A DNA stretch of 64,000 nt from NCBI GenBank assembly GCA_013298595.1, contig JAAFIG010000005.1:97544-161543 (forward strand). The letters are read 5' to 3'. Origin of the DNA: Deinococcales bacterium (lineage in GTDB: Bacteria > Deinococcota > Deinococci > Deinococcales > JAAFIG01). The translations under genes were made by a program, and so were the position numbers. The notes beneath the pieces are model-generated. The model was not told where the DNA came from. It saw nothing but the letters and a program-made list of their open reading frames with translations, and did not search any database. Of the stretch, positions 1 through 64,000 are shown piece by piece (the stretch's first letter is position 1; every line of letters begins with the position of its first letter).

Positions 1-1
1 T

Positions 2-172
2 GACGTTGGCTATTACCTCGATACGCCCGCAGGTTTTGATGATACTCACATCTTAAAAATGCTAACCAATTACCATTTTGGTAATGCTAACGCTGGGAGT
101 ACCACGTTGAATAATGGTGAACAACTGGATTTATGGGTCGGACCAACTTGGACTTTGTCAAGGAAACCGTAG
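2..172 (+). CDS. C-terminal end of an unknown protein (partial)
   Basis: An open frame enters from the left edge and stops at 170-172, giving the last 56 residues of a protein whose start lies outside the window. It contains the stretches LTNYHFGNANAG and DLWVGPTW and ends SRKP. I do not recognise the family. The frame has no start codon near the edge and no CTCGAG, unlike most genes here, which might mean an acquired segment, but the sample is too short to judge. Confidence 0.5.
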   Translation, partial: DVGYYLDTPAGFDDTHILKMLTNYHFGNANAGSTTLNNGEQLDLWVGPTWTLSRKP

Positions 173-471
173 CAAAGTTCGTTGCTCAATGATGATTTTG
201 ATGTTGAAGTGTCTAATATCATACTAAAGTGCTTGAAAAACATCGTTTCGGACTTTGTTAAGTCTAATTTTGCCCGCTTTTGGTCAAATAGAGCATACAA
301 AGCCGAAACGATATAACTGTTTTTATAACAGCTTAGTTATGTGTTTATTGCACCTCATTGTTTTACAATATGGTCAACCCCATTATAAGTATAAGAATCA
401 CATAGTAGAAGTCAATATTTGTGAACTCGAGCTAAGCAATGTTGAAGCTAGAAGCTGTTAAACTAATCAAC
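173..471. other. Non-coding stretch before fabD
   Basis: Nearly 300 bases of AT-rich sequence with no convincing gene. Two short frames overlap here, but neither has a ribosome-binding site or recognisable residues. The region presumably holds the fabD promoter; I could not pick a convincing -35/-10 pair. It lacks CTCGAG until position 426. Confidence 0.5.
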
Positions 472-1389
472 ATGAAAATAGCTGCTTTATTCCCCGGTCA
501 AGGTTCGCAAACAGTTGGCATGACCAAGGATTTTTTTGAGCATAACGATAGCGCTCGAGCCTTATTAGAACGGGCTTTTCAGGTCTTACCTGGTCTCGAG
601 ACACTAATCTTTGAAGGTCCCGAAGAAGCCCTGAAACTCACCGAGAACGCCCAACCCGCTTTGGTGGCTGCGAGTATGGCTTGTTATCGTGCTTGGCGAG
701 CAGCTACTGGTTTAACGCCTGATTTTGCAGCGGGTCATAGCCTTGGTGAGTTCAGTGCTTTGGTGGCTGCCAGAGCACTAGAATTTGATGATGCCTTGCG
801 TTTGGTTCGTGCTCGAGGGCGCTATATGCAAGCAGCTGTACCTGTTGGTGAGGGTGCAATGGCAGCCGTGATGAAGGTTGGTTTGGATGTGATTCAAGAG
901 GCTTTGCTTGGTCTCGAGGGAGCAGAAATTGCTAATCTCAATACGCCAGAGCAAACCGTGATTTCTGGTTCTGTGGCAGGTATTGCTGCTGCTTCAGAAG
1001 CTTTAAAAGCCAAAGGTGCAAGACTGATCCCACTTCAGGTCTCTGCGCCATTTCATAGCAGTTTAATGCAGCCCGCTCGAGAACGTCTTGAAAAGGATTT
1101 AGCCATTACCGAATTCCACGATTTTTACTTTCCAGTGGTAGCTAATGTGACTGCCCAAGCCAATACCAACTCAAGTGTGTTACCTGATTTATTATCAAAA
1201 CAAGTCACAGGCAGTGTGCGTTGGGTGGAAAGTGTACAAAAACTGCATAGCCTTGGCGCTGAAGAATTTATTGAATTTGGTCCTGGTACGGTTTTAACGG
1301 GTATGATTAAACGCATTTTACCCGAAGCCAAAACCTTTAATATCTCGAGTCCAGAAAGCTTGGATGCGTATCTCAAAACGAGAATCTGA
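472..1389 (+). CDS. fabD: Malonyl-CoA:ACP transacylase
   Basis: Transfers malonate from CoA to acyl carrier protein, supplying extender units for type II fatty-acid synthesis in the cytoplasm. The 305-residue protein has the N-terminal FPGQGSQ motif (residues 7-13), the nucleophile elbow GHSLGEF with Ser90, and the catalytic histidine in APFHSS near residue 195; length is normal for FabD. The frame is open to a TTG at 439, but ATG 472 gives the family's usual start (MKIAALFPGQ). Neither start has a clear ribosome-binding site. No other fab genes are adjacent. The stop codon overlaps the start of the following lipoprotein gene (TGATG), so the two are probably co-transcribed. Confidence 0.93.
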   Translation: MKIAALFPGQGSQTVGMTKDFFEHNDSARALLERAFQVLPGLETLIFEGPEEALKLTENAQPALVAASMACYRAWRAATGLTPDFAAGHSLGEFSALVAARALEFDDALRLVRARGRYMQAAVPVGEGAMAAVMKVGLDVIQEALLGLEGAEIANLNTPEQTVISGSVAGIAAASEALKAKGARLIPLQVSAPFHSSLMQPARERLEKDLAITEFHDFYFPVVANVTAQANTNSSVLPDLLSKQVTGSVRWVESVQKLHSLGAEEFIEFGPGTVLTGMIKRILPEAKTFNISSPESLDAYLKTRI

Positions 1390-1853
1390 TGAATTCATAT
1401 AGGTTGGCAATACCCCTTTTTTTATTGGTGAGTTGTATTGATGTGCCAAAACCAATTTTATTCGCTTCGGATGAACGAATTTTACGTGGAACTTGGCAAA
1501 GTTTTGTTGGTGTGTTTGGAGCACAAGAAGATATTCGGCTCGAGTTAACTGCTACCTATCTTGATTCGGCGCAGTATAGTCTGTCTGGTACGATTCAATT
1601 GGCAGCAAACCCAGTGGTTGCTATTGTTGGAGTGGTAGAAGGCAAAGATACTCACAGTTATATTGCACCACAAATTCCAGCGCCTCGAGCTTCGATAGCG
1701 GTACTAAAATACACTTTGACTAGTACTGAACGTATTCTAAGTTGTGAAGCTCCTCGAGTTTTACAAGCCAATAGTAAACCCATTATCAGCTGTCAGAATA
1801 ACGTGGGCGAGGCTGCCTCGAGTCGAAAATTTTCAAGTTTACAAAAGCAATAA
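1389..1853 (+). CDS. Small predicted lipoprotein, unknown function
   Basis: A 154-residue protein with a short hydrophobic signal and a lipobox-like LLVSC ending at Cys16, so probably a lipoprotein. The mature part is rich in beta-prone stretches, with GTWQSF near residue 34 and two further cysteines (in LSCEAP and ISCQNN) near the C terminus that might form a disulphide. It starts inside the fabD stop codon, implying translational coupling, but nothing links it functionally to fatty-acid synthesis. No family recognised. Confidence 0.7.
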   Translation: MNSYRLAIPLFLLVSCIDVPKPILFASDERILRGTWQSFVGVFGAQEDIRLELTATYLDSAQYSLSGTIQLAANPVVAIVGVVEGKDTHSYIAPQIPAPRASIAVLKYTLTSTERILSCEAPRVLQANSKPIISCQNNVGEAASSRKFSSLQKQ

Positions 1854-1959
1854 AGTGCAGAATAAAAAAAGTATTCAAGAATTGCGTTGCTCAAAACGTA
1901 TTGCAAGCCGTTACTTCACTCGCTTCTGATCCTAGCAAGGTTAATGCGTATTTGCGAAT

Positions 1960-2844
1960 TTAGTTTTTTTGTTTTTGCCAGTAACGCACTAAACCATTGG
2001 CTGCTATTTCATACGGTGTTGAAAGTGCGTATTTTTGCTCGAGGTCTTTACTTGATATGGTCTTAGCAGCAGCTTGTTTGATGGCTTCGGCAATTTCTGT
2101 TTTGCCACCACCTGCTGCAATAATAGTTTGTGACAAGGTTTTTAAGTGCTGTAAATTTTGCTTGAGTTGGGTTAAATGTAAAGTGACATCGTTATGAGCA
2201 CCAAAATGCGTTGGGTATAAACACGTTGGCTCGAGGGCACGCAGTTTTTCGAGGCTTTGTTGCCAAGCAGCAAAATCAATATCGGGTGGTGGGGTCGGAG
2301 CAACCACATGGCTTGAGCCTTGTAAGCGAACCCCACCCACATCACCACAAAAAACATCGTGCCCAATGGCATAAGCCAGATGATGAATGGCATGACCTGG
2401 GGTGTAAACCGCTTGTATCTCGAGAGCACCAACTTGCAATGTTTCAGACCCCTCGAGCACAACGATTTGTTGTTCTGGTACAGCTTCAAAAGCCCCCCAG
2501 AGCGAATCCATCATTGCACCATAAATTCTGGTAGCACTCTCGAGTAGCCGTTCTGGGCGTTGTAAATGCGGTGCGCCATTGCTATGAACATAAACTTGTA
2601 GCCCAAGTTCTTTGGCTAATGTGCCGGCTGCTCCTGCATGATCTAAGTGAATATGGGTCAGCAGTAAGTGCTTGACATCGCGGATATTATAGCCAAGGTT
2701 GGTAACACCAGTTTTAAGGGCAGCTAATGTACTCGAGGGTCCGCAATCAACTATAATATGCCCCGCACTGGACGGAATAAAGTACGCTGCAACCACACCT
2801 GTTGCTCCCATTAACATCAGGTCTATGGTGTGAATGGTGTTCAT
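1960..2844 (-). CDS. Metallo-beta-lactamase-fold hydrolase
   Basis: A 294-residue MBL-fold protein, probably a two-metal hydrolase of the glyoxalase II-like branch. The metal-binding motif THIHLDHAG supplies His64, His66, Asp68 and His69; further ligands are in TPGHAIHH (about residue 150), FCGD (about 167) and PTHFGAH (about 213). The substrate cannot be read from the sequence. Its start codon overlaps the stop of the FAH-family gene by four bases (ATGA), and both are read leftward, so they form an operon. The pairing hints at catabolism of an organic acid or ester, which is inference. Confidence 0.85.
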   Translation of the reverse strand: MNTIHTIDLMLMGATGVVAAYFIPSSAGHIIVDCGPSSTLAALKTGVTNLGYNIRDVKHLLLTHIHLDHAGAAGTLAKELGLQVYVHSNGAPHLQRPERLLESATRIYGAMMDSLWGAFEAVPEQQIVVLEGSETLQVGALEIQAVYTPGHAIHHLAYAIGHDVFCGDVGGVRLQGSSHVVAPTPPPDIDFAAWQQSLEKLRALEPTCLYPTHFGAHNDVTLHLTQLKQNLQHLKTLSQTIIAAGGGKTEIAEAIKQAAAKTISSKDLEQKYALSTPYEIAANGLVRYWQKQKN

Positions 2845-3593
2845 GCTTTATCGCCAATTCGGGTTTCTAGTGTGCCAACACCTGCCACCGTCACTTCGAT
2901 ATGGTCATTTGGTTGTAAGGCACCAACACCATCTGGTGTGCCTGTGATAATCACATCGCCTGCTTCGAGAGTCATAAATTGTGAAACATAAGAAATGACA
3001 AAAGGCACGTTGTAAATCATGTTGGAGGTGCTGCTATCTTGGCGAATTTCACCATTAATTCGGGTGGAAACTCGAGACGTGCTAGGGTCTAAATTGGTTT
3101 CTAAGTGCGGTCCAAATGGCAGGAAATCATCGGCGCTTTTGGCTCTGAACCATTGTAAATCGGCGCGTTGTTTATCTCGAGCAGTTAAATCTATAGCACA
3201 AGTGTAGCCAAGTACATGGGATAAAGCTTGTTCTGGACTAATTTTGCGTGCTTGGGTTTTGATCACTAAACCGAGTTCACCTTCAAAATGCAGGTTTTCT
3301 GTCCAAGCAGGGTAGGCAACAGTTGCCCCATGATGCGTTAAGGTATTTGCTCCTTTTAAGAATAAACCAGGTTCAACAGGAACTTCGCCGCCCATTTCGG
3401 CAGCATGAGCTGCATAGTTTTTACCGACACAAATAATTTTTGATGGCGCGGCTGGAACGAGCATTTGTACTTCGCTACTCGAGAAAACCTGCCCTGTTGG
3501 TTCAAGGTCCGGCAGTCTAATGGCTTGGATATTTGCACCCTCGAGAATACCCCAGTGGACTTGGGTGCCGACTGAAAAACGAATCAATTTCAT
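2841..3593 (-). CDS. Fumarylacetoacetate hydrolase family protein
   Basis: A 250-residue member of the FAH superfamily, which hydrolyses or decarboxylates C-C bonds in beta-diketo acids or enols (acylpyruvases, 2-hydroxyhepta-2,4-diene-dioate isomerases). Visible features are the N-terminal CVGKNYAAHAAEMG motif, FEGELG with metal-binding acidic residues, and the C-terminal ITGTPDGVG motif. Length matches the short bacterial FAH branch. It is followed by the MBL-fold hydrolase with a 4-base overlap. Which aromatic or sugar-acid pathway it serves is unclear. Confidence 0.88.
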   Translation of the reverse strand: MKLIRFSVGTQVHWGILEGANIQAIRLPDLEPTGQVFSSSEVQMLVPAAPSKIICVGKNYAAHAAEMGGEVPVEPGLFLKGANTLTHHGATVAYPAWTENLHFEGELGLVIKTQARKISPEQALSHVLGYTCAIDLTARDKQRADLQWFRAKSADDFLPFGPHLETNLDPSTSRVSTRINGEIRQDSSTSNMIYNVPFVISYVSQFMTLEAGDVIITGTPDGVGALQPNDHIEVTVAGVGTLETRIGDKA

Positions 3594-3603
3594 GCCATAC
3601 AGT

Positions 3604-4890
3604 TTACTTTAATTGCCCTGTTAATGCTTGAATGGCTCGGTTTAAATCTTGCACAGTTGTCTCGAGTGATAACATTGCATCATCGGGTAAAGAAGCAATT
3701 AAACGTCGGGCTTGTCGCAAGGCAGTTTGAGCACGTTTTTTATCATTAGCAGCAATACTGGCTTTTGCCAGTGCAAATTGTGTTACGGCGTCGTTTGGGT
3801 CAAGGTAGACAGCTCGGCGTAATATGGCAAGTGCTGCAATCGCATCATTTTGCTCGAGCAGCGTTAAACCTTCTAAAGTGAGAGTATTTTGACTACTAAT
3901 GATTGGTATAGGTGCAGGCATTTCGACGGTGGCATTACGTGGTACAAATTCAACGGTGGCATTACGTGGCACAAATTCAACGGTGGCATTACGTGGCACA
4001 AACTCGAGAGTGGGCGTGCGAGTTGTTAATTCTGGATTGGTTTTGTGCTCAAGGTTTTTAGGCACCATTGGTTTTTTTGCTCTGGTTACCCGTTGCCACA
4101 AAATTGCGCCTTCTTCAAAGACAGCTTGTAACTGGCTGCGCTCGAGGGTTTGCTCAGTTGGTGGTGGGTCAGAAGGTCCGAGGATAAGCCAACCATCTTC
4201 AGCTAAATGAATGGCTAAGTGGCAATACACTTCTTGGGCGCGTTGGTTTGAAAAATAAATTGTCACATTACGACACAAAATCAGATCTAAATTTTTAGGA
4301 ACATCCCAAGATTCTGCTATCAAATTAAGCAAAGCAAAATGTGCCCGATGCCGTACAGTATCAGCTACTCGCCATGTATTTGCCACTTGTAAAAACCATT
4401 TATTACGCCATTCGGGTGGTGTATCTCGAAACGACCACTGCCCATAGACAGCTTGTTCGGCACGTTCTAAAACCACCGCATTCAAATCTGTACCAAGCAC
4501 CTCGAGTTGCCAATCAGGAGCAGCCTCAAGTGCCAGAATAATCAGGGTATAAACTTCTTCGCCACTGCTGCACCCAGCTGACCAGAACCGCCAACGGCGT
4601 TGCATTTTTTTTTGTACCAGTAAATCGGGTAGCACTTTAGCCCGCAATGCCTGAATTTGTGGTTGAATTCGATGAAAATGTGTTTCGGGAATGGTAAACA
4701 TTGCCGAGAAACGCTGCAATGCCACCAAATCGGACTCGAGCCAACTGACTGTATCAGCAAGTTCTTCGTTGCGTTGCATCGCCAGTTGTAACAAAGCAGC
4801 CCGACACTGAGTCATTTGATTGGTTTTTAAACGCAAACCTGTGGCACGCTCAATGCTGCTTAGTAAGCGCTGCTCGAGGTCTGGTTGCAT
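3604..4890 (-). CDS. CheR-type protein methyltransferase with TPR tail
   Basis: S-adenosylmethionine-dependent methyltransferase of the CheR family, which methylates glutamates of chemoreceptor-like proteins. The 428-residue protein has the alpha-helical N domain (1-75), the SAM-binding motif SAGCSSGEEVY (about 103-113) and the catalytic-domain motif DLILCRNVTIYF (about 205). A low-complexity linker with three 9-residue repeats (ATVEFVPRN) follows, then C-terminal TPR-like helices. TPR-bearing CheR proteins usually belong to alternative chemosensory systems. A CheW-like gene lies immediately upstream; no receptor or CheA kinase is in the window. Confidence 0.88.
   Translation of the reverse strand: MQPDLEQRLLSSIERATGLRLKTNQMTQCRAALLQLAMQRNEELADTVSWLESDLVALQRFSAMFTIPETHFHRIQPQIQALRAKVLPDLLVQKKMQRRWRFWSAGCSSGEEVYTLIILALEAAPDWQLEVLGTDLNAVVLERAEQAVYGQWSFRDTPPEWRNKWFLQVANTWRVADTVRHRAHFALLNLIAESWDVPKNLDLILCRNVTIYFSNQRAQEVYCHLAIHLAEDGWLILGPSDPPPTEQTLERSQLQAVFEEGAILWQRVTRAKKPMVPKNLEHKTNPELTTRTPTLEFVPRNATVEFVPRNATVEFVPRNATVEMPAPIPIISSQNTLTLEGLTLLEQNDAIAALAILRRAVYLDPNDAVTQFALAKASIAANDKKRAQTALRQARRLIASLPDDAMLSLETTVQDLNRAIQALTGQLK
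3926..4006 (-). repeat. Three tandem 27-bp repeats within the cheR-like gene
   Basis: Three nearly identical 27-bp units, each beginning ACGGTGGCATTACG on the plus strand, encode ATVEFVPRN-type repeats in the linker between methyltransferase and TPR domains. The period is a multiple of three, so copy-number change keeps the frame. A diverged extra unit (LEFVPRN) precedes them in the protein. Confidence 0.9.
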
Positions 4891-4895
4891 CTTAT

Positions 4896-5315
4896 TTATG
4901 CCGCCTGACTGATGAGATCGCCCGGATCAAGTACCGCAACATCAATCAGTGGCAAGGTTTCGTCGGCAAAGCGTACCAAATGCTTGACAAAAGCATCTGC
5001 GCTGGTAGCAACAGCTTCGATCTGAGCAGGATCAATCTCGAGTGAAGTTTCTACAGCATCTACCCAAAGTAAAAAACGCCGTGGTGAATTTAATTCAATC
5101 AAATGATGCTCGAGGGCTAAGGTGCCAACGGGTTGAGCAAAAAAAATGCGAGGATCAACCACCACAAGGTTTTCGCCAGCCACATTCAGCACACCCATTG
5201 CACCCCGAGGTAAACCACTTAATGGCAACCAAGTGGCTGCATTAAAAATTCGATTCACAACCTCTGCCGAGACAACAAAACGGGTGTTCTGAGCACGACA
5301 AACCAAAGCAAGCAT
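4896..5315 (-). CDS. CheW-like adaptor domain protein
   Basis: A 139-residue single-domain protein resembling CheW, the adaptor coupling chemoreceptors to CheA. It has the expected beta-rich pattern: FVVSAEVVNRIF, then LPLSGLPRGAMGVLNVAGENLVVVDPR, and a late DVAVLDPGDL. The frame extends to 5384, but the ATG at 5315 (MLALVC) gives a normal CheW length and avoids overlap with the divergent gene's promoter region. It lies five bases upstream of the cheR-like gene on the same strand, so the two likely work together in a non-flagellar signalling module. Confidence 0.75.
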   Translation of the reverse strand: MLALVCRAQNTRFVVSAEVVNRIFNAATWLPLSGLPRGAMGVLNVAGENLVVVDPRIFFAQPVGTLALEHHLIELNSPRRFLLWVDAVETSLEIDPAQIEAVATSADAFVKHLVRFADETLPLIDVAVLDPGDLISQAA

Positions 5316-5354
5316 GGTTGTATTATACCGCCCAATTGCACGGTAGAATAGGTC

Positions 5355-6161
5355 ATGGCATTCCAAAAGCAACTCGAGCAACAACTACAAACTTTCTCTG
5401 GCACAATTGGTATTGCTGCCCGCCGACTCGAGGATGGTTTAACCCTAACTCATAATGCAGAGCAGATTTTCCCCGCTGCCAGTGTGATTAAACTGCATCT
5501 ACTGATGGCTGCATTGCAACAAGTTGAAACTGGCAAACTCGAGTTAAGTACTTTGTATCCCATGCCTCAAACAGAAATTGTGGCAGGAAGTGGTATTTTG
5601 CAACATCTCACTGCTGGTTTAGAACTGAGTTTGCGTGATTATTTAACCTTAATGATGATTGTTTCTGATAACACGGCTACCAACATGATCATAGATATGC
5701 TTGGTGGGCGTGAAAAAATTAATAATCAACTCGAGACTTGGAATTTGGGTACAACTCGGGTTGTTGGTAAGTTAATGCTGCCAGTCGAACGCAAAAACCC
5801 TGACCAATTAGCAGGCAAACTAGCCGAAATTAAACCAAACGAAGTGATTGATCTGCTCGAGGCATTACACACAGAACGTTTATTAAATCCAGACTTAACC
5901 AGTCTTGCCATCGATATTCTCAAACGTCAACAGTACACCGAAATTCTGGCACGATACTTACCAGATCAAACCGTTGTTGCCAGCAAAAGCGGACAGATTA
6001 TGGGCGTTCGTAACGATGTTGGCATTGTCTACGCCAACAAAACATATGTGGTTGCCTTGTGTAGCAAAGGCTGTACCGATCCGCGTTACCACTTGGATAA
6101 CGAAGCAGTGCTGATGCTTGGTCGAGTTTCAAAACTGATTTTTGATCATATGCAGCAGTAA
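5355..6161 (+). CDS. Class A beta-lactamase-like serine hydrolase
   Basis: A 268-residue penicillin-binding/beta-lactamase-fold hydrolase. The three motifs of the class are present: SVIK (Ser43-Lys46), SDN (104-106) and KSG (211-213). An obvious Glu166 region is hard to identify (ERKNP, about 145, is the candidate), and there is no signal peptide. A cytoplasmic esterase or amidase is therefore as likely as antibiotic hydrolysis. It is transcribed divergently from the CheW-like gene, with 39 bases between starts. A hairpin follows its stop. Confidence 0.85.
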   Translation: MAFQKQLEQQLQTFSGTIGIAARRLEDGLTLTHNAEQIFPAASVIKLHLLMAALQQVETGKLELSTLYPMPQTEIVAGSGILQHLTAGLELSLRDYLTLMMIVSDNTATNMIIDMLGGREKINNQLETWNLGTTRVVGKLMLPVERKNPDQLAGKLAEIKPNEVIDLLEALHTERLLNPDLTSLAIDILKRQQYTEILARYLPDQTVVASKSGQIMGVRNDVGIVYANKTYVVALCSKGCTDPRYHLDNEAVLMLGRVSKLIFDHMQQ

Positions 6162-6165
6162 AAAA

Positions 6166-6192
6166 GGTCAATGCGTAGGAGTCGCATTGACC
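6166..6192 (-). terminator. Terminator for the htrA-like gene
   Basis: Perfect 10-bp stem (GGTCAATGCG / CGCATTGACC) with a 7-base loop between convergent genes. The plus strand has AAAAA just before the stem, giving a U-run after the stem in leftward transcripts, so it chiefly ends the protease transcript. Confidence 0.8.
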
Positions 6193-6239
6193 AGTGAGGG
6201 GAAGAAGGCTCGAGAGGGATATACTCGAGCAGAAGAAAG

Positions 6240-7529
6240 TTATTTAATGATTTCAGGTTTGATTCTAATCTCGAGTTCTTTACCACGACGTACAACAGTC
6301 AGTGTTAATTCATCGCCTGCTTTGCTGTTAAAAACAGTGCGTTGTAAATCGGCAGCACTGTTCACTTCGATACCATTGATTTTGGTGATCACATCACCAT
6401 TGAAGCTTTCTGAACTGGTAGCAGCACGTAAACCTGCTTTTGCCGCTGGGCTATTGGCTTCGACTTTACTGAGCATCACACCATTTTTAGGTAGGTCATA
6501 CTGGCTGCGAATATCACTCGGAACTTGCGCCATACCGTAACTAAAAGTACCAACTCCTAAACGTGGACGGCTCGAGGCAAGACTGGTGCTGTCAATGTTT
6601 TTACCTGCTTTAAGTTCAGGTAAGAGGCTTTGTACTAAGTTACTGGGTACAGCAAAAGCAATACCAGCAAATTGCCCAGTGCCTGACATACTGGTGCCTG
6701 GTGATAAAATAGCTGTGTTAATACCAATCACTTCGCCTGACGAATTTAGTAAAGGTCCGCCAGAATTACCAGGATTAACCGCAGCATCGGTTTGAATCAC
6801 ATTACTCGCTAGGTTTTCTTTGCCTTCAAAGGTTCGCCCTGTTGCCGAAACAATACCTTCTGTAACACTAAACTCGAGTCCGAATGGGTTGCCCATCGCA
6901 ATGGCTTTTTGCCCCACTTTTAAGGTATCAGAATTACCAAAAGGGATTGGGATAAATTTTTTATTGGGTGCATCCACTTGAATTAAAGCCACATCATAAG
7001 CACTGCTGCGACCAATGACTTTGGCTTTATAGCTTTTTGAATCATTATGAAACTTGACCATTAAATCGCCAACAGTATCGGAATCGAGTGTGACGACATG
7101 GTTATTGGTGAGCATCAAACCAGTTTCGTCAATCACAAAACCACTTCCCGAACCACCCGCTTGACTGCCCTGTTGTTGCTGTTGTTGGCATTGCCAGTAT
7201 AAAAACGGGTCGCTAGGATCGCATTGTGTTTGTGCCACAGCTTTTTCGCTGACTTGAATATAGCCAATACTCGAGTCGTAAGATTGCACTACTTCGATGG
7301 TGTTGCGTTCATTCTCGAGTTTGGCTCTGCCGTAATCAAAACTGCCACTTGAACGTGGAGCGGTGGTACTTGGGGTTGGGTTATTTGGACTAGAGGGTTG
7401 TTGTGTTGTGTTGGTAGATGGCGACCAAAGCTGGGCTGAACTGATTGGTGGATTAAGGCTTTGGTACAATAAACCCGCTGCAACTAAGGCAACAAAAACA
7501 AAAGTTAAAGCAAAGAACCTATTTTTCAT
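6240..7529 (-). CDS. Membrane-anchored HtrA/DegP-type serine protease
   Basis: Trypsin-like protease with a PDZ domain that degrades or refolds damaged extracytoplasmic proteins. The 429-residue protein has an N-terminal hydrophobic anchor (5-22), a Ser/Thr/Pro/Asn-rich linker (30-65), a trypsin domain with the triad His144 (NNHVV), Asp179 (YDVAL) and Ser256 (GNSGGPL), and one PDZ domain (about 315-425). Two cysteines (113, 124) and a run of six glutamines (119-125 region) sit before the catalytic core, which is unusual. A strong ribosome-binding site (TAGGAGGT) precedes ATG 7529. It is a single-gene unit ending at the hairpin at 6166-6192. Confidence 0.93.
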   Translation of the reverse strand: MKNRFFALTFVFVALVAAGLLYQSLNPPISSAQLWSPSTNTTQQPSSPNNPTPSTTAPRSSGSFDYGRAKLENERNTIEVVQSYDSSIGYIQVSEKAVAQTQCDPSDPFLYWQCQQQQQQGSQAGGSGSGFVIDETGLMLTNNHVVTLDSDTVGDLMVKFHNDSKSYKAKVIGRSSAYDVALIQVDAPNKKFIPIPFGNSDTLKVGQKAIAMGNPFGLEFSVTEGIVSATGRTFEGKENLASNVIQTDAAVNPGNSGGPLLNSSGEVIGINTAILSPGTSMSGTGQFAGIAFAVPSNLVQSLLPELKAGKNIDSTSLASSRPRLGVGTFSYGMAQVPSDIRSQYDLPKNGVMLSKVEANSPAAKAGLRAATSSESFNGDVITKINGIEVNSAADLQRTVFNSKAGDELTLTVVRRGKELEIRIKPEIIK

Positions 7530-7744
7530 TGGAAAAACCTCCTACAAATCTGTAAACCTGTGTCATTTCTGGGTAGTTTGTCATATTGTACAACTCACCG
7601 CGATATCCGCGATTACAAAAACAGCATCACAGGTTGGTATGAACCTGATATGAAGCTAACAAGAATGAAACCAATTCTACTCTTGGGATGATTAAGTTTC
7701 TGATGACCACAAGTTAGCAAATATGTGTGATAGATTAGCGGCGC

Positions 7745-8863
7745 ATGATTATTTACGTGCTGAACCCAGGCTCGACCAGCACCAAACTTGGCTTAGCCAC
7801 TGTGGTGCAAACCCCCAAGGGGGTTAGTGCCTTTGTTGAAAAACACGAAATTCAACATCCAGCCAGCTTTGATAGCGAAGAAGACCTGATGCTTTCTTTA
7901 GATGGAGGCTTGCACAGCAATGCTGGTTTAGACAATGCTTCACTCGAACAAATCCGTATTGAAATCGAGCAGCACACCAATACATGGGCAAAACCCGATG
8001 CTATTGCCGCTCGAGGTGGCTTAATTGGTGCCTGTGCAGCTGGCACATACGCCATCACACCTGCCTTAGCGCAACACAGCTTGCAACACCCATATGGTGT
8101 TCACCCAGCCAATTATGCAGCCAGTCTTGCCCTCGAGTGGAGTCAGACCCTGAACGTACCAGCCTTTATTGTAGACCCTCCAACAGTGGATGAACTGCTA
8201 CCAGAAGCTCGAGTCACAGGTATTCCCAATGTGTATCGTCGCTCGAGATTCCATGCTTTAAACACCCGTATTTGCGCCCGTCGAGCCGCTCAGGAAGTGG
8301 GTAAAAAACTCGAGGAAGCTGTGGTGGTTGCCGCGCATTTAGGTGGTGGTGTCAGTATCACCACTTTTGACCGAGGACGTGCTGTAGACACCACGGGAGC
8401 ACTCCTTGATGAAGGACCTTTCAGTGCCCAAAGAGCAGGCACGCTGCCCACCGAAGCCTTACTTGACCTTGCCTATAGTTTGCCACGGGTTGTACTCGAG
8501 CAACAATTGCTGACCGAAAGCGGTTTTCAAGGTTTGCTTGGCACCAACGATCTTAAACTTGTGCAGCAACGCCAAGCCGAAGACCCCATCATCCAAAACG
8601 TGATCAACGCCTTTATCTTACAAGTGGCTAAACATATCGCAGCCCAAAGCAGCGTTGCAAACCGCCCTGATGTCATTGTCATCACAGGTGGCATGGCACG
8701 TTGGACAGAACTGATGCAACGCCTCGAGCATAAACTCTCGTGGATCGCTCCACTGATTGTCATACCAGGAGAACTCGAGATGGAAGCATTAGCCGAAGGT
8801 GCAGGTCGGGTATTGTTTGGACTCGAGGAAGCTCAGAGCTTTGAAATAATTTCTAGCGCCTAG
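7745..8863 (+). CDS. buk: Butyrate (branched-chain acid) kinase
   Basis: Phosphorylates butyrate or a branched short-chain acid with ATP, or makes ATP from the acyl phosphate. It is an ASKHA-fold acetokinase-family enzyme of 372 residues, normal for Buk. Motifs include the N-terminal phosphate-binding NPGSTSTK (7-14), AAHLGGG (about 200), and the C-terminal ITGGMA and EGAGRVLFG. No phosphotransbutyrylase gene is adjacent. An acetate kinase (26981-28114) gives the window two acyl-phosphate kinases. Exact substrate is inferred from family. Confidence 0.9.
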   Translation: MIIYVLNPGSTSTKLGLATVVQTPKGVSAFVEKHEIQHPASFDSEEDLMLSLDGGLHSNAGLDNASLEQIRIEIEQHTNTWAKPDAIAARGGLIGACAAGTYAITPALAQHSLQHPYGVHPANYAASLALEWSQTLNVPAFIVDPPTVDELLPEARVTGIPNVYRRSRFHALNTRICARRAAQEVGKKLEEAVVVAAHLGGGVSITTFDRGRAVDTTGALLDEGPFSAQRAGTLPTEALLDLAYSLPRVVLEQQLLTESGFQGLLGTNDLKLVQQRQAEDPIIQNVINAFILQVAKHIAAQSSVANRPDVIVITGGMARWTELMQRLEHKLSWIAPLIVIPGELEMEALAEGAGRVLFGLEEAQSFEIISSA

Positions 8864-8905
8864 CAAAATATATTGTTGGCTTGTGGGGCTACGGTTTTTT
8901 AGGGC

Positions 8906-9160
8906 TTAGGCTGCCCCTAAACCAACTTGCTCAAGCCACGCGTCTAATTTGGCTCTCGAGAAACCGCTCATGCTGGCGGCTTGTCCGTTGTACTCGAGAG
9001 TGGGCACACTGCGTTTGCCATTGTTGACTTTCATAACAATTTCGGCAGCAGCAGGGTCTTGTTCGATGTCAACTTCGGTAAAGGCAATACCTTTTTGCTC
9101 GAGGACGCGTTTAGTAACTCGGCAATCGCCGCACCAAGTGGTGGTATACATGGTTATCAT
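8906..9160 (-). CDS. Glutaredoxin-like (mycoredoxin-type) thiol reductase
   Basis: An 84-residue thioredoxin-fold protein with the redox motif CGDC (Cys10-Cys13), the cis-proline segment SVPTLEYNG and the late SGFSRAKLDAWL helix. This resembles mycoredoxins, which reduce mixed disulphides made with low-molecular-weight thiols. A bacillithiol-transferase-like gene at 13240 suggests bacillithiol could be the partner thiol; that is inference. It converges on the butyrate kinase gene. Confidence 0.88.
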   Translation of the reverse strand: MITMYTTTWCGDCRVTKRVLEQKGIAFTEVDIEQDPAAAEIVMKVNNGKRSVPTLEYNGQAASMSGFSRAKLDAWLEQVGLGAA

Positions 9161-9248
9161 TTGCTTAATCTAGCATGGCTGTGTGGCTTGCTTGGTTTTG
9201 TTACACACATCATATTGGTTGTTTTGCTTACAGGTGTAGACTCGAGCA

Positions 9249-10118
9249 ATGAAATTTTTCTGGATTTTTGCTTGCCTAGCACTGGCTGTTTTACCCGTGC
9301 TGGGTGGCTCGAGTGGTGCTACCTTGGTTGCAGTTGGTGATATTGCCACGTGTGGACAGCTAGGGCAGTTTGTGACCGCGAATATCACTCGAGAAATTGT
9401 TAAAGCTATTCCGAATGCCCAGATTGCTTTACTTGGTGATATCGCCTATGAACGCGGTACAACTGATGAATTTCAGTGTTTTGATGCAGCTTGGGGCGAA
9501 TTTAAAGCCATCACCAACCCAGTTCCGGGCAACCACGAGTATTTCACAGCCAATGCTGCACCGTATTACGCGTATTTTGCGACTCGAGCCAGAGACCCAA
9601 AGCGTGGGTATTACACCTATAAACTTGGTGATTGGCGGATATTTGCCTTGAATAGCAATTGCGCTGCCATTGGTGGTTGCGATCAAAACAGTGTGCAAGT
9701 GAAGTGGTTGAAAAAAACCTTAGCCGCTAACCCCAGTCAATGCAGTCTTGCATACTGGCATCATCCAAGGTTCTCGAGTGGTTCGCATGGCGATCAAATT
9801 TTTATGCAGGATGTCTGGGCGGTACTGGCAAAAGCCGGTGTGGACGTTGTGTTGAGTGCACACGACCACACTTACGAGCGCTTTAAACCCTTAGACTCGA
9901 ACGGAAAAGTCAACCCAAAAGGAACTCGAGCTTTTGTGGTTGGCACTGGTGGACGTAGTCTTTACGCTTTTAAGAAACCAAACCGCAACAGCCAAATAAA
10001 AAATAACAACACGCTGGGTGTGCTGCAATTAACCCTCAACACCAGCAGTTACGAGTGGCAATTCAAAACCCCAACAGGCTCGAGCTTTACTGATAGCGGC
10101 ACAGCTTCTTGCTATTAA
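9249..10118 (+). CDS. Secreted metallophosphoesterase (purple acid phosphatase-like)
   Basis: Calcineurin-like phosphoesterase of 289 residues with a signal peptide (1-20, cleavage near VLGGSSG). Metal-ligand motifs appear in order: GDIATC, LGDIAYERG, GNHEY, YWHHPRFS and SAHDHTYERF. This arrangement matches alkaline-phosphatase-D/purple-acid-type enzymes acting on phosphomonoesters outside the cytoplasm. Four or more cysteines may form disulphides. It stands alone between the glutaredoxin gene and preT; no phosphate-regulon site was recognised. Confidence 0.88.
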   Translation: MKFFWIFACLALAVLPVLGGSSGATLVAVGDIATCGQLGQFVTANITREIVKAIPNAQIALLGDIAYERGTTDEFQCFDAAWGEFKAITNPVPGNHEYFTANAAPYYAYFATRARDPKRGYYTYKLGDWRIFALNSNCAAIGGCDQNSVQVKWLKKTLAANPSQCSLAYWHHPRFSSGSHGDQIFMQDVWAVLAKAGVDVVLSAHDHTYERFKPLDSNGKVNPKGTRAFVVGTGGRSLYAFKKPNRNSQIKNNNTLGVLQLTLNTSSYEWQFKTPTGSSFTDSGTASCY

Positions 10119-10233
10119 ACATTGACAGCAACGCAGCAAACCCCATACACTACAACAGTACACATTGGTTAAATCAGCTCCCGCGAGGGCGACACCCGAA
10201 GGCAATCGGCACCCCCTTACTTTCGGAGGCACT
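10119..10233 (+). promoter_or_regulatory. preTA upstream leader
   Basis: The 115 bases before preT include a GC-rich stretch (about 10180-10228) with CCCGCGAGGG and CCCGAAGG segments that could fold, followed by an excellent ribosome-binding site (GGAGG, 10226-10230). I could not match it to a known riboswitch class. It probably holds the promoter. Confidence 0.35.
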
Positions 10234-11604
10234 ATGACGCAATACGCTACCCTCGAGCCATCACCATTAAATGCGGCAGATCTCGAGCGCAACTTCCAAG
10301 AAATTCATCCTGCTTTAACATCTCGAGAAGCGGTGATCGAAGCCAACCGTTGTTTGTTCTGTTACGACGCGCCATGTACCCATGCGTGTCCAACCCATAT
10401 TGATATTCCTGGGTTTATTAAAAAAATTGCCACAGAAAACACTCGAGGCAGTGCCAAAGTGATCCTCGAGAGCAATTTTTTGGGCAGTACATGTGCTCGA
10501 GTTTGTCCTGTGCAGGAACTCTGCGAGGGGGCTTGTGTGCTGGGAAGCGATCATAAACCCATTGAAATTGGGCGTTTACAACGATTTGCGACCGATTATG
10601 TTTTGGAGCGTAAACTCGATTTGTTTAAACCAGCCAAAGCTACTGGTAAAAAAATTGTGGTGATCGGTGCTGGTCCAGCTGGGCTTTCCTGTGCGGCTGA
10701 ACTCGCCAAACGTGGGCATAGCGTCACGGTGCTTGAGAAAAAACCATTGGCGGGCGGGCTGAGCACTTATGGCATTGTGGTTTTCCGCGAACCTGTCGAG
10801 ATTAGCCTTGCCGAAGTGGATATGGTCAAACGCTTAGGTGTGGAAATCAAAACAGGCATCACTGTTGGCGAGGATGTGCAAATTGCAGATTTACAACAAC
10901 AATACGATGCGATTTTTATTAGCATCGGACTGGGCAACGTACCCAAACTAGGTATCCCAGGCGAAAATCTCGGTGGAGTTGTCGACGGCATAGACTTTAT
11001 TGAGCTCACCAAAACCAGCCCATACTCGAGCATCCCCGTCGGTAAAAAAGTTGCCATTATCGGCGCTGGTAACACCGCCATAGACGCAGCCACCATTGCC
11101 AAACGGCTCGGCGCAACTCGAGTGACAATGGTGTACCGTCGTAGCGAATCAGAAATGACGGCATACGGATTTGAATACGAATTTGCCAAACAAGAAGGCA
11201 TCGAATACCGCTTTTTAACCGCACCCGTTGCCATTCATGGCGACTCGAGCGGCATCAAAACCCTCGAGTGTGTACAAATGAAACTTGGTACACCTGATGC
11301 CAGCGGCAGACCACGACCAGAAATCGTACAAGGCAGCAACCACATGCTCGAAGTGGACATGGTCATCACTGCCATCGGACAAAACAAACAACTCGAGCTT
11401 GCCCAAGCTCTCGGACTCGAGATGCAAAATGGGTACATTGTCACCGATGCAGGGAATCACACTTCAAACCCGAAAGTGTTTGCAGGCGGTGACTGCGTGC
11501 GCGTAAAAGGCGATGCCAGCACCGTTATGGCAGTACAAGATGGCAAAATTGCAGCAAAAAGTATCACTGCGATGCTCGAGCGAGCCGCTATCGCAAACGA
11601 TTAG
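10234..11604 (+). CDS. preT: NAD-dependent dihydropyrimidine dehydrogenase, subunit PreT
   Basis: The NADH-oxidising flavin/iron-sulphur subunit of the enzyme that reduces uracil and thymine to dihydropyrimidines. The 456-residue protein has two N-terminal 4Fe-4S cysteine clusters (CLFCYDAPCTHACP and CARVCPVQELCEGAC), an FAD-binding GAGPAGLSCA motif, an NAD-binding GAGNTAID motif, and the C-terminal FAGGDCVR typical of GltD/PreT proteins. ATG 10234 follows a GGAGG site at ideal spacing; the frame upstream lacks one. preA begins 9 bases after the stop, so they form an operon. A stand-alone GltD-like oxidoreductase is the alternative, made unlikely by preA. Confidence 0.92.
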   Translation: MTQYATLEPSPLNAADLERNFQEIHPALTSREAVIEANRCLFCYDAPCTHACPTHIDIPGFIKKIATENTRGSAKVILESNFLGSTCARVCPVQELCEGACVLGSDHKPIEIGRLQRFATDYVLERKLDLFKPAKATGKKIVVIGAGPAGLSCAAELAKRGHSVTVLEKKPLAGGLSTYGIVVFREPVEISLAEVDMVKRLGVEIKTGITVGEDVQIADLQQQYDAIFISIGLGNVPKLGIPGENLGGVVDGIDFIELTKTSPYSSIPVGKKVAIIGAGNTAIDAATIAKRLGATRVTMVYRRSESEMTAYGFEYEFAKQEGIEYRFLTAPVAIHGDSSGIKTLECVQMKLGTPDASGRPRPEIVQGSNHMLEVDMVITAIGQNKQLELAQALGLEMQNGYIVTDAGNHTSNPKVFAGGDCVRVKGDASTVMAVQDGKIAAKSITAMLERAAIAND

Positions 11605-11613
11605 GAGACCCAA

Positions 11614-12999
11614 ATGGCTGATCTTTCTATTGATTTTTGTGGCATCAAATCTCCGAATCCTTTCTGGTTGGCTTCTGCGCCACCAACCAATTCTGGTGCT
11701 CAGATTCATAAGGCATTTGAGTACGGTTGGGGTGGAGCAGTTTGGAAAACCATTGGTTCACCTGTGCTAAATGTGTCAAATCGGTATGGTGCTTGGCATT
11801 ATGGTGGGCAAAAAATGCTTGCGATTAACAATGTCGAACTCATTTCAGATCGTCCAATTGATTTGAATCTGCGCGAAATTGCTGATCTCAAAAAGCACTG
11901 GGCAGACCGTGCTGTGATTGTTTCGGCAATGGTTGAATGCCAAAAACAAGCATGGATTGATATTGTGCGGCGCATCGAAGATACTGGTGCTGATGGTATC
12001 GAAATCAATTGCGGTTGTCCGCACGGTATGTCCGAACGCGGCATGGGCAGTGCAGTTGGTCAAAACCCTGATTTAATCGAACAAATTTCTGAGTGGACAA
12101 CGGGTGTCTCGAGAATTCCGATCATTATTAAACTCACACCAAATATCACCGATATTAACGATCCTGCTCGAGCTGCTGTCAAAGGTGGTGCGCCAGCGGT
12201 GAGTTTAATCAATACGATTAACAGTATTATTGGTGTGGATTTGGATTCGTTTGCGATTACCCCCAATGTTGGCGGTAAGGGCGGACATGGTGGGTACGCG
12301 GGACCTGCGGTTAAACCGATTGCCTTAAATATGTTGTCTTCAATTGCTGGTTTACAAGAATTGCAGGGTGCAGGAACCAAAATTAGTGGTATGGGTGGAA
12401 TTAGTACGTGGAAAGATGCTGCCGAGTTTTTGCTGCTAGGTGCACATTCCTTGCAGGTTTGTACTGCCGTCATGCACTTTGGTTATCGTTTAATCGATGA
12501 TTTGTGCGATGGGCTTTCTAATTGGTTGGATGAAAAAGGGTACTCGAGTGTCAATCAGATCATTGGTGCCAGTTTGCCACGCATTTCGCAATTCCAAGAT
12601 TTTGATTTGTCCTACCGAGCCGTGGCAGAAATTAATGCTGATAAGTGTATTAACTGCAATCTTTGCTATGTTGCCTGCAACGACACCGCGCATCAGTGCA
12701 TAGATTTATACTCGAGCGATGGCTTGCAAGTGCAACCGTACGCTTACGATATCCGTGAAAATGGCAAAGTAGCTGCCACAGCAGATCGTGCTCAGCCTGT
12801 GGTGCGCGAGGCAGATTGTGTTGGCTGTGCTTTGTGCGCCAATGTTTGCCCAGTGGATAATTGCATCACAATGGTTGAACGTCCAAGCGGACGCGAGAGT
12901 GTTACGTGGCGCGAAATCAGTACCAACTTGCCTGAAGTCACCACCGATTGGGCTGCAATGCAACGTTACCGCAGCGAAAAAGGTATCGATATTCATTAG
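11614..12999 (+). CDS. preA: Dihydropyrimidine dehydrogenase catalytic subunit PreA
   Basis: FMN-containing catalytic subunit that reduces uracil or thymine with electrons from PreT. The 461-residue protein starts with a dihydroorotate-dehydrogenase-like barrel (NPFWLASAPPT, then EINCGCPHGM and GMGGISTW). It ends with two ferredoxin-type 4Fe-4S motifs (CINCNLCYVACND, about 345, and CVGCALCANVCPVDNC, about 410). The ribosome-binding site is TAGGAG. No dihydropyrimidinase or beta-ureidopropionase is nearby, so the later pathway steps must be elsewhere. CTCGAG is rarer here than in preT. A hairpin lies about 155 bases downstream. Confidence 0.93.
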   Translation: MADLSIDFCGIKSPNPFWLASAPPTNSGAQIHKAFEYGWGGAVWKTIGSPVLNVSNRYGAWHYGGQKMLAINNVELISDRPIDLNLREIADLKKHWADRAVIVSAMVECQKQAWIDIVRRIEDTGADGIEINCGCPHGMSERGMGSAVGQNPDLIEQISEWTTGVSRIPIIIKLTPNITDINDPARAAVKGGAPAVSLINTINSIIGVDLDSFAITPNVGGKGGHGGYAGPAVKPIALNMLSSIAGLQELQGAGTKISGMGGISTWKDAAEFLLLGAHSLQVCTAVMHFGYRLIDDLCDGLSNWLDEKGYSSVNQIIGASLPRISQFQDFDLSYRAVAEINADKCINCNLCYVACNDTAHQCIDLYSSDGLQVQPYAYDIRENGKVAATADRAQPVVREADCVGCALCANVCPVDNCITMVERPSGRESVTWREISTNLPEVTTDWAAMQRYRSEKGIDIH

Positions 13000-13033
13000 A
13001 CTTCTTGCATATGTGTACAAAATTATCGAAAAC

Positions 13034-13061
13034 AGGGCGAACACAAGGTTCGCACCCTACG
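13034..13061. repeat. Small dispersed palindrome (GGGCGAA...TTCGCACCC type)
   Basis: Imperfect inverted repeat CAGGGCGAAC-N5-GTTCGCACCCTAC in the gap after preA. Related GC-rich palindromes flanked by GTAG/CTAC lie at 16113, 22113 and 36974, suggesting a small intergenic repeat family. Confidence 0.6.
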
Positions 13062-13152
13062 AAAATCCACGCGTTTAACAGGGTGATGCTTGTCATCACC
13101 TTAGTTTTAGGTAACGAAAATTATTGATGCGTGAGGTCTATTAAAATCCTAG

Positions 13153-13191
13153 AAAAGAGGAGAACTCGAGTTTGGCGTTTTCCTCTTTTTC
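13153..13191 (+). terminator. Terminator-like hairpin downstream of preA
   Basis: AAAAGAGGA pairs with TCCTCTTTT around a loop containing CTCGAG and is followed by a T-rich tract. It sits 155 bases after preA and ends about 50 bases before the next gene, so it probably ends preTA transcription, including the palindrome at 13034. Confidence 0.65.
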
Positions 13192-13239
13192 GTTGTTTTG
13201 CCTACCAACTTACTCGAGGTTAGTAACGTATCGTTTTGT

Positions 13240-13761
13240 ATGACTGATTTGCGTTATCCGATTGGTAAATTCGTTCGTCAAGATTCGTACTCGAGTGCAG
13301 AACTTAGCGGTTTTTTGCAAACCCTTGAGACATTACCAGCGCAACTGCGAGCAGCCGTGACAGGTTTATCCGAGGCGCAACTCGAGACCCCGTATCGTGA
13401 TGGTGGTTGGACTGTGCGGCAATTGGTGCATCATATTGCCGATAGTCATATCAATAGTTATGTGCGTTTTAAGTTGGCTTTAACCGAGGATGCACCGATC
13501 ATTAAGCCATACGATGAAGCAGCTTGGGCATTACTCGAGGATAGTAAACTGCCAATCGAAACCAGTTTAGTGTTGCTAGAGGTTTTGCATTTGCGTTTAA
13601 CCACCATGCTAAAAAGTTGCTCGAGCGATCAGTTGCAAAGAACGTTTGTGCATCCTGTTTCTGGAGCAACTACGCTTGCCACAGCCATGGGTTTGTACGC
13701 TTGGCATAGTTGGCATCATCTCGAGCATATTCTTGCACTGAGGGTGCGTCAAAATTGGTAG
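13240..13761 (+). CDS. DinB-fold bacillithiol transferase-like protein (YfiT/BstA)
   Basis: A 173-residue four-helix-bundle protein of the DinB superfamily, resembling YfiT/BstA, a metal-dependent S-transferase that conjugates bacillithiol to electrophiles. Metal-binding histidines appear in VHHIADSH and WHSWHHLEH; the DGGWTVRQLVHH segment is characteristic of the YfiT group. The frame runs upstream to 13198, but ATG 13240 (MTDLRYPIGKF) matches family N termini. The next gene starts 9 bases after its stop. Bacillithiol is made by Bacillota and Deinococcota, which fits the proposed phylum. Confidence 0.85.
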   Translation: MTDLRYPIGKFVRQDSYSSAELSGFLQTLETLPAQLRAAVTGLSEAQLETPYRDGGWTVRQLVHHIADSHINSYVRFKLALTEDAPIIKPYDEAAWALLEDSKLPIETSLVLLEVLHLRLTTMLKSCSSDQLQRTFVHPVSGATTLATAMGLYAWHSWHHLEHILALRVRQNW

Positions 13762-13770
13762 AGTGGGTGT

Positions 13771-14220
13771 ATGCAAGCCCTGCTTAGTAACCAATTGCTT
13801 TGGACAGCGTTGATCGCTTCAACTTTGGCGCAGGTCTTAAAAGTGCTGCTGATCTTATTAATCGAACGTAAATGGAGTCCTGAACGGGTACTCGAGACAG
13901 GTGGTATGCCATCTTCGCATACTTCTTCGGTGGCGGCTTTAGCTGTGATGTGTGGTCTCGAGTTTGGTTGGGATAGTGCTTATTTTGCGATTGCCACTAT
14001 TTTTGGTAGCATCGTTATGTACGATGCTACGGGGATTCGTCGAGCCAGCGGTATGCAAGCTGAAGTTCTGAACGATTTGGTGGTCGAGTTACAAGCGGTG
14101 CTGCGAGAAGGTTTTGCGCCAAAACCATTAAAAGAACTCCTCGGACATACCTACTTCGAGGTTTTTGTGGGTTTTTTATTAGGCATTCTGGTGGCTGTTG
14201 TTTCCCACACTTGGTTTTAG
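13771..14220 (+). CDS. Divergent PAP2 family membrane protein
   Basis: A 149-residue membrane protein of the DUF212/YuiD group, related to PAP2 lipid phosphatases. It has the phosphatase-like GGMPSSHTSS motif (about 48-57), a YDATGIRRASGMQA signature after it, and three or four hydrophobic segments (near the N terminus, 55-90 and the C terminus). The physiological substrate of the family is unknown. It sits in a run of rightward genes with small gaps (13240-15036). Confidence 0.88.
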   Translation: MQALLSNQLLWTALIASTLAQVLKVLLILLIERKWSPERVLETGGMPSSHTSSVAALAVMCGLEFGWDSAYFAIATIFGSIVMYDATGIRRASGMQAEVLNDLVVELQAVLREGFAPKPLKELLGHTYFEVFVGFLLGILVAVVSHTWF

Positions 14221-14262
14221 GCTCATAGCTCAAGCCACCCCTCGATTCTGCTAAACTTTGCT

Positions 14263-15036
14263 ATGCCAGAAAATATTTTGCTTGAGTCACCCCTTGAGGG
14301 TGTGCGTGTCATTCGTTTGAATCGTCCTAAGGTGCTCAATGCCTTAAATGCCGATACCATTGCCGAAATCAATGCGGCACTCGAGGGTTTTGCAACTGAC
14401 GAAGCTGTTCGAGCAGTTATTTTGACGGGTTCGGATCGGGCATTTGCAGCGGGTGCCGATATCTCTGAAATGAGTGGGCAAACTGTCTCGAGTATGGTGA
14501 CGCAGAATCGGTTTGCGTTGTGGCAAAGAATTGCTGAGTTTCCTAAACCACTGATCGCAGCGGTCAATGGTGTGGCTTTAGGTGGCGGTTTAGAACTTGC
14601 CATGACTTGCGATATCATGATTGCTGGCGAAACAGCCCGTTTTGGACAACCCGAAATTAATTTAGGTATTATTCCTGGCGCTGGTGGTACGCAACGTTTG
14701 ACTCATGCAGTGGGAAAAAGTTTAGCCATGGAAATGGTTTTAAATGCCAGAATGCTTTCGGCAGACGAAGCTTTGCGAGCAGGTTTAGTCTCGAGCGTCT
14801 ACCCTCCCGAGGTGTTAATGCACCACGCTGTGTTACTGGCTAAGCAATTGGCAACTCGAGCACCGCTGGCGCTACGGGCAGCCAAAGCCAGTGTCAATGC
14901 GGCTTTTGAAAATAGTTTAACCCAAGGCTTAGCTGCTGAGCGCCAGAATTTTTATTTGTTATTTGGTACCCAAGACCAAAAAGAAGGTATGCAAGCCTTT
15001 CTCGAGAAGCGTCGTGCAAATTGGCAAGGGAGGTAA
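14263..15036 (+). CDS. Enoyl-CoA hydratase/isomerase family protein
   Basis: Crotonase-fold enzyme of 257 residues, probably hydrating enoyl-CoA in beta-oxidation. The oxyanion-hole segments AAGADISEM (about 66) and NGVALGGGLELAMTCD (about 105) are present. The catalytic glutamates lie near GQPEINLGIIPGAGGTQRL (about 128-146), as in canonical short-chain enoyl-CoA hydratases. It could support the pathways served by ETF (37018-38724). No dehydrogenase or thiolase is adjacent. Confidence 0.9.
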   Translation: MPENILLESPLEGVRVIRLNRPKVLNALNADTIAEINAALEGFATDEAVRAVILTGSDRAFAAGADISEMSGQTVSSMVTQNRFALWQRIAEFPKPLIAAVNGVALGGGLELAMTCDIMIAGETARFGQPEINLGIIPGAGGTQRLTHAVGKSLAMEMVLNARMLSADEALRAGLVSSVYPPEVLMHHAVLLAKQLATRAPLALRAAKASVNAAFENSLTQGLAAERQNFYLLFGTQDQKEGMQAFLEKRRANWQGR

Positions 15037-15072
15037 AGCAGGGGATGTAGAAAACTAACCTTGCCTTTTTTG

Positions 15073-16053
15073 ATGCTTTTTACCCTCGAGCCTTTTTACC
15101 CAAACACGCCTGCGTTTCTCGAGGCGGTGAGTGCGTATCAAATTGTTTGGGGTGGGTATGCCGAACCAATGTATTCGACCATCGAATTTTTTGTGCGCCA
15201 AGCTTCGTACCCAGATTGGTCTGGTTTTGTGGCTCGAGCCGAGAATGGTGCTTTGTTGGGTTTTGCTTTTGGTTCGAGTGTAGCAACTGGTCAGTGGTGG
15301 TATGACCATTTACAAAGCCATTTGGTTTTGAAGCAAACATGGTGCTTAGTCGAACTTGGTGTACTTGAGGCAGCTCGAAGACAGGGTGTTGCCCAAGCGT
15401 TACACGATGCTTTATTGCAACAAGTCAAACAACCTCGAGTGGCTCTCAGCACGCAAATCAACAATATAGCTGCACTCGAGTTTTATCGCAAAAACGGCTA
15501 CCAAACCTTACTCGAGCAAATTGAATTTACGCCAGGACAAGTGTTTTACACCATTTTAGGTAAAGAATTATTGCGAATCTCCGAGCATGGACAGCGTGCC
15601 CGAGCTGGTGGGTTTATTTTAAGAAGTCATGCAGGTCAACTCGAGGTGCTGTTAATGAAACGTTTTAAACCTGAACGAGGCGAGTACTTTGTTATCCCAG
15701 GTGGTAGTGTCGAAACTGGCGAAACCTTTGAGCAAAGCGCCACTCGAGAATTACGCGAAGAAACCAATCTGCAATTTCATCTCGAGCAAAAATTATACGA
15801 ATCTATCAACCCAAGTAGTGCTCGTACAGCTCATTACTTTATTGCCAAGTACCATAGTGGTGAACCAAGTTTGCATCCACATGCCCCAGAAAGCCTCGAG
15901 CGTCAAGATCAGTTTAATCGGTACACACCAACATGGGTTCAGCTCGAGCAAATCGAACATATTCCATTATTTCCAAGTGCTATTCGGCAACGCTTAGCCA
16001 GAGATTTACGCAACCCCCCAGTGCAAACAGTGCAACTCGAGGAGTACGATTAG
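15073..16053 (+). CDS. GNAT acetyltransferase fused to a NUDIX hydrolase
   Basis: A 326-residue two-domain protein. Residues 1-170 form a GNAT N-acetyltransferase domain with LVELGVLEAARRQGVAQAL (acetyl-CoA binding) and ALEFYRKNGY. Residues 180-326 form a NUDIX hydrolase with the box GGSVETGETFEQSATRELREE (about 215-237), which would cleave a nucleoside diphosphate linked to another group. I chose ATG 15073 over the TTG at 15061. The fusion suggests that one pathway uses acetylation and pyrophosphate hydrolysis, possibly detoxification or nucleotide sanitation; the substrates are unknown. Confidence 0.82.
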   Translation: MLFTLEPFYPNTPAFLEAVSAYQIVWGGYAEPMYSTIEFFVRQASYPDWSGFVARAENGALLGFAFGSSVATGQWWYDHLQSHLVLKQTWCLVELGVLEAARRQGVAQALHDALLQQVKQPRVALSTQINNIAALEFYRKNGYQTLLEQIEFTPGQVFYTILGKELLRISEHGQRARAGGFILRSHAGQLEVLLMKRFKPERGEYFVIPGGSVETGETFEQSATRELREETNLQFHLEQKLYESINPSSARTAHYFIAKYHSGEPSLHPHAPESLERQDQFNRYTPTWVQLEQIEHIPLFPSAIRQRLARDLRNPPVQTVQLEEYD

Positions 16054-16112
16054 AGACAAGGTTAAAAGATTCAAAGAAAACTGTAGTATGCCTCGCCCAG
16101 CACTGTATAAAC

Positions 16113-16137
16113 TGTAGAAGCGAGGCGTGCCTCACCT
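16113..16137. repeat. Small GC-rich palindrome before an enoyl-CoA hydratase gene
   Basis: GTAGAAGCGAGGCGTGCCTCACC forms an imperfect hairpin and resembles the GTAGGGGCGAGGC...GCCTCGCCCCTAC palindrome at 36974. It ends a few bases before the next gene's ribosome-binding site. Confidence 0.45.
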
Positions 16138-16155
16138 GTTCAAAAGGAGAAAAAT

Positions 16156-16926
16156 ATGTCTGATACCATCACCACACGGCTCGAGAATAATGTTTTTTAT
16201 ATCACCATGAATCGCCCAGATTCATTAAACGCAGCCAACGAAGAAATGTTGGTTGCGATGACACAAGCATTAACCTCTGCTGAACGCGATGCGAATGTGC
16301 GCTGTGTAGTCATTACAGGTGCAGGTCGAGGATTTTGCAGCGGTGCAGATTTAAAATCTGGGATTCATGGCAGCCTCAAAGAACATTTAGATCGCACATT
16401 TCGTCCCTTAGTCTCGAGAATGCGTTCGATAGCTAAGCCTGTGGTGACAGCAGTCAATGGGATGGCAGCAGGGGCGGGTGCTAGTATTGCATTGGCTGGG
16501 GATATTCGTGTTTTTGCCGAAAGTGCTGTTTTTGTTGAAGCTTTTATTGGCATTGCCCTCATTCCAGATGCTGGTAGTACATGGTTTTTACCACGTTTAG
16601 TTGGCTATAATCGAGCTTTTGATCTTATGGTTAACGCTGAAAAAGTGAAATCCGAGGATGCTTATCGTATGGGGTTATGCGAACGAGTTTACCCAGATGC
16701 CGATTTTATGGCTCGAGTCACCGAACTTGCCGAGAAATTAGCAACTGGACCAACCACCACGATTGGTTTAACCAAACGTGCTTTAAATAAAGCCATGACG
16801 GTGAGTTTTGAAGAAGCCCTCGAATACGAAGGGCAACTCCAAGATATTGCAGGAGCTAGTGCCGATTTTAAAGAAGGTGTGCAAGCTTTCCTCGAGAAAC
16901 GCCCTGCAAAATTTACGGGTAAATAA
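16156..16926 (+). CDS. Enoyl-CoA hydratase (PaaG-like)
   Basis: Second crotonase-fold protein, 256 residues, with the oxyanion-hole motifs GFCSGADLKSG (about 57) and NGMAAGAGASIALAGD (about 98). It also has EAFIGIALIPDAGSTWFLPRLVG, a signature of the PaaG/EchA group in which one catalytic glutamate differs from classical hydratases. That suggests isomerisation or hydration of aromatic or branched CoA esters. A strong AAGGAG precedes the start. It is separate from the enoyl-CoA hydratase at 14263, by about 1.1 kb. Confidence 0.9.
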   Translation: MSDTITTRLENNVFYITMNRPDSLNAANEEMLVAMTQALTSAERDANVRCVVITGAGRGFCSGADLKSGIHGSLKEHLDRTFRPLVSRMRSIAKPVVTAVNGMAAGAGASIALAGDIRVFAESAVFVEAFIGIALIPDAGSTWFLPRLVGYNRAFDLMVNAEKVKSEDAYRMGLCERVYPDADFMARVTELAEKLATGPTTTIGLTKRALNKAMTVSFEEALEYEGQLQDIAGASADFKEGVQAFLEKRPAKFTGK

Positions 16927-17073
16927 GCAGCTCAAAGCCTCGAGTTTGTTGTGATCAGCAAATTGATTGGTTGTGGCTTGGGAAACGCAGGACTTGTTTG
17001 ACCAAAGTTCCCTCATCTTTTCGTGTACAATCTTTCCTTGCGCGTCCAAATGTGGACGAGAAAGTAGGAATTT

Positions 17074-17886
17074 ATGCCCCGCAAGAAAAAAGAAGTCGAA
17101 GAAATCGTTGAAGAAAATTTGACTCCAGATGAAACTGATTTGGAAAATGATGCTTTGGATACACTCGATGCTGAAGAAGAATACACGTTAGCTTCGGATG
17201 AAGAAGTGGCTGCAATGGATGAAGAAGTTGTCAGTGGTATCGAATTGCAATTGGGTGTTTTGACCGCCCGTATCGAAGAATTAACCACCATTGTTCGTAA
17301 ACTCGAGAAGAAACTCGACAAAGCTGGTATCGGCGATACCCCAAGTGCTGCACCAAAACGCGAAGGTGGTTTTGGACGCGAAGGCGGCTTTGGTGGTGGC
17401 AATCGTGAAGGCGGATTCCGACCACGTGAAGGTGGCAATAGCTTCCGACCACGTGAAGGTGGTAGCCGTGATGGTGGCGGATTCCGTCCCCGCGAAGGCG
17501 GCTTTGGTGGCGGTAATCGTGATGGTGGCGGTTTCCGTCCTCGAGAAGGTGGTGACTCACGAGGTGGTAGTAGTAGCAGCTTCCGTCCGCGTGAAGGTGG
17601 CAGCCGCGATGGTGGTGGCTTCCGTCCTCGAGAAGGTAGCGATTCACGCGGTGGTTTTGGTGGCGGCAACCGTGAAGGTGGTTTCAAACCACGCGAAGGC
17701 GGTTTTGCTCCTCGTGAAGGTGGCTTTGCCCCACGCGGTGGTGGCGAATCTCGCGGTGGCGGTTTCTCACGTCCAGCTCGTGATGGCGATTCCCGTCCGC
17801 CACGTGACGACTCCCGTCCTGCCGCCAGTGGTTTTGGTGGCAAACGCCGCGACCACGGTTTTGGTGGCAAACGCCGCGAAGATTAA
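17074..17886 (+). CDS. Acidic/coiled N-terminus with RGG-like repeat tail
   Basis: A 270-residue low-complexity protein. After a basic start (PRKKK), residues 6-60 are strongly acidic; residues 65-90 can form a coiled coil (ARIEELTTIVRKLEKKL). From residue 95 the protein is a Gly/Arg-rich tail with about nine FRPREGG-type units and GGGNREGG spacers, ending in two GFGGKRR motifs. RGG-like tails bind RNA in other proteins, so a role in RNA or ribosome association or condensate formation is plausible but unproven. CTCGAG is scarce. A strong terminator follows directly, so this is a single-gene unit. Confidence 0.75.
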   Translation: MPRKKKEVEEIVEENLTPDETDLENDALDTLDAEEEYTLASDEEVAAMDEEVVSGIELQLGVLTARIEELTTIVRKLEKKLDKAGIGDTPSAAPKREGGFGREGGFGGGNREGGFRPREGGNSFRPREGGSRDGGGFRPREGGFGGGNRDGGGFRPREGGDSRGGSSSSFRPREGGSRDGGGFRPREGSDSRGGFGGGNREGGFKPREGGFAPREGGFAPRGGGESRGGGFSRPARDGDSRPPRDDSRPAASGFGGKRRDHGFGGKRRED

Positions 17887-17903
17887 ACACTGCTGAGCAA
17901 TGT

Positions 17904-17936
17904 AGCTGCACCTCGGGTCTCGAGGTGCAGCTTTTT
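17904..17936 (+). terminator. Intrinsic terminator of the RGG-like gene
   Basis: Perfect 12-bp stem AGCTGCACCTCG / CGAGGTGCAGCT with a 5-base loop, then TTTT. It lies 17 bases after the stop codon. CTCGAG is built into the loop and descending arm. Confidence 0.92.
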
Positions 17937-17997
17937 GTTATTTACAGAACAATCCAAAACTGAACCACTCGAGTAGGCTAATGCGTACACCCAAAAA

Positions 17998-18026
17998 GGT
18001 AGCGTTCTTAGTTTAGAACTGCTACC
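17998..18026 (+). promoter_or_regulatory. Hairpin just before the osmoprotectant-binding protein gene
   Basis: GGTAGC pairs with GCTACC, extended by TTCT/AGAA after a mismatch, ending two bases before the AAGGAG ribosome-binding site of the next gene. It could stabilise the mRNA or affect translation; there is no U-run, so it is not a terminator. Confidence 0.45.
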
Positions 18027-18039
18027 CAAGGAGTCTCTT

Positions 18040-18969
18040 ATGAAAAAGCAACGATTACAAAGTTTAGGTGCATTGATGGCATTAGCCTTGGTTAGTCTTG
18101 CCTTGGCACAAAAAGGAACAGTGACTGTTGGTAGTAAACTCGATAGCGAAGGACAAGTCCTTGGACAAATGATGAGCTTAGTGCTCGAGAATGCAGGTTT
18201 CCAAGTCAAACGCCAAATTCCAACAGGTAATACCTTTGTCACCCGCAAAGCTTTGCTCGAGGGAGCAATTGATATTTACCCTGAGTACACGGGTAGTGCG
18301 ATTGGAAATTTTTTTAAAGGACAAAAAATCGCTGATGGTACAGCCCAAAACGCCAGTCGTTCGTATGCAACGGTCAAAGCTTTCGATCAGCGTTTAAATA
18401 ATATTGTTTGGCTCGAGCGGGCACCAGCTAATAATACGTTTGCTATTGCTATTCCAAATGCGCTTGCCAGTAAAGAAAAAATTAAATCCTTGATCGATTT
18501 TTCAAGGTATGTCAATGCAGGTGGTTTGGTGCGTTTGGTTGCCAGTCAAGAATTTTTTGAACGCGATGATGCGTTACCAAGTTTTGAGAAAACATATGGG
18601 TTTAAACTTAAAGCTGATCAGAAAATCACCCTTGCCAATGCCACACCAGCCCAGACCCAACAAGCTGTTGCTCAAGCCACAGGTGGCGCAAATGCAGCCA
18701 TGGCATATGGTACAGATGGCACTTTGGATGCGCTTGGTTTAATTGCTATGACCGACCCTAAAGGTGCTCAGCCTGTGTACCAACCTGCCCCAACTGTTCG
18801 TGGTGCACTGATTAAGCAATACCCCGAAATTGCTGGTTTGCTCAATCCAGTCTTTAGAGGCTTAACATTGCCTGTGTTACAAAACTTAAATCGTCAAATA
18901 GATGTGGATGGTAAACCACCACTCGAGGTTGCCAAAGCGTACTTAAAGAGCAAAGGCTTTATTAAGTAA
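18040..18969 (+). CDS. Glycine betaine/choline-type ABC transporter binding protein
   Basis: Extracytoplasmic solute-binding protein of the OpuAC/OsmF (quaternary amine) family, 309 residues. A signal peptide covers residues 1-23. The mature protein shows VTVGSKLDSEGQVLGQM, an IDIYPEYTGSAIGNF segment typical of glycine betaine/choline binders, and a late GTDGTLDALGLIAMTDPKG segment. A good AAGGAG precedes ATG 18040. No permease or ATPase gene is adjacent and a terminator follows, so its partners must be encoded elsewhere. Confidence 0.87.
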   Translation: MKKQRLQSLGALMALALVSLALAQKGTVTVGSKLDSEGQVLGQMMSLVLENAGFQVKRQIPTGNTFVTRKALLEGAIDIYPEYTGSAIGNFFKGQKIADGTAQNASRSYATVKAFDQRLNNIVWLERAPANNTFAIAIPNALASKEKIKSLIDFSRYVNAGGLVRLVASQEFFERDDALPSFEKTYGFKLKADQKITLANATPAQTQQAVAQATGGANAAMAYGTDGTLDALGLIAMTDPKGAQPVYQPAPTVRGALIKQYPEIAGLLNPVFRGLTLPVLQNLNRQIDVDGKPPLEVAKAYLKSKGFIK

Positions 18970-18976
18970 AAGCCGA

Positions 18977-19016
18977 AAACTCGAGGACAGTGTTTAACTG
19001 TCCTCGAGTTTTTTTA
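18977..19016. terminator. Bidirectional terminator between convergent genes
   Basis: Stem AAACTCGAGGACAG / CTGTCCTCGAGTTT (14 bp) with a 7-base loop and a T-run on the plus strand and A's before it. It serves both the binding-protein gene and the leftward purA gene. CTCGAG occurs in both arms. Confidence 0.93.
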
Positions 19017-19029
19017 GGCTTCAGGGGTG

Positions 19030-20244
19030 TTATGTCCAACTGACATGCCCAAAAGTTTCAGCTCGAGATTGTCCCGTTCCAAAAATAACCACTGGGCAAT
19101 TGACTAATTCTTCAATACGAGCAATATATTTTAAGACAGCAGTGGGTAAATCCTCACGGCGTTCAATGCCATCTAAGCGCCCCCAACCATCCATTTGCTC
19201 GAGAATAGCATTGCCGTTTTCATCGTGGTCTATACCCAATTGGATTTTATCAAAACCCGATAAAAAATCGAGTTTCGTTAAGGCAATACCATCAAAACCA
19301 TTGACATCCACAGCATATTTGACGAGTTTGGTATCAAACCAACCCATGCGTCTTGGTCTGCCAGTAGTCGTGCCGTACTCTGCCCCAGGAGCATCACGTT
19401 CACCTCGTAAACGATGCTCGAGATCACCAAAAACTTCGGTGGGGAATGGTCCGTGCCCAACTCTGGAAGTAAAGGCTTTTGCCACGCCATACACTTTGTT
19501 AATGTGCTTATGGTTGACCCCTGCACCAATCAGAATGCCACCGACTGTTGGATGACTCGAGGTAACAAAAGGGTAAGTACCATAATTTAAGTCAAGCAAA
19601 GTGGCTTGTGCCCCTTCAAATAACACATTTTTATTCTGGTTTAAGGCATCACGTAGCATCGAACCAGTATCGTGGATAAATGGTGCCAGAATTTCTCGAG
19701 CTTCAAGCATATGTGGCAAAGCCGCTTCGACATTCTTCCAACCCACTTCGGCAGTGCTGTTTGGTTTGGCTTCGATTAAACGCTCGAGCCGTTCGCGTAA
19801 AACACTATCCGAGAGAATATCGCCTGTGCGGATACCAATACGCCGAGCGCGGTCTGCATAAGCAGGTCCTATGCCTCGACCTGTTGTGCCAACAAAATCG
19901 TTTTTGCCATCCACATGTTTATGGTGTGGTAAAACCAAATGAGCACGGTCGGAAACATAAACTTCAGGGTTTAAACCGTGCGCTTTTAAGTAAGCCAATT
20001 CTTCTTTAAACTTGAACGGATCAATCACTAAGCCGTCACCAAGAACAATTTTTACACCAGGGCGGACAGCGCCAGCTGGGAACAAATTAAGCTTAAAAAC
20101 CACATCGGGTAAAACAATGGTATGTCCAGCATTTGCTCCACCAGAGTAGCGCACAACAAAATGTGCGTCTGGTGCTAAGAAATCTGTGACTTTACCTTTA
20201 CCTTCATCGCCCCACTGAGCGCCAATTATTGCAATTCCAGGCAT
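19030..20244 (-). CDS. purA: Adenylosuccinate synthetase
   Basis: Catalyses the GTP-dependent joining of IMP and aspartate to adenylosuccinate, the first committed step to AMP. The 404-residue protein has the P-loop-like GAQWGDEGKGK (8-18), GGANAGHTI (about 35-43), TTGRGIGPAYADRARR (about 119-134), EGAQATLLD and YGTTTGRPRRMGW motifs. It is slightly shorter than the common 420-430 residues. ATG 20244 is preceded by TAGGAG. It is monocistronic, with a hairpin and T-run in its leader (20272-20294) that suggests attenuation. Confidence 0.95.
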   Translation of the reverse strand: MPGIAIIGAQWGDEGKGKVTDFLAPDAHFVVRYSGGANAGHTIVLPDVVFKLNLFPAGAVRPGVKIVLGDGLVIDPFKFKEELAYLKAHGLNPEVYVSDRAHLVLPHHKHVDGKNDFVGTTGRGIGPAYADRARRIGIRTGDILSDSVLRERLERLIEAKPNSTAEVGWKNVEAALPHMLEAREILAPFIHDTGSMLRDALNQNKNVLFEGAQATLLDLNYGTYPFVTSSHPTVGGILIGAGVNHKHINKVYGVAKAFTSRVGHGPFPTEVFGDLEHRLRGERDAPGAEYGTTTGRPRRMGWFDTKLVKYAVDVNGFDGIALTKLDFLSGFDKIQLGIDHDENGNAILEQMDGWGRLDGIERREDLPTAVLKYIARIEELVNCPVVIFGTGQSRAETFGHVSWT

Positions 20245-20271
20245 GAATAACTCCTATTGCCTTGCGCCCAT

Positions 20272-20294
20272 AAAAAAACGGCGCGAAGCACCGT
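20272..20294 (-). terminator. Attenuator-like hairpin in the purA leader
   Basis: On the minus strand ACGGTGC pairs with GCGCCGT around a 3-base loop, followed by seven T's, 28 bases before the purA start. It follows the candidate promoter at 20349-20376, so it would end transcription before purA unless an alternative fold forms. Confidence 0.6.
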
Positions 20295-20348
20295 AAGTCA
20301 GTGTACCCCGAAACAGCCTAGGATATTCAAGTATTTGTCTAGGATTTT

Positions 20349-20376
20349 GTTTTAAAAACCGATACAAAATTGTCAA
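20349..20376 (-). promoter_or_regulatory. Candidate purA promoter
   Basis: Minus-strand TTGACA (20376-20371) with TAAAAC (20354-20349) after a 16-base spacer. The -35 is perfect; the -10 matches four of six positions. Its position upstream of the attenuator hairpin is consistent with an approximately 100-base leader. Confidence 0.45.
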
Positions 20377-20405
20377 TTGCTTTGTACCACAGGGTAAAAC
20401 AATAG

Positions 20406-20432
20406 AGATTGGGCTGCGTTCAAACCCAATCT
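20406..20432 (-). terminator. Hairpin between purA leader and the CxxCH-protein gene
   Basis: AGATTGGG / CCCAATCT, 8-bp stem with an 11-base loop, just after the leftward gene ending at 20442. The minus strand continues into a moderately T-rich tract, so it is a probable terminator for that gene. Confidence 0.55.
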
Positions 20433-20441
20433 TTGTGTATT

Positions 20442-20861
20442 TTACTTGGCTTTAAACTGTATAACCCCACCTGATTTTTTTAAACTGGCTTGTAAAGCAG
20501 CTACTGTTTGTTTAGGTTTACTGCTGGCATTACCAGGGGCTGTTTTAGCAAATACCTCGAGCACATCTGCGTAGCCATCTTTATCTGAATCTGTATTGGC
20601 TTTTAAAGCCTCGAGTAATGCCACACCAATATTGCCGCCATTGGCACGCAAATATTGGTTAACGTTCGCACCAAAGGCATTAAAATTTCGCCCTCCAGAA
20701 GCACTCTGATGACAAAATTGGCAAGTTGTCAGGTTAGGCACGGCTTGTAATTTATACTGCTCAATCATTTGTAAGCGAAAAGCGTTTTTGGCGCTTGCTG
20801 GCATGAATAAACTTAAACCAGCCACTGCAACCACGACTAAACCATGAATTGGTTTTAACAT
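20442..20861 (-). CDS. Secreted CxxCH protein with DxDxDG calcium-like motif
   Basis: A 139-residue protein with a signal peptide (MLKPIHGLVVVAVAG..., cleavage near ASA-KNAF). A single CQFCH haem-binding motif follows (about residue 47), then NTDSDKDGYADVLE (about 93-106), a calcium-binding loop as in thrombospondin type 3 or dockerin repeats. It may be a small cytochrome c-like protein on the outer face of the membrane. I chose ATG 20861 because the longer frame lacks a signal-like start. No maturation or partner genes are adjacent. Confidence 0.72.
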   Translation of the reverse strand: MLKPIHGLVVVAVAGLSLFMPASAKNAFRLQMIEQYKLQAVPNLTTCQFCHQSASGGRNFNAFGANVNQYLRANGGNIGVALLEALKANTDSDKDGYADVLEVFAKTAPGNASSKPKQTVAALQASLKKSGGVIQFKAK

Positions 20862-20994
20862 CTTTAAATTATGACAGTTCAATATGAATTTGTGATGGAA
20901 AGAACATTGATAAATGATTGTTTTTTGGCTCGAGCTAAAAGATTTGACAAAAAATCTAATTTAGACATAAAATAAACACCTAAAGGAGAAAACC

Positions 20995-21444
20995 ATGTCT
21001 TACCCAGCTCAGGAATACAGCGATGCTTTCCTCAATCACCGTCAACCACTGCTCGAATTGCTCGAGAAAATCCCTGATGACCAAAGTCATTTTACAATTT
21101 ATAATGGTGGGCTGAGCCTAGTGAATCAGATCAACCAATTGCTTGGTTTTGATAACAGTGTACTCGAAGCCTTAACGCAACAAACACAACCTGCACCAAA
21201 CTACACTGCTCTCTCAAACGCCTTGGCACACTTAAAAATCAATACGCCACAAATTGCTGAATTACTGGCTGCCCTACCCAAAACAAACCTCGATGCCAAT
21301 TTGACCATCGAAGGTGAAACCCGCAAAATCTACCAATGGCTCGACTTTGTTCGTGAACACGAAATTCATCACAAAGGACAACTCTGGATGGCAGCTAGAA
21401 TGTTAAAAATTGAACCGCCATACTATATTAAAATGGAAAGCTAA
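20995..21444 (+). CDS. DinB family protein
   Basis: A 149-residue DinB/YfiT-like four-helix protein, with the C-terminal DFVREHEIHHKGQLWM motif supplying metal-binding histidines. The N-terminal histidine expected near residue 50 in metal-binding DinB proteins is not apparent (INQLLGFDN), so the metal site may be incomplete. It has a strong AAGGAG site before ATG. The regulator gene at 21465 begins 20 bases after its stop; the two may be co-transcribed. Confidence 0.82.
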   Translation: MSYPAQEYSDAFLNHRQPLLELLEKIPDDQSHFTIYNGGLSLVNQINQLLGFDNSVLEALTQQTQPAPNYTALSNALAHLKINTPQIAELLAALPKTNLDANLTIEGETRKIYQWLDFVREHEIHHKGQLWMAARMLKIEPPYYIKMES

Positions 21445-21464
21445 AACAGCGTAAAATAAGAAAT

Positions 21465-22100
21465 ATGTCAACCAGAATTACGCGTCTCGAGAAGCAATAC
21501 CAACAAATCCTACCCATCTGCGAAAGTCTGGCAGCTTGGCTACACCCACATGCCGAAATTGTCATTCATGACCTCGAGACCGATACAGTGGTACGCATTT
21601 GGAATAATTTCTCGAAACGCAAAATTGGCGAACCTAGCCTTATCGCCGAGGAAATTCAACTCGAGGAAACCCAAGATGTTTACGGACCCTACGAACGCAC
21701 AAACTGGGATGGCAAACGCTTAAAAAGTATCAGCAGTGTTATTAAAGACCATACGGGAAAACGCATCGGGTTGCTGTGCATGAACTTAGATATCTCGAGC
21801 TTTGATGCACTCCAAAACTTCCTCGAGGCTTTTACCAGCACCACCAGTGCCATACCAGCAGCCTTAATCGAACACGACTGGCGCGAACAAATTCACCAAA
21901 CGCTCAGTACATATTTGCAGCAACAAAGCACTACTTTGAATGCCTTGACTCGAGAACAAAAAATACAAGCTGTTCGTTACCTAGACCAGCAACACTTATT
22001 CGCCACAAGAAACGCCGCACAGCACGTTGCCCAAATTCTAGAAGTCTCGAGGGCAACTGTGTATAACTGGCTAAACGCATCTCGAGAAACAAAATCCTAA
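21465..22100 (+). CDS. YheO/DauR-like PAS and helix-turn-helix regulator
   Basis: A 211-residue regulator with an N-terminal YheO-type PAS domain (about 15-120; AEIVIHDLETDTVVRIWNNFSKRKIGEPS) and a C-terminal helix-turn-helix (about 165-205; AQHVAQILEVSRATVYNWLNAS). The best studied relative, DauR of Pseudomonas, controls D-arginine catabolism. Downstream lie an aminotransferase and an ornithine-cyclodeaminase-family dehydrogenase, the latter resembling DauB, so control of an amino-acid conversion is likely. No operator was identified. Confidence 0.85.
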   Translation: MSTRITRLEKQYQQILPICESLAAWLHPHAEIVIHDLETDTVVRIWNNFSKRKIGEPSLIAEEIQLEETQDVYGPYERTNWDGKRLKSISSVIKDHTGKRIGLLCMNLDISSFDALQNFLEAFTSTTSAIPAALIEHDWREQIHQTLSTYLQQQSTTLNALTREQKIQAVRYLDQQHLFATRNAAQHVAQILEVSRATVYNWLNASRETKS

Positions 22101-22112
22101 TTCCTGCAACTC

Positions 22113-22139
22113 GTAGTGGCAAGGTGTGCCTTGCCCAAC
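22113..22139. repeat. Small GC-rich palindrome after the regulator gene
   Basis: GTAGTGGCAAGGTGTGCCTTGCCCAAC contains GGCAAGG/CCTTGCC arms around a 4-base loop. It is similar in layout to palindromes at 13034, 16113 and 36974. Confidence 0.5.
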
Positions 22140-22224
22140 CTCAAGAACTACCCATTATGTTGTTTTTTGGTTTTTGAGACAATGCAGACTGATTGTGTTT
22201 AAGGCACAGAAATAGGGGAGACTT

Positions 22225-23337
22225 ATGAAATTAAATACATTTAGAATCGAAAAATATTACGCAAAATACGAATTTACAGCCAAGTACATGCTCTCGAGTT
22301 CTGATGCTGAGTCGCGCAGTATTGCTGAGTTACTGGCTTTTGAACCTGATGCTCGAGAAAAATTTGATGCCTTGCGTTTAGGGTATACTGAGTCGGCTGG
22401 TGCGCCTGATTTGCGACAAACAATGGCTGGTATTTACGCCTCAGTCTCGAGTGATGATGTGCTGGTGATGTCCAGTGCTGAGGAAGGCATTTTTGTTTTT
22501 TACAATGCGCTTCTTACGGCTGGTGACCACGCGATTATCGAAACGCCGTGTTACGAATCGGGTTTTGAACTGGCTCGAGCAACAGGTGCTGATGTCAGTG
22601 CATGGCAACGCTATTTTGAAGATGGTTGGGTACATGATCTAACAGCACTCGAGAAATTGATTCGCCCCAATACCAAAGTGATATATCTCAATTCGCCATC
22701 AAATCCCACGGGTATCAATATGAAACTCGAGGTGATGCAAGCGGTGATGGATTTGGCTCGAGCTAATAACATTATTGTTCTCTGCGACGAAGTGTATCGT
22801 GAACTTGAACATGATTCAAAAACAATCATTCCAGCGGTTTGTGATCTATACGACAACGCTGTCTCGCTGGGTTCAATGTCAAAATCTTACGGCTTACCTG
22901 GCTTACGGCTTGGTTGGTTAGTGACAAAAAACGCTGCTTTACTCGAGAAATTCTTACATTTTAAGTGGTACACCACCATTTGTTCATCTGCACCATCAGA
23001 ATTCCTCAGCGATTTAGCGTTGCGGCATCGTCATATTTTACTTGAGCGTAACCGTAAGATTGTGCAACAGAATTTACCGTTACTCGAGGCTTTTTTGCAG
23101 CGTCAAGCGCATTTATTTACTTGGGTTAAACCCGATGCCAGCCCGATTGGTTTTCCCAAAGTGCATGGTGTAAAAAATGTTTACGATTTCTGTGAACAAA
23201 TTGTTGAAAATACGGGTGTTTTATTGCTTCCAGGTAGTGTTTACGATCAGCCAAATCATGTGCGTATGGGGTATGGTCGAGCCAATATGCCCGAAGCCCT
23301 TGGTATTCTCGAGTCGTACTTGGATGGCTTAAAGTGA
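22225..23337 (+). CDS. PLP-dependent aminotransferase, class I/II
   Basis: Fold-type I aminotransferase of 370 residues. It has YTESAGAPDLRQTMA (about 53-67), SPSNPTGIN (about 155), CDEVYRELEHDS (about 190) and the PLP-lysine motif SMSKSYGLPGLRLGW (about 217-231). The opening MKLNTFRIEKYYAKYEFTAKYMLSSSDAES and compact length resemble the group annotated as capreomycidine synthase-like or MalY-like; the substrate is unknown. It overlaps the next gene by four bases (GTGA), so the two enzymes probably act in the same pathway under the upstream regulator. Confidence 0.87.
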   Translation: MKLNTFRIEKYYAKYEFTAKYMLSSSDAESRSIAELLAFEPDAREKFDALRLGYTESAGAPDLRQTMAGIYASVSSDDVLVMSSAEEGIFVFYNALLTAGDHAIIETPCYESGFELARATGADVSAWQRYFEDGWVHDLTALEKLIRPNTKVIYLNSPSNPTGINMKLEVMQAVMDLARANNIIVLCDEVYRELEHDSKTIIPAVCDLYDNAVSLGSMSKSYGLPGLRLGWLVTKNAALLEKFLHFKWYTTICSSAPSEFLSDLALRHRHILLERNRKIVQQNLPLLEAFLQRQAHLFTWVKPDASPIGFPKVHGVKNVYDFCEQIVENTGVLLLPGSVYDQPNHVRMGYGRANMPEALGILESYLDGLK

Positions 23338-24251
23338 GAGTGATTTCAGCCCAAGAAATTGAAGTGGCTATGCAATTAGCAGACTTGGCTGCGCCATTAG
23401 AAAATGCGTTTAAGATGTTCTCGAGCGGTGACTCGAGTGGTTCGCTTGGTTTTTTACGCCCCAATGGTGGTGAAGTTCATATTAAAAGTGGCTTTATGCA
23501 AGGTAGTAACATCTTTGCTGTCAAAGTCTCGGCTGGTTTTGCCGCGAATGCTACCAAGGGCTTACCAATTTGGGACGGTGTTGTCATGGCATTTGATGCC
23601 AACACTGGTGCACCAATCGCACTGATTCAAGATGGTGGACTGCTGACTGATTGGCGTACTGCTATGGCTGGTGCTGTGGCGACTCGAGCCTTAGCCCGAA
23701 AAAATGCCCGTACCTTAGGTATTGCGGGCACTGGTATCCAAGGGTATTTTCAACCGCTGGCGCACGCTGCGATTCTCGAGTTTGACGAACTTTTGATCTG
23801 GGGTCGAAATGCTGACAAAGCAGACAACTTAAAAACAAAACTTGAAAAGCAACTCGGGGACAAAAAAATTAGAGTTTGTACAAGTCTCGAGGCATTGGTG
23901 CAACAAAGCGAGGTTCTGGTTACAGCCACCAGCAGCCTCGAGCCGATTATTCAAAGCGCATGGGTGCAAAATGGCACGCACATCACAGCCGTTGGTGCCG
24001 ACGATGAACATAAACGCGAACTCGAGTCAAGTTTAATACAGCGTGCCGATATTGTGGTGGTAGACTCGAGAAATGCCAACGAAAAATACGGAGACTTAAA
24101 AGATTCGCCGATACAAGTGCTAGAACTTGGTGAAATTCTTGAGCAACCAGAACTTGGTCGCAAATCAGATCGGCAAATTACGATAGCCAAACTGATTGGG
24201 TTAGGTGTTCAAGATTTAGCTGCGGTGGAAATATTGCTCGAGAAACTCTAA
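23334..24251 (+). CDS. Ornithine cyclodeaminase/mu-crystallin family dehydrogenase
   Basis: NAD(P)-dependent amino or imino acid oxidoreductase, 305 residues. Features are the KVSAGFAANATKGLP substrate loop (about 65), GLLTDWRTAMAGAVATRALAR (about 103-123), the dinucleotide-binding GIAGTGIQGYFQPLA (about 128-142) and ITAVGADDEHKRELE (about 222). Family members include ornithine cyclodeaminase, alanine dehydrogenase and DauB arginine dehydrogenase. Translation starts at GTG inside the aminotransferase stop. Its 3' end overlaps the convergent methyltransferase gene by four bases. Confidence 0.88.
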   Translation: MRVISAQEIEVAMQLADLAAPLENAFKMFSSGDSSGSLGFLRPNGGEVHIKSGFMQGSNIFAVKVSAGFAANATKGLPIWDGVVMAFDANTGAPIALIQDGGLLTDWRTAMAGAVATRALARKNARTLGIAGTGIQGYFQPLAHAAILEFDELLIWGRNADKADNLKTKLEKQLGDKKIRVCTSLEALVQQSEVLVTATSSLEPIIQSAWVQNGTHITAVGADDEHKRELESSLIQRADIVVVDSRNANEKYGDLKDSPIQVLELGEILEQPELGRKSDRQITIAKLIGLGVQDLAAVEILLEKL

Positions 24252-25009
24252 GTGTGGATGGCATATAACAAAAGGCTTCCTGCTACACCCAGATTTAACG
24301 AATCGGTATTGGCTTGCATTGGAATTCGCACAAAATCGGTGCAAAGTTCGCGTTGTACTTGGCTTAACCCTGCACGTTCCTCACCAAGCATCAAAAATGT
24401 TGGCTGAGGATAAGCAAATTCCTGAAAACCCATTGTGCCATCAGGTGAAGCACCAATGGCACAAAAACCATTTTGCTCGAGAAATTTCTTCAATTGCACA
24501 GGACTGGCACGAACAAATTTTTGTTGATAAATTCCACCCATTGAAGCTCGGACTGTGGCAGGCGCAAACGGCTCGATACTCTGTTCGAGTAAAATAAAAC
24601 CTGTATTGCCAGCGGCATTCGCACTGCGAATTAGCGTGCCAAAATTGCCAGCATTACGAATCTGATGGAGCACAATCCAACTCGAGTCTGAGGCATAGAC
24701 GGCTTTAAGACTTTGTATTTGTTGCTCGAGAACTGCCGCAATTCCAGAAGCACGTTCAGTCTGACTAAATACTCTGAATTCTTCAGGCGAGACACGAATC
24801 ACTAGGGCTTTGTTTACTTGTATGTACTGGCGAACCTCACTGGATTGACAAAGTTTTTTGCAATACAAAATCACTCGAGCCTGAAACGGATGTTCGCTGG
24901 CTCGTAAGAAATTTCGGATTCCTTCAACAAAAAATAAGCGCTTCTGATCTCGAGTAACTCGGTTAGTTTGCAAATGCTTAACCAAAGAAAAAATAGCTTC
25001 CTTGGTCAT
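24248..25009 (-). CDS. TrmH/SpoU family RNA 2'-O-methyltransferase
   Basis: SPOUT-fold methyltransferase of 253 residues that methylates ribose in rRNA or tRNA. An N-terminal RNA-binding substrate domain (1-100) precedes the SPOUT domain with its motifs IRNAGNFGTLIRSANAAG (about 116), MLGEERAGLS (about 210) and SLNLGVAGSLLLYA (about 236), which form the trefoil knot. It has no functional link to its convergent neighbour. The target nucleotide cannot be told from sequence. Confidence 0.9.
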   Translation of the reverse strand: MTKEAIFSLVKHLQTNRVTRDQKRLFFVEGIRNFLRASEHPFQARVILYCKKLCQSSEVRQYIQVNKALVIRVSPEEFRVFSQTERASGIAAVLEQQIQSLKAVYASDSSWIVLHQIRNAGNFGTLIRSANAAGNTGFILLEQSIEPFAPATVRASMGGIYQQKFVRASPVQLKKFLEQNGFCAIGASPDGTMGFQEFAYPQPTFLMLGEERAGLSQVQRELCTDFVRIPMQANTDSLNLGVAGSLLLYAIHT

Positions 25010-25082
25010 GCTCCTTGTGGTGTTACAGATGGATTTGACATTGCTTTAGCCTAAAATGCTTGGCAAAGGAATACAAGATAAG

Positions 25083-25118
25083 AGAAATGGCGTACCCATA
25101 GGCACGCCATTTCTTTGT
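25083..25118 (-). terminator. Terminator downstream of a serine hydrolase gene
   Basis: Perfect 11-bp stem AGAAATGGCGT / ACGCCATTTCT with a 10-base loop immediately after the leftward gene ending at 25121; the minus strand continues CTCTTAT. It also carries TTT on the plus strand and could act both ways. Confidence 0.7.
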
Positions 25119-25120
25119 GA

Positions 25121-26275
25121 TTATCTAAACAGTGCTTCGGTGCTTGGTTCACGTAACAACATTTTCAGGATTTGTACAAAATTCTTGTTATTCTGATCGC
25201 TCACGGCTGTGTTTGCCATAATTACAGCCCCGAATTTGGTTTTTGGATTCCAATACAAGTAACAAGCTGCGCCTGGATCGCCACCAGCATGTCCAAGCAA
25301 ACCAGATTTAAACGCTACAAAAATGCCTTGCAAGTTATCGGGGGTAGCATCAGAAAATTGTGGCTTGAGCATTGAACGCACTGTTTTAACCTCGAGTAAT
25401 TGTTTATTGGCATACATACCATCGTTCATCAGCATAATCAGAAACTTAGCCATATCATTAACACTCGAGCGCAACTGCCCATCGGGGTATGTTGGGTAGC
25501 CATAATGGGTTAATGTTGGGTAATCGCTATCGTAAGGGAAAGCAATTTGTTCAAGACTCGAGAAATCGCGTAAAAACCAATGCGAGTTTTTCATACCAAG
25601 CGGAGCCAGTACATTCTGCTCGGAGTACGCAGCGAAATCCATACCAGTTTGCACCTCGAGAATATAGGCAGCTAATCCAATGGCAATGTTGCTGTAAATA
25701 AATTTTTCACCCGGTTTGCTAGTGGCAAAATTGAGCGTAGCATCAAACCTCGAGCCTGTGGTGGTGAAATAACTTTTTAAGAAATCACCTAATTTAATCG
25801 GGCTATCACCAGTGCCATAACTGGCTTCGAGAATCTTTTTGTTATCCACTAAACCCGAAGTATGCGTGGCTAAATGCCGTAAGGTGATTTTTCCAGCAAC
25901 TCGAGGATTTTTGATTTCAAAAGGCAAGTACGAATTGATATCGGCATCCAAGTCGAGCTTACCTGCCTCAACTGCTTTCATGATGGTGACACCCGTAACC
26001 AGTTTACTGACCGAAGCGATGATAAATGGTGAATCTGCTGTGACAGGGAGTTTACTTTCCTTATTTAAGACACCGTAACCTTTGCTAAAAACCAATTTGT
26101 TATCTAAAGTAATTGCCACGGCAAAACCAGGGAATTGAGCCGATTGAACCTCTTTACTTAACCAAGCATCCAGTTCGGTAACGCTTTTTGGGGTATTGGT
26201 TTGAGGTGCACAAGCACTGATAAAAGCAGCAAAGAGACTCGAGACGGCAAGCATGGCTTTCTTTGTCATATTCAT
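25121..26275 (-). CDS. Beta-lactamase-family serine hydrolase lipoprotein
   Basis: A 384-residue penicillin-binding-protein-like serine hydrolase (beta-lactamase/transpeptidase-like, class C type). An N-terminal signal ends in a lipobox-like FISAC near residue 22. The nucleophile motif SVSK (about 91-94) and the YSN motif (about 196) are present, and GHAGGDPGA (about 327) takes the place of the KTG element. Such proteins are often D-aminopeptidases or esterases. It is divergent from a winged-helix regulator, with a perfect palindrome between them, so it is probably that regulator's target. Confidence 0.85.
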   Translation of the reverse strand: MNMTKKAMLAVSSLFAAFISACAPQTNTPKSVTELDAWLSKEVQSAQFPGFAVAITLDNKLVFSKGYGVLNKESKLPVTADSPFIIASVSKLVTGVTIMKAVEAGKLDLDADINSYLPFEIKNPRVAGKITLRHLATHTSGLVDNKKILEASYGTGDSPIKLGDFLKSYFTTTGSRFDATLNFATSKPGEKFIYSNIAIGLAAYILEVQTGMDFAAYSEQNVLAPLGMKNSHWFLRDFSSLEQIAFPYDSDYPTLTHYGYPTYPDGQLRSSVNDMAKFLIMLMNDGMYANKQLLEVKTVRSMLKPQFSDATPDNLQGIFVAFKSGLLGHAGGDPGAACYLYWNPKTKFGAVIMANTAVSDQNNKNFVQILKMLLREPSTEALFR

Positions 26276-26296
26276 AATGTTAGTATGCCTAGGGTG

Positions 26297-26328
26297 CTAC
26301 TCAAATTGTCACTGCTAAATTTGAGTAG
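26297..26328. promoter_or_regulatory. Operator-like palindrome between divergent genes
   Basis: Perfect 11-bp inverted repeat CTACTCAAATT / AATTTGAGTAG separated by 10 bases. It ends 11 bases before the start of the regulator gene at 26340 and lies 22 bases from the divergent serine hydrolase start. Spacing fits a dimeric winged-helix protein or a hairpin in the regulator's leader. Confidence 0.6.
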
Positions 26329-26339
26329 GATACGATTGC

Positions 26340-26960
26340 ATGAAACCCCTTGTCATTACCGATGCTCGAACAGCCGAATTACTGCTCAACCCAGACTTTA
26401 TGAGTTGCCTCGAGTCTTTAATGCAGGATCAATGGGCAATTTCGGCACTGGCAAAAAAATTAGGTGCAAGTATCGGCAGTACCCATTACCGAGTCCAACA
26501 ATTACTCGAGCGTGATTTGGCAATGATTAGCCAGGAACAACAACGAGCAGGTCGAAGTATCAAATACTATACAGCTACGGCTAAAGCATTTTTTGTGCCA
26601 TTTCTGATGACCGATTTTGAAACACTACTGGCTTTTTGGTCTGCGATTCTGCAACCCAAACACGATGCTTTTGTGCATCATTTGATTCGTAATCTTGAAA
26701 CTCGAGATGCAAAAACTTGGGGTGTTTTGATGCAATACACTCCCGAGCATGGTTTTCACATCACCAATGCAGCTAAGCGCCAAACCACAGCGAGTCACCC
26801 CGTGGCATGGTTTAACGCAGAAGATTTGTATTTAACCCATGAACAAGCTCGAGAATTACAACTCGAGCTACGAGGCTTAATCGAAAAGTATCAACAAAAC
26901 ACTGGTTCAGAGCATTACATTTTACAAAACGGTTTGGTCTGGACAAACGAAACGACATAA
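26340..26960 (+). CDS. Winged helix-turn-helix transcriptional regulator (ArsR-like)
   Basis: A 206-residue regulator. Residues 20-80 form a winged helix-turn-helix (AISALAKKLGASIGSTHYRVQQLLERDLAM, then the wing GRSIKYYTATAKAF). Residues 90-206 form an all-alpha ligand or dimerisation region of unknown specificity, with HGFHITNAAK near residue 140. It is divergent from the serine hydrolase, and the palindrome at 26297-26328 is the likely operator. Acetate kinase begins 20 bases after its stop and might be co-transcribed. Confidence 0.8.
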   Translation: MKPLVITDARTAELLLNPDFMSCLESLMQDQWAISALAKKLGASIGSTHYRVQQLLERDLAMISQEQQRAGRSIKYYTATAKAFFVPFLMTDFETLLAFWSAILQPKHDAFVHHLIRNLETRDAKTWGVLMQYTPEHGFHITNAAKRQTTASHPVAWFNAEDLYLTHEQARELQLELRGLIEKYQQNTGSEHYILQNGLVWTNETT

Positions 26961-26980
26961 GCTCGAGTTACAATACCAGT

Positions 26981-28114
26981 ATGCAAATTCTTGTTTTAAA
27001 CGCTGGCAGCTCGAGCTTAAAATATGCTGTGATAGAAACTAACAATGCACAAACCCTCGCTCGAGGTGTGATTGAACGTATTGGTGTACCCCAAGCTGCC
27101 TATGTCCGAGGTAACGAAATTGTCAAAGTGCTGGCAATGGATCATGCCCAAGCTTTAACTGCCATTGCTAAGTACGAAAATTTCTCGAGTGTGCAAGCGG
27201 TTGGGCATCGGGTGGTACATGGTGGATTGGCTTTTACAGCGCCAACCAAAATAAATCATGAAGTGCTTGGTGTACTCGAAGAGAATGCCAAATTTGCGCC
27301 ATTGCACAATCCAGCCAATATCACAGGAATCAAAGCGGCTCGAGCCATTCTGCCAAATCTCGAGAATGTTGCTGTTTTTGATACTGCCTTTCATGCCACG
27401 CTGCCAGAACATGCGTACAGTTACGCAATTCCTCGAGAACTCACCACTCAGGGTTTACGGCGATTTGGCTTTCATGGAACCAGTCATGGTTTTGTGGCAC
27501 GTCAAGCCGCTCAATTCTTAAATCGTCCACTCGAGCAATTAAAACTGATTATTCTACATATCGGCAACGGAGCCAGTGCCAGTGCAGTTCAATTTGGGCA
27601 GAGTATAGACACCACAATGGGTTTTACACCCCTCGAGGGCTTGGTAATGGGAACGAGGTGCGGAGACATAGATGCTGGGCTTGTTCTCGAGCTTGTACGG
27701 CGCAATGGTATCGAAACCACTGATGCGTTGCTGAATAAACAATCTGGAATGCTTGGTATGGCAGGAGCCGCCGATTTACGTGATGTCTGGAAAGCTGCCG
27801 ATACGGGCAACCATGCCGCACAAAACGCACTCGAGGTATTTGCTTACCGTATTCAAAAAACCATCGGCGCCTACAGTGCCGCCCTCGAAGGAGCTGATGC
27901 TATTGTCTTCACTGCAGGCGTTGGCGAAAACGACACCCGTACTCGAGCCAAAATTCTCGAGAAAATGAGATGGTTAGGCATTGAACTTGATAGTCAAGCC
28001 AATGCCGCTCGAGCCACACGTATCTCAACCCTCGAGTCAAAAGTCCAAGCTTTGGTCATACTCACCAACGAAGAACTTGCCATCGCCCTCGAGACACAAG
28101 CTTTACTCGAGTAA
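26981..28114 (+). CDS. ackA: Acetate kinase
   Basis: Interconverts acetate plus ATP and acetyl phosphate plus ADP. The 377-residue ASKHA-fold protein has LVLNAGSSSLKYA (4-16), HRVVHGG (about 74), FDTAFHATLP (about 130), FHGTSHG (about 162), HIGNGASASAV (about 190) and FTAGVGEND (about 306). All catalytic motifs are intact, though it is slightly shorter than the typical 395-400 residues. No phosphotransacetylase gene is adjacent. Its 3' end faces the NmrA-like gene four bases away. Confidence 0.95.
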   Translation: MQILVLNAGSSSLKYAVIETNNAQTLARGVIERIGVPQAAYVRGNEIVKVLAMDHAQALTAIAKYENFSSVQAVGHRVVHGGLAFTAPTKINHEVLGVLEENAKFAPLHNPANITGIKAARAILPNLENVAVFDTAFHATLPEHAYSYAIPRELTTQGLRRFGFHGTSHGFVARQAAQFLNRPLEQLKLIILHIGNGASASAVQFGQSIDTTMGFTPLEGLVMGTRCGDIDAGLVLELVRRNGIETTDALLNKQSGMLGMAGAADLRDVWKAADTGNHAAQNALEVFAYRIQKTIGAYSAALEGADAIVFTAGVGENDTRTRAKILEKMRWLGIELDSQANAARATRISTLESKVQALVILTNEELAIALETQALLE

Positions 28115-28118
28115 GGCT

Positions 28119-29015
28119 TTATACAGTCACTGCCGCAAAGGCTTTGGCGTGTAAACCAACCCACGTTTCAAGGCTAGTTAATTGAACAGGCAATTGCTCG
28201 AGAACTGCCACCATGTTTGTATTCATGGCATCATCAGATTGAGCATTTGAGTGGGTATATCCAGCCCGAATGGCTTCGCCTGCTTCTGCACCCATAATTT
28301 TGGTCATGGTGGCTGCAAATGCTTCTGGGCTGATGGCTTGGTAAGTTATGGGACGGTTTAAGCCTTTGGTAAATGCCTTGGCAATGGCTGCTCCGTCCAA
28401 GGCTTCTGGTCCACCTAATGCAAAGCGCTGACCAGCCAAAGCAGGACGTGTCAGTGCTGCTACTGCTAAAGCCCCAAGGTCTTGACTTGCAAGCCAAGAA
28501 ACACGCATTTCGGCACGGTGTGGGTAAGTCACTGCGGCTTGGTTTTGAATACTTGGTAAGCACCAAGGACCCAGAAAATTTTCCATGTACACCCCAGGTT
28601 GCAAAATAATGTTAGGAATACCACACGTGCTGATAAAATCGGCTAAGTGAATCCGAAAATCCAACATTGGAATGCCTGTTGGAGCAGCTGGTGCTTGACC
28701 ACTGGCATTAAAAACCAAGTGATTTACCCCTGACTCCTTGGCTGCTCGAATCGCATTGCCAAGCAATGCAAATGGATCACCTTGAGCCGAAAATGGCAGC
28801 ATCAAAAAGACCCCATCTACACCGGCACTGGCGTGTTGCAAACTCGTAAAATCACTCAGGTCGCCCTGAATGACTTCTGCCCCTTTAGCTTGCAAAGCCA
28901 GTGCTCGTTCAGGTTGACGCACAATAACCCGCACTGAATGACCAGCCTCGAGTAATTGCCTAGCAACTGGTTCGCCCTGAGAGCCAGTTGCACCGTAAGT
29001 CAGAAATAACGACAT
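28119..29015 (-). CDS. NmrA-like NAD(P)H-binding protein
   Basis: Atypical short-chain dehydrogenase of the NmrA/HSCARG group, 298 residues, with the dinucleotide motif YGATGSQGEPVARQLL (7-22), VIQGDLSD (about 58) and VFNASGQAP (about 107). Related proteins are redox sensors or quinone reductases (QorB/YtfG). I chose ATG 29015, which follows an AGGAGG site; the longer frame lacks one. It is divergent from an HxlR regulator, a pairing seen with ytfG-ytfH, so it is probably repressed by that protein and induced by quinone or electrophile stress. Confidence 0.85.
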   Translation of the reverse strand: MSLFLTYGATGSQGEPVARQLLEAGHSVRVIVRQPERALALQAKGAEVIQGDLSDFTSLQHASAGVDGVFLMLPFSAQGDPFALLGNAIRAAKESGVNHLVFNASGQAPAAPTGIPMLDFRIHLADFISTCGIPNIILQPGVYMENFLGPWCLPSIQNQAAVTYPHRAEMRVSWLASQDLGALAVAALTRPALAGQRFALGGPEALDGAAIAKAFTKGLNRPITYQAISPEAFAATMTKIMGAEAGEAIRAGYTHSNAQSDDAMNTNMVAVLEQLPVQLTSLETWVGLHAKAFAAVTV

Positions 29016-29130
29016 AATAACCTCCTGAGCTTGGTTTTCTAACACCAAACTTCATAACAAAAAATGGTTTGTTTAATTCAAGACTATTTGTCTCTTGGTT
29101 ATTAAACACGCTTTTATTCAATTTGTGAAG

Positions 29131-29156
29131 TAGTTACGTAAAAGTGCTATAGTTAC
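29131..29156. promoter_or_regulatory. Direct repeat, candidate HxlR binding site
   Basis: TAGTTAC occurs at 29131-29137 and 29150-29156, spaced by 19 bases (about two helical turns), directly before the HxlR gene and upstream of the divergent NmrA-like gene. This is a candidate operator only; HxlR sites are poorly conserved. Confidence 0.35.
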
Positions 29157-29161
29157 CTTAT

Positions 29162-29524
29162 ATGAACAAAAATGTGATTCGCAAATCAACGGGGTCTGAC
29201 CTCGAGTATCACCAACGAATTCCCATTCAGCCTGAATGTACAGTTGAACGTACCCTTGAGGTAATCGGTGGCAAATGGACGACCCTGATTTTACGAGATT
29301 TACTGATAGGAACGAAACGATTTGGCGAATTGCGTTCCAGCCTTGGTAACATCCCACCTAAAACTCTGACTGAACGTCTGCGAGACCTTGAAGAACATGG
29401 TGTACTGATACGAATTCAATTTCCAGAAATCCCCCCTCGAGTCGAATACACCCTGACCGATAAAGGACGTGCTTTAGGTGCAATCATCAATGCCATGGCA
29501 CAATGGGGTTCAGACTGGACTTAA
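29162..29524 (+). CDS. HxlR family transcriptional regulator
   Basis: A 120-residue single-domain winged-helix regulator. The HxlR hallmark ECTVERTLEVIGGKWTTLILRDLL (about 25-48) includes the cysteine (Cys26) that serves as redox sensor in relatives such as YodB, followed by RFGELRSSLGNIPPKTLTERLRDLEEHG and the wing VEYTLTDKG. It is divergent from an NmrA-like reductase gene, which it probably represses until the cysteine is modified. Confidence 0.92.
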   Translation: MNKNVIRKSTGSDLEYHQRIPIQPECTVERTLEVIGGKWTTLILRDLLIGTKRFGELRSSLGNIPPKTLTERLRDLEEHGVLIRIQFPEIPPRVEYTLTDKGRALGAIINAMAQWGSDWT

Positions 29525-29578
29525 CCAATTTGTAACTCGAGACGTGGCACACATTGCAAATCCTTTGTTAAAAACAAC

Positions 29579-29947
29579 TTATTGCAATTTAACCCAAAGC
29601 CTGTATTCAGCCGTTGAATGAGCCACCACAAACATAAAATAATCACCTGATGCAGGAATTTTGCCTACCCAACGAGTTTGTTTACTCGAGAAGCGTCCGA
29701 ATTTTACAGGTTCAGCCGAAAAAAACGAAGCCGAACGACTTATACTGAACGAAGCGGAGTTCTTATTCTCGAGTTTCCAAGTCAATTGCAAAGTTAAGAT
29801 CTGACCTTTTAGGGCTTTAATCACATAGGCATCATGCGATTCGCCACCGATTATCGCCGACCCCAAAATGCGCTTGGCAGACATATTTGTTTGTGCTCGA
29901 GTCAAACCGCACAACAAAAGAACAACCAATACCCAAGAGAATTTCAT
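29579..29947 (-). CDS. Small secreted beta-rich protein, unknown
   Basis: A 122-residue protein with a signal peptide (cleavage near LTRAQ, residue 19). The body (TLQLTWKLENKNSASFSISR; ASGDYFMFVVAHSTAEYRLWVKL) resembles a bacterial pre-peptidase C-terminal (PPC)-like beta-sandwich, but similarity is weak. It may be a stand-alone extracellular adhesion or inhibitor domain. No neighbour suggests a function. Confidence 0.6.
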   Translation of the reverse strand: MKFSWVLVVLLLCGLTRAQTNMSAKRILGSAIIGGESHDAYVIKALKGQILTLQLTWKLENKNSASFSISRSASFFSAEPVKFGRFSSKQTRWVGKIPASGDYFMFVVAHSTAEYRLWVKLQ

Positions 29948-29966
29948 GTCTAAAGCCTAGCACTTC

Positions 29967-30359
29967 TTAGCGTTTTAACGATGCTTTACGTTCACGCATC
30001 GCCTCGAGAATCAAGGCTTTCACAGCAACTGATTTTGCCATTTGTAAATCCCGAACTTTCACATGACGCAAAGCTTTACCAGTCCCCTCGAGCAACCCAT
30101 TTGGATCGGGAAGATTTGCACCATGATAAAAACCAAGATTGACATAATCCTTTTGTGGCATCAGATACGCATACGCCTCAGACATTTTCTTAATACCAAA
30201 ACCATACGCTACTGAACGCTCACCAACTCGAGGTACTTCGACTGTATCGGCAAAAAGTTCAATCATGAGCGCTCGAAAGAACTCGAGCATTTCCTGAACT
30301 TCTGGGGTTGTATTGACCAGTAACTCTTCAAAGTGACCTAAGGTGTTATCGGATGTCAT
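29967..30359 (-). CDS. DUF1801 (YdhG-like) domain protein
   Basis: A 130-residue small alpha/beta protein of the DUF1801 family, with VPRVGERSVAYGFGIKKMSEAYAYLMPQKDYVNLGFYHG as the diagnostic core and a C-terminal KALRHVKVRDL. Family members include a frataxin-like iron-binding protein, but a general function is not established. ATG 30359 follows AAAGGAA. It lies 20 bases downstream of the WGR-DUF1963 gene on the same strand, so they may be one transcript. Confidence 0.85.
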   Translation of the reverse strand: MTSDNTLGHFEELLVNTTPEVQEMLEFFRALMIELFADTVEVPRVGERSVAYGFGIKKMSEAYAYLMPQKDYVNLGFYHGANLPDPNGLLEGTGKALRHVKVRDLQMAKSVAVKALILEAMRERKASLKR

Positions 30360-30379
30360 ACGTTTGTTCCTTTGAATGA

Positions 30380-31360
30380 TTAATGGCATCTTTCTGTGTA
30401 GTACAAATTTTTGCCATCTTTAGAGATAAACCACCAACCGCAACCACCGTCGCCATAACTCACATCAAATGGTTGGTCAATTCGAGCACTAACTGTGCCT
30501 GATGCTTCCATCTGCATCAGTAAATTCCAATTGCTCATTGCCTCGTCACTGCTTTCTGGAAAGTCATCATCGTCCCATAAATTTGGTGTTCCACCAATTT
30601 TGTGACCAGATAACAATTCCCAGTAATCATTTTGCTTAGCCTCATCCCAATTTTCACGCTTTTCATGGAAAATATAAGCTGGATCATCTCCTGCAATGCA
30701 CTCAACACGGCATTCGATACCTACTAATGGATTCTCTTGAGTACTATCGTATCTCCAAGCTGAAGGTCCGATGGCTTCATGTAAGAAAGCATCGGGGAAT
30801 TTTGTATCCCAATCCCAAGCACGAAAAACAATATTTCCCGGTTGTAAAACTATGGCAGTATTGCCATGATCAGTTGACCAATCGTATTCTTCATCAGATG
30901 CACCATGAAAAATATAAGCCATTTTTGCTTCAATATTGCCAAAAATTTCTGGCTCTAGTCTAATCTGACAAAGAAAAGGGATTTTTTTTCCGTTAGTACC
31001 ATCCACTGCCCAACGAGGCTCATCGATCCAAACAGGTTGACCACCGAATTTTGTTATTGGCTCGAGAATCGGTGTGCTTACAGCTGTAAAACCAATCATT
31101 TGTAATTTGGGAATTCGTTTTTTCTCAATGGACTTCTTTTCACGCTCTCCAAGAATTGCGTCTACGTAACCATTCTTGCGTTTCTCTTTGATTCTTTTCT
31201 CGGCTTCTGCAAGGGCAGCCTCATAACTCGAGAAACTTTTTTTCTGAATTTGCCCAGTATCACCAATGCGTCCATAACGAATGGTTAATTCTGTATTCTC
31301 AAACTGTATTTCGTAGAATTTGTGTTGAGCACCTTCACTCAGCTCAAGATACCAGATCAT
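30380..31360 (-). CDS. WGR domain fused to DUF1963 (YwqG-like)
   Basis: A 326-residue two-domain protein. Residues 1-70 form a WGR domain (YEIQFENTELTIRYGRIGDTGQ, then SYEAALAEAEKRIKEKRKNGY), a nucleic-acid-binding module also found in poly(ADP-ribose) polymerases. Residues 95-326 form a DUF1963/YwqG-like domain, with IPFLCQI, YIFHGASDEEYDW and a C-terminal YGDGGCGWWF. The role is unknown. The frame runs upstream across the T-box region, but ATG 31360 begins the WGR domain. CTCGAG is nearly absent, which may indicate acquisition. Confidence 0.82.
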   Translation of the reverse strand: MIWYLELSEGAQHKFYEIQFENTELTIRYGRIGDTGQIQKKSFSSYEAALAEAEKRIKEKRKNGYVDAILGEREKKSIEKKRIPKLQMIGFTAVSTPILEPITKFGGQPVWIDEPRWAVDGTNGKKIPFLCQIRLEPEIFGNIEAKMAYIFHGASDEEYDWSTDHGNTAIVLQPGNIVFRAWDWDTKFPDAFLHEAIGPSAWRYDSTQENPLVGIECRVECIAGDDPAYIFHEKRENWDEAKQNDYWELLSGHKIGGTPNLWDDDDFPESSDEAMSNWNLLMQMEASGTVSARIDQPFDVSYGDGGCGWWFISKDGKNLYYTERCH

Positions 31361-31398
31361 GATTATGATTTTAACGTAAATTATAATTGAGTCAACCC

Positions 31399-31432
31399 TT
31401 GACGTAAGCCACGGCATACGGCAAAATATAAT
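31399..31432 (+). promoter_or_regulatory. Possible glyS promoter elements
   Basis: TTGACG (31399-31404) and a perfect TATAAT (31427-31432) lie just before the T-box leader, but the 22-base spacing is longer than the usual 17. The -10 box alone may be real, with a different or weak -35. Confidence 0.35.
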
Positions 31433-31436
31433 GCAG

Positions 31437-31669
31437 CGTTGAATCGCAGGAAGTACCACGGAGTTCAATCTCGAGCGAGTTGCGGGCGGTGAAAGCGCAA
31501 CGATGAAGAGCCGTGCGAAAGGCAGCGAGGAGCTTAGTTGTACAAAGTGTCTCGAGTTACACCACAGACAGTGGTCTCGAGGAACTGGGGTGGAACCGCG
31601 CAGGCTGCCGAGGCATATTGGCACAGACTGCGTCCCCAGATGGCAATCTTTTAGCCATCTGGCTTTTTG
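31437..31669 (+). ncRNA. T-box leader of glyS
   Basis: A cis-acting RNA that senses uncharged tRNA-Gly and controls readthrough into glyS. The T-box core GGGGTGGAACCGCG lies at 31587-31600; its TGGAACCGCG matches the family consensus that pairs with the tRNA acceptor end. It is followed by the antiterminator partner region (GACTGCGTCCCC, near 31626) and a strong terminator (31636-31669). The upstream part contains a hairpin GTTGCG-GGCGGTGAAAG-CGCAAC with GGC in the loop, a candidate glycine specifier codon. I did not resolve stem I fully. T-boxes are known in Deinococcota as well as Bacillota. Confidence 0.85.
31636..31669 (+). terminator. T-box-regulated terminator before glyS
   Basis: Perfect 9-bp stem CCAGATGGC / GCCATCTGG with a 9-base loop and CTTTTT, 20 bases before the glyS start. 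It is the terminator alternative to the T-box antiterminator. Confidence 0.92.
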
Positions 31670-31688
31670 CTTGCCAAAAGGAGGCCCT

Positions 31689-33203
31689 ATGCCCGCAGAA
31701 ACAATGGAAGAATTGGTAAGTTTGTGTAAACGTCGGGGTTTTATTTTCCCTGGCTCGGATATTTACGGTGGTTTACAAGGCACCTACGATTTTGGTCCGC
31801 TTGGTGTGGAATTAAAAAACAACCTCAAAGCCGCGTGGTGGCGTTCAATGATTTACGAACGCGACGATGTCGAAGGCTTAGACTCGAGTATCCTGACCCA
31901 TAAATTGGTTTTGCGCCACTCGGGGCACGAAGCCACTTTCTCCGATCCACTGGTAGATAACCGTGAAAGCAAAAAACGCTACCGTTTAGATCATTTGCTC
32001 AAAGAACAAACCCCAGATGTGCTCGAGGCAATTGCCACAGCTTTAAAGCTCGAGAATACTATTTCGGCTTTGGTGGCAGGGTTATTAGCACATGCCGACG
32101 CTGGAACAGTCTTAACCAATGCCAAAGTGATCGAACCAGGCGAGAAGAAACCCAGTGCTTGGACACAACCACGCTTGTTTAACATGATGTTCAAAACTAC
32201 GGTTGGACCAGTGGTAGACGAAGACTCCTACGCGTACTTGCGCCCAGAAACTGCCCAAGGTATTTTTGTCAACTTCAAAAATGTGGTGGACAGCACCTCG
32301 AGAAAACTACCTTTCGGCATTGCCCAAATTGGTAAATCCTTTCGTAACGAAATCACGCCACGCAACTTTATTTTCCGTGTCCGTGAATTCGAGCAAATGG
32401 AACTCGAGTTCTTTTGTGTACCCGGCACCGACGAAGAATGGCATGATAAATGGCTCGAGGCTCGAATTGAATGGTGGCAAAGCGTTGGGTTATCAAGGGA
32501 TCGGATTCAAATTTTCGATGTACCAAAAGAGGACTTATCACATTACAGCAAACGCACTTACGATCTGATGTACAAATACCCAAGCATTGGTTTTGAAGAA
32601 ATTGAAGGCATTGCTAACCGCACCGATTTTGATTTGGGTAGCCATACCAAAAATCAGGAATCATACGCGCTGCAAGCCAAAGTCGAACCAAACGCCGACA
32701 GCACCGAAAAACTGAGTATTAGCCATCCGGAAACCCAAAAACCCATTATCCCATTTGTTATCGAACCATCGGCAGGTGTGGATAGAGGAGTGCTGGCAGT
32801 CCTCACCGAAGCGTACACCAAAGAAACCCTCGAGAACGGCGAAGAACGCATTGTGCTTAAACTCCGACCGCACCTCGCGCCAATCAAAGTAGCGGTTATT
32901 CCACTTGCCAAGAACCGCGAAGAAATAACTTCGGTAGCCAAAAGTTTAAAAGCCAAATTGCAAAAGCTCGGGCTTGGGCGAGTGCTGTACGAAGACACAG
33001 GCAACATCGGCAAAGCGTATCGCCGCCACGACGAAGTAGGCACACCGTTCTGCATCACTGTGGACTTTGACACCATCGGACAAGGCAAAGACGGCGACTC
33101 GAGCCTAATGGACACCGTGACTATCCGAGACCGTGACACAATGGCACAACAGCGATTAAATATGAACGACCTCGAGCAATTCTTGCGAGAGAAATTACGG
33201 TAA
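31689..33203 (+). CDS. glyS: Glycyl-tRNA synthetase, single-chain type
   Basis: Class II synthetase charging tRNA-Gly; the 504-residue alpha-2 form used by Thermus/Deinococcus, archaea and some Bacillota. Motifs include [27 protein letters not shown] near the N terminus (very like the Thermus enzyme), [12 protein letters not shown] (about 186), [23 protein letters not shown] (motif 2, about 218-240), EPSAGVDRG (motif 3, about 356) and a C-terminal anticodon-binding domain. The frame is open upstream through the T-box, but ATG 31689 follows AGGAGG. Its last 44 bases are duplicated at 34147-34190. Confidence 0.96.
33160..33203 (+). repeat. 44-bp direct repeat, left copy (3' end of glyS)
   Basis: The last 44 bases of glyS, including its stop codon. 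It is repeated 43/44 at 34147-34190; the only difference changes the Lys codon before the terminal LR to Gln. The copies are 987 bases apart and bracket two genes. This is the usual geometry of an element that integrates at a gene's 3' end and carries a replacement 3' end. Confidence 0.95.
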
Positions 33204-33218
33204 GTAATCAAACCTAAA

Positions 33219-33246
33219 ATGCCCCAATCAACTGATTAGGGCATCA
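33219..33246. other. Hairpin downstream of glyS
   Basis: TGCCCCAATCA pairs with TGATTAGGGCA (one mismatch) around a 2-base loop, and is followed by TCAAAAAAA. There is no T-run on the plus strand, so termination of glyS here would be weak; glyS readthrough into the cassette is possible. Confidence 0.45.
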
Positions 33247-33267
33247 AAAAAATTCAGGTGAAAATGA

Positions 33268-33948
33268 ATGGATAGATACACACGCATTCTCTACTCGTTG
33301 CAACATCGTCCGTTGCTAACTGAACCAAATGGTATTTCGTTAGTTAGTATTATCAGCATTCCTGAAGACACAGATTTTAATACTGTTAGACGCGCTTTAG
33401 ACATCGTTCGTTATATTCATGGTGATGGTAACTTACCAGCAATTAGCGTCCAATCATTTCAAGACATCAATCCAGCTGCTTTAGAATACGATCAGAACAA
33501 TGACGGTACAATTCGACCTCGAGCTATTCTGGTCAACCTCGAGCTTGGATATTCCGAATATGATGTGATTCACGAAATAGGACATCTGCTAGATATTGCG
33601 ATTGCCCAAAATCAATATGCCAGTCGAATCAATCACCCTTTACTCAAAGCGTGGCGCGAAGCTATCGAAAATACCAAGACCGTTCAACAATTACACCGTT
33701 TAGAAGCATACGATGTAGACCAAGAAGAATTACAATATTTACTTGATCCAGCCGAACTATTTGCTCGTTCTTATGCTCAATTTATTGCAACTGCAAGTAC
33801 GGATAGTACGTTCCGTAATGAAGTCGGACAACAAGTAAGCCATGTGTTGCGGACAAGATTATTTGCCCGACAATGGAATAATGAAGAATTTGAACCTGTT
33901 GCCTATGCGTTTGAACAATTGTTTGCTAGACTAGGTTGGGTGAAATAA
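33268..33948 (+). CDS. HExxH zinc metallopeptidase-like protein in glyS-linked cassette
   Basis: A 226-residue protein with a zincin motif HEIGHLLD (His128-Glu129-His132 region) and, about 50 residues later, DPAELFARSYAQFIA, whose glutamate is a plausible third zinc ligand. This layout resembles small proteases that accompany phage or mobile toxins more than secreted peptidases. There is no signal peptide. The start follows AGGTG. It shares a TAATG junction with the following 61-residue gene. CTCGAG occurs only twice. Function is unknown; a toxin, an immunity or regulatory protease, or a mobile-element protein are all possible. Confidence 0.72.
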   Translation: MDRYTRILYSLQHRPLLTEPNGISLVSIISIPEDTDFNTVRRALDIVRYIHGDGNLPAISVQSFQDINPAALEYDQNNDGTIRPRAILVNLELGYSEYDVIHEIGHLLDIAIAQNQYASRINHPLLKAWREAIENTKTVQQLHRLEAYDVDQEELQYLLDPAELFARSYAQFIATASTDSTFRNEVGQQVSHVLRTRLFARQWNNEEFEPVAYAFEQLFARLGWVK

Positions 33949-34133
33949 TGGTACAAATTCCAGAATTAAACATTGCAGATGAAAAAGTGCCACTTGAGCA
34001 AGCAATGGCTTATGTCGTGGATAAGTATGGTTACACCCCTAAAGAAGCACGTAATTACGTTATGCGAAAACGGCATGGATACGAAAAGCGTGAAACCTTA
34101 CCAGATGGTACCGTTCGTGTGACAATGTATTGA
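33948..34133 (+). CDS. Small basic partner protein of the metallopeptidase
   Basis: A 61-residue protein starting at the ATG that overlaps the metallopeptidase stop by one base. It contains LEQAMAYVVDKYGYTPKEARNYVMRKRHGY and ends in a short beta-like TLPDGTVRVTMY. The helical middle with a basic face could bind DNA or the upstream protein. No family is recognised. Order and coupling resemble a toxin-antitoxin or protease-inhibitor pair, which is inference. Confidence 0.65.
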   Translation: MVQIPELNIADEKVPLEQAMAYVVDKYGYTPKEARNYVMRKRHGYEKRETLPDGTVRVTMY

Positions 34134-34146
34134 CAATAAAACTTGC

Positions 34147-34190
34147 ATATGAACGACCTCGAGCAATTCTTGCGAGAGCAATTACGGTAA
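34147..34190 (+). repeat. 44-bp direct repeat, right copy (glyS 3'-end duplicate)
   Basis: Right-hand copy of the last 44 bases of glyS, with one substitution (A to C). It is still readable as [12 protein letters not shown] followed by a stop, but has no upstream synthetase. It marks the right border of the 987-bp cassette. Confidence 0.95.
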
Positions 34191-34245
34191 ATAAAATGTG
34201 GGTGGGCAACTGCTCACCTAATTTGTTTTGATGTGCTAAGTATCT

Positions 34246-34989
34246 TTATGCTCTTGCTTCAATACGTTGACACAAGTTCTGCACAATAATCAGATGCTCG
34301 GGCATAAGTTTGCTTTGGTAGATTAAAGCACTTCTGGCGTATAAAACTAGTGCTGCTTCGGCTCGAGCAATGATACTTTCAGAATCAAAGCCAAGAGCTT
34401 TCCAGAATGCGTTTCTCCAAATTTCGTCGGGTTGGGCATCTCGGACTGAACTCCAAAAAATGTTTTCTGAATTGGTCAGTACTCCACTAGCTAAAGCACC
34501 AACATTAGCTAAATTGGGTAATAGGTTTACCATGGCATACAATACTTTCTCGAGATGCTGTTGTTGCAAACCACCAAGAATTTTTTGCACATACTCAGCA
34601 TTTTCTGCCAGTACCCAACTGATGCTGATGTCAGCAGCCGCTTGTACTGTTTCCCACTTAAAATCTCGAGCACGTTGCTGCAAGTTGACATACCAGTTTT
34701 CGGGGTCAAACATGATTTTGGCTTCTCGAGTTGCGCCAATGTTTAGCAGCGCCTTCCACGGGTCAGAAAGCATCAATTCACGGTTTGTGGTATCCAAAAA
34801 ATTGATGTTCACCAAACGATTTTCAAAGTAAAACATTTGATCTGGTGGACGTTCACCATGGACAATCACATGAATGTCTACATCGCTGAACGCATTCATT
34901 CGGTTTCGAGCAGCACTGCCGATCAAAACAACACTCAGTGTATTGGGATTCTGCTCGAGAGGTGCAATAATTTTTTGTAGAAAGTCCAT
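34246..34989 (-). CDS. Nucleotidyltransferase-domain protein
   Basis: A 247-residue protein with a minimal nucleotidyltransferase fold at the N terminus: VVLIGSAARNRMNAFSDVDIHVIV (about 20-43) contains the GS motif and the DxD metal ligands. The remaining 150 residues are helical and resemble aminoglycoside-type nucleotidyltransferase C-terminal domains. It could adenylylate a small molecule or protein. It lies next to the cassette but outside its repeats and has normal CTCGAG content. Confidence 0.8.
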   Translation of the reverse strand: MDFLQKIIAPLEQNPNTLSVVLIGSAARNRMNAFSDVDIHVIVHGERPPDQMFYFENRLVNINFLDTTNRELMLSDPWKALLNIGATREAKIMFDPENWYVNLQQRARDFKWETVQAAADISISWVLAENAEYVQKILGGLQQQHLEKVLYAMVNLLPNLANVGALASGVLTNSENIFWSSVRDAQPDEIWRNAFWKALGFDSESIIARAEAALVLYARSALIYQSKLMPEHLIIVQNLCQRIEARA

Positions 34990-35178
34990 ACTTCAGTGTA
35001 CGACTTACTAATCATCACTTGCATAATATGAGAAGCAAATTCACCGAACAAATTACTCACAACAAAGCCGTTGCTGTGGCTGTTTGCATTTGCTCCTCGA
35101 GCCAGAATAAAACTTCTATTTTCTAATTCGAGACTTGGGTGCAAGTTGTATCTTTTTGCCAAATGCTAGAATTACGCT

Positions 35179-35673
35179 ATGAGCGAAAAAATCCAAGACA
35201 TCCTTGTATTCCAATTTTCTGCTTCGTTGCAAATGCTGGGCAATGCCATTCGTGCTTGCCCTGATGAAGTCTGGGGCAATGAAATCAGTTATTACGAGTT
35301 TTGGTATTACGCTTATCACACGATTTTCTGGACAGATTTTTATTTGTCGGATGTGCCAGAAGAAGATTTTCGTCCCCCTGCACCATTTACGCTGGGTGAA
35401 TTTGAAGCTGATATTTTACCACCTCGAGTGTATACGCCAGCCGAATTGCTCGAGTATCTCGAGTTTGTGCAGACCAAGTGTAAAACGTATATCTCGGGGT
35501 TGACTGCCGAAAGCATGATGCAACATCTCAAAATTGGCAAACGTGATTACAGCCGTCTCGAGTGGTTGTTGTATAACTTGCGGCATGTTCAACATCATGC
35601 TGCACAACTGAATTTATTGTTGCGGCAACGCACAGATTCTGCGCCAAACTGGGTCTCGAGAGGTAAAATTTAA
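35179..35673 (+). CDS. DinB family protein
   Basis: A 164-residue DinB-fold protein: the N-terminal helix bundle includes FWYYAYHTIFWTDFYLSD (His near residue 47), and the C-terminal NLRHVQHHAAQLNLLLRQR carries the paired histidines of the metal site. It is the third DinB-fold gene in the window. Such proteins are thiol transferases or metal-dependent enzymes of unknown substrate. The peptidase gene follows 55 bases later. Confidence 0.85.
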   Translation: MSEKIQDILVFQFSASLQMLGNAIRACPDEVWGNEISYYEFWYYAYHTIFWTDFYLSDVPEEDFRPPAPFTLGEFEADILPPRVYTPAELLEYLEFVQTKCKTYISGLTAESMMQHLKIGKRDYSRLEWLLYNLRHVQHHAAQLNLLLRQRTDSAPNWVSRGKI

Positions 35674-35728
35674 GCAAGACTACTGCGCTTGTCATGCCGT
35701 TGCCATCTTTCTCGAGTAACCTTTTTTC

Positions 35729-36901
35729 ATGCGTTTACTCTGGGCTTTATTGGCAGTGTTTGCTGTACTGTTTTCACTTGTTACGGCGAATCAATTGCAA
35801 TCTGGGCGAGCTATTCGTGATGTCGAAACGCTGGTTGGCTTTGGTGCTCGAGTTTCGGGTAGTACCAATCTCGAGGTGGCGGCAAAGTTTTTGCAATCGG
35901 AGTATCAAAAAGTTGGTTTGAAAACGGAAATTGAACTGTTTTCTTTTGAGCGTTTGCGTGATTTTGGCTCGAGTGTCACAGCGGGTTCGCAAAAATTGGC
36001 TGCGGATACGTTGTACAGTTCGCAAATTTCGGATATCGAAGGTTTAGCTGTGCGTGTACCAAATTTTGGTAGCAAAGAAGATTATCAGAACCTCAGTGTC
36101 AAAGCTCGAGTGGTGCTGGTCAAGCGTGGTGGTATTCCATTTCTCGAGAAAGCTCGGGCGGCTCAAGCGGCTGGGGCAATTGCTGTGGTGATTGTCAATA
36201 GTGTGCCTGGGCGGTTAAGTGCTAATTTATTGGGTGATTTTGCTATTCCTGTGGTGGCAGTTTCTGGTGCGGATGGGACTCCGTTGCTTGAGCAAGTTGC
36301 AAAAAACGCTGTGCGCTTGCGAGTGATTGCTGATGTTCGCCGCACTTCCATTACTGGGCGTAATGTTGTGGCTAGGGGTTCGGATGCCGCCCCAAAACTG
36401 ATTCTTGGAGCGCATTTTGATAGTGTGCCTGGCAGCCCAGGAGCGAATGATAATGCCAGTGGCACAGCTGCAATTCTCGAGATGGCACGACGTTTACCTG
36501 CATCTCTAAGGGCACAAATTTGGTTTGTGTCTTTTGATGCCGAAGAAGATGGTTTGCTTGGCTCGAGTGCTTTTGTGCAGAATTTACCTACGGCAACTTT
36601 GGATGGTTTAAAAGCCATGCTGAATTTTGATATGGTCGCTGTGAATAATAAAATTTCGGTGGGGGGCTCGAGTTCGTTAACGAAATTGATTCGTGGGATT
36701 CAGCCAAATATTGGAGAATTTCAGGATTTTGCGGGTTCAGATCATGCCAGTTTCTTAGCCGAGAGCGTGCCTGCTGTGTTTTTCTGGCGTGGATTTGAAC
36801 CTAATTATCATTTACCATCTGATAGCAAAGTGGATGCTGTACTGCTCGAGGAAACCATTTCGCTTGGTCTCGAGACTGTGCAAAAATTATTGGGTCAATA
36901 A
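35729..36901 (+). CDS. M28 family secreted metallopeptidase with PA domain
   Basis: Aminopeptidase-type zinc protease, 390 residues with a signal peptide (1-20). A protease-associated (PA) domain is visible at about 105-190 (VVLVKRGGIPFLEKARAAQAAGAIAVVIVN). The M28 catalytic core follows, with zinc ligands in GAHFDSVPGSPGANDNASG (about 230), the catalytic glutamate in FDAEEDGLLG (about 271) and DHASF (about 345). It probably removes N-terminal amino acids from extracellular peptides. Confidence 0.92.
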   Translation: MRLLWALLAVFAVLFSLVTANQLQSGRAIRDVETLVGFGARVSGSTNLEVAAKFLQSEYQKVGLKTEIELFSFERLRDFGSSVTAGSQKLAADTLYSSQISDIEGLAVRVPNFGSKEDYQNLSVKARVVLVKRGGIPFLEKARAAQAAGAIAVVIVNSVPGRLSANLLGDFAIPVVAVSGADGTPLLEQVAKNAVRLRVIADVRRTSITGRNVVARGSDAAPKLILGAHFDSVPGSPGANDNASGTAAILEMARRLPASLRAQIWFVSFDAEEDGLLGSSAFVQNLPTATLDGLKAMLNFDMVAVNNKISVGGSSSLTKLIRGIQPNIGEFQDFAGSDHASFLAESVPAVFFWRGFEPNYHLPSDSKVDAVLLEETISLGLETVQKLLGQ

Positions 36902-36973
36902 GTACAGGTCTTGCTATTTTACTTGTGGCTTGAAACTCTCGAGATTTCAAGAAAACCCTGTGTGGAACGTGAT

Positions 36974-37003
36974 CGTAGGGGCGAGGCATTCCTCGCCCCT
37001 ACG
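36974..37003. repeat. Dispersed palindrome GTAGGGGCGAGGC...CTCGCCCCTAC
   Basis: CGTAGGGGCGAGG and CCTCGCCCCTACG form a perfect 13-bp inverted repeat with a 4-base loop, in the gap between convergent genes. It is the best conserved member of the small palindrome family seen at 13034, 16113 and 22113, and could also act as a terminator stem. Confidence 0.8.
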
Positions 37004-37017
37004 GGGAATTTGCTGTT

Positions 37018-37962
37018 TTAGTCGCGGAGTTTTTTGGCTGCGTCAATTAGCGCAGGCATAATCGTATGTAAGTCACCAATAATGCCGTAATCAGCAACTT
37101 TGAAAATAGGGGCTTCTGGGTCTTTGTTAATGGCAATAATATTCTTGGATTTTCCCATGCCCGATAAGTGCTGCACAGCTCCTGATACACCCACGGCAAT
37201 ATAGGCGTTGGGTTGAACTGTTTTACCTGTTTGACCAACTTGTTCTCCGTATGGTCGCCAACCTGCATCTACAGCGGCTCGAGTCGCACCAACACCTGCT
37301 CCGATAACATCGGCAAGTCCTTCGATTAGGGCAAAGTTTTCTGGGCTGCCCAATCCACGTCCACCAGTGACAACAAGACTGGCTTCGGTGAGGGCAACTC
37401 GAGTGGTTTTTTCTTGGATGCGTCCGAGAATATTGACACCACTGGCAGTTAATTCAAGTTCGACTTCGTATATTTCACCAGCAGCTCGAGTTTCAGCTAT
37501 TGCTTGGGTGTTTGGTTTAACACTGCATACAACAATCGGTGCAGTGGCTTCTAGGGTTTCTGTGACTCGAGCTAAGAAGGCGTAGTGTTGGATGCGTAAC
37601 CCACCTTCTATGCGTTCTATGTTTGTGGCATCTTCAAGGTAAGCTGCATCTAAGCGCACGGCGACTCGAGGGGCGAGTTCGCGTCCACCTCGAGAACCTG
37701 CCAGTAAAACGATTGTGGCTTCGGCTTGCTCAGCTAAATCAGCAATTGCTTTGGCAAATGTTTTAGCGGTGTATGGCTCGAGTAGTGCATCTTCGCAAAC
37801 CAAAACTTGATTGGCATATTGGGCGGCTTCAGTTGCGACTGCCCCAGCTCCTGTACCTAGTAACACTGCTGTGATATCTCCGCCAAGTTTTTGGGCTGCA
37901 CCAAGTAACTCGAGTGCAGATTTTTTAAGTTTTGTGTCAAATTCGCATTGAACGAGGATCAT
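37018..37962 (-). CDS. etfA: Electron transfer flavoprotein, alpha subunit
   Basis: FAD-binding subunit of ETF, which takes electrons from acyl-CoA dehydrogenases and passes them to the quinone pool. The 314-residue protein has an alpha/beta N domain (1-190) and the conserved FAD domain [39 protein letters not shown] (about 200-238), then [11 protein letters not shown] and [12 protein letters not shown]. It follows etfB by nine bases. No ETF-ubiquinone oxidoreductase or acyl-CoA dehydrogenase is adjacent. Confidence 0.95.
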
Positions 37963-37971
37963 ATGTCTCCT

Positions 37972-38724
37972 TTAAATAACTTTGGCTTCTTCGTGCAGTA
38001 GTTTTATCAGTTGTTCAGCAGCAGCGATGGGGTCTTTACCATCTATAAGTTTGTTTAAGCGGGCGCGTTCTTGGATTTCTTGGGCAACAATTTGCACTTT
38101 GCTGGTGCTGATTCCGTATTCGGCTGGGGTGGTCTTTTTCAGTTCTTTTTTCTTGGCTTTCATAATGTTGGGTAGTGTTGGGTAACGTGGTTCATTTAAG
38201 CCTTGTTGGGTGGTAATAATTGCAGGCAGTGTTAGCTCGAGGCTTTCTTTACCGTCGTCAACATCATGGGTGGCTTTGGCTTGATTATTATCGAGTGTAA
38301 GTTCGGTTGTCCAAGTGATTTGATTCCACTCGAGAGCTTCGGCAAGAGCTGCACCAAGGGCTTGTGAATCGGTATCGGCGTGTTGTCCGCCAACAAAAAC
38401 AATGTCTGGGTTTTCCTCGAGCACCACGGCTTTGAGAATTTTAGCTTGGGATACCACATCAAAAATGGTGTCAGTTTCGATATGAATGGCTCTTTCAATA
38501 CCCATGGCAAGGGCGCGACGAATGGCATCTTCAAAGCGGTTTGAGCCAAGGGCAACAGCAATGGTGTTGGCACCGCCTTCATTGATTCGTAAGGCTTGTT
38601 CCACACCGTATTCGTCCATGCCATCGAGTGCCATTGTGGTGCCATCAAAATCCATTTTGCTTGCTTTGGTTTTGACTTTGGCTTCGGCATCAGGGACTTG
38701 TCTGATTAAACACAGGATTTTCAT
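37972..38724 (-). CDS. etfB: Electron transfer flavoprotein, beta subunit
   Basis: AMP-binding subunit of ETF, 250 residues. Characteristic segments are ILCLIRQVPD (3-12), MDEYGVEQALRINE (about 37), VALGSNRFEDAIRRALAMGIERAIHIET (about 57), VFVGGQHADTDSQALGAALAEAL and LTLPAIITTQQGLNEPRYPTLPNIMKAKKK (about 163). The first gene of a two-gene leftward operon with etfA. It probably serves beta-oxidation together with the enoyl-CoA hydratases. Confidence 0.95.
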   Translation of the reverse strand: MKILCLIRQVPDAEAKVKTKASKMDFDGTTMALDGMDEYGVEQALRINEGGANTIAVALGSNRFEDAIRRALAMGIERAIHIETDTIFDVVSQAKILKAVVLEENPDIVFVGGQHADTDSQALGAALAEALEWNQITWTTELTLDNNQAKATHDVDDGKESLELTLPAIITTQQGLNEPRYPTLPNIMKAKKKELKKTTPAEYGISTSKVQIVAQEIQERARLNKLIDGKDPIAAAEQLIKLLHEEAKVI

Positions 38725-38797
38725 TATTGCTCCTCGAGATTTTATTTATACTCAGTCTAAAATTCGCTTTGTTGCGCGTCAAGCTGCTTTGTCCCAA

Positions 38798-40546
38798 TCA
38801 TTTTGCCAAATTGCTTAATTTGACTGTGTACTCGAGTCTTCTTGAACGGCGCTTTGGTACGTCCACATCCCAGAGTGGCATAAAAACACTGGATTGATAA
38901 TGTTTTTGTCCTTCAAATTCGCTGTTAACAGGGTGTGTCCAGAGTGTGGCTTCTCGAGAGAAATTAAAAATCAGCTCTGTGCCTAACCATTGGTCGCGCC
39001 AACCAGCGGTTTGAACTGCTCGGTGCTCGAGTTGTGCGCCTAAGTTAGAAACGGCAGTGCCATTGACAATAAATTGGCGATCTACGGATTGGGCTGTGAG
39101 CAGTGCAAAATTCCATAAACTGCCAAAGCGCAAAACAATATCCCAATCGCCTTTGTTATGAATTTGGTATTCGATTTCTAAGGTGTTTTCCTTGGGTTTT
39201 AAGCGCACCGCTTTTTTGATTTCCACAGCGACGGGTGCACCTGCGGGTCCGCGTACTGTGCCAAGTCGAGTCAGTGTCACACGGTCGCGGTACTTACCGA
39301 TTTCATATAAGCCATCGGCAAAATCACCCAGTTCAAGATAATCTCCGCTGGCAAAGGCAGCCAGTGTACTTGCTTCAGGCTCGAGGAAATGATCGGTTAA
39401 AGATAATTTGTGGCTAAACGGGTCGCAGAGGTTAGCGGCGGCTTCTCGGGCATCAAATTCAAGAATGCCGCCACCTCGAGCCGCACTAAAATACAAATTC
39501 ATGGTGTGAGCTTCGGCAATCACGTCGGGTGTGCCATCAAAATCCAGATCGCGGTAATTGATATCTAACCAACCGTATTTGCGTGGCTCGAGGATATTCT
39601 CGGCTTTGATCAGATTGCGGTACGCCGCAAATCGCAAATAATTGCTGTGCGAGCCACTTTCTTGAAGTACCGCGCTGTCTTCGGCACGCCATAAATGGGC
39701 AAAGGCTTCGTCTGGTACCCGAAAGACATCGTTGAGTTTTTCCGAGGCATACCGAATGCGTTGTTGTAAATGCCCAATTCCAGGGTAACGATGCAGCACT
39801 TCACGCCAACTCGAGCGAGGTGGTAATTGTGGTGCTGTACTTGGTAAGTAGACCACTTCGGCACGTCGGGTTGCATCGAGTAAGGTGGATAAACGCATGG
39901 TTTCAAAATGCTCGAGATGCTCAAGTAAACTCAGGAAGCCCTTGCTACGTCCAGCAATATCCTCGAGTTTAACCAGTAATACAGTATCCCCACTAAATAG
40001 GGGCACACTACCTAATTGGGCTTGTGAAGCCCGAAAAACCCGAATCGATTTACCCATTTCTTCGGCAGCAAAAAGCATACCACTCGAGATACCTGCGGTT
40101 TGAAAAAGTGTTTCAGGTAAAATTGTAAATTCTAAATCTGTTTCGGCAAGTAAAGCTGGTAATTGTGCTTCCCAAGCAAATTCGGGAGTCCAAATTCCAC
40201 GTGGTGTTACGTCAAAAAATTTCTCGAGTAATATTGTGTGGGCTCTGACTTGCCCTAGGACATCAGCTTTTGGGGTAACAGCTAATAATGGGTGGTACAT
40301 TGCCCCAGTGATAAATTCAACTCTTGAACGCAAAGCCGCTAATCTTGACAAAGCAATTGGCTCGAGGCGCTCTAACCATTCGAGTAATGCCCCAGATAAA
40401 TACAAATTACTTTTCAGTTTAGGGCGGGCTTCTAAGGCTGCTAAAGCGGGCAAGTACGCATCACGTAAAGCCCGTTGTACACCTTCCTCGAGATTGCCAA
40501 CAGGTTGATGGGCGTATAAAACCAATGCAATGCGTGGCGTTGCCAA
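38798..40546 (-). CDS. GH57 alpha-amylase/4-alpha-glucanotransferase-like enzyme
   Basis: Glycoside hydrolase family 57 enzyme of 582 residues acting on alpha-1,4-glucans. It has the GH57 opening RIALVLYAHQPVGNL, GAMYHPLLAVTP (about 75), the nucleophile region RGIWTPEFAWE (about 115) and C-terminal DUF1925/DUF1926-type beta domains (about 280-582) as in the Thermococcus glucanotransferase. I chose TTG 40546 because AGAAGG sits 8 bases upstream; a GTG at 40555 is the alternative. It diverges from the LacI regulator, with a long palindrome between them, and probably processes maltooligosaccharides imported by the transporter. Confidence 0.85.
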   Translation of the reverse strand: MATPRIALVLYAHQPVGNLEEGVQRALRDAYLPALAALEARPKLKSNLYLSGALLEWLERLEPIALSRLAALRSRVEFITGAMYHPLLAVTPKADVLGQVRAHTILLEKFFDVTPRGIWTPEFAWEAQLPALLAETDLEFTILPETLFQTAGISSGMLFAAEEMGKSIRVFRASQAQLGSVPLFSGDTVLLVKLEDIAGRSKGFLSLLEHLEHFETMRLSTLLDATRRAEVVYLPSTAPQLPPRSSWREVLHRYPGIGHLQQRIRYASEKLNDVFRVPDEAFAHLWRAEDSAVLQESGSHSNYLRFAAYRNLIKAENILEPRKYGWLDINYRDLDFDGTPDVIAEAHTMNLYFSAARGGGILEFDAREAAANLCDPFSHKLSLTDHFLEPEASTLAAFASGDYLELGDFADGLYEIGKYRDRVTLTRLGTVRGPAGAPVAVEIKKAVRLKPKENTLEIEYQIHNKGDWDIVLRFGSLWNFALLTAQSVDRQFIVNGTAVSNLGAQLEHRAVQTAGWRDQWLGTELIFNFSREATLWTHPVNSEFEGQKHYQSSVFMPLWDVDVPKRRSRRLEYTVKLSNLAK

Positions 40547-40671
40547 AATCTTCACCTTCTCTGTTAAGTTTCTGCAAAAAAATTGCAATCACATCATCTT
40601 GAGCGAATTGCTCGAGATTCGAGATTACTCGAGAGATGCTATTTCGACAAGGGGCGAAGAAAAAAGGGGGC

Positions 40672-40700
40672 TTGACAGAATAGTGCTGTCTGAGTATTCT
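40672..40700 (+). promoter_or_regulatory. lacI-type regulator promoter
   Basis: TTGACA (40672-40677), 17-base spacer, TATTCT (40695-40700). The -10 box coincides with the left end of the palindrome at 40695-40730, so a bound repressor would block its own promoter. Confidence 0.75.
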
Positions 40701-40730
40701 GCACACGTTTAGATAAACGTGTGCAGAATA
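40695..40730. promoter_or_regulatory. Long operator palindrome between GH57 and lacI-type genes
   Basis: Perfect 16-bp inverted repeat TATTCTGCACACGTTT / AAACGTGTGCAGAATA around the 4-base centre AGAT. It lies between divergent genes and overlaps the regulator's -10 box. This is a strong candidate site for the LacI-family protein encoded next door, although it is longer than usual LacI operators and could also fold as RNA. Confidence 0.8.
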
Positions 40731-40779
40731 TAACTTGTGTCGTCCAAGACACATGTTATTCATTTCTCGAGGAAATCGT

Positions 40780-41757
40780 ATGAGCTTATCTCGTCGTGCC
40801 ACAATCAAAGATGTTGCCAAGGCAGCAGGTGTGACGTACCCAACAGTCTCACGTGTTTTATCTGGTAAACCATATGTGGCAGCCAACACTCGAGAACGGG
40901 TGCTCAATGCAGTCAACGAATTGGGTTACCGACCATCAGCCGCAGCCCGCAGTATGGTCACGCAACGCACCAATTTAATTGCCATGCTTGTGCCACACCT
41001 GACCGACCCTAATTTTGGTGTTTTATTTGCAGGCGCAGAACGCGAAGCCAGAGAGTCTGGTTATAGCGTGCTGGTGACAGATTTTGATTCAGCTACCGAT
41101 ACAGGCGGTATTCTTGCCGAACATCGCGTGGATGGTGTCCTAATTCTCGAGCCACAAAATTTTTATCGCCAAGACCGTGTCACAGAACTCCTAACCGAAC
41201 TGCCCGTAGTCGAACTCGATGATGCTCCTATAGATCATAAAAATGGTGGCAGATTAGTTGCTCAGCACCTACAAAGCCTTGGGCATCAACAGGTTGTTTT
41301 TGTTGGCGGACCACCTAGCGCACCACATGCCACAGGGCGTTACGCAGGTTTACTCGAGCTTTACCCTCAAGCCAAATGGTTCAGTGGCGATTGGACAGTC
41401 GAAAGCGGGGCATCTTTACTCGAGGCAGCCATGACCAGCCAACCAACAGCTATTTTTGCTGCTAACGATTATGTGGCTTTGGGTTTAATGCACGCTTTAC
41501 AAAACAGAGGTTTACACATTCCAAACGATATTTCAGTTGTTGGTTTTGATGACATCCCACTTGCTAAATACTTTGCTCCAGCATTAAGTACAGTCCAACA
41601 ACCACTCGAACAACAAGGCGCTCGAGCGGCTGCATTGCTGATTGCTAAGTTACAAGGTCGAGTGCCAACCCGTCCCCAAGCAGAAACACCTCTTTTGGTT
41701 ATTCGCCAATCAACTGCGCCACCTAAATTAACTTACATCACTTCAGGAGGTGTTTAG
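40780..41757 (+). CDS. LacI family transcriptional regulator
   Basis: A 325-residue repressor with an N-terminal LacI helix-turn-helix (TIKDVAKAAGVTYPTVSRVLSGKPYVAANTRERV, about 8-42) and a periplasmic-binding-protein-like sugar domain (60-325; AIFAANDYVALGLMHAL, ISVVGFDDIPLAKYFAPALSTVQQP). ATG 40780 follows GAGGAA. It precedes a sugar ABC transporter and is divergent from a GH57 enzyme, so it most likely senses maltose, maltooligosaccharides or trehalose. Autoregulation through the palindrome at 40695 is likely. Confidence 0.93.
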   Translation: MSLSRRATIKDVAKAAGVTYPTVSRVLSGKPYVAANTRERVLNAVNELGYRPSAAARSMVTQRTNLIAMLVPHLTDPNFGVLFAGAEREARESGYSVLVTDFDSATDTGGILAEHRVDGVLILEPQNFYRQDRVTELLTELPVVELDDAPIDHKNGGRLVAQHLQSLGHQQVVFVGGPPSAPHATGRYAGLLELYPQAKWFSGDWTVESGASLLEAAMTSQPTAIFAANDYVALGLMHALQNRGLHIPNDISVVGFDDIPLAKYFAPALSTVQQPLEQQGARAAALLIAKLQGRVPTRPQAETPLLVIRQSTAPPKLTYITSGGV

Positions 41758-41767
41758 CTCCTGAAGT
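41740..41767 (+). other. Hairpin at the end of the regulator gene
   Basis: Perfect 10-bp stem ACTTCAGGAG / CTCCTGAAGT with an 8-base loop spans the regulator's stop codon. It has no T-run; it may be a weak terminator or an mRNA-stabilising structure before the binding-protein gene. Confidence 0.55.
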
Positions 41768-41854
41768 CTTGGAGCCAATGATAAAACATGTCTAATCAGT
41801 TCTGCCGTAATTTATGTTAATCTGAAATCCGCAATAAAAATTCAGGAGGATGGA

Positions 41855-43117
41855 ATGAAAAAGTGGCTATTAGTGGCACTCGGTGCTGTTGCAGCAGGTA
41901 CAGCAGCAGTTGTAGCGCAAAGCGGTGCAACAGGTAATTTGGTTTATAACTCGCAAGCATCTGACCCAGCTCCACGTAAATTCGACGAAGATCAAGTCGC
42001 AATTTTCAAAAAGCAATACCCAGGTATCAACATGACACATAACATTGTTGATATTGAAGGTTTCAAAACAGCTATTCGCACTTACTTGGCTTCGGATAAT
42101 CCACCAGACGTGCTGACTTGGTACGCTGGTAACCGTATGCGTGCCTTTGCGGAACGTGGTTTAGCGGCTGATATTAGCGATGTCTGGACAAAAAATGGTT
42201 GGACAAAGTCATTCCCTAAAGGTATGCAGGAACTTTCTAAATCCGAAGGTAAATTTGTTTTCGTGCCAACCAACTATTACTGGTGGGCAATGTACTATCG
42301 CAAAGATACCTTTGCTAAACTTGGCTTAAAAGAAGCTACTTCATGGACTCAACTGCTTGGGCTGTGCGACAAACTTAATGCCGCAGGTATCACACCAATC
42401 GTAACGGGAAGCAAATTCCTCTGGCCTCTTGGTGGTTGGTTTGATTTCCTCAACATGCGTGTCAACGGACCAAAATTCCACTTTGACGTAACCGATGGAA
42501 AAATCCCATACACTGATGCTCGAGTTCGTAAAGTCTTTACCTACTGGAAGCAACTAATGGATCGTAAGTGCTTCAACTCCGATAGCGCTTCCTTAGATTG
42601 GCACGAAGCTGCTGCACTGATGACAGCTACCGAACCAAAAGGTGGTATGTTCTTAATTGGTGATTTCATCCGCGACCAATGGAAAGACGGCAACGAAAAA
42701 ACCCAACTTGATTTCTTCCGTTTCCCAATAATTAACAGCCAAGTTCCAGTGGGTGAAGAAGCACCAACCGACGGTTACTTCTTGCCAGCCAAAGCCAAAA
42801 ACCTTGACAACGCCAAATTATTCCTCGGTTTTATTGGTTCTAAAGAACTTATGGAAAAAGGTGTTAAAGAACTTGGTCGTCTTGCCCCACGCAGCGATGT
42901 AGACCCAGCTTTGTATGCCAGTAAGCCACAAATTGCTAAAGCCCAAGCCACGATTATTGGTAAAGCCGATGCAATTGCACAATTCTACGACCGTGACACC
43001 GACCCAGAAATGGCAAATATCGGTATGAAAGGTTTCCAAGAATTTATGTCCAACCCAGGTGCTTTGGATAGCATCCTCAAGCGCTTAGAAGCTGCTCGTG
43101 TTCGTATTTTCAAATAA
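41855..43117 (+). CDS. Sugar ABC transporter substrate-binding protein
   Basis: Family 1 extracellular solute-binding protein of 420 residues, with a signal peptide (1-21, AVVAQ). Visible regions are DEDQVAIFKKQYPGINM, DVLTWYAGNRMRAFAERGLAADISD and VPTNYYWWAMYYRKD, the last two typical of oligosaccharide binders. A strong AGGAGG site precedes it, and CTCGAG is almost absent (one copy in 1.26 kb), which would fit codon choice in a highly expressed gene. A terminator before the permease genes would leave it more abundant than the membrane subunits. Confidence 0.92.
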   Translation: MKKWLLVALGAVAAGTAAVVAQSGATGNLVYNSQASDPAPRKFDEDQVAIFKKQYPGINMTHNIVDIEGFKTAIRTYLASDNPPDVLTWYAGNRMRAFAERGLAADISDVWTKNGWTKSFPKGMQELSKSEGKFVFVPTNYYWWAMYYRKDTFAKLGLKEATSWTQLLGLCDKLNAAGITPIVTGSKFLWPLGGWFDFLNMRVNGPKFHFDVTDGKIPYTDARVRKVFTYWKQLMDRKCFNSDSASLDWHEAAALMTATEPKGGMFLIGDFIRDQWKDGNEKTQLDFFRFPIINSQVPVGEEAPTDGYFLPAKAKNLDNAKLFLGFIGSKELMEKGVKELGRLAPRSDVDPALYASKPQIAKAQATIIGKADAIAQFYDRDTDPEMANIGMKGFQEFMSNPGALDSILKRLEAARVRIFK

Positions 43118-43136
43118 AGCCTTCTCGTAATAGATG

Positions 43137-43166
43137 CCCCGCCCTCCACATCGGGGGCGGGGTTTT
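43137..43166 (+). terminator. Terminator between binding-protein and permease genes
   Basis: CCCCGCCC / GGGCGGGG stem (8 bp) with a 10-base loop, then TTTT. It is a partial terminator that allows higher expression of the binding protein than of the downstream permeases. Confidence 0.75.
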
Positions 43167-43194
43167 CTTTCCATAACTCGAGAAAGGGGTTTAC

Positions 43195-44115
43195 ATGGTG
43201 CAAGTTCCAGTGCGAACCATCAATCGACAGCAACGTGCACAACGTCAGTTTTTAACTATTTTATCATTTCTTGCGTTGCCATTAATTCTCTATACTGTGT
43301 GGGTCATTTATCCAACCTTCCAGACGTTGTTACTCTCTGTCACCGATTGGGATGGATTGTCAAAAACATGGAATTATGTGGGTGCTGAAAATTTCAATCG
43401 TTTATTTAGCGAAGACCCTTTTCGCAAATCTATTATCAATAATATCCTTTGGATTATTGTATTTATTACTATTCCACCAGCTGCTGGACTGGGTTTAGCC
43501 ATGGTGCTTAATACCGATGTCAAATACGACCGCTTCCTGAAAACAGCGTATTACTTGCCATTGGTATTAGCAACTGTGGTTGCAGCTGTGGTTTGGGCAC
43601 AAGGTATTTACAATCCACGCACAGGTTTAATCAATACGATATTATCGCTGTTTATTGGTAAATCAGCTTTTGAAATCGAATGGTTAGGCAATCCTAACCT
43701 TGCTATTTGGAGTGTTATTGCCGTAGCCGTATGGCGACAAGTCGGCTATGTGATGATTCTCTACTTGGCTGGCTTAAAAACTGTGGATGCCGAAGTACTC
43801 GAGGCAGCCAAAATGGATGGAGCCGAAGGCTGGACACTCTTTCGGTACATGGTCTTCCCAATGCTTGCACCAGTTACCACCATCGTCGTTGTGATCAGCA
43901 TCATAGATAGTTTACGCTCCTTTGATATGGTCAACATCATGACTCGAGGTAACCCATTTGACTCGAGTAATGTGCTGGCTAATTACATGTATTTATCCTT
44001 CGAGGATTACAAGATGGGTTATGCAGCCAGTATTGCTGTGGTGCTATTTGCCATAAGCTTAGTCTTTATTTTCTTGTACTTACGAGAAGTGATGCGACAG
44101 GAGGAAGCAGCATGA
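43195..44115 (+). CDS. Sugar ABC transporter permease (MalF-like)
   Basis: Inner-membrane permease of 306 residues with six predicted transmembrane segments. The EAA loop that contacts the ATPase reads EAAKMDGAEGWTLFRYMVFPMLAP (about 203-226). The short N terminus lacks the periplasmic insert of E. coli MalF. It overlaps the next permease gene by four bases (ATGA). No ATPase gene is nearby, so a shared MsiK-type ATPase encoded elsewhere probably energises the transporter. Confidence 0.93.
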   Translation: MVQVPVRTINRQQRAQRQFLTILSFLALPLILYTVWVIYPTFQTLLLSVTDWDGLSKTWNYVGAENFNRLFSEDPFRKSIINNILWIIVFITIPPAAGLGLAMVLNTDVKYDRFLKTAYYLPLVLATVVAAVVWAQGIYNPRTGLINTILSLFIGKSAFEIEWLGNPNLAIWSVIAVAVWRQVGYVMILYLAGLKTVDAEVLEAAKMDGAEGWTLFRYMVFPMLAPVTTIVVVISIIDSLRSFDMVNIMTRGNPFDSSNVLANYMYLSFEDYKMGYAASIAVVLFAISLVFIFLYLREVMRQEEAA

Positions 44116-44984
44116 GCGCCACAGTACAAGAAATGCGAAGTATCGCCACGAAAAAAGAGAAGAAAAGAGGAGTGCATCCAGTCATTCTAGCAATCGTCTG
44201 GATTGGTGCATTCGTTTGGTTGATACCCATTGCAGGGGCTGTACTCACCAGTTTGCGTGGCTTTGACGACTTTAATGCTCGAGGTTTCTGGAGTATCCCT
44301 GAATCTTTGACCCTAGACAATTACGTGCGTGCATGGGGTCGAATGGGTATCAATCGGTACTTGCTTAATAGCTTTGTGATCACTATCCCATCGTTAATTG
44401 GTTGTGTGATGTTGGCAAGTATGTGTTCATATGCCTTGGTGCGATTTCAGTTCAAACTGGCTAAACCACTGTACTTTATGTTTGTTGGTGGATTACTTTT
44501 GCCTTTTCAAATGTTGCTGCTACCTGTGTTCAAACTGAGCAACGATTTTGGTATTTATAACACTTACTGGGCACTGATTTTCTTTCACACTGCTTTCCAA
44601 CTTGCCTTTAGTACCTTTGTTCTGCGTAACTTTATGAAAACAGTACCAGCCAGTTTATTTGAAAGCGCCATGATAGACGGCGCAGGAGAATGGACAATTT
44701 TCTTACGAATCGCTTTTCCACTCATGCTGCCCGGTATTGCCAGTCTAGCTACCCTCGAGTTCACATGGATTTTTAACGATTACCTCTGGGCTTTGGTACT
44801 GGTGACTGACAACGCCTTAAAACCAATCACCACTGGTTTAGCCAATTTACGAGGGCAATTTACCACCGATTACCCTTTAATTGTGGCTGGTAGTATTCTT
44901 GCCTGCACCCCAACGTTAATTGTTTTCTTTGCCTTGCAACGCTACTTCATTGGTGGTTTAACTGTTGGCGCAACCAAAGGTTAA
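44112..44984 (+). CDS. Sugar ABC transporter permease (MalG-like)
   Basis: Second permease of the heterodimer, 290 residues, with six transmembrane segments and the EAA loop ESAMIDGAGEWTIFLRIAFPLMLPG (about 183-207). It has the usual short cytoplasmic N terminus. Four-base overlap with the upstream permease and a perfect terminator at 45002 define the end of the operon. Confidence 0.93.
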   Translation: MSATVQEMRSIATKKEKKRGVHPVILAIVWIGAFVWLIPIAGAVLTSLRGFDDFNARGFWSIPESLTLDNYVRAWGRMGINRYLLNSFVITIPSLIGCVMLASMCSYALVRFQFKLAKPLYFMFVGGLLLPFQMLLLPVFKLSNDFGIYNTYWALIFFHTAFQLAFSTFVLRNFMKTVPASLFESAMIDGAGEWTIFLRIAFPLMLPGIASLATLEFTWIFNDYLWALVLVTDNALKPITTGLANLRGQFTTDYPLIVAGSILACTPTLIVFFALQRYFIGGLTVGATKG

Positions 44985-45001
44985 ACCTTATCCTGCACAA
45001 C

Positions 45002-45037
45002 AAAAATACGACTGCTCGAGGTAGCAGTCGTATTTTT
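45002..45037. terminator. Perfect bidirectional terminator after the transporter operon
   Basis: Perfect 15-bp stem AAAAATACGACTGCT / AGCAGTCGTATTTTT with a 6-base loop that, with its last paired bases, contains CTCGAG. A- and T-runs on both sides would terminate in either direction. Confidence 0.95.
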
Positions 45038-45053
45038 ATAGCTCGAGCCAAAA

Positions 45054-45077
45054 TCCAGTCACGCTCCAGTCACGCAC
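45054..45077 (+). repeat. Short tandem repeat CCAGTCACGCT
   Basis: CCAGTCACG occurs twice at an 11-base spacing just before the small gene at 45111. It may be a regulatory direct repeat or a chance duplication. Confidence 0.4.
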
Positions 45078-45110
45078 CCTTGGGTAAGGTACAGCCAAGG
45101 AGAACAACCC

Positions 45111-45308
45111 ATGCGAAAAAAATCCCCAGAATACTTACGACGTGCCAAGCAACGATTCCTCGAGGGCTTATGGTATCGAACACCTATCGAAGCTGTTGAA
45201 GCAGGTAAACGTACCCTCGAGCAATGGGCGGATATCCTGAGCGAAGAACGTGAACTCGAGCGGCGCACTGCTAGAATTGCTGAGGTTGCAGTGCACTATC
45301 TCGAGTAA
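45111..45308 (+). CDS. Small helical charged protein, unknown
   Basis: A 65-residue protein with a good AAGGAGAAC ribosome-binding site, rich in Arg, Glu and Ala and predicted to be helical (EYLRRAKQRFLEGLWYRTPIEAVEAGKRTLEQWADILSEERELERR). It contains several in-frame CTCGAG (Leu-Glu) copies, so it is native to this genome's pattern. It is a stand-alone transcription unit between two terminators. No family recognised. Confidence 0.65.
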   Translation: MRKKSPEYLRRAKQRFLEGLWYRTPIEAVEAGKRTLEQWADILSEERELERRTARIAEVAVHYLE

Positions 45309-45313
45309 AAAAT

Positions 45314-45340
45314 ACCGACCTTGAAAACTTCAAGGTCGGT
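45314..45340. terminator. Terminator between the small gene and alaS
   Basis: Perfect 12-bp stem ACCGACCTTGAA / TTCAAGGTCGGT with a 3-base loop, preceded by AAAAAAT. It chiefly ends the leftward alaS transcript and may also end the small rightward gene. Confidence 0.88.
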
Positions 45341-45352
45341 TTACGAAAAAAA

Positions 45353-48055
45353 TTAGTTAAAAACGGTCTCGAGTGCAGCCAGTGCCGCACTGACATCTTT
45401 AATACCACCCGCTTGTGCCATGGCTGGGCTGCCACCGCCATTGCCACCACCTGCTTGGGCAAGTTTACGAATAATATCGCCAGCTTTGATGCCTTTGCTG
45501 TTTGCTTCTTTGGAAACTTTGACCACAATACCGCCACCTGAACCAACCACAACAATATCAGCTTTGCTTTTGTCCATCAGATCGTCCGCCGCAGTTTTCA
45601 AGGCTGCACCTTCGACTCCCTCGAGTTGTAATCGAGCCGCTTTGAAGCCAGCAATCTCGAGGCTGTCCACATTTGCGCCCCCAGCAGTTTGGGCGCGAAC
45701 CACAGCGGCTTTGAGGTTAGCAATTTCTTTGGCAGCCACTTTTTGTTCATCGAATAATTTTTCTAAGCGCTCAGGTAATTGCTCTGGGGTGGTGGTTAAG
45801 GCTCGAGCGGCGTTTTTCAATTGTTCGATAGCAGAGCGCGTGTATTGCACAGCTGCTTCACCACAAAGAGCTTCGATACGGCGCACGCCTGCTTTGATAC
45901 TTTCTTCGGAAACAATTACAAAGCTGCCAATTGAACCTGTGCTTGGCACATGTGTACCACCGCAGAGTTCTTTGCTCGAGATTTGTTTGACACTGTCTAA
46001 AATACCAATGCTCGAGACATCACCGTTTACGCTAACCACTCGGACAACATCGCCGTATTTTTCGCCGAATAATGCCATAGCACCTGTTTTACGGGCAGCT
46101 TCCAGACTCATATTTTCGGCGCTGACACTAAAATCAGCTTGAATCCAACGATTAACCAGCATTTCAACTTTGCTCAGGTCGTCGCTCGAGACGCTTTCGG
46201 CATGGGTGAAATCAAATCGTAAGCGATCTGGTGCCACATACGAACCCGCTTGGTTAACACTCGAGCCAAGCACAGCACGCAGGGCAGCTTGCAATAAGTG
46301 GGTGGCTGTGTGGTGCCGTTCTGTGGCGCGGCGAGCAGATGTTTCGACACTGGCTTGGACGTTATCCTCGAGTTTGATTGTGCCACGTAAAATCGTGCCT
46401 TCGTGAACAAAAACCCCTTGAGCAGTTTTGAAAGTGTTTGCCACAGCAATTTCTCCGCTTTGCATCGCCGAAATTGTCCAGTGCAACATGCCAGTATCAC
46501 CGATTTGACCGCCGCCCTCAGCATAAAATGGCGTGGACTCGAGAATAATTTGTACCAATGCGCCTTCGCTGGCACTCGAGACAAGTTCGTCATTGGCAAC
46601 AATACCAATCACTTTGGCAGTGGTTTGGGTACTCGAGTAACCGACAAAATCGGTGGCAGCAATACTCTCGAGTAGATTGCTTTGCCCTTCAAATAAGCCG
46701 CGCTTAAATTTGCTGGCACCTCGAGCCAAGGCTTGGGCTTTTTTTAGCGCAGCTTTGTAGCCGTCTTCGTCTACGCTAACCCCACGTTCTTCGACAATTT
46801 CTTTGGTTAAATCCAGTGGAAAACCAAAAGTATCATAGAGCGTAAACGCGTCATCACCCGAGAGTACATCACCTGATTTTTTGTGCTCGAGTAATTTCTC
46901 GAGGCGAATAATACCTTTGCCAAGGGTTTCAAGAAAACTGGTTTCCTCGAGTCTGATTTGTTTCGCCACACTTTCGGCAGCGCCAACCAGTTCTGGATAA
47001 GCCACTCCTAGGGTTTCGACAACAATTGGTACAAGTGTGTAAAGAATCGGTTCTTTTAAGCCAAGCAAATACGCATGACGGCTGGCACGACGCATGACTT
47101 TACGCACCACATACTCGCGTTCGCCAGTGCCAAAGGTGACTCCATCAGTTAATGTCATGGTGACCATCCGAAGATGCTCGGCAATCACTCGGTGCGAAAC
47201 ACTTTTGGTGCCTTGGTATGGCTTGCCCGACATTTTGACAACGGCACTAATCAAGGGTTTGAAATCGTCAGTGTCGTACAAATCAGCTACATCCTGAGCG
47301 ATCAGTACCGCCCGAATTAACCCAAGCCCAGTATCAATGTTGCGCCGTCCCAAATCCTCGAGCGCGCCCGTTCCATCTTCGCCATCGGAACGGTTATAGC
47401 CTGGGAAAACCAAATTCCAAAACTCGAGAAAACGATCAGATTCAGGGTTTTTAGCATAATCTTCCCAAGTATCGGTGCCGAATGCTTCGCCGCGATCATA
47501 AAAAATTTCGGAACACGGACCACACGGACCGTTCGGACCTTTTTTCGGTGCATTCTGCGGCCAGAAATTCTCGTCAGCATCGAAACGATTGACTCGAGAT
47601 GGGTCTAAACCAACATTTTTTGTCCAGTATTCAAAAGCTTCTTCGTCGTCTTTGTAAATGGTCACATAAATTTTATTGCCATCAAAACCAAGCCACTGCG
47701 GGTCAGTAATAAATTCCCATGCCCATTCAATAGCTTCTTTTTTGAAGTAACTATCGAAACTAAAATTACCCATCATTTCAAAAAAAGAGCAGTGCCGTAG
47801 CGTCCGCCCGACGTTTTCGATATCACCAATCCGAATCACTTTTTGAGCCGTGGTCACCCGTTTCCATTCGCCTTCAACCCCAGCAAATTTAGCAGGTGCG
47901 CCAACAAATTGCGGCTTAAACTGCGACATACCTGCCACACTAAACATCAGCGTAGGATCGGTATACACAGGAATTGGATGCGAAGGAAAACGCAAATGTC
48001 CTTTGGACTCAAAAAAAGACAAATATTTTTCACGGATTTGGGAAGTAGATAACAT
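45353..48055 (-). CDS. alaS: Alanyl-tRNA synthetase
   Basis: Class II synthetase charging tRNA-Ala, 900 residues with all expected domains. The catalytic core holds RVTTAQKVIR, SFFEMMGNFSFDSYFKKEAI (about 92) and GPCGPCSEIFYDRG (about 165-178). The editing domain has HHTATHLL (about 572) and ELCGGTHVPSTGSIG (about 675), whose His and Cys residues bind zinc. A C-terminal DHHA1 domain ends GGGNGGGSPAMAQAGG. The frame extends 12 codons upstream, but ATG 48055 (MLSTSQIREKYLSFFE) matches the family start. No T-box was seen upstream. Confidence 0.97.
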   Translation of the reverse strand: MLSTSQIREKYLSFFESKGHLRFPSHPIPVYTDPTLMFSVAGMSQFKPQFVGAPAKFAGVEGEWKRVTTAQKVIRIGDIENVGRTLRHCSFFEMMGNFSFDSYFKKEAIEWAWEFITDPQWLGFDGNKIYVTIYKDDEEAFEYWTKNVGLDPSRVNRFDADENFWPQNAPKKGPNGPCGPCSEIFYDRGEAFGTDTWEDYAKNPESDRFLEFWNLVFPGYNRSDGEDGTGALEDLGRRNIDTGLGLIRAVLIAQDVADLYDTDDFKPLISAVVKMSGKPYQGTKSVSHRVIAEHLRMVTMTLTDGVTFGTGEREYVVRKVMRRASRHAYLLGLKEPILYTLVPIVVETLGVAYPELVGAAESVAKQIRLEETSFLETLGKGIIRLEKLLEHKKSGDVLSGDDAFTLYDTFGFPLDLTKEIVEERGVSVDEDGYKAALKKAQALARGASKFKRGLFEGQSNLLESIAATDFVGYSSTQTTAKVIGIVANDELVSSASEGALVQIILESTPFYAEGGGQIGDTGMLHWTISAMQSGEIAVANTFKTAQGVFVHEGTILRGTIKLEDNVQASVETSARRATERHHTATHLLQAALRAVLGSSVNQAGSYVAPDRLRFDFTHAESVSSDDLSKVEMLVNRWIQADFSVSAENMSLEAARKTGAMALFGEKYGDVVRVVSVNGDVSSIGILDSVKQISSKELCGGTHVPSTGSIGSFVIVSEESIKAGVRRIEALCGEAAVQYTRSAIEQLKNAARALTTTPEQLPERLEKLFDEQKVAAKEIANLKAAVVRAQTAGGANVDSLEIAGFKAARLQLEGVEGAALKTAADDLMDKSKADIVVVGSGGGIVVKVSKEANSKGIKAGDIIRKLAQAGGGNGGGSPAMAQAGGIKDVSAALAALETVFN

Positions 48056-48140
48056 AACCTGCCGAGTGTACCAAACCTCGAGACAAAACAAAACGCAAAA
48101 TAGCCTATTGTCTATGTGCTACGATTTGCCTCAAGAACCC

Positions 48141-49004
48141 ATGAACAGAACCATCGCCGAATTACCCAAACTGGCGTGCCGAGACCATATCCTCGAGACA
48201 ACACCCAACCGCCTTGGTTGGCTTGAAACAGTACCAAAACATGAACAACAAAACCGTGATGCACTCTGGTTGCGCTTGAAAACAGACGGGTACTTATTCA
48301 TCAAAAATGCCATACCCCGTACCGCTTCACTCGAGTTTCGGCAATACTACTTTGTAGCTTTACAAAGCACAGGTTTACTCGAACCAACCACCAACCCCAA
48401 AGATGGCATTGCAGCTCGAGCCGAATTTGACCGCGCCATGCTACGAAAAATATTATTTGAAGAGATTGTTTCAGGAGCCACCTACGCAGCATTTTGCGAA
48501 TCTATTCGCAGTTTTTTTACTTGGTTATTCGACAGCCAAGTCCATCTGCACCAACGCAAACTGATTCGTCACGCTCGAGTGGACGAAACATGGGTTACAC
48601 CTGCCCATTACGACCTTGTGTACTTACGCGAAGGCACCAAAAATTTGTTATCTGCCTGGATACCACTCGGCGACTGCCCCGTCGAACGAGGCGGACTCAC
48701 CTACCTCGAGCGAAGTCACAAACACTACGCCATCCAAGACCAACTCGAGAACGGACAACGCCGCGCCGAACACATCAGTTACGACCTACCAGCCCTTGCC
48801 AACCAACTCGAGTCACGCTGGTTAATTGCCGATTACCAAGCAGGCGATATGGTCGTACACAGCCCGTACTTACTTCACGCCAGCTTAAACAACATAGACC
48901 CAAACAATGCCATGCGATTATCCACCGATATTCGTTACCAACCATTGCACGAAACCATAGATCCACGCTGGCAGAATCATTGGCATGAAGATGATGGGTT
49001 ATGA
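48141..49004 (+). CDS. Phytanoyl-CoA dioxygenase (PhyH) family protein
   Basis: Probable non-haem Fe(II)/2-oxoglutarate oxygenase of 287 residues. The facial triad is likely His and Asp in PAHYDLVYLREG (about 154) and His in VVHSPYLLHAS (about 235), with the 2-oxoglutarate-binding Arg in MRLSTDIRYQP (about 252). The PhyH family hydroxylates small molecules in catabolism or secondary metabolism; the substrate is unknown. The frame extends far upstream through alaS; I chose ATG 48141, with ATG 48114 as the alternative. Neither has a clear ribosome-binding site. Confidence 0.82.
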   Translation: MNRTIAELPKLACRDHILETTPNRLGWLETVPKHEQQNRDALWLRLKTDGYLFIKNAIPRTASLEFRQYYFVALQSTGLLEPTTNPKDGIAARAEFDRAMLRKILFEEIVSGATYAAFCESIRSFFTWLFDSQVHLHQRKLIRHARVDETWVTPAHYDLVYLREGTKNLLSAWIPLGDCPVERGGLTYLERSHKHYAIQDQLENGQRRAEHISYDLPALANQLESRWLIADYQAGDMVVHSPYLLHASLNNIDPNNAMRLSTDIRYQPLHETIDPRWQNHWHEDDGL

Positions 49005-49013
49005 AATACCGCT

Positions 49014-49174
49014 CTACCCCTCTGATGCGCCTCGCTCGTCACCTCCCCAAACTTCGTTTGGGAGAGGCTTTTGAGGCATTTAGTGCTTGTGCTCAGGTTT
49101 TAAGTTCTTAGCCTCCCCAAATGCTCGGCATTTGGGGAGGTGGCAAGGAGCGAAGCGACGCGTCGGAGGGGTAG
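49014..49174. repeat. MITE-like inverted-repeat element of about 160 bp
   Basis: Outer arms of about 40 bases beginning CTACCCCTC on one side and ending GGAGGGGTAG on the other pair imperfectly. Inside are two further palindromes: CCTCCCCAAACTTCGTTTGGGAG (49041-49064 region) and CCTCCCCAAATG...CATTTGGGGAGG (49112-49140). It carries no gene and lies 9 bases from the 3' end of a DUF559 endonuclease-like gene. It looks like a small non-autonomous repetitive element; its copy number in the genome is unknown. Confidence 0.75.
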
Positions 49175-49182
49175 TATGCTTT

Positions 49183-49518
49183 TTATCTTTTAATGCCAAC
49201 TTCTTGGAGACAATCAATGACTGATTGCAACTCCTCGAGTACAGTGCGATTTTCAAAGCGAATAATTTTGATGCCATGTTGCTCGAGTATTGTGGTGCGT
49301 GCGTTGTCTCGAGCGATACCTTCTGGGGTGTAGTGGTGTGCGCCGTCGAGTTCAATGCCGAGTTTTAGTTTGGCACAGTAGAAATCGAGGATGAAACCTG
49401 CGAGTACATGTTGTCGGCGTATTTTGGGTTTGCAGTATCGCAGGTGTTCGTACCAGAGGTGTTGTTCGGCTCGCGTGGCAGTTTTTCGTAATGCTCGAGC
49501 CAGTGGCGTGAGGTTCAT
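49183..49518 (-). CDS. DUF559 (Vsr-like) endonuclease-domain protein
   Basis: A 111-residue protein of the DUF559 family, which shares the PD-(D/E)xK-like fold of very-short-patch-repair endonucleases. The core FILDFYCAKLKLGIELDGAHHY (about 45-66) carries the catalytic acidic residues, and GIKIIRFENRTVL follows. ATG 49518 overlaps the SDR stop by four bases (ATGA), so translation is probably coupled. Its function is unknown; the adjacent palindromic element suggests a link between nuclease and repeat. Confidence 0.85.
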   Translation of the reverse strand: MNLTPLARALRKTATRAEQHLWYEHLRYCKPKIRRQHVLAGFILDFYCAKLKLGIELDGAHHYTPEGIARDNARTTILEQHGIKIIRFENRTVLEELQSVIDCLQEVGIKR

Positions 49519-50297
49519 GACAGGACTGTGCCACCATCTATGTTGATGCCTTGTCCTGTGATGGCTGCGGCGTGGTTTGAGCATAAGAACACGGCGAGGG
49601 CGGCAACTTCTTCGCTTGCAACCATGCGTCCAAGGGGTACGTCTTTGATCAGGCTTTTGGTGGCTTCTTCTCGAGTGCGCCCCGTTTTTTCGATGATATT
49701 TTGAATGGTTTGTTCAACCATTTCGGTGTGTACCCAGCCCGGGCAGATGGCGTTGACGGTAATATTTTTGCTGGCGTAATCAAGGGCAACACTGCGGGTT
49801 AGTCCAAGCATGGCGTGTTTGCTAGCGTTGTAGGCAGCACTGTATCGCAAACCTGCTTTGGCGGCGATACTGGCGATGTTGATGATGCGCCCCCAGCCTT
49901 GGGATACCATGCCGTCTATGGTCAGTTGCATCAGTTTCATGGCGGATTCAACATTGACGCGTTGAATTTTTTGCCACAGCGCTTCGTCCATATCGGTAAA
50001 TTTAATCCCTTGGGTGATGCCAGCGTTGTTAATCAGGATGTCTACATGCCCAAATTCGGCGGTGGCTCTCGAGATTAAAGTGTTTAAACTGCTAAAATCT
50101 GCAATATCGGCTGGGACGGCGATGGCTTTTTTGCCTTTGGTGGTGATCTCTGCGACCAATGCCTCGAGTTCAGTTTGGCTGCGAGCTGTGACAATAATAT
50201 CTGCACCTACGTCGGCGAGGGCAAGGGCTGTGGCTCGTCCGATACCTCGAGATGCGCCGGTAATCAGGGCAGATTTTCCTGTTAAATCTATTTGCAT
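49515..50297 (-). CDS. Short-chain dehydrogenase/reductase
   Basis: Classical SDR oxidoreductase of 260 residues. The cofactor motif is TGASRGIG (13-20), with NNAG (about 90), the catalytic Ser in IASIAAKAG and YSAAYNASK (Tyr/Lys about 152-160), then the ICPGWVHTEM loop (about 184). It resembles FabG and 3-hydroxybutyrate dehydrogenases (the latter suggested by the GWVHTEMVEQTI segment); either acyl-chain reduction or hydroxybutyrate oxidation is possible. It is in a leftward run with the PH-domain and quinone-oxidoreductase genes. Confidence 0.9.
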   Translation of the reverse strand: MQIDLTGKSALITGASRGIGRATALALADVGADIIVTARSQTELEALVAEITTKGKKAIAVPADIADFSSLNTLISRATAEFGHVDILINNAGITQGIKFTDMDEALWQKIQRVNVESAMKLMQLTIDGMVSQGWGRIINIASIAAKAGLRYSAAYNASKHAMLGLTRSVALDYASKNITVNAICPGWVHTEMVEQTIQNIIEKTGRTREEATKSLIKDVPLGRMVASEEVAALAVFLCSNHAAAITGQGINIDGGTVLS

Positions 50298-50306
50298 AAC
50301 ATTCCT

Positions 50307-50681
50307 TTAGAGCACAGCTTGGCTGAGCATTTTGTAGACGGTATCGATGTCTTCGCCTTTACGAAACGATAATGAAATGGGTGCTGATTGCCCGACCACC
50401 CAGAGTTTAATTTCTGCGTCTAGGTCTAGCATCCCAGCATTTTCTTTGGAAAAACTCGAGATGCGGTTGTAAGGAATGGTCAGGGTTTCGATTTTAGAAC
50501 CGGTTAAACCTTGTTTGTTGACAAAGATCACGCGTTTGTTGGTAAAAACAAATTGGTCACGAATCAATTTATACCCAGCAATAATGGTTTCTTCGGGGAT
50601 TAACAAATTGCCATAATCCTTCTCGAGTTGCTGCAAACTAACACCACTGGCATGACCGAGTAACCCACTGAGTAATCCCAT
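50307..50681 (-). CDS. Bacterial PH domain protein (YvbH-like)
   Basis: A 124-residue single bacterial pleckstrin-homology domain. The pattern EETIIAGYKLIRDQFVFTNKRVIFVNKQGLTGSKIETLTIPYNRISSFSKE is typical of the YvbH/DUF1696 group. These proteins form oligomeric rings, but their role is not established. It lies between quinone oxidoreductase and SDR genes with 3- and 9-base gaps, so all four leftward genes (49183-51662) probably form one operon. Confidence 0.88.
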   Translation of the reverse strand: MGLLSGLLGHASGVSLQQLEKDYGNLLIPEETIIAGYKLIRDQFVFTNKRVIFVNKQGLTGSKIETLTIPYNRISSFSKENAGMLDLDAEIKLWVVGQSAPISLSFRKGEDIDTVYKMLSQAVL

Positions 50682-50684
50682 GAT

Positions 50685-51662
50685 TTACGCTCCTGATGGT
50701 TCGATCAGCACTTTGCCTGTGCTGGCGCGGGAGAACACAAAATCAAAAGCTTTACCAGCCGTCTCGAGACTGAATACTTCGCCAACTTGTGGTTTGGCTT
50801 TGCCACTCTCGAGTAAGGGGTAAATAAATTGGCTGGCTGCAATCATTTCAGCACTGTTGCCCATAAATGGGGTTAACCAAACTCCAATCACCGATACATT
50901 TTTTTTCATTAACATGGTTGGGTTGAGTTCGGCACTTTCGCGGCTGGCATTGCCAATCACCATCACCCGACCTAAGTTATTCATGACACTTAATCGATCA
51001 GAAAAACCATGTCCACCAGCCACAGACAAGTACACATCCACACCATTTGGGGCAAACTCGAGAATTTTTTGTCGCAACTCTGAGTCATCACCAAGAAATG
51101 TTGCATCGGCACCTAGGCTTTTGGCAAGCTCGAGTTTAGCGGTACTCGAAGCAGTAGCAATCACCGTGCAGTTCATGGCTTTTGCTAGTTGAATACTGGC
51201 GGTACCCAGTGCACCAGCAGCAGCTTCGACCCAAACCACTTCTTTTTCTTGGACTCGACCGAGGGTTTTTAAGGCAAAGTACGCGGTGTAAAACGATACT
51301 GGTAAAGCCGCCGCTTCTCGACCATTCAGATTCGCTGGGATAGGTAAGCAAGCTGCGGCTTGAACCGTGGCATACTCGGCAAAAGCACCGCTGCCACCAA
51401 GGGCTGCCACCAATTGCCCTTCTTTAAGGTGTGTCACACCTTCGCCTACGGCTGCTACAACGCCGCTGAATTCCATACCCGGTGTGTAAGGCGTGCGTGT
51501 GCGGGTTAAGTACTCGCCACGAACTGCCAGAATATCGGCAAAGTTCAAGCCCACACTCGAGACTTTTAACAATACCTGCCCTTTGCGAACGCTTGGCACA
51601 GGAATGGTTTGCACTTGCAAAACCTCGGGTCCGCCGAGTTCTTGCACAACGATGGCTTTCAT
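50685..51662 (-). CDS. Quinone oxidoreductase (medium-chain dehydrogenase family)
   Basis: NADPH-dependent oxidoreductase of about 325 residues in the zinc-independent QOR branch. It has KVSSVGLNFADILAVRGEY (about 33), GMEFSGVVAAVGEGV (about 59) and a Rossmann motif region WVEAAAGALGTASIQLAKAM (about 138). It probably reduces quinones or enones. The start is taken at ATG 51662 (MKAIVVQELGGPEVL); a GTG five codons upstream is possible. It is the first gene of a leftward operon with PH, SDR and DUF559 genes. Confidence 0.9.
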   Translation of the reverse strand: MKAIVVQELGGPEVLQVQTIPVPSVRKGQVLLKVSSVGLNFADILAVRGEYLTRTRTPYTPGMEFSGVVAAVGEGVTHLKEGQLVAALGGSGAFAEYATVQAAACLPIPANLNGREAAALPVSFYTAYFALKTLGRVQEKEVVWVEAAAGALGTASIQLAKAMNCTVIATASSTAKLELAKSLGADATFLGDDSELRQKILEFAPNGVDVYLSVAGGHGFSDRLSVMNNLGRVMVIGNASRESAELNPTMLMKKNVSVIGVWLTPFMGNSAEMIAASQFIYPLLESGKAKPQVGEVFSLETAGKAFDFVFSRASTGKVLIEPSGA

Positions 51663-51779
51663 GGATTCTGGAATCACACCTTAGCTTAGCACTTTGCGTT
51701 TTCTCAGTTGCTTGTGCGGTTTCTCATGACTGTACAAGGCAGACTGCGTTTAGCATGAACAAGCAAGACGGAGGTTCTT

Positions 51780-53168
51780 ATGCGTTGGTTACTGCTTCTT
51801 CCATTGGTGGCATGTGGTGTTTTTGCGGTGCAAAGCGCACCGACAACACCCGCTAAAAAACTCCTCGAGTTCGGTTGGGATAAACCTCGCCCCGCGCAAC
51901 TCACCACGGCGCAACTCGAGCAAAGTGTTTTTGATGGTGTGGTGTTTAGAAATGGTGCTTCGGATACCATCATTCAACCCGAGCCTCTGCCCGTGTCGGT
52001 ATTTGACCAAGATATTGCTCATTTGCAAAAAATAAAGTCAAAAAAACTCGAGAATAGTTTTATGTTGTTAAATGTTAATGCTGCTGCTTGGGATTGGTTT
52101 AATGATGCAACGTGGGCGGTGGCAGAGGCAAATTTAGCGCAGATGGCTCGAGTGGCAAAACAAGGTGGTTTGCGGGGCATTTTGTTTGACCCCGAGGTTT
52201 ACCAATTTGATTTGTGGGCATATCAATCGCAAGCCCAGAAATCCAAGTATTCGTTTGCCCAATTTGAATCTAAAATGCGGCAACGAGGTGCTTCGCTGAT
52301 GCGAGCCTACGAGCGCGAGTACCCTGGGATCACCTTGCTGTTCTTATATGCTTTTGCGGCTTTTGAACTGCCTGAAAATGCCACTTATGAATCGGCGCAT
52401 GCCGCCCTCGAGACAGATGGCAGCCTTGGTTTGTTTGCTTCGTTCCTTGAGGGGATGCTGGAGGCTGCTTCGGATCAAGCTGTTTTAATTGATGGTAACG
52501 AACCTTCGTATTACTATTTGCGTGGTACAGATTTCGATGATGCTCGAAAGTATTCGCTCGAGACGGCGCAAATAATGGTTGCGCCTGCGTTACGTGCCAA
52601 GTATCAAAAGCAAATGCGTTTCTCCAACGCTGTCTACATGGATGGAGTGATGAACCTCTGGGATAGTGCCAGATTCTTTGGGTATTACTTAAAAAACAAT
52701 ACCGAACGTGGTCAGTTAATCACCCACAACGTTTATCATGGTTTACGCACCACTGATGAATTTGTTTGGGTGTACGGCGAGAACATGGACTGGTGGAAAC
52801 GTACTGCTAACAATGGTGTGGATTTTGCCGAACTCGAGAACCCCTTAAAACAAGGTTTGCTCGAGTTTAGAGCGGGCGCTTTAACCACCAATCCTAGTGC
52901 CGCCATTGCGCTTGCCAAAACAGCTTTTGATGCTCGAGTTAACATCGGTGGGGATATTCGAGGAAAAGCTGGGCTGAAAATAGATTTTGGTGCCTTAAAA
53001 AATCATTGTGGCACGTGGAACAATGCTCAGCGTTGGAGTTGTACACAACGTGGAGGCTCGAGTTTTACGATCACGCCAACAGCAGCTAATACCACTTTTG
53101 ACCCACCAAGCAAAACGTACACCAATGTGACTAAGGACAATTGGAGTTCGCATTTCACAGCCAAGTAA
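51780..53168 (+). CDS. Secreted protein of unknown function (putative sugar-acting barrel)
   Basis: A 462-residue exported protein with a signal peptide (1-16). The central region alternates hydrophobic strands and helices (LRGILFDPEVYQFDLWAYQSQ, ITLLFLYAFAAFE, MRFSNAVYMDGVMNLWDS, WVYGENMDWWKR), suggestive of a TIM barrel as in glycoside-hydrolase-like proteins with acidic residues near strand ends. No catalytic signature is certain. The C terminus has two cysteines in the stretch HCGTWNNAQRWSC. Neighbours give no clear role; the Ser/Thr kinase follows 24 bases later. Confidence 0.65.
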   Translation: MRWLLLLPLVACGVFAVQSAPTTPAKKLLEFGWDKPRPAQLTTAQLEQSVFDGVVFRNGASDTIIQPEPLPVSVFDQDIAHLQKIKSKKLENSFMLLNVNAAAWDWFNDATWAVAEANLAQMARVAKQGGLRGILFDPEVYQFDLWAYQSQAQKSKYSFAQFESKMRQRGASLMRAYEREYPGITLLFLYAFAAFELPENATYESAHAALETDGSLGLFASFLEGMLEAASDQAVLIDGNEPSYYYLRGTDFDDARKYSLETAQIMVAPALRAKYQKQMRFSNAVYMDGVMNLWDSARFFGYYLKNNTERGQLITHNVYHGLRTTDEFVWVYGENMDWWKRTANNGVDFAELENPLKQGLLEFRAGALTTNPSAAIALAKTAFDARVNIGGDIRGKAGLKIDFGALKNHCGTWNNAQRWSCTQRGGSSFTITPTAANTTFDPPSKTYTNVTKDNWSSHFTAK

Positions 53169-53192
53169 GGTTTTAAGCCGTAGACTGTAACT

Positions 53193-55070
53193 GTGATTGG
53201 TTCTGAGATTCTGCATTATAAGATTATGCGTAAACTAGGCGCAGGTGGTATGGGCGTTGTTTATGAAGCGCTTGACACCAAACTCGAGCGTAGTGTTGCC
53301 CTAAAATTCCTGACCGATGGCTTAACCCATAATCCGCAAGCCATGCAGCGTTTTGAGCGCGAAGCCAAAGCTGTCTCGAGATTAGATCACCCTAATATTG
53401 GCGCGGTTTTTGCTCTCGAGCAAACGGATGACCAAACGTTTTTAGCCATGGCAATGTACCAAGGTCAAACGCTTGCCGAACGAATTGCACAAGGTAATGT
53501 GCCTTTGTACGAGGGTTTACGGATTGCTCTCGAAATGGCTCGAGGTTTAGAACATGCTCATGGGCAAGGTGTGATTCACCGAGATATCAAACCAGCCAAT
53601 ATCTTTTTAGCACGAATGCCAAATAGTACAGAGATCATTAAAATTCTTGATTTTGGCTTAGCTCGGCTTGATGATGCCAGCAGGCAATTAACCCGTCCTG
53701 GTGCAACTACTGGCACTTTGTTGTATATGGCTCCCGAGCAGTTATCAGGCAAAGCCGATGCCTTAACTGATACTTGGGCATGGGCAGCCGTGACATACGA
53801 GATGTTAGCGGGGCGCACACCATTTAACGTGGATGGTATTGGTGCTTTGCTGAACGCTATTCTCAATGGGGTACCTGCACCACTCGAGGAATACCGCACC
53901 GATTTACCTAAAATTCTGACCGATGTTGTCATGCAAAGCCTTGCTAAAAACCCGCTCGAGCGTCCGCAAAGTATGAACTTGATTGTGCAACAACTCGAGA
54001 GTTTAGTCAGTGGGGAACGCTTTATTGCCAGTACTCAAAACGCGGTTGTTTCGTTACTCGAGCCGCTTCATAAACCAGTAGCAGCCGAATCGTTCGTGCC
54101 AGCCATTCAAGACTCGGTTTTTTTTCAGAACCCCTCGAGCTGGGATAGCCAAAAAACGGCAATAGATGCAACAGCCTCGAGTCCGATGATCGAAACTACA
54201 GATGAACGTGTGGTGATTAACATTCCAAAAAAACGTCGTCCGTGGATTTTTGCAGCCATTGCTGTGCCTATGCTTGCCATTGCCATATGGTTGATTGTGC
54301 CAAAAAATCCGCCACTCGAGCAGTGTGAACCACTCAACAACACAGGTGCCATGCTTGACACTGCCATTAAATGGTCTGCGCCACTGATTCCACTCGAGAA
54401 CTGCGGTTCGTTCGGCTATGGGCGTGGCAGTGCACTGGCACAATATGCGGGGGCTAGTGAAGTTAAACGGCAGGTTTTGGCTTTGTTACCCGGCACCGTT
54501 TTGGTTGCCGATGCGGTGCAATACTCGAGCGACAGCATCATGCGATCCATGCTTGGTGTCAAAGGAATTGCTACACAAAATTCAAGTTATCAAGGCAGTG
54601 GTACGCAATTTCTGATTAGCAAAAATAAGCACTTGACAGCACTGTACCCCTCGTATTTGGATAGTGGCACCAGTGGTGAAGCGGTGACATTGGCGGCTCG
54701 AGAAGCCAGCAAAAGTTTTTTTGTACTCAATGTCTTTCAAGTAGACGAAACCGATACGGAAATTCAGCGTTTAGATGTAACCACCTCAGATGAGCATTCA
54801 CAGAATTTTGTTGGTGCGTTATTTGCAGGCAAAACAGCTGTCTTTTTAGGAATTGGGAAAAACCCGAGCAGCAGTAATTTTAATGTCAACGTACCACCAA
54901 ACATCACGCGGTACATCATCGCTGGTTTACCATCGGGCAAAAGTTACGACATGGTATTTGAACCTGACCGAGGTTGGAATTACATCACTTTAAAACCCGG
55001 TAAAAGCGGTACGGTCAACAGTGCTGGGGTGTTAGTGCTCGGTGAAGCCATGCCAAAACTGCGTCGTTAA
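53193..55070 (+). CDS. Membrane serine/threonine protein kinase (PknB-like)
   Basis: Hanks-type kinase of 625 residues. The N-terminal kinase domain (about 8-275) has the glycine loop [12 protein letters not shown] (15-26), catalytic Lys38, HRDIKPAN (130-137) and DFGLARL (about 155). A proline-free linker and basic stop KKRRPW precede a transmembrane helix (about 349-368), and a roughly 250-residue extracytoplasmic domain of unknown fold follows. The GTG start follows a weak site. The external domain could sense a signal. Its stop overlaps the convergent Macro gene by four bases. Confidence 0.92.
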
Positions 55071-55576
55071 TGCTTTCCAACCAATACCTGTTCGAGTTTC
55101 TTTCCATAAATATCTTCGGTTGTTTTATCAAATGTTACAAAAATAATGCGCTCCAAATTGACTGAAAACTCAAGCACTGTTTGCACAGCGATTTCGGCTG
55201 CCAGCTCAGGTGGGAATCGGTAAATGCCTGTGCTAATGGCAGGAAAGGCAATGCTGGTCAATTGTTTTTGTACGGCAATCTCGAGTGAATTCCGATAACA
55301 AGACTCGAGTAAGACCATTTCGTTGTTTGTTCCACCATTCCACACGGGTCCAACAGTGTGGATAATCCATTTGGCAGGCAGGTTGTACCCTTTGGTAATT
55401 TTAGCTTGACCAGTTTTGCAACCACCCAGTAAGCGGCACTCGTGGACTAATTCTTTGCCTGCTGCTCGGTGAATTGCGCCGTCTACACCACTGCCACCCA
55501 ATAAACTCGAGTTAGCAGCATTGACAATTGCATCAACAGCCAGTTTTGTAATATCACCATGCCAAACCTCAAGCAT
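55067..55576 (-). CDS. Macro domain protein (ADP-ribose hydrolase type)
   Basis: A 169-residue Macro domain of the MacroD/YmdB type, which removes ADP-ribose from proteins or hydrolyses O-acetyl-ADP-ribose. Diagnostic motifs are [21 protein letters not shown] (about 16-36; Asn and Asp contact ribose), GPVWNGG (about 87) and [13 protein letters not shown] (about 119-131). It follows a KTSC-domain gene, sharing one base with its stop, so the two are translationally coupled. Confidence 0.93.
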
Positions 55577-55848
55577 TAGCGTTTGCGTTTCTTACCGAGG
55601 TTCTCTTCTGTGTATTCGCCAATAATAAAGCTATTCATATAACTGCCTTGGGAATCAGACTCGAGTAATTCCTTAAAAACCCGAAAAGGTACATCGTGGT
55701 ATGCCCAACGAGCACCGCTGGTAAACCAAGCCTCGAGTATTTTGCTTTCTGGGTTGTACTTAACAGCACTGAGCATACTTGAGTCAACTTCGATTAACTT
55801 GTTAAGAATGGCGATATCTTCGGTTGTTGGAATCAAATCTTGTGTCAT
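55576..55848 (-). CDS. KTSC-domain protein
   Basis: A 90-residue protein containing a KTSC domain (about 22-75): [53 protein letters not shown]. This small domain is found alone and at the C terminus of some lysyl-tRNA synthetases; its function is not established. A highly basic tail (KKRKR) ends the protein. It is the first gene of a two-gene unit with the Macro domain protein and sits ten bases after the mutase gene. Confidence 0.9.
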
Positions 55849-55857
55849 ATATGCTCC

Positions 55858-57354
55858 TTAAAATTCTGGGCGGTACTCGCCCCAAAGTTTGCGTAACACA
55901 CCACAAACCTCGCCGAGGGTGGCTTTGGCACGAAAGGCATTCATGACGATTGGAAATAAATTCTCGGTACTTAAAGCAGCTAGTCTGAGTTGCTCGAGAG
56001 CAGTATTGGTCGTGGTTTGATCTCGAGCAGCTTTGTAGGCTGCTAGTTGCGCTAAGCGCTGATTTTCGCCGTCTGGGTTGATGATTTGAATCGGTACACT
56101 CGAGGTCTCCAAACTTTGGAATTTATTGACACCAACAACAATGCGTGTATTTTGTTCGATGTCTTTTTGGAACCGATAGGCAGCTTCTTCGATTTCGTTT
56201 TGAATAAAGCCTGCTTCGATAGCTGCCACACTACCACCAAGGTTTTCGATTTGCTCGAGAATATGGAGTGCTTCTTGCTCGAGGGTATCGGTGAGGTTTT
56301 CGATGTAATAACTGCCACCAAGTGGGTCTGGTTCGGCAGTCACACCACTTTCAAATGCCAGCACTTGTTGGGTGCGAAGGGCGAGTTTGGCACTGCTTTC
56401 GGTGGGTAAACCAAGGGCTTCATCAAAAGCATTGGTGTGCAAACTTTGTGTACCACCAAAAACAGCTGCGAGGGCTTGATAGGCTGTACGAATGATATTT
56501 ACCTCAGGTTGTTGTGCGGTTAAGGTACTGCCACCTGTTTGTGTATGAAAACGTAACATCCACGATTTAGGATTCTGGGCACCAAATTCGGTTTTAGCAA
56601 TGTCTGCCCACATGCGCCGAGCAGCCCTAAATTTAGCCGTCTCCTCGAGAATATTGTTATGACAAGCAAAGAAAAAACTTAGTCGCGGTGCGAATTCGTC
56701 TAAGCTTAAATCTTGCTCGAGAGCAGCTCGGACATAGGCTTTGGCATTTGCCAATGTAAAAGCAATTTCTTGAGCCGCTGTGCTACCAGCTTCGCGGATA
56801 TGATACCCACTGATGCTGATGGTATTCCATTTGGGAATGTGATTGGCGCAAAAAGCAAAAGTATCGGTGATTAAACGCATACTTTGCCGAGGTGGGTAAA
56901 TATAGGTGCCTCTGGCGATGTATTCTTTCAGAATGTCGTTTTGAATAGTGCCACCAATTTGCGCTAAACTGACACCTTGGCTTTCGGCAACCAGTGCGTA
57001 CAAAGCCAGTAACATCATGGCTGGGGCATTAATGGTCATGCTGGTAGTAACTTCAGATAATGGAATATCTTTAAATAAGCGTTGCATATCCTCGAGTGTG
57101 GCAATACTGACACCAACTCGTCCGACTTCACCTCGAGCCAGTGCGTCATCTGGATCTAAACCAAGTTGGGTTGGTAAGTCAAAAGCAACCGATAAACCTG
57201 TTGTGCCTTGGGATAATAAGTATTGATACCGCGCGTTGCTTTCTTCGGCGCTACCAAAACCAGCGTATTGGCGCATTGTCCAAGCTCTGGATTTGTACAT
57301 ATCGGAGTGAATGCCTCGAGTAAACGGGTATTGCCCTGCTTTTAAGGTGTTCAT
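55858..57354 (-). CDS. Methylmalonyl-CoA mutase-type acyl-CoA mutase, large domain
   Basis: Adenosylcobalamin-dependent acyl-CoA mutase catalytic chain, 498 residues, probably converting methylmalonyl-CoA and succinyl-CoA (or isobutyryl/butyryl-CoA). The barrel domain shows [38 protein letters not shown] near the start, [13 protein letters not shown] (about 64), [13 protein letters not shown] (about 108) and [20 protein letters not shown] (about 185). The cobalamin-binding domain is absent, so a small subunit must be encoded elsewhere, as in other Deinococcota and archaea. Start is ATG 57354. Confidence 0.92.
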
Positions 57355-57430
57355 TTGCGTATCATAGCGCACTCGGCAAACCGTACTTTGGACTGAATCT
57401 TTTTAATACAAACCCTCGTATACTAAGAAT

Positions 57431-58162
57431 ATGAAACGATTCCTTGGGTTATTGTTGATGTCCGCCGTTTTGATCAGTTGTAACTTGCCTGACCCGCAAG
57501 AAGCTGCTCGTTTACAAACCGAGAATGAAAGTCTTAAAACGCAACTCGAGACAATCAGTCAAGAACGAGACGCAGCTGTAACTGAACGTGATGATTTACG
57601 GGCACGACTCGAGCAAATTCGTAAAGCCTTGGAGAATTTACCAAGTGTCAATAAAGCACCAGATTCCAGCGCTTCTGTTCCAAGTACACCTGACTCGAGT
57701 GTCACCCCAGAAACACCAGACTCGAATACTGTTCCCGTTGCGCCAGATGCAAGTACACCATCAATACCTGAGAAAAAACCTGTCATGCCAGACTCGAGTG
57801 AGACACCAGATACAACACTTCCTGAAACACCTGCTTCGCCTGAAGTAATGGGTGTTACACCTGAAACACCAGCTGCTCCTGACGCGACCAAAACGCCAGA
57901 CTCAAGCAAAACGCCAGATTCAACTATCAGCGCTGTTGAGCAGTTGCGAACATATGCTGATAATGTCTTAGGTGCTGCACAGAATTTTAAAGCCCAAACC
58001 AAACAAGAAGCGCCAACAAATTGCGCTGCTGGTTATGCAGCTGGTGCGTACCGTGTTCAACAGAGCCTCGAGTTAAAAGAATGCAAAGTGATTACCGATG
58101 CCAATGGCGATTACCGTGTTGAAGCTCGAGATGCAGCAGGCAACAGTATTAGTATTCCATAG
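57431..58162 (+). CDS. Lipoprotein with coiled coil and Pro/Asp/Ser/Thr-rich linker
   Basis: A 243-residue lipoprotein (lipobox VLISC, Cys17). Residues 24-68 form a coiled coil (RLQTENESLKTQLETISQERDAAVTERDDLRARLEQIRK). Residues 75-170 are a linker dominated by PDSS, PETP and TPDS units. A small C-terminal domain follows, with two cysteines and KVITDANGDYRVEARDAAGNSI. Such an architecture suggests an envelope spacer or adhesion-like protein; no family was recognised. A hairpin covering the next gene's start codon follows. Confidence 0.75.
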   Translation: MKRFLGLLLMSAVLISCNLPDPQEAARLQTENESLKTQLETISQERDAAVTERDDLRARLEQIRKALENLPSVNKAPDSSASVPSTPDSSVTPETPDSNTVPVAPDASTPSIPEKKPVMPDSSETPDTTLPETPASPEVMGVTPETPAAPDATKTPDSSKTPDSTISAVEQLRTYADNVLGAAQNFKAQTKQEAPTNCAAGYAAGAYRVQQSLELKECKVITDANGDYRVEARDAAGNSISIP

Positions 58163-58188
58163 TGTTGTCACTAAGGTAGTACCAACTT

Positions 58189-58221
58189 CATACCTCGAGA
58201 ACCTCGTATGCTCGAGGTATG
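58189..58221 (+). promoter_or_regulatory. Perfect hairpin masking the chromate transporter start
   Basis: CATACCTCGAG and CTCGAGGTATG form a perfect 11-bp stem with an 11-base loop. The right arm contains the GAGG ribosome-binding sequence and the ATG at 58219, so the folded mRNA would block initiation. This suggests control of translation, or post-insertion chance arising from CTCGAG abundance. Confidence 0.75.
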
Positions 58222-58755
58222 AACATTTCTACACTTGAAATCTTCAAGGCATTTTTACTGATTGGTGCAACCAGTTTTGGTGGCGGTGGCAGTGCCCATG
58301 TGCAATACCACCTTGTTGAACGCTTAAAATGGCTGAGTCTTGAAGAATACCTCGAGTGCTACAGCATGGTACAAACCCTGCCAGGACCAACCTTCTCAAA
58401 CCTCTGTACGCACAGCGCGGCGCGGCTGAAAGGTTGGCGCGGAGGCATCGCGGCAGTACTCGGTGTTAACTTACCGGGCTTTCTGATGATCCTCACCCTT
58501 GCAGCCCTGTACTCGAGTTTGACCATTCAACCCAGTTGGCTGGTAGGATTCCTCAAAGGCGTTGCGATTGCTGCTGTGGCTATCTCAATCATTGCACTGG
58601 CTCGAGTTGCCCCAGCCGCCATGCGAGCCAAATTCAGTTGGTTACTGGCAGCAGCAGCTTTTATTGCCAATGCCATACTACATATCAACATTTTACTGGT
58701 TTTAATTGTGCTTGTACCCATTGGTATGACCCTCGAGTGGCGCAACCATGCTTGA
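58219..58755 (+). CDS. Short-chain chromate transporter, first half
   Basis: Half-length CHR-family transporter of 178 residues and about five transmembrane helices, with the signature FGGGGSAHVQY (about 19) and MVQTLPGPTFSNLCTH (about 51-66). Short CHR proteins work as pairs of opposite topology; the second half starts inside this gene's end (8-base overlap). The pair probably exports chromate or transports a related anion such as sulphate. Expression may be controlled by the hairpin at 58189-58221. Confidence 0.88.
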   Translation: MNISTLEIFKAFLLIGATSFGGGGSAHVQYHLVERLKWLSLEEYLECYSMVQTLPGPTFSNLCTHSAARLKGWRGGIAAVLGVNLPGFLMILTLAALYSSLTIQPSWLVGFLKGVAIAAVAISIIALARVAPAAMRAKFSWLLAAAAFIANAILHINILLVLIVLVPIGMTLEWRNHA

Positions 58756-59266
58756 ACTTTTTCTCGAGTTTTTGCGATTTGGTGCACTCAGTATTGGTGG
58801 CGGATTTGCGTTACTCTCCGAAATTAAACGAATTTTAGTTGTAGAACGTGCATGGCTTCCAGCTCACGTTTTTGTGGATGGCTGGAGTTTAGGACAATTT
58901 GTACCTGGACCAAATATGCTCTGCATGGCATTTTACGGTTTCCAAATTCATGGCATTTTTGGTGCAATGCTCGCATGGCTTGGAATGTTTGCCCCAGGGA
59001 TTATCTCGAGCATTGCTGCAGCTAAGGCGTGGCAGCAAATCAAAGATGCGCTATGGGCAAAAACTTTTCGTGCCACGCTTTTACCAATTGGCTTTGGATT
59101 TGGGGCAGGTGGTGTTTACACACTGGCAAAAGTCAGCCTCTCGAGTTTACTGGCAGTGGTGCTTGTATTGGTTCTCGCTGCGCTTTTACAAAGCAAACGA
59201 TTCAACCCAATGACTGTGGTTTTTCTTGGCGGATTGATTGGCATTATTACCCATTTTTGGTTATAA
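58748..59266 (+). CDS. Short-chain chromate transporter, second half
   Basis: Partner CHR-family half of 172 residues, with FGALSIGGGFALLSEIKR (about 10-27), DGWSLGQFVPGPNMLCMAFYG (about 41-61) and four to five hydrophobic segments. It overlaps the first half by eight bases, so the two are translated together. A convergent ABC permease gene follows at 59293. Confidence 0.88.
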   Translation: MLELFLEFLRFGALSIGGGFALLSEIKRILVVERAWLPAHVFVDGWSLGQFVPGPNMLCMAFYGFQIHGIFGAMLAWLGMFAPGIISSIAAAKAWQQIKDALWAKTFRATLLPIGFGFGAGGVYTLAKVSLSSLLAVVLVLVLAALLQSKRFNPMTVVFLGGLIGIITHFWL

Positions 59267-59292
59267 GAAAGTACGAATCTCGAATAGAACAA

Positions 59293-60567
59293 TTACTTCA
59301 AACCGCTTCGGGCAACACCTGCAATAAATTGTTTTTGGGCAATTAAAAACCCAAAAATAATTGGGGTAATCACTAGCAAACTGGCTGCCATTAATTGCCC
59401 ATAATTGCTGCCTGCTTCACCAATAAAACTTTGTAAACCAACTTGTAAAGTACGCATTTCGGTTTTGCTGGTGACAATAATGGGCCAGAGCAACGAATTC
59501 CAAGAACCCAGAAAACTAAAAATACCAAAAGTGACAAGTCCAGGCACTGCTAATGGTAAAGCAATACGAATTAATTGTGTGCCATACCCCGCACCATCAA
59601 TCCGAGCAGCTTCAAAAAGTTCGTTAGGCAAACTTAAAAAGAATTGCCGTAATAAAAAAATACCAAACACACTGGCAATCCAAGGCACAATCAAACCAGG
59701 GTAAGAATCGAGCCAACCAAGTTTAAAGACAGTCACAAAATTAGGTACTAGCAACATCTCACCAGGAATGACGAGGCTCGAGAGAATAGCGGCAAAAACC
59801 ACATCTTTGCCCCAAAAAGGAATTTTGGCAAAGGCAAAAGCAGCCAATGTCACCACAATCATGCCTAAAAAAACTTGTGAAACTGCCAAAATGACACTAT
59901 TCAAAAAATACTGACCAAAAGGAGCTACTCGCAAAGCATCACGGTAATTCTCGAGCACATAGCCAAGAAAACCAGGGGCAACATTGCTCCATTCATAAAT
60001 TTGTCCAGTGTCACTTCTCGAGCTTTTATCGGCAGGTAAAGTTGTAGAAAGTAATTTCATACTATCTGGCACTGTTATTTTTAATGGTACTTTTAACTCA
60101 AGTTGATCGCCCGTATTTTTGATTTTAATGACCCAAACATTGTTACTTTGTGATTCGACACGAACTTGCCGTGGGTCAGAACTGGTTGTGCTCGAGCCAA
60201 ACAAAAACGAATTGGTATTACTACGCGAATCTGATGGGACTTCGGCTAAAAGTGCTCCTTTGCTATCCGTTGTTACACGAACCTCAAGCAAAATTTCTTT
60301 ACCAGCAGCTAAACCGCCCCAAGTACCATCGCCGCCTTGACCACCAAGGTTTTGGGCTGCTCCCCAATTGATTGGATTCAGCCGCTGAGGGAACCAAACA
60401 GGTGTGGCTTGTAAACTTTCTTGTTGACTTTGAAAACTGGTGATCAACATCCAAAGAAATGGAAATGCCATCAGCACACTGCCAAAAATCAGAATGCTAT
60501 ACAATCCGACTCGCGCTAGCATTGCTTGAGGAGTTTGACGCATTTGACGAAAAGAAGGCGAAGCCAT
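59293..60567 (-). CDS. ABC transporter permease (MalG-like) with large inserted domain
   Basis: Carbohydrate ABC permease of 424 residues, longer than the usual 280-300. The first transmembrane helix (about 25-45) is followed by a non-membrane insert of about 150 residues (50-200; WGGLAAGKEILLEVRV, VWVIKIKNTGDQLELKVPLK), which is probably extracytoplasmic and beta-rich. The ordinary permease core follows, with the EAA loop EAARIDGAGYGTQLIRIALPLAVPG (about 324). No partner permease, ATPase or binding protein is adjacent, so this is an orphan in the window. Confidence 0.88.
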   Translation of the reverse strand: MASPSFRQMRQTPQAMLARVGLYSILIFGSVLMAFPFLWMLITSFQSQQESLQATPVWFPQRLNPINWGAAQNLGGQGGDGTWGGLAAGKEILLEVRVTTDSKGALLAEVPSDSRSNTNSFLFGSSTTSSDPRQVRVESQSNNVWVIKIKNTGDQLELKVPLKITVPDSMKLLSTTLPADKSSRSDTGQIYEWSNVAPGFLGYVLENYRDALRVAPFGQYFLNSVILAVSQVFLGMIVVTLAAFAFAKIPFWGKDVVFAAILSSLVIPGEMLLVPNFVTVFKLGWLDSYPGLIVPWIASVFGIFLLRQFFLSLPNELFEAARIDGAGYGTQLIRIALPLAVPGLVTFGIFSFLGSWNSLLWPIIVTSKTEMRTLQVGLQSFIGEAGSNYGQLMAASLLVITPIIFGFLIAQKQFIAGVARSGLK

Positions 60568-60590
60568 GCTTAGTAGTTTACCCGAGATTG

Positions 60591-61064
60591 TCAAGAATCA
60601 ACCAGCCGCTCCCAAATCAAATAATCCAAACCATACCAATGCTTCTTAAAAGTGGTTATAACGGTGTATCCAGCTTTCTCGAGCATTCGCGCACTAGCAG
60701 CATTACCAACTCTTGAATCACACCACGTTTTATGCACCCCTCGAGCGGCTGCGCTGGTATGAAAGGCATCAATTAACATTCCTGCAATACCATGCCCTCG
60801 AGCAGCAGGGGAGACCACCACCCATGATAACCACAACAACCCCGCCTCTTCTGAACTCGAGACCAGCACACCCAACACGGTACTTGCTTCGACAGCCAAA
60901 AAAATATTTTGTGGTGGCATTGCCAATAATTTCTCGGCAGTTAAACCTGCAATTTCCTCAGATTTTGCCCAATCAGAATAAAACGGACTCTCGAGAATCG
61001 CTTGCTCGAGTAACCGCGCGGTGGCAATGGCAAATTTTGGCTCGAGGAATTGAATCATGACCAT
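60591..61064 (-). CDS. GNAT family N-acetyltransferase
   Basis: A 157-residue GNAT acetyltransferase. The acetyl-CoA-binding segment is LSWVVVSPAARGHGIAGMLIDAF (about 79-101), followed by NAASARMLEKAGYTVITTFKKHWYG (about 119). Substrate unknown. ATG 61064 or 61058 could start translation. It is read leftward and precedes the orphan permease by 23 bases; co-transcription is possible but a functional tie is not evident. Confidence 0.87.
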   Translation of the reverse strand: MVMIQFLEPKFAIATARLLEQAILESPFYSDWAKSEEIAGLTAEKLLAMPPQNIFLAVEASTVLGVLVSSSEEAGLLWLSWVVVSPAARGHGIAGMLIDAFHTSAAARGVHKTWCDSRVGNAASARMLEKAGYTVITTFKKHWYGLDYLIWERLVDS

Positions 61065-61102
61065 AATTTATTGTAAACATTACAGCGGGAAAAACGCGGT
61101 GC

Positions 61103-62032
61103 TTAGGCTGCTGGTACGCTCGAGCGTAAAGCTTCAAAATTTCCCTGTAATGAATATGCAGGACTTGTCGCAGGAATAATAATTGAATCATACGGTTGTA
61201 ACTGCATTGTCATTCCAGCGCACTCGAGCATTGCCGAGCCTTTGGTCAGCGTAATCGTATGGAAGCTCGAGCCATCAGGCACAGCTTTAGTAGTATTTTT
61301 TAATTTCTCGAGCACAAAATACGGACAAGTTGTTAAAACCACTGCACCACTCGAGAAAACAGGTTCATGTTGAGCTTTAGCGGCTGAAGTTGTAGTCACT
61401 GCAACGGATTGCTCGAGATGCAAAGCCCGTCCAGCACTGGCAGGACGATCCCAATCGTACACTCGGTACGTGATATCCGAAGTTTGCTGCACTTCGTACA
61501 ATAACATTCCAGGTCCTAGGGCGTGCATCGTACCCGCGTGCATCATGACAGTGTCGCCACTTTGTACAGCTTCAAATTGCGCGACATCTTGCACGTTACC
61601 AGAACGAATTGCAGTCTCGAGAACCACTTGAGAAATGCCATTTTTTACACCAGCAATCAGTTTTGCCCCAGCATCCACCTCGAGTAAATGCCACGCCTCG
61701 GTTTTACCAAGTTGCCCAACACCCTCGAGTTGCACAGCTTGAAGATCATTAGGATGCACTTGAATTGAAAGCCAATCAGCACAATCGAGTAACTTAATTA
61801 ATAACGGAAACCTCGAAGCTTTGTAATTTGTGCCAAGTAAATCCGAGCCAAATTCAAGGGCTAAAGCCTTGAGCGAACGTCCAGCAAAAACACCACTTTG
61901 TACTGTGTTAAGCTCATGGATCAGCCAAGCTTCGCCAATGGGAATTTCGGGTTTTGTCGTTGGTTTTAAGCGTTGACCGCCCCAGACTCGAGCGTGGAAC
62001 TGCACAGAAACTTGCAAAGGTAAAAGTATCAT
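61103..62032 (-). CDS. manA: Mannose-6-phosphate isomerase, class I (ManA-type)
   Basis: Interconverts mannose-6-phosphate and fructose-6-phosphate, linking glycolysis to mannose-containing glycans. The 309-residue cupin enzyme has ARVWGGQRL (about 14), LLIKLLDCADWLSIQVHPND (about 74-93), KTEAWHLLE (about 107) and HAGTMHALGPGMLLYEVQQTSDITYRVYDWDR (about 163), giving the zinc ligands Gln/His/Glu/His. Start at ATG 62032; the frame is open further upstream but without family residues. It lies beside glycosyltransferase and sugar-epimerase genes, which fits surface polysaccharide synthesis. Confidence 0.9.
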   Translation of the reverse strand: MILLPLQVSVQFHARVWGGQRLKPTTKPEIPIGEAWLIHELNTVQSGVFAGRSLKALALEFGSDLLGTNYKASRFPLLIKLLDCADWLSIQVHPNDLQAVQLEGVGQLGKTEAWHLLEVDAGAKLIAGVKNGISQVVLETAIRSGNVQDVAQFEAVQSGDTVMMHAGTMHALGPGMLLYEVQQTSDITYRVYDWDRPASAGRALHLEQSVAVTTTSAAKAQHEPVFSSGAVVLTTCPYFVLEKLKNTTKAVPDGSSFHTITLTKGSAMLECAGMTMQLQPYDSIIIPATSPAYSLQGNFEALRSSVPAA

Positions 62033-62067
62033 TGCTGATATTCTACAAAAATAGTTATTGTTTGTGT

Positions 62068-62949
62068 CTAATGTTTTGGTGGTAATCCGCGTTGACGGCG
62101 AACAATGACACGAAGATACTGAAAATACCAACGAAATAATGGAAAAGTTGGAAAGGTAATCAGTAAATTCACAATAAAGGGCTTGATTCCTTCTCGAATA
62201 CCTTGCCAAAATGTCAAGTGTTTCGAGCGTAACCTAGAAGCAAGCTGAGCAGCTTCTAAAAGTACCTCATGCTCGATTTGTTCTGAGTTTTGCCGTATTT
62301 TTTGCCAAGCCATTTGTTGTGGAAAATCCTTGGTTTTTTGATACAAACGCCACCAAGGTGACGGGTATTTAAGAACACTTAATCGTCCTGATTCACTAAC
62401 TGTTGGGTTAGCTCGAGTGAAACGCAACATAAAATCATTATCCACACCTATTCCCAGTTGATCTGGGTTGCGCCAACGTTGTTGAGTACGGCGATGTAAC
62501 CAAGAAGATGGAGCAACAATATAATTATTTATGGTTCTTGTTGCCGCACGAATTCCTGAAATATTATTAAGACCTGTTGGTTCAAACACAGCACACATGC
62601 CATAAACCAGACTCGAGTGATGCGTTATAGCAGTGTTTAATAAACTCGAGAGATGCCACGGCAGCCAAAGATCATCGTGCCCAAGGTACGCTACCCAAGT
62701 GCCTTTTGCTAATTCGAGACCATGATTATTAGGGGTTGCTTGAGAACCACTGTTGGTTGCAAGACTCACAAAATGAATGCGTGGGTCGTTGTAACGTGCC
62801 ACCACTTCAGCTGTGTTATCTGTGCAGGCATCACCAATAATAAAATACTCAAAATCTGTAAAATCTTGCTGCAATACACTTTCTATTGTCCAAGCAAGGG
62901 TTTGACTCGAGTTAAAAGTAGCTGTGATAACAGTGATGGTTGGGGTCAT
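62068..62949 (-). CDS. Glycosyltransferase family 2 protein
   Basis: A GT-A fold transferase of 293 residues. It opens VITATFNSSQTLAWTIESVLQQDFTDFEYFIIGDACTDNT (about 7-46), with the metal-binding-type DD in LGHDDLWLPWH (about 88). A basic, amphipathic C-terminal region (about 250-293) may associate with the membrane. It probably adds a sugar to a surface glycan. It overlaps the RmlC-like gene by four bases, and manA lies 36 bases away, so the three likely form one operon. Confidence 0.9.
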   Translation of the reverse strand: MTPTITVITATFNSSQTLAWTIESVLQQDFTDFEYFIIGDACTDNTAEVVARYNDPRIHFVSLATNSGSQATPNNHGLELAKGTWVAYLGHDDLWLPWHLSSLLNTAITHHSSLVYGMCAVFEPTGLNNISGIRAATRTINNYIVAPSSWLHRRTQQRWRNPDQLGIGVDNDFMLRFTRANPTVSESGRLSVLKYPSPWWRLYQKTKDFPQQMAWQKIRQNSEQIEHEVLLEAAQLASRLRSKHLTFWQGIREGIKPFIVNLLITFPTFPLFRWYFQYLRVIVRRQRGLPPKH

Positions 62950-63458
62950 GAGAAATCAAAAGGAATAAGGTCATTTTTAATTGGTAAACGGTACTTATCT
63001 GGGTTTTGATGATTGTATGGTCTAGTTGGCATATTGATAAAATAAGCATCTTCAGAACCAATATTTTGCACACCATGAAAAATACCTGGTGGAATGGTTA
63101 ACATCACCCGTTGGCGTTCAGAAAATGTCCGAACGTTCAGCATTCCATGAGTTGTTGAATCAACTCGAGCATCAAAAAAAGCCCAACGCACACAACCTTT
63201 CACCATAAAAAGCCGATCTTCTTGTGCTTTGTGCATCACCCAAGCGCGAATGCTATTTGGATAAGCAATTACCATGTACGCATATACAAGAGGATCTAAA
63301 CCCCAAGCAGGATTGTATATTTCGGTTAATTCGCCACGTTCATCAATGTTGGCAAGACGAGATGTGATTTCTAAACCCGCAATTTGTAATTCGAGACGCT
63401 GACCACTAGCAGTAACGGTTTGAGGGTCTTGCAGTATGTCTATTTTGGGGTCAATCAT
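62946..63458 (-). CDS. RmlC-like cupin (dTDP-sugar 3,5-epimerase family)
   Basis: A 170-residue cupin of the dTDP-4-dehydrorhamnose 3,5-epimerase type. It has IDERGELTEIYNPAWG (about 39-54), AWVMHKAQEDRLFMVKGCVRWAFFD (about 72-96; catalytic His) and MLTIPPGIFHGVQNIGSEDAYFINMPTRPYNHQNPDKYRLP (about 120-160). This could be a true epimerase or an isomerase of another dTDP-sugar; dTDP-sugar genes are not adjacent. It is the first gene of the leftward glycan cluster. Confidence 0.85.
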   Translation of the reverse strand: MIDPKIDILQDPQTVTASGQRLELQIAGLEITSRLANIDERGELTEIYNPAWGLDPLVYAYMVIAYPNSIRAWVMHKAQEDRLFMVKGCVRWAFFDARVDSTTHGMLNVRTFSERQRVMLTIPPGIFHGVQNIGSEDAYFINMPTRPYNHQNPDKYRLPIKNDLIPFDFS

Positions 63459-63665
63459 AGGATATGATTCTACATTTTTTTCTGACTTGTACGCTTTTTT
63501 ACTTTGTCAATATCTGATTTTGATATTCAAGTAACCTAGAGCCATATAGCAAATAGTTTAATACGGAAATAAGCCAATTGGACGAGTGGTCAAAATCGCT
63601 TGTGAGAAAACTAAGTGTCTGCTACCATGCTGAGGTTGCCTGCAAAAGGCTAGGGAGTCAAAACC
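63459..63665. other. Divergent intergenic region
   Basis: About 200 bases between the leftward glycan cluster and the rightward lipoprotein gene, AT-rich at the left. It should hold promoters for both; no clear -35/-10 pair or repeat stood out. AGGGAGTC lies about seven bases before the lipoprotein start and is a plausible ribosome-binding site. CTCGAG is absent. Confidence 0.4.
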
Positions 63666-63890
63666 ATGAAAACCACTACAAAACGCGGAGTAGTTCTGAT
63701 TGTGTGCCTATTGATGGCAGTGTTAGCAGCTTGCCAACAAACACCAACAACTCGAGATAACCCAACGACTAGTCCTTTGGTGCAAATACAACTGCAATGG
63801 AGTTCAGTCACACCATCAGATTCTCAACTTCGTTTTTCTCATGCACGTTGGCGAGATAGTAGTGCTGTTTACCTAAGAGCGTGTTTATAA
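63666..63890 (+). pseudogene. Lipoprotein gene interrupted by an insertion sequence
   Basis: An ATG with a good upstream site begins a typical lipoprotein: a signal of about 22 residues (RGVVLIVCLLMAVLAAC, Cys23) and a Thr/Pro-rich start to the mature chain. The frame stops at 63888-63890, but its last four codons (RACL) are supplied by the left end of an IS5-type element at 63877. Only about 70 native residues remain, so the gene looks truncated. The native product is unrecognised. Confidence 0.7.
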
Positions 63891-64000
63891 AGGGTCGAGT
63901 CTCCTCAAAATCAACTGAATATTTGCCAAATAAGCCCAAGATTCCGTGGTACTCGGCAAACCCTCAAAGTCCCTCGTTAAACGCCGACAACGAGTCAACC
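63877..64000. mobile_element. End of an IS5-family insertion sequence (partial)
   Basis: A terminal sequence beginning GAGCGTGTTTATAAA at 63877 is preceded by CTAA, which fits the YTAR target preferred by IS5-type elements. It contains the 3' end of a leftward transposase gene (63885-64000). Most of the element lies beyond the right edge. Confidence 0.8.
63885..64000 (-). CDS. IS5-family transposase, C-terminal end (partial)
   Basis: Reading leftward from the edge, the last 37 residues include CRRLTRDFEGLPSTTESW and end LANIQLILRRLDPL before a stop at 63887-63885. The RRLxxDFExLPxTxESW...AxIxLxLRRL layout is typical of IS5-type DDE transposase C termini. The catalytic region lies outside the window, so activity cannot be judged. 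Confidence 0.8.
   Translation of the reverse strand, partial: LTRCRRLTRDFEGLPSTTESWAYLANIQLILRRLDPL

What the first reader, a model, noticed from the sequence alone, without database searches (positions are those of the whole stretch)
33160..34190. Two-gene cassette inserted at the glyS 3' end, bounded by a 44-bp duplication of that end
The final 44 bases of glyS (33160-33203) recur at 34147-34190 with one mismatch, exactly 987 bases apart. Between them are only an HExxH protein gene and a 61-codon gene. Duplication of a host gene's 3' end is the signature of site-specific insertion with gene restoration, common for tRNA genes but unusual for an aminoacyl-tRNA synthetase gene. No integrase is in the unit, so it may be moved in trans. 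Placing it after glyS would tie its transcription to T-box-controlled glycine status if readthrough occurs.
Basis: partly seen in the sequence, partly recalled or inferred. Interest (0 to 1): 0.85.

Follow-up and report, generated by a model that had tools for sequence, protein, structure and literature searches.

The report
Phage toxin-like gene pair after glyS
A tiny inserted DNA unit, a phage-derived protease gene with its small partner gene bounded by copies of the end of a housekeeping gene, recurs with the same layout behind a different gene in an unrelated bacterium, which suggests that such two-gene units move as a package.

Summary
The last 44 bases of glyS, with 4 bases beyond (46/48), recur 987 bp downstream, and exactly two genes lie between. 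It is an insertion, not a decayed glyS copy. It is absent from relatives, AT-rich, poor in the genome-wide CTCGAG motif, and it has pushed a terminator-like hairpin behind itself. Gene 1 is an intact M34-like zincin, a domain that normally forms the C-terminus of phage MuF minor-head proteins. Gene 2 is its usual small partner: in 92 of 96 related loci such an ORF follows at once. The pair is therefore an orphan MuF C-terminal toxin-type/partner module. The decisive support comes from elsewhere. An Armatimonadetes genome carries the same stand-alone pair right after galE, bounded by a 76/79 duplication of the galE 3' end. This same genome also holds an AbiE toxin-antitoxin pair between copies (84% over 107 bp) of the 5' end of a regulator gene. 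The best reading is a minimal integrative cassette, or an attL/attR-bounded remnant, lacking its own integrase. A long target duplication made during DNA capture is the main rival. Mobility, toxicity and immunity are inferred, not shown. No clean empty site was found, because the interval downstream of glyS differs in the sister species.

The parts
31430..31640 (+). T-box leader of glyS
   Evidence: Rfam RF00230 75.3 bits, E 1.1e-16, full model length, below gathering score 93
31689..33203 (+). glyS, glycyl-tRNA synthetase (single-chain type), host gene whose 3' end is duplicated
   Evidence: 95% aa identity to the same-genus relative G001
33160..33207 (+). left copy of the 48-bp direct repeat (attL-like): last 44 nt of glyS plus 4 nt
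33218..33245 (.). 12-bp hairpin in the cassette leader; no U-run on the + strand, terminator-like on the - strand
   Evidence: z -3.1
33268..33948 (+). gene 1: 226-aa HExxH zincin (H102 E103 H106, candidate E163, Y157), orphan MuF C-terminal domain
   Evidence: PHROG_4529 E 6.9e-9; alignment A3; AF2 pLDDT 90; M34-like fold Z 8-9; homologous CTs of MuF proteins
33948..34133 (+). gene 2: 61-aa partner (65 aa from the TTG at 33936, -13 from the gene 1 stop), putative immunity/antitoxin
   Evidence: profile of partner ORFs from other loci finds it best, 18.8 bits, next unrelated 9.7; same geometry as relatives
34147..34194 (+). right copy of the repeat (attR-like), 13 bp after the gene 2 stop
34199..34220 (+). 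terminator-like hairpin, probably the original glyS terminator displaced by the cassette
   Evidence: -13.9 kcal/mol, z -3.3

Best explanation
The unit is a minimal inserted element of about 987 bp. Its cargo is a toxin-type metallopeptidase with a co-encoded small partner, an orphan of the C-terminal module of phage MuF minor-head proteins. It most likely entered by site-specific recombination at the 3' end of glyS, with an integrase supplied in trans or since lost. That kept a complete glyS 3' end in the left copy, displaced the original end to the right copy, and left the pair co-transcribed behind glyS. Shown: the repeat, the foreign composition, absence from relatives, the identity of both genes, and recurrence of the same pair bounded by a galE 3'-end duplication in another phylum. 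Inferred: the integrase mechanism, present mobility, readthrough expression, and that gene 1 is toxic or defensive and gene 2 neutralises it.
For: Repeat, only one of its kind in the window. Gene 1 and gene 2 have no close homolog in 60 related genomes, and glyS 3' ends are single in the three family relatives. GC3 is 0.29-0.31 versus 0.50 in glyS; CTCGAG occurs 2 per 939 bp versus a mean of 6.1. Left copy keeps the ancestral Lys codon and the + strand terminator-like hairpin lies after the right copy. Family: 53 genome loci and 187 viral loci, mostly C-termini of 430-850-aa proteins, MuF domains in 5 of 8 tested. 92 of 96 are followed at once by a 40-115-aa ORF versus 26% of control ORFs, commonest start -13 from the stop. 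L065: stand-alone pair after galE with a 76/79 duplication of the galE 3' end, right copy 2 bp after the partner stop, score 70 versus null maximum 14. Other stand-alone pairs sit between chromosomal genes. Same genome, L276: AbiEi/AbiEii pair between copies of a gene 5' end.
Against: No integrase or attP was found; viral-collection scans for the glyS and galE ends gave nothing. Only 2 of about 9 stand-alone pairs have such repeats. Inverted repeats inside the 48 bp are not above chance. The glyS 3' end is only 79% identical between sister species, so an element using it would have a narrow host range. No empty site with matching flanks is available. The L276 repeats are more diverged (84% over 107 bp).
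Confidence: 0.55

Rival explanations
1. Long target-site duplication by DNA capture. A staggered break at the gene end was filled in while a fragment carrying the pair was joined in, giving 48-107-bp duplications without any recombinase; only insertions that keep the gene whole survive.
For: No integrase in the unit; repeat lengths differ (48, 79, 76-107 bp) and so do gene ends (3', 3', 5'). Copies within each unit are far more alike than glyS ends of sister species.
Against: Two units hold exactly the same gene pair, with right copies 13 and 2 bp after the partner stop, and both repeats end within 4 bp of the stop codon; random capture would not do this so neatly.
Confidence: 0.25
2. Remnant of a larger prophage or island once integrated at glyS (a CIME-like relic). 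All else, the integrase included, was deleted, and the pair was kept by selection.
For: The cargo is of phage origin; CIMEs (elements that lost integration and transfer genes but kept attL and attR) are known (PMC5704250). L088 shows a gene 1 homolog in a roughly 8-kb island bounded by tRNA-Thr 3'-end repeats.
Against: Independent decay to the identical two genes and tight borders at two sites is unlikely without selection; in phages the module lies in the head region, not beside the att sites.
Confidence: 0.15
3. Ordinary rearrangement: a partial tandem duplication of glyS, with unrelated genes later placed between the copies.
For: The interval after glyS is variable in the sister species.
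Against: No glyS homology upstream of the right copy, and the galE case repeats the layout with the same cargo.
Confidence: 0.05

Closest known systems
MuF polymorphic toxins of temperate phages (Jamet et al. 2017, PMC5576092)
   Same: C-terminal toxin-type metallopeptidase followed at once by a small putative immunity ORF; the paper reports 20% metallopeptidase CTs and 89% followed by a small ORF
   Different: The MuF delivery domain is missing and the pair lies alone in the chromosome between duplicated host-gene ends
CIMEs (cis-mobilizable elements; review PMC5704250)
   Same: Unit without integrase between attL-like and attR-like repeats at a gene 3' end
   Different: About 1 kb, two genes only, no trace of conjugative or mobilizable parents
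Orphan toxin/immunity modules of polymorphic toxin systems (stand-alone toxin cassettes, PMC3482391)
   Same: Detached C-terminal module with its partner; G074 shows a displaced old CT beside a new one
   Different: Here the orphan is not beside a parent toxin gene; it is behind glyS, with duplicated ends
Integron gene cassettes (from general knowledge)
   Same: Compact promoterless unit with the recombination-like site just after the last stop codon
   Different: Repeats are copies of the host gene end, unrelated between the two cases, not cassette-borne attC
M34 peptidases (PPEP-1/PPEP-2, lethal factor catalytic domain)
   Same: Predicted gluzincin fold, Z 8-9, PPEP 18-20% identity over about 148 residues
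   Different: Below the Pfam cut-off for ATLF (16.9 versus 27.4 bits); no secretion or targeting domains

Membership tests
MuF polymorphic toxins | N-terminal MuF domain in the same protein | tested here: not met
   Gene 1 is 226 aa, only the CT domain; no PF04233 in the whole G000 assembly
MuF polymorphic toxins | C-terminal domain homologous to those of MuF proteins | tested here: met
   homologs are CTs of proteins with PF04233 or PF06152
MuF polymorphic toxins | small immunity-type ORF directly downstream | tested here: met
   Gene 2 matches the partner profile; 92 of 96 loci. That it confers immunity is not tested
CIME / attL-attR bounded element | direct repeats at both ends that restore the host gene | tested here: met
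   46/48 repeat containing the glyS 3' end and stop codon in the left copy
CIME / attL-attR bounded element | no integrase inside | tested here: met
   Two genes only; only an XerC/D-like PF00589 match in the genome
CIME / attL-attR bounded element | repeats recombine (excision in the presence of an integrase) | not testable with these tools
   Needs PCR or a reporter
Integron gene cassette | cassette-borne attC at the 3' side | tested here: not met
   Repeats are host gene ends (glyS; galE in L065) and unrelated to each other; no significant inverted repeat inside
Insertion sequence / transposon | terminal inverted repeats and a transposase | tested here: not met
   No inverted repeat at the ends; no transposase between the copies
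Peptidase family M34 | sequence match to the family model (Pfam ATLF) | tested here: not met
   16.9 bits, cut-off 27.4
Peptidase family M34 | gluzincin fold of the LF/PPEP type with HExxH and a distal Glu | tested here: met
   AF2 model Z 8-9 to LF and PPEP; H102, E103, H106, Y157 and E163 conserved in A3; the metal-ligand role of E163 is inferred

The most novel reading that the evidence does not exclude
There is a class of integrase-less, two-gene mobile cassettes carrying toxin-partner pairs (MuF-CT metallopeptidase with its partner, AbiEi/AbiEii) that insert at gene ends and restore the gene by a 48-107-bp duplication, mobilised in trans by a recombinase not yet identified.
Probability: 0.3. 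Interest if true: 0.85.

Novelty: new variant of a known kind. Interest (0 to 1): 0.6.

Why it matters
Toxin-partner pairs turn up alone in chromosomes and it is seldom clear how they got there. A unit of about 1 kb with both junctions visible, repeated at a different gene in a different phylum and with a different toxin-antitoxin pair in the same genome, gives a concrete and testable model of how such pairs spread without carrying their own mobility gene. It also shows that phage MuF toxin-type modules escape from phages and persist alone.

Tried and rejected
Remnant of a second glyS: rejected, homology ends sharply. Duplication hotspot at glyS across the phylum: no repeat of the glyS end within 20 kb downstream in 19 Thermaceae-type and other Deinococcota genomes. 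Empty site in G001: single glyS end, but other genes follow, so not conclusive. Empty galE sites near L065: relatives have single galE ends with different downstream genes. attP in viral contigs for glyS and galE ends: none. Symmetric recombinase core in the repeat: not above chance. Close homologs of gene 1 or gene 2 in phage and plasmid records: only 26-28% identity to Akkermansia phage head proteins for gene 1, nothing for gene 2. Defence-system models: no hit for either gene. A scan of 1.31 Mb of G000 for isolated direct repeats of 34-220 bp (at least 85% identity) gave 4 pairs, of which only the window one bounds a toxin-type pair; 0.59 Mb of control sequence gave 1, so such repeats alone are not diagnostic; L276 (84%) falls just under that filter. 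Literature: no report found of integration at a glycyl-tRNA synthetase gene end; absence from this library is weak evidence.

Full report
Observation. Outside local tandem arrays it is the only exact repeat of 17 bp or more in the window, and it scores 42 against a maximum of 12 for shuffled flanks. A genome-wide search returned only this place.

What lies between. Only two genes lie between the copies. Gene 1 (33268-33948, 226 aa) has an intact HEIGH motif. Sequence libraries give sub-threshold Pfam hits (LPD1, ATLF) but a clear PHROG hit to the C-terminus of a phage minor head protein. Relatives in other Deinococcota are the C-terminal domains of MuF proteins. A profile search found 53 loci in bacterial genomes and 187 in IMG/VR, mostly C-termini of 430-850-aa proteins; five of eight full-length proteins tested match PF04233 or PF06152. 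The model (pLDDT 90) is a gluzincin closest to PPEP and lethal-factor catalytic domains (Z 8-9), and the HExxH residues, Y157 and E163 are conserved. Gene 2 is the matching small partner: 92 of 96 family members are followed at once by a 40-115-aa ORF (26% in control ORFs), most often starting 13 bases before the stop; the window pair has a TTG at that position. A profile from the other partners finds gene 2 at 18.8 bits, next unrelated 9.7. Its predicted fold is low-confidence: two helices and a hairpin.

Why it is an insertion. Gene 1 and gene 2 have no close relative in 60 related genomes. The sister species G001 and two further family members have a single glyS 3' end. The unit is AT-rich at third positions (0.29-0.31 versus 0.50) and poor in CTCGAG, the motif that marks this genome. 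A + strand terminator-like hairpin lies after the right copy, not after the left, as if the glyS terminator had been pushed downstream. The left copy keeps the Lys codon also seen in G001 and G002. In G001 the genes after glyS differ (yqeK-like, Uma2-like, branched-chain amino acid transport), with synteny resuming 5.6 kb later in the window, so a clean empty site is not available.

Independent recurrence. Among loci where the domain stands alone, L065 in an Armatimonadetes assembly has the same architecture: stand-alone gene 1 homolog and partner directly after galE, with the last 79 bases of galE repeated (76/79) starting 2 bp after the partner stop. Relatives of that genome have one galE end and no cassette. 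Other stand-alone pairs (L068, L082, L106, L076, L260, L261) show no such repeat, so not every orphan pair arrived this way or the traces have faded. L088 has a gene 1 homolog in an island between tRNA-Thr 3'-end repeats. In the window's own genome, L276 holds AbiEi/AbiEii genes between copies of the 5' end of a BTAD-type regulator gene (84% over 107 bp).

How it probably works. The neatest model is a small circle, pair plus an attachment site matching a gene end, integrated by an enzyme supplied in trans; the gene end is restored and the pair is read from the host gene's transcript, here under a T-box (RF00230). The rival is a long duplication made when a fragment was captured at a staggered break. 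The first is favoured because in both the glyS and galE cases the repeat stops within 4 bp of the stop codon and the right copy starts 2-13 bp after the partner gene. Control scans show that isolated direct repeats of this size do occur, so the case rests on the repeated combination of cargo and borders.

Function. Jamet and co-workers argue that MuF toxins with small downstream ORFs are toxin-immunity pairs. By analogy gene 1 is a toxin-type or defensive peptidase and gene 2 its control. No toxicity or protection was tested, and a virion-maturation origin of the peptidase remains possible.

Verdict. New variant of a known kind: an orphan phage toxin-type module in a minimal unit bounded by duplicated gene ends.

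Noticed in passing
whole window; also G001-G003: CTCGAG occurs 413 times in 64 kb (6.5 per kb, about 32 times the naive expectation, nine times the next palindrome); 5-8 per kb in the other members of the family but 0.4-2.2 per kb in other Deinococcota sampled: a HIP1-like iterated palindrome.
   Followed up: partly
L276:14383-16533 (G000:C11): AbiEi/AbiEii type IV toxin-antitoxin pair bounded by copies (84% over 107 bp) of the 5' end of an 870-aa BTAD/TPR regulator gene.
   Followed up: partly
L065:5800-6987: Same stand-alone peptidase-partner pair after galE, with a 76/79 duplication of the galE 3' end.
   Followed up: yes
L088:1226-9238 (L239:9127-17139): Island of about 8 kb between tRNA-Thr 3'-end repeats, holding an AAA ATPase, AbiE-like genes (not profile-checked) and a gene 1 homolog.
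   Followed up: partly
L053 (G074:C1 near 2554400): A MuF remnant followed by a different HELAHH zincin frame, then the remnant of the older CT domain with its small partner: displaced orphan module.
   Followed up: no
L265:4818-8263: Peptidase-partner pair plus a phage virion-morphogenesis-like gene lies between two ABC-exporter genes in a Methylobacter genome.
   Followed up: no
window 34246-34989, minus strand: Nucleotidyltransferase next to the cassette, weakly like MntA antitoxin and HalB; a homolog in G002 at another locus.
   Followed up: no
window 33203-38798: The interval between glyS and the gene starting at 38798 has entirely different genes in the sister species G001, with conserved synteny on both sides.
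   Followed up: partly
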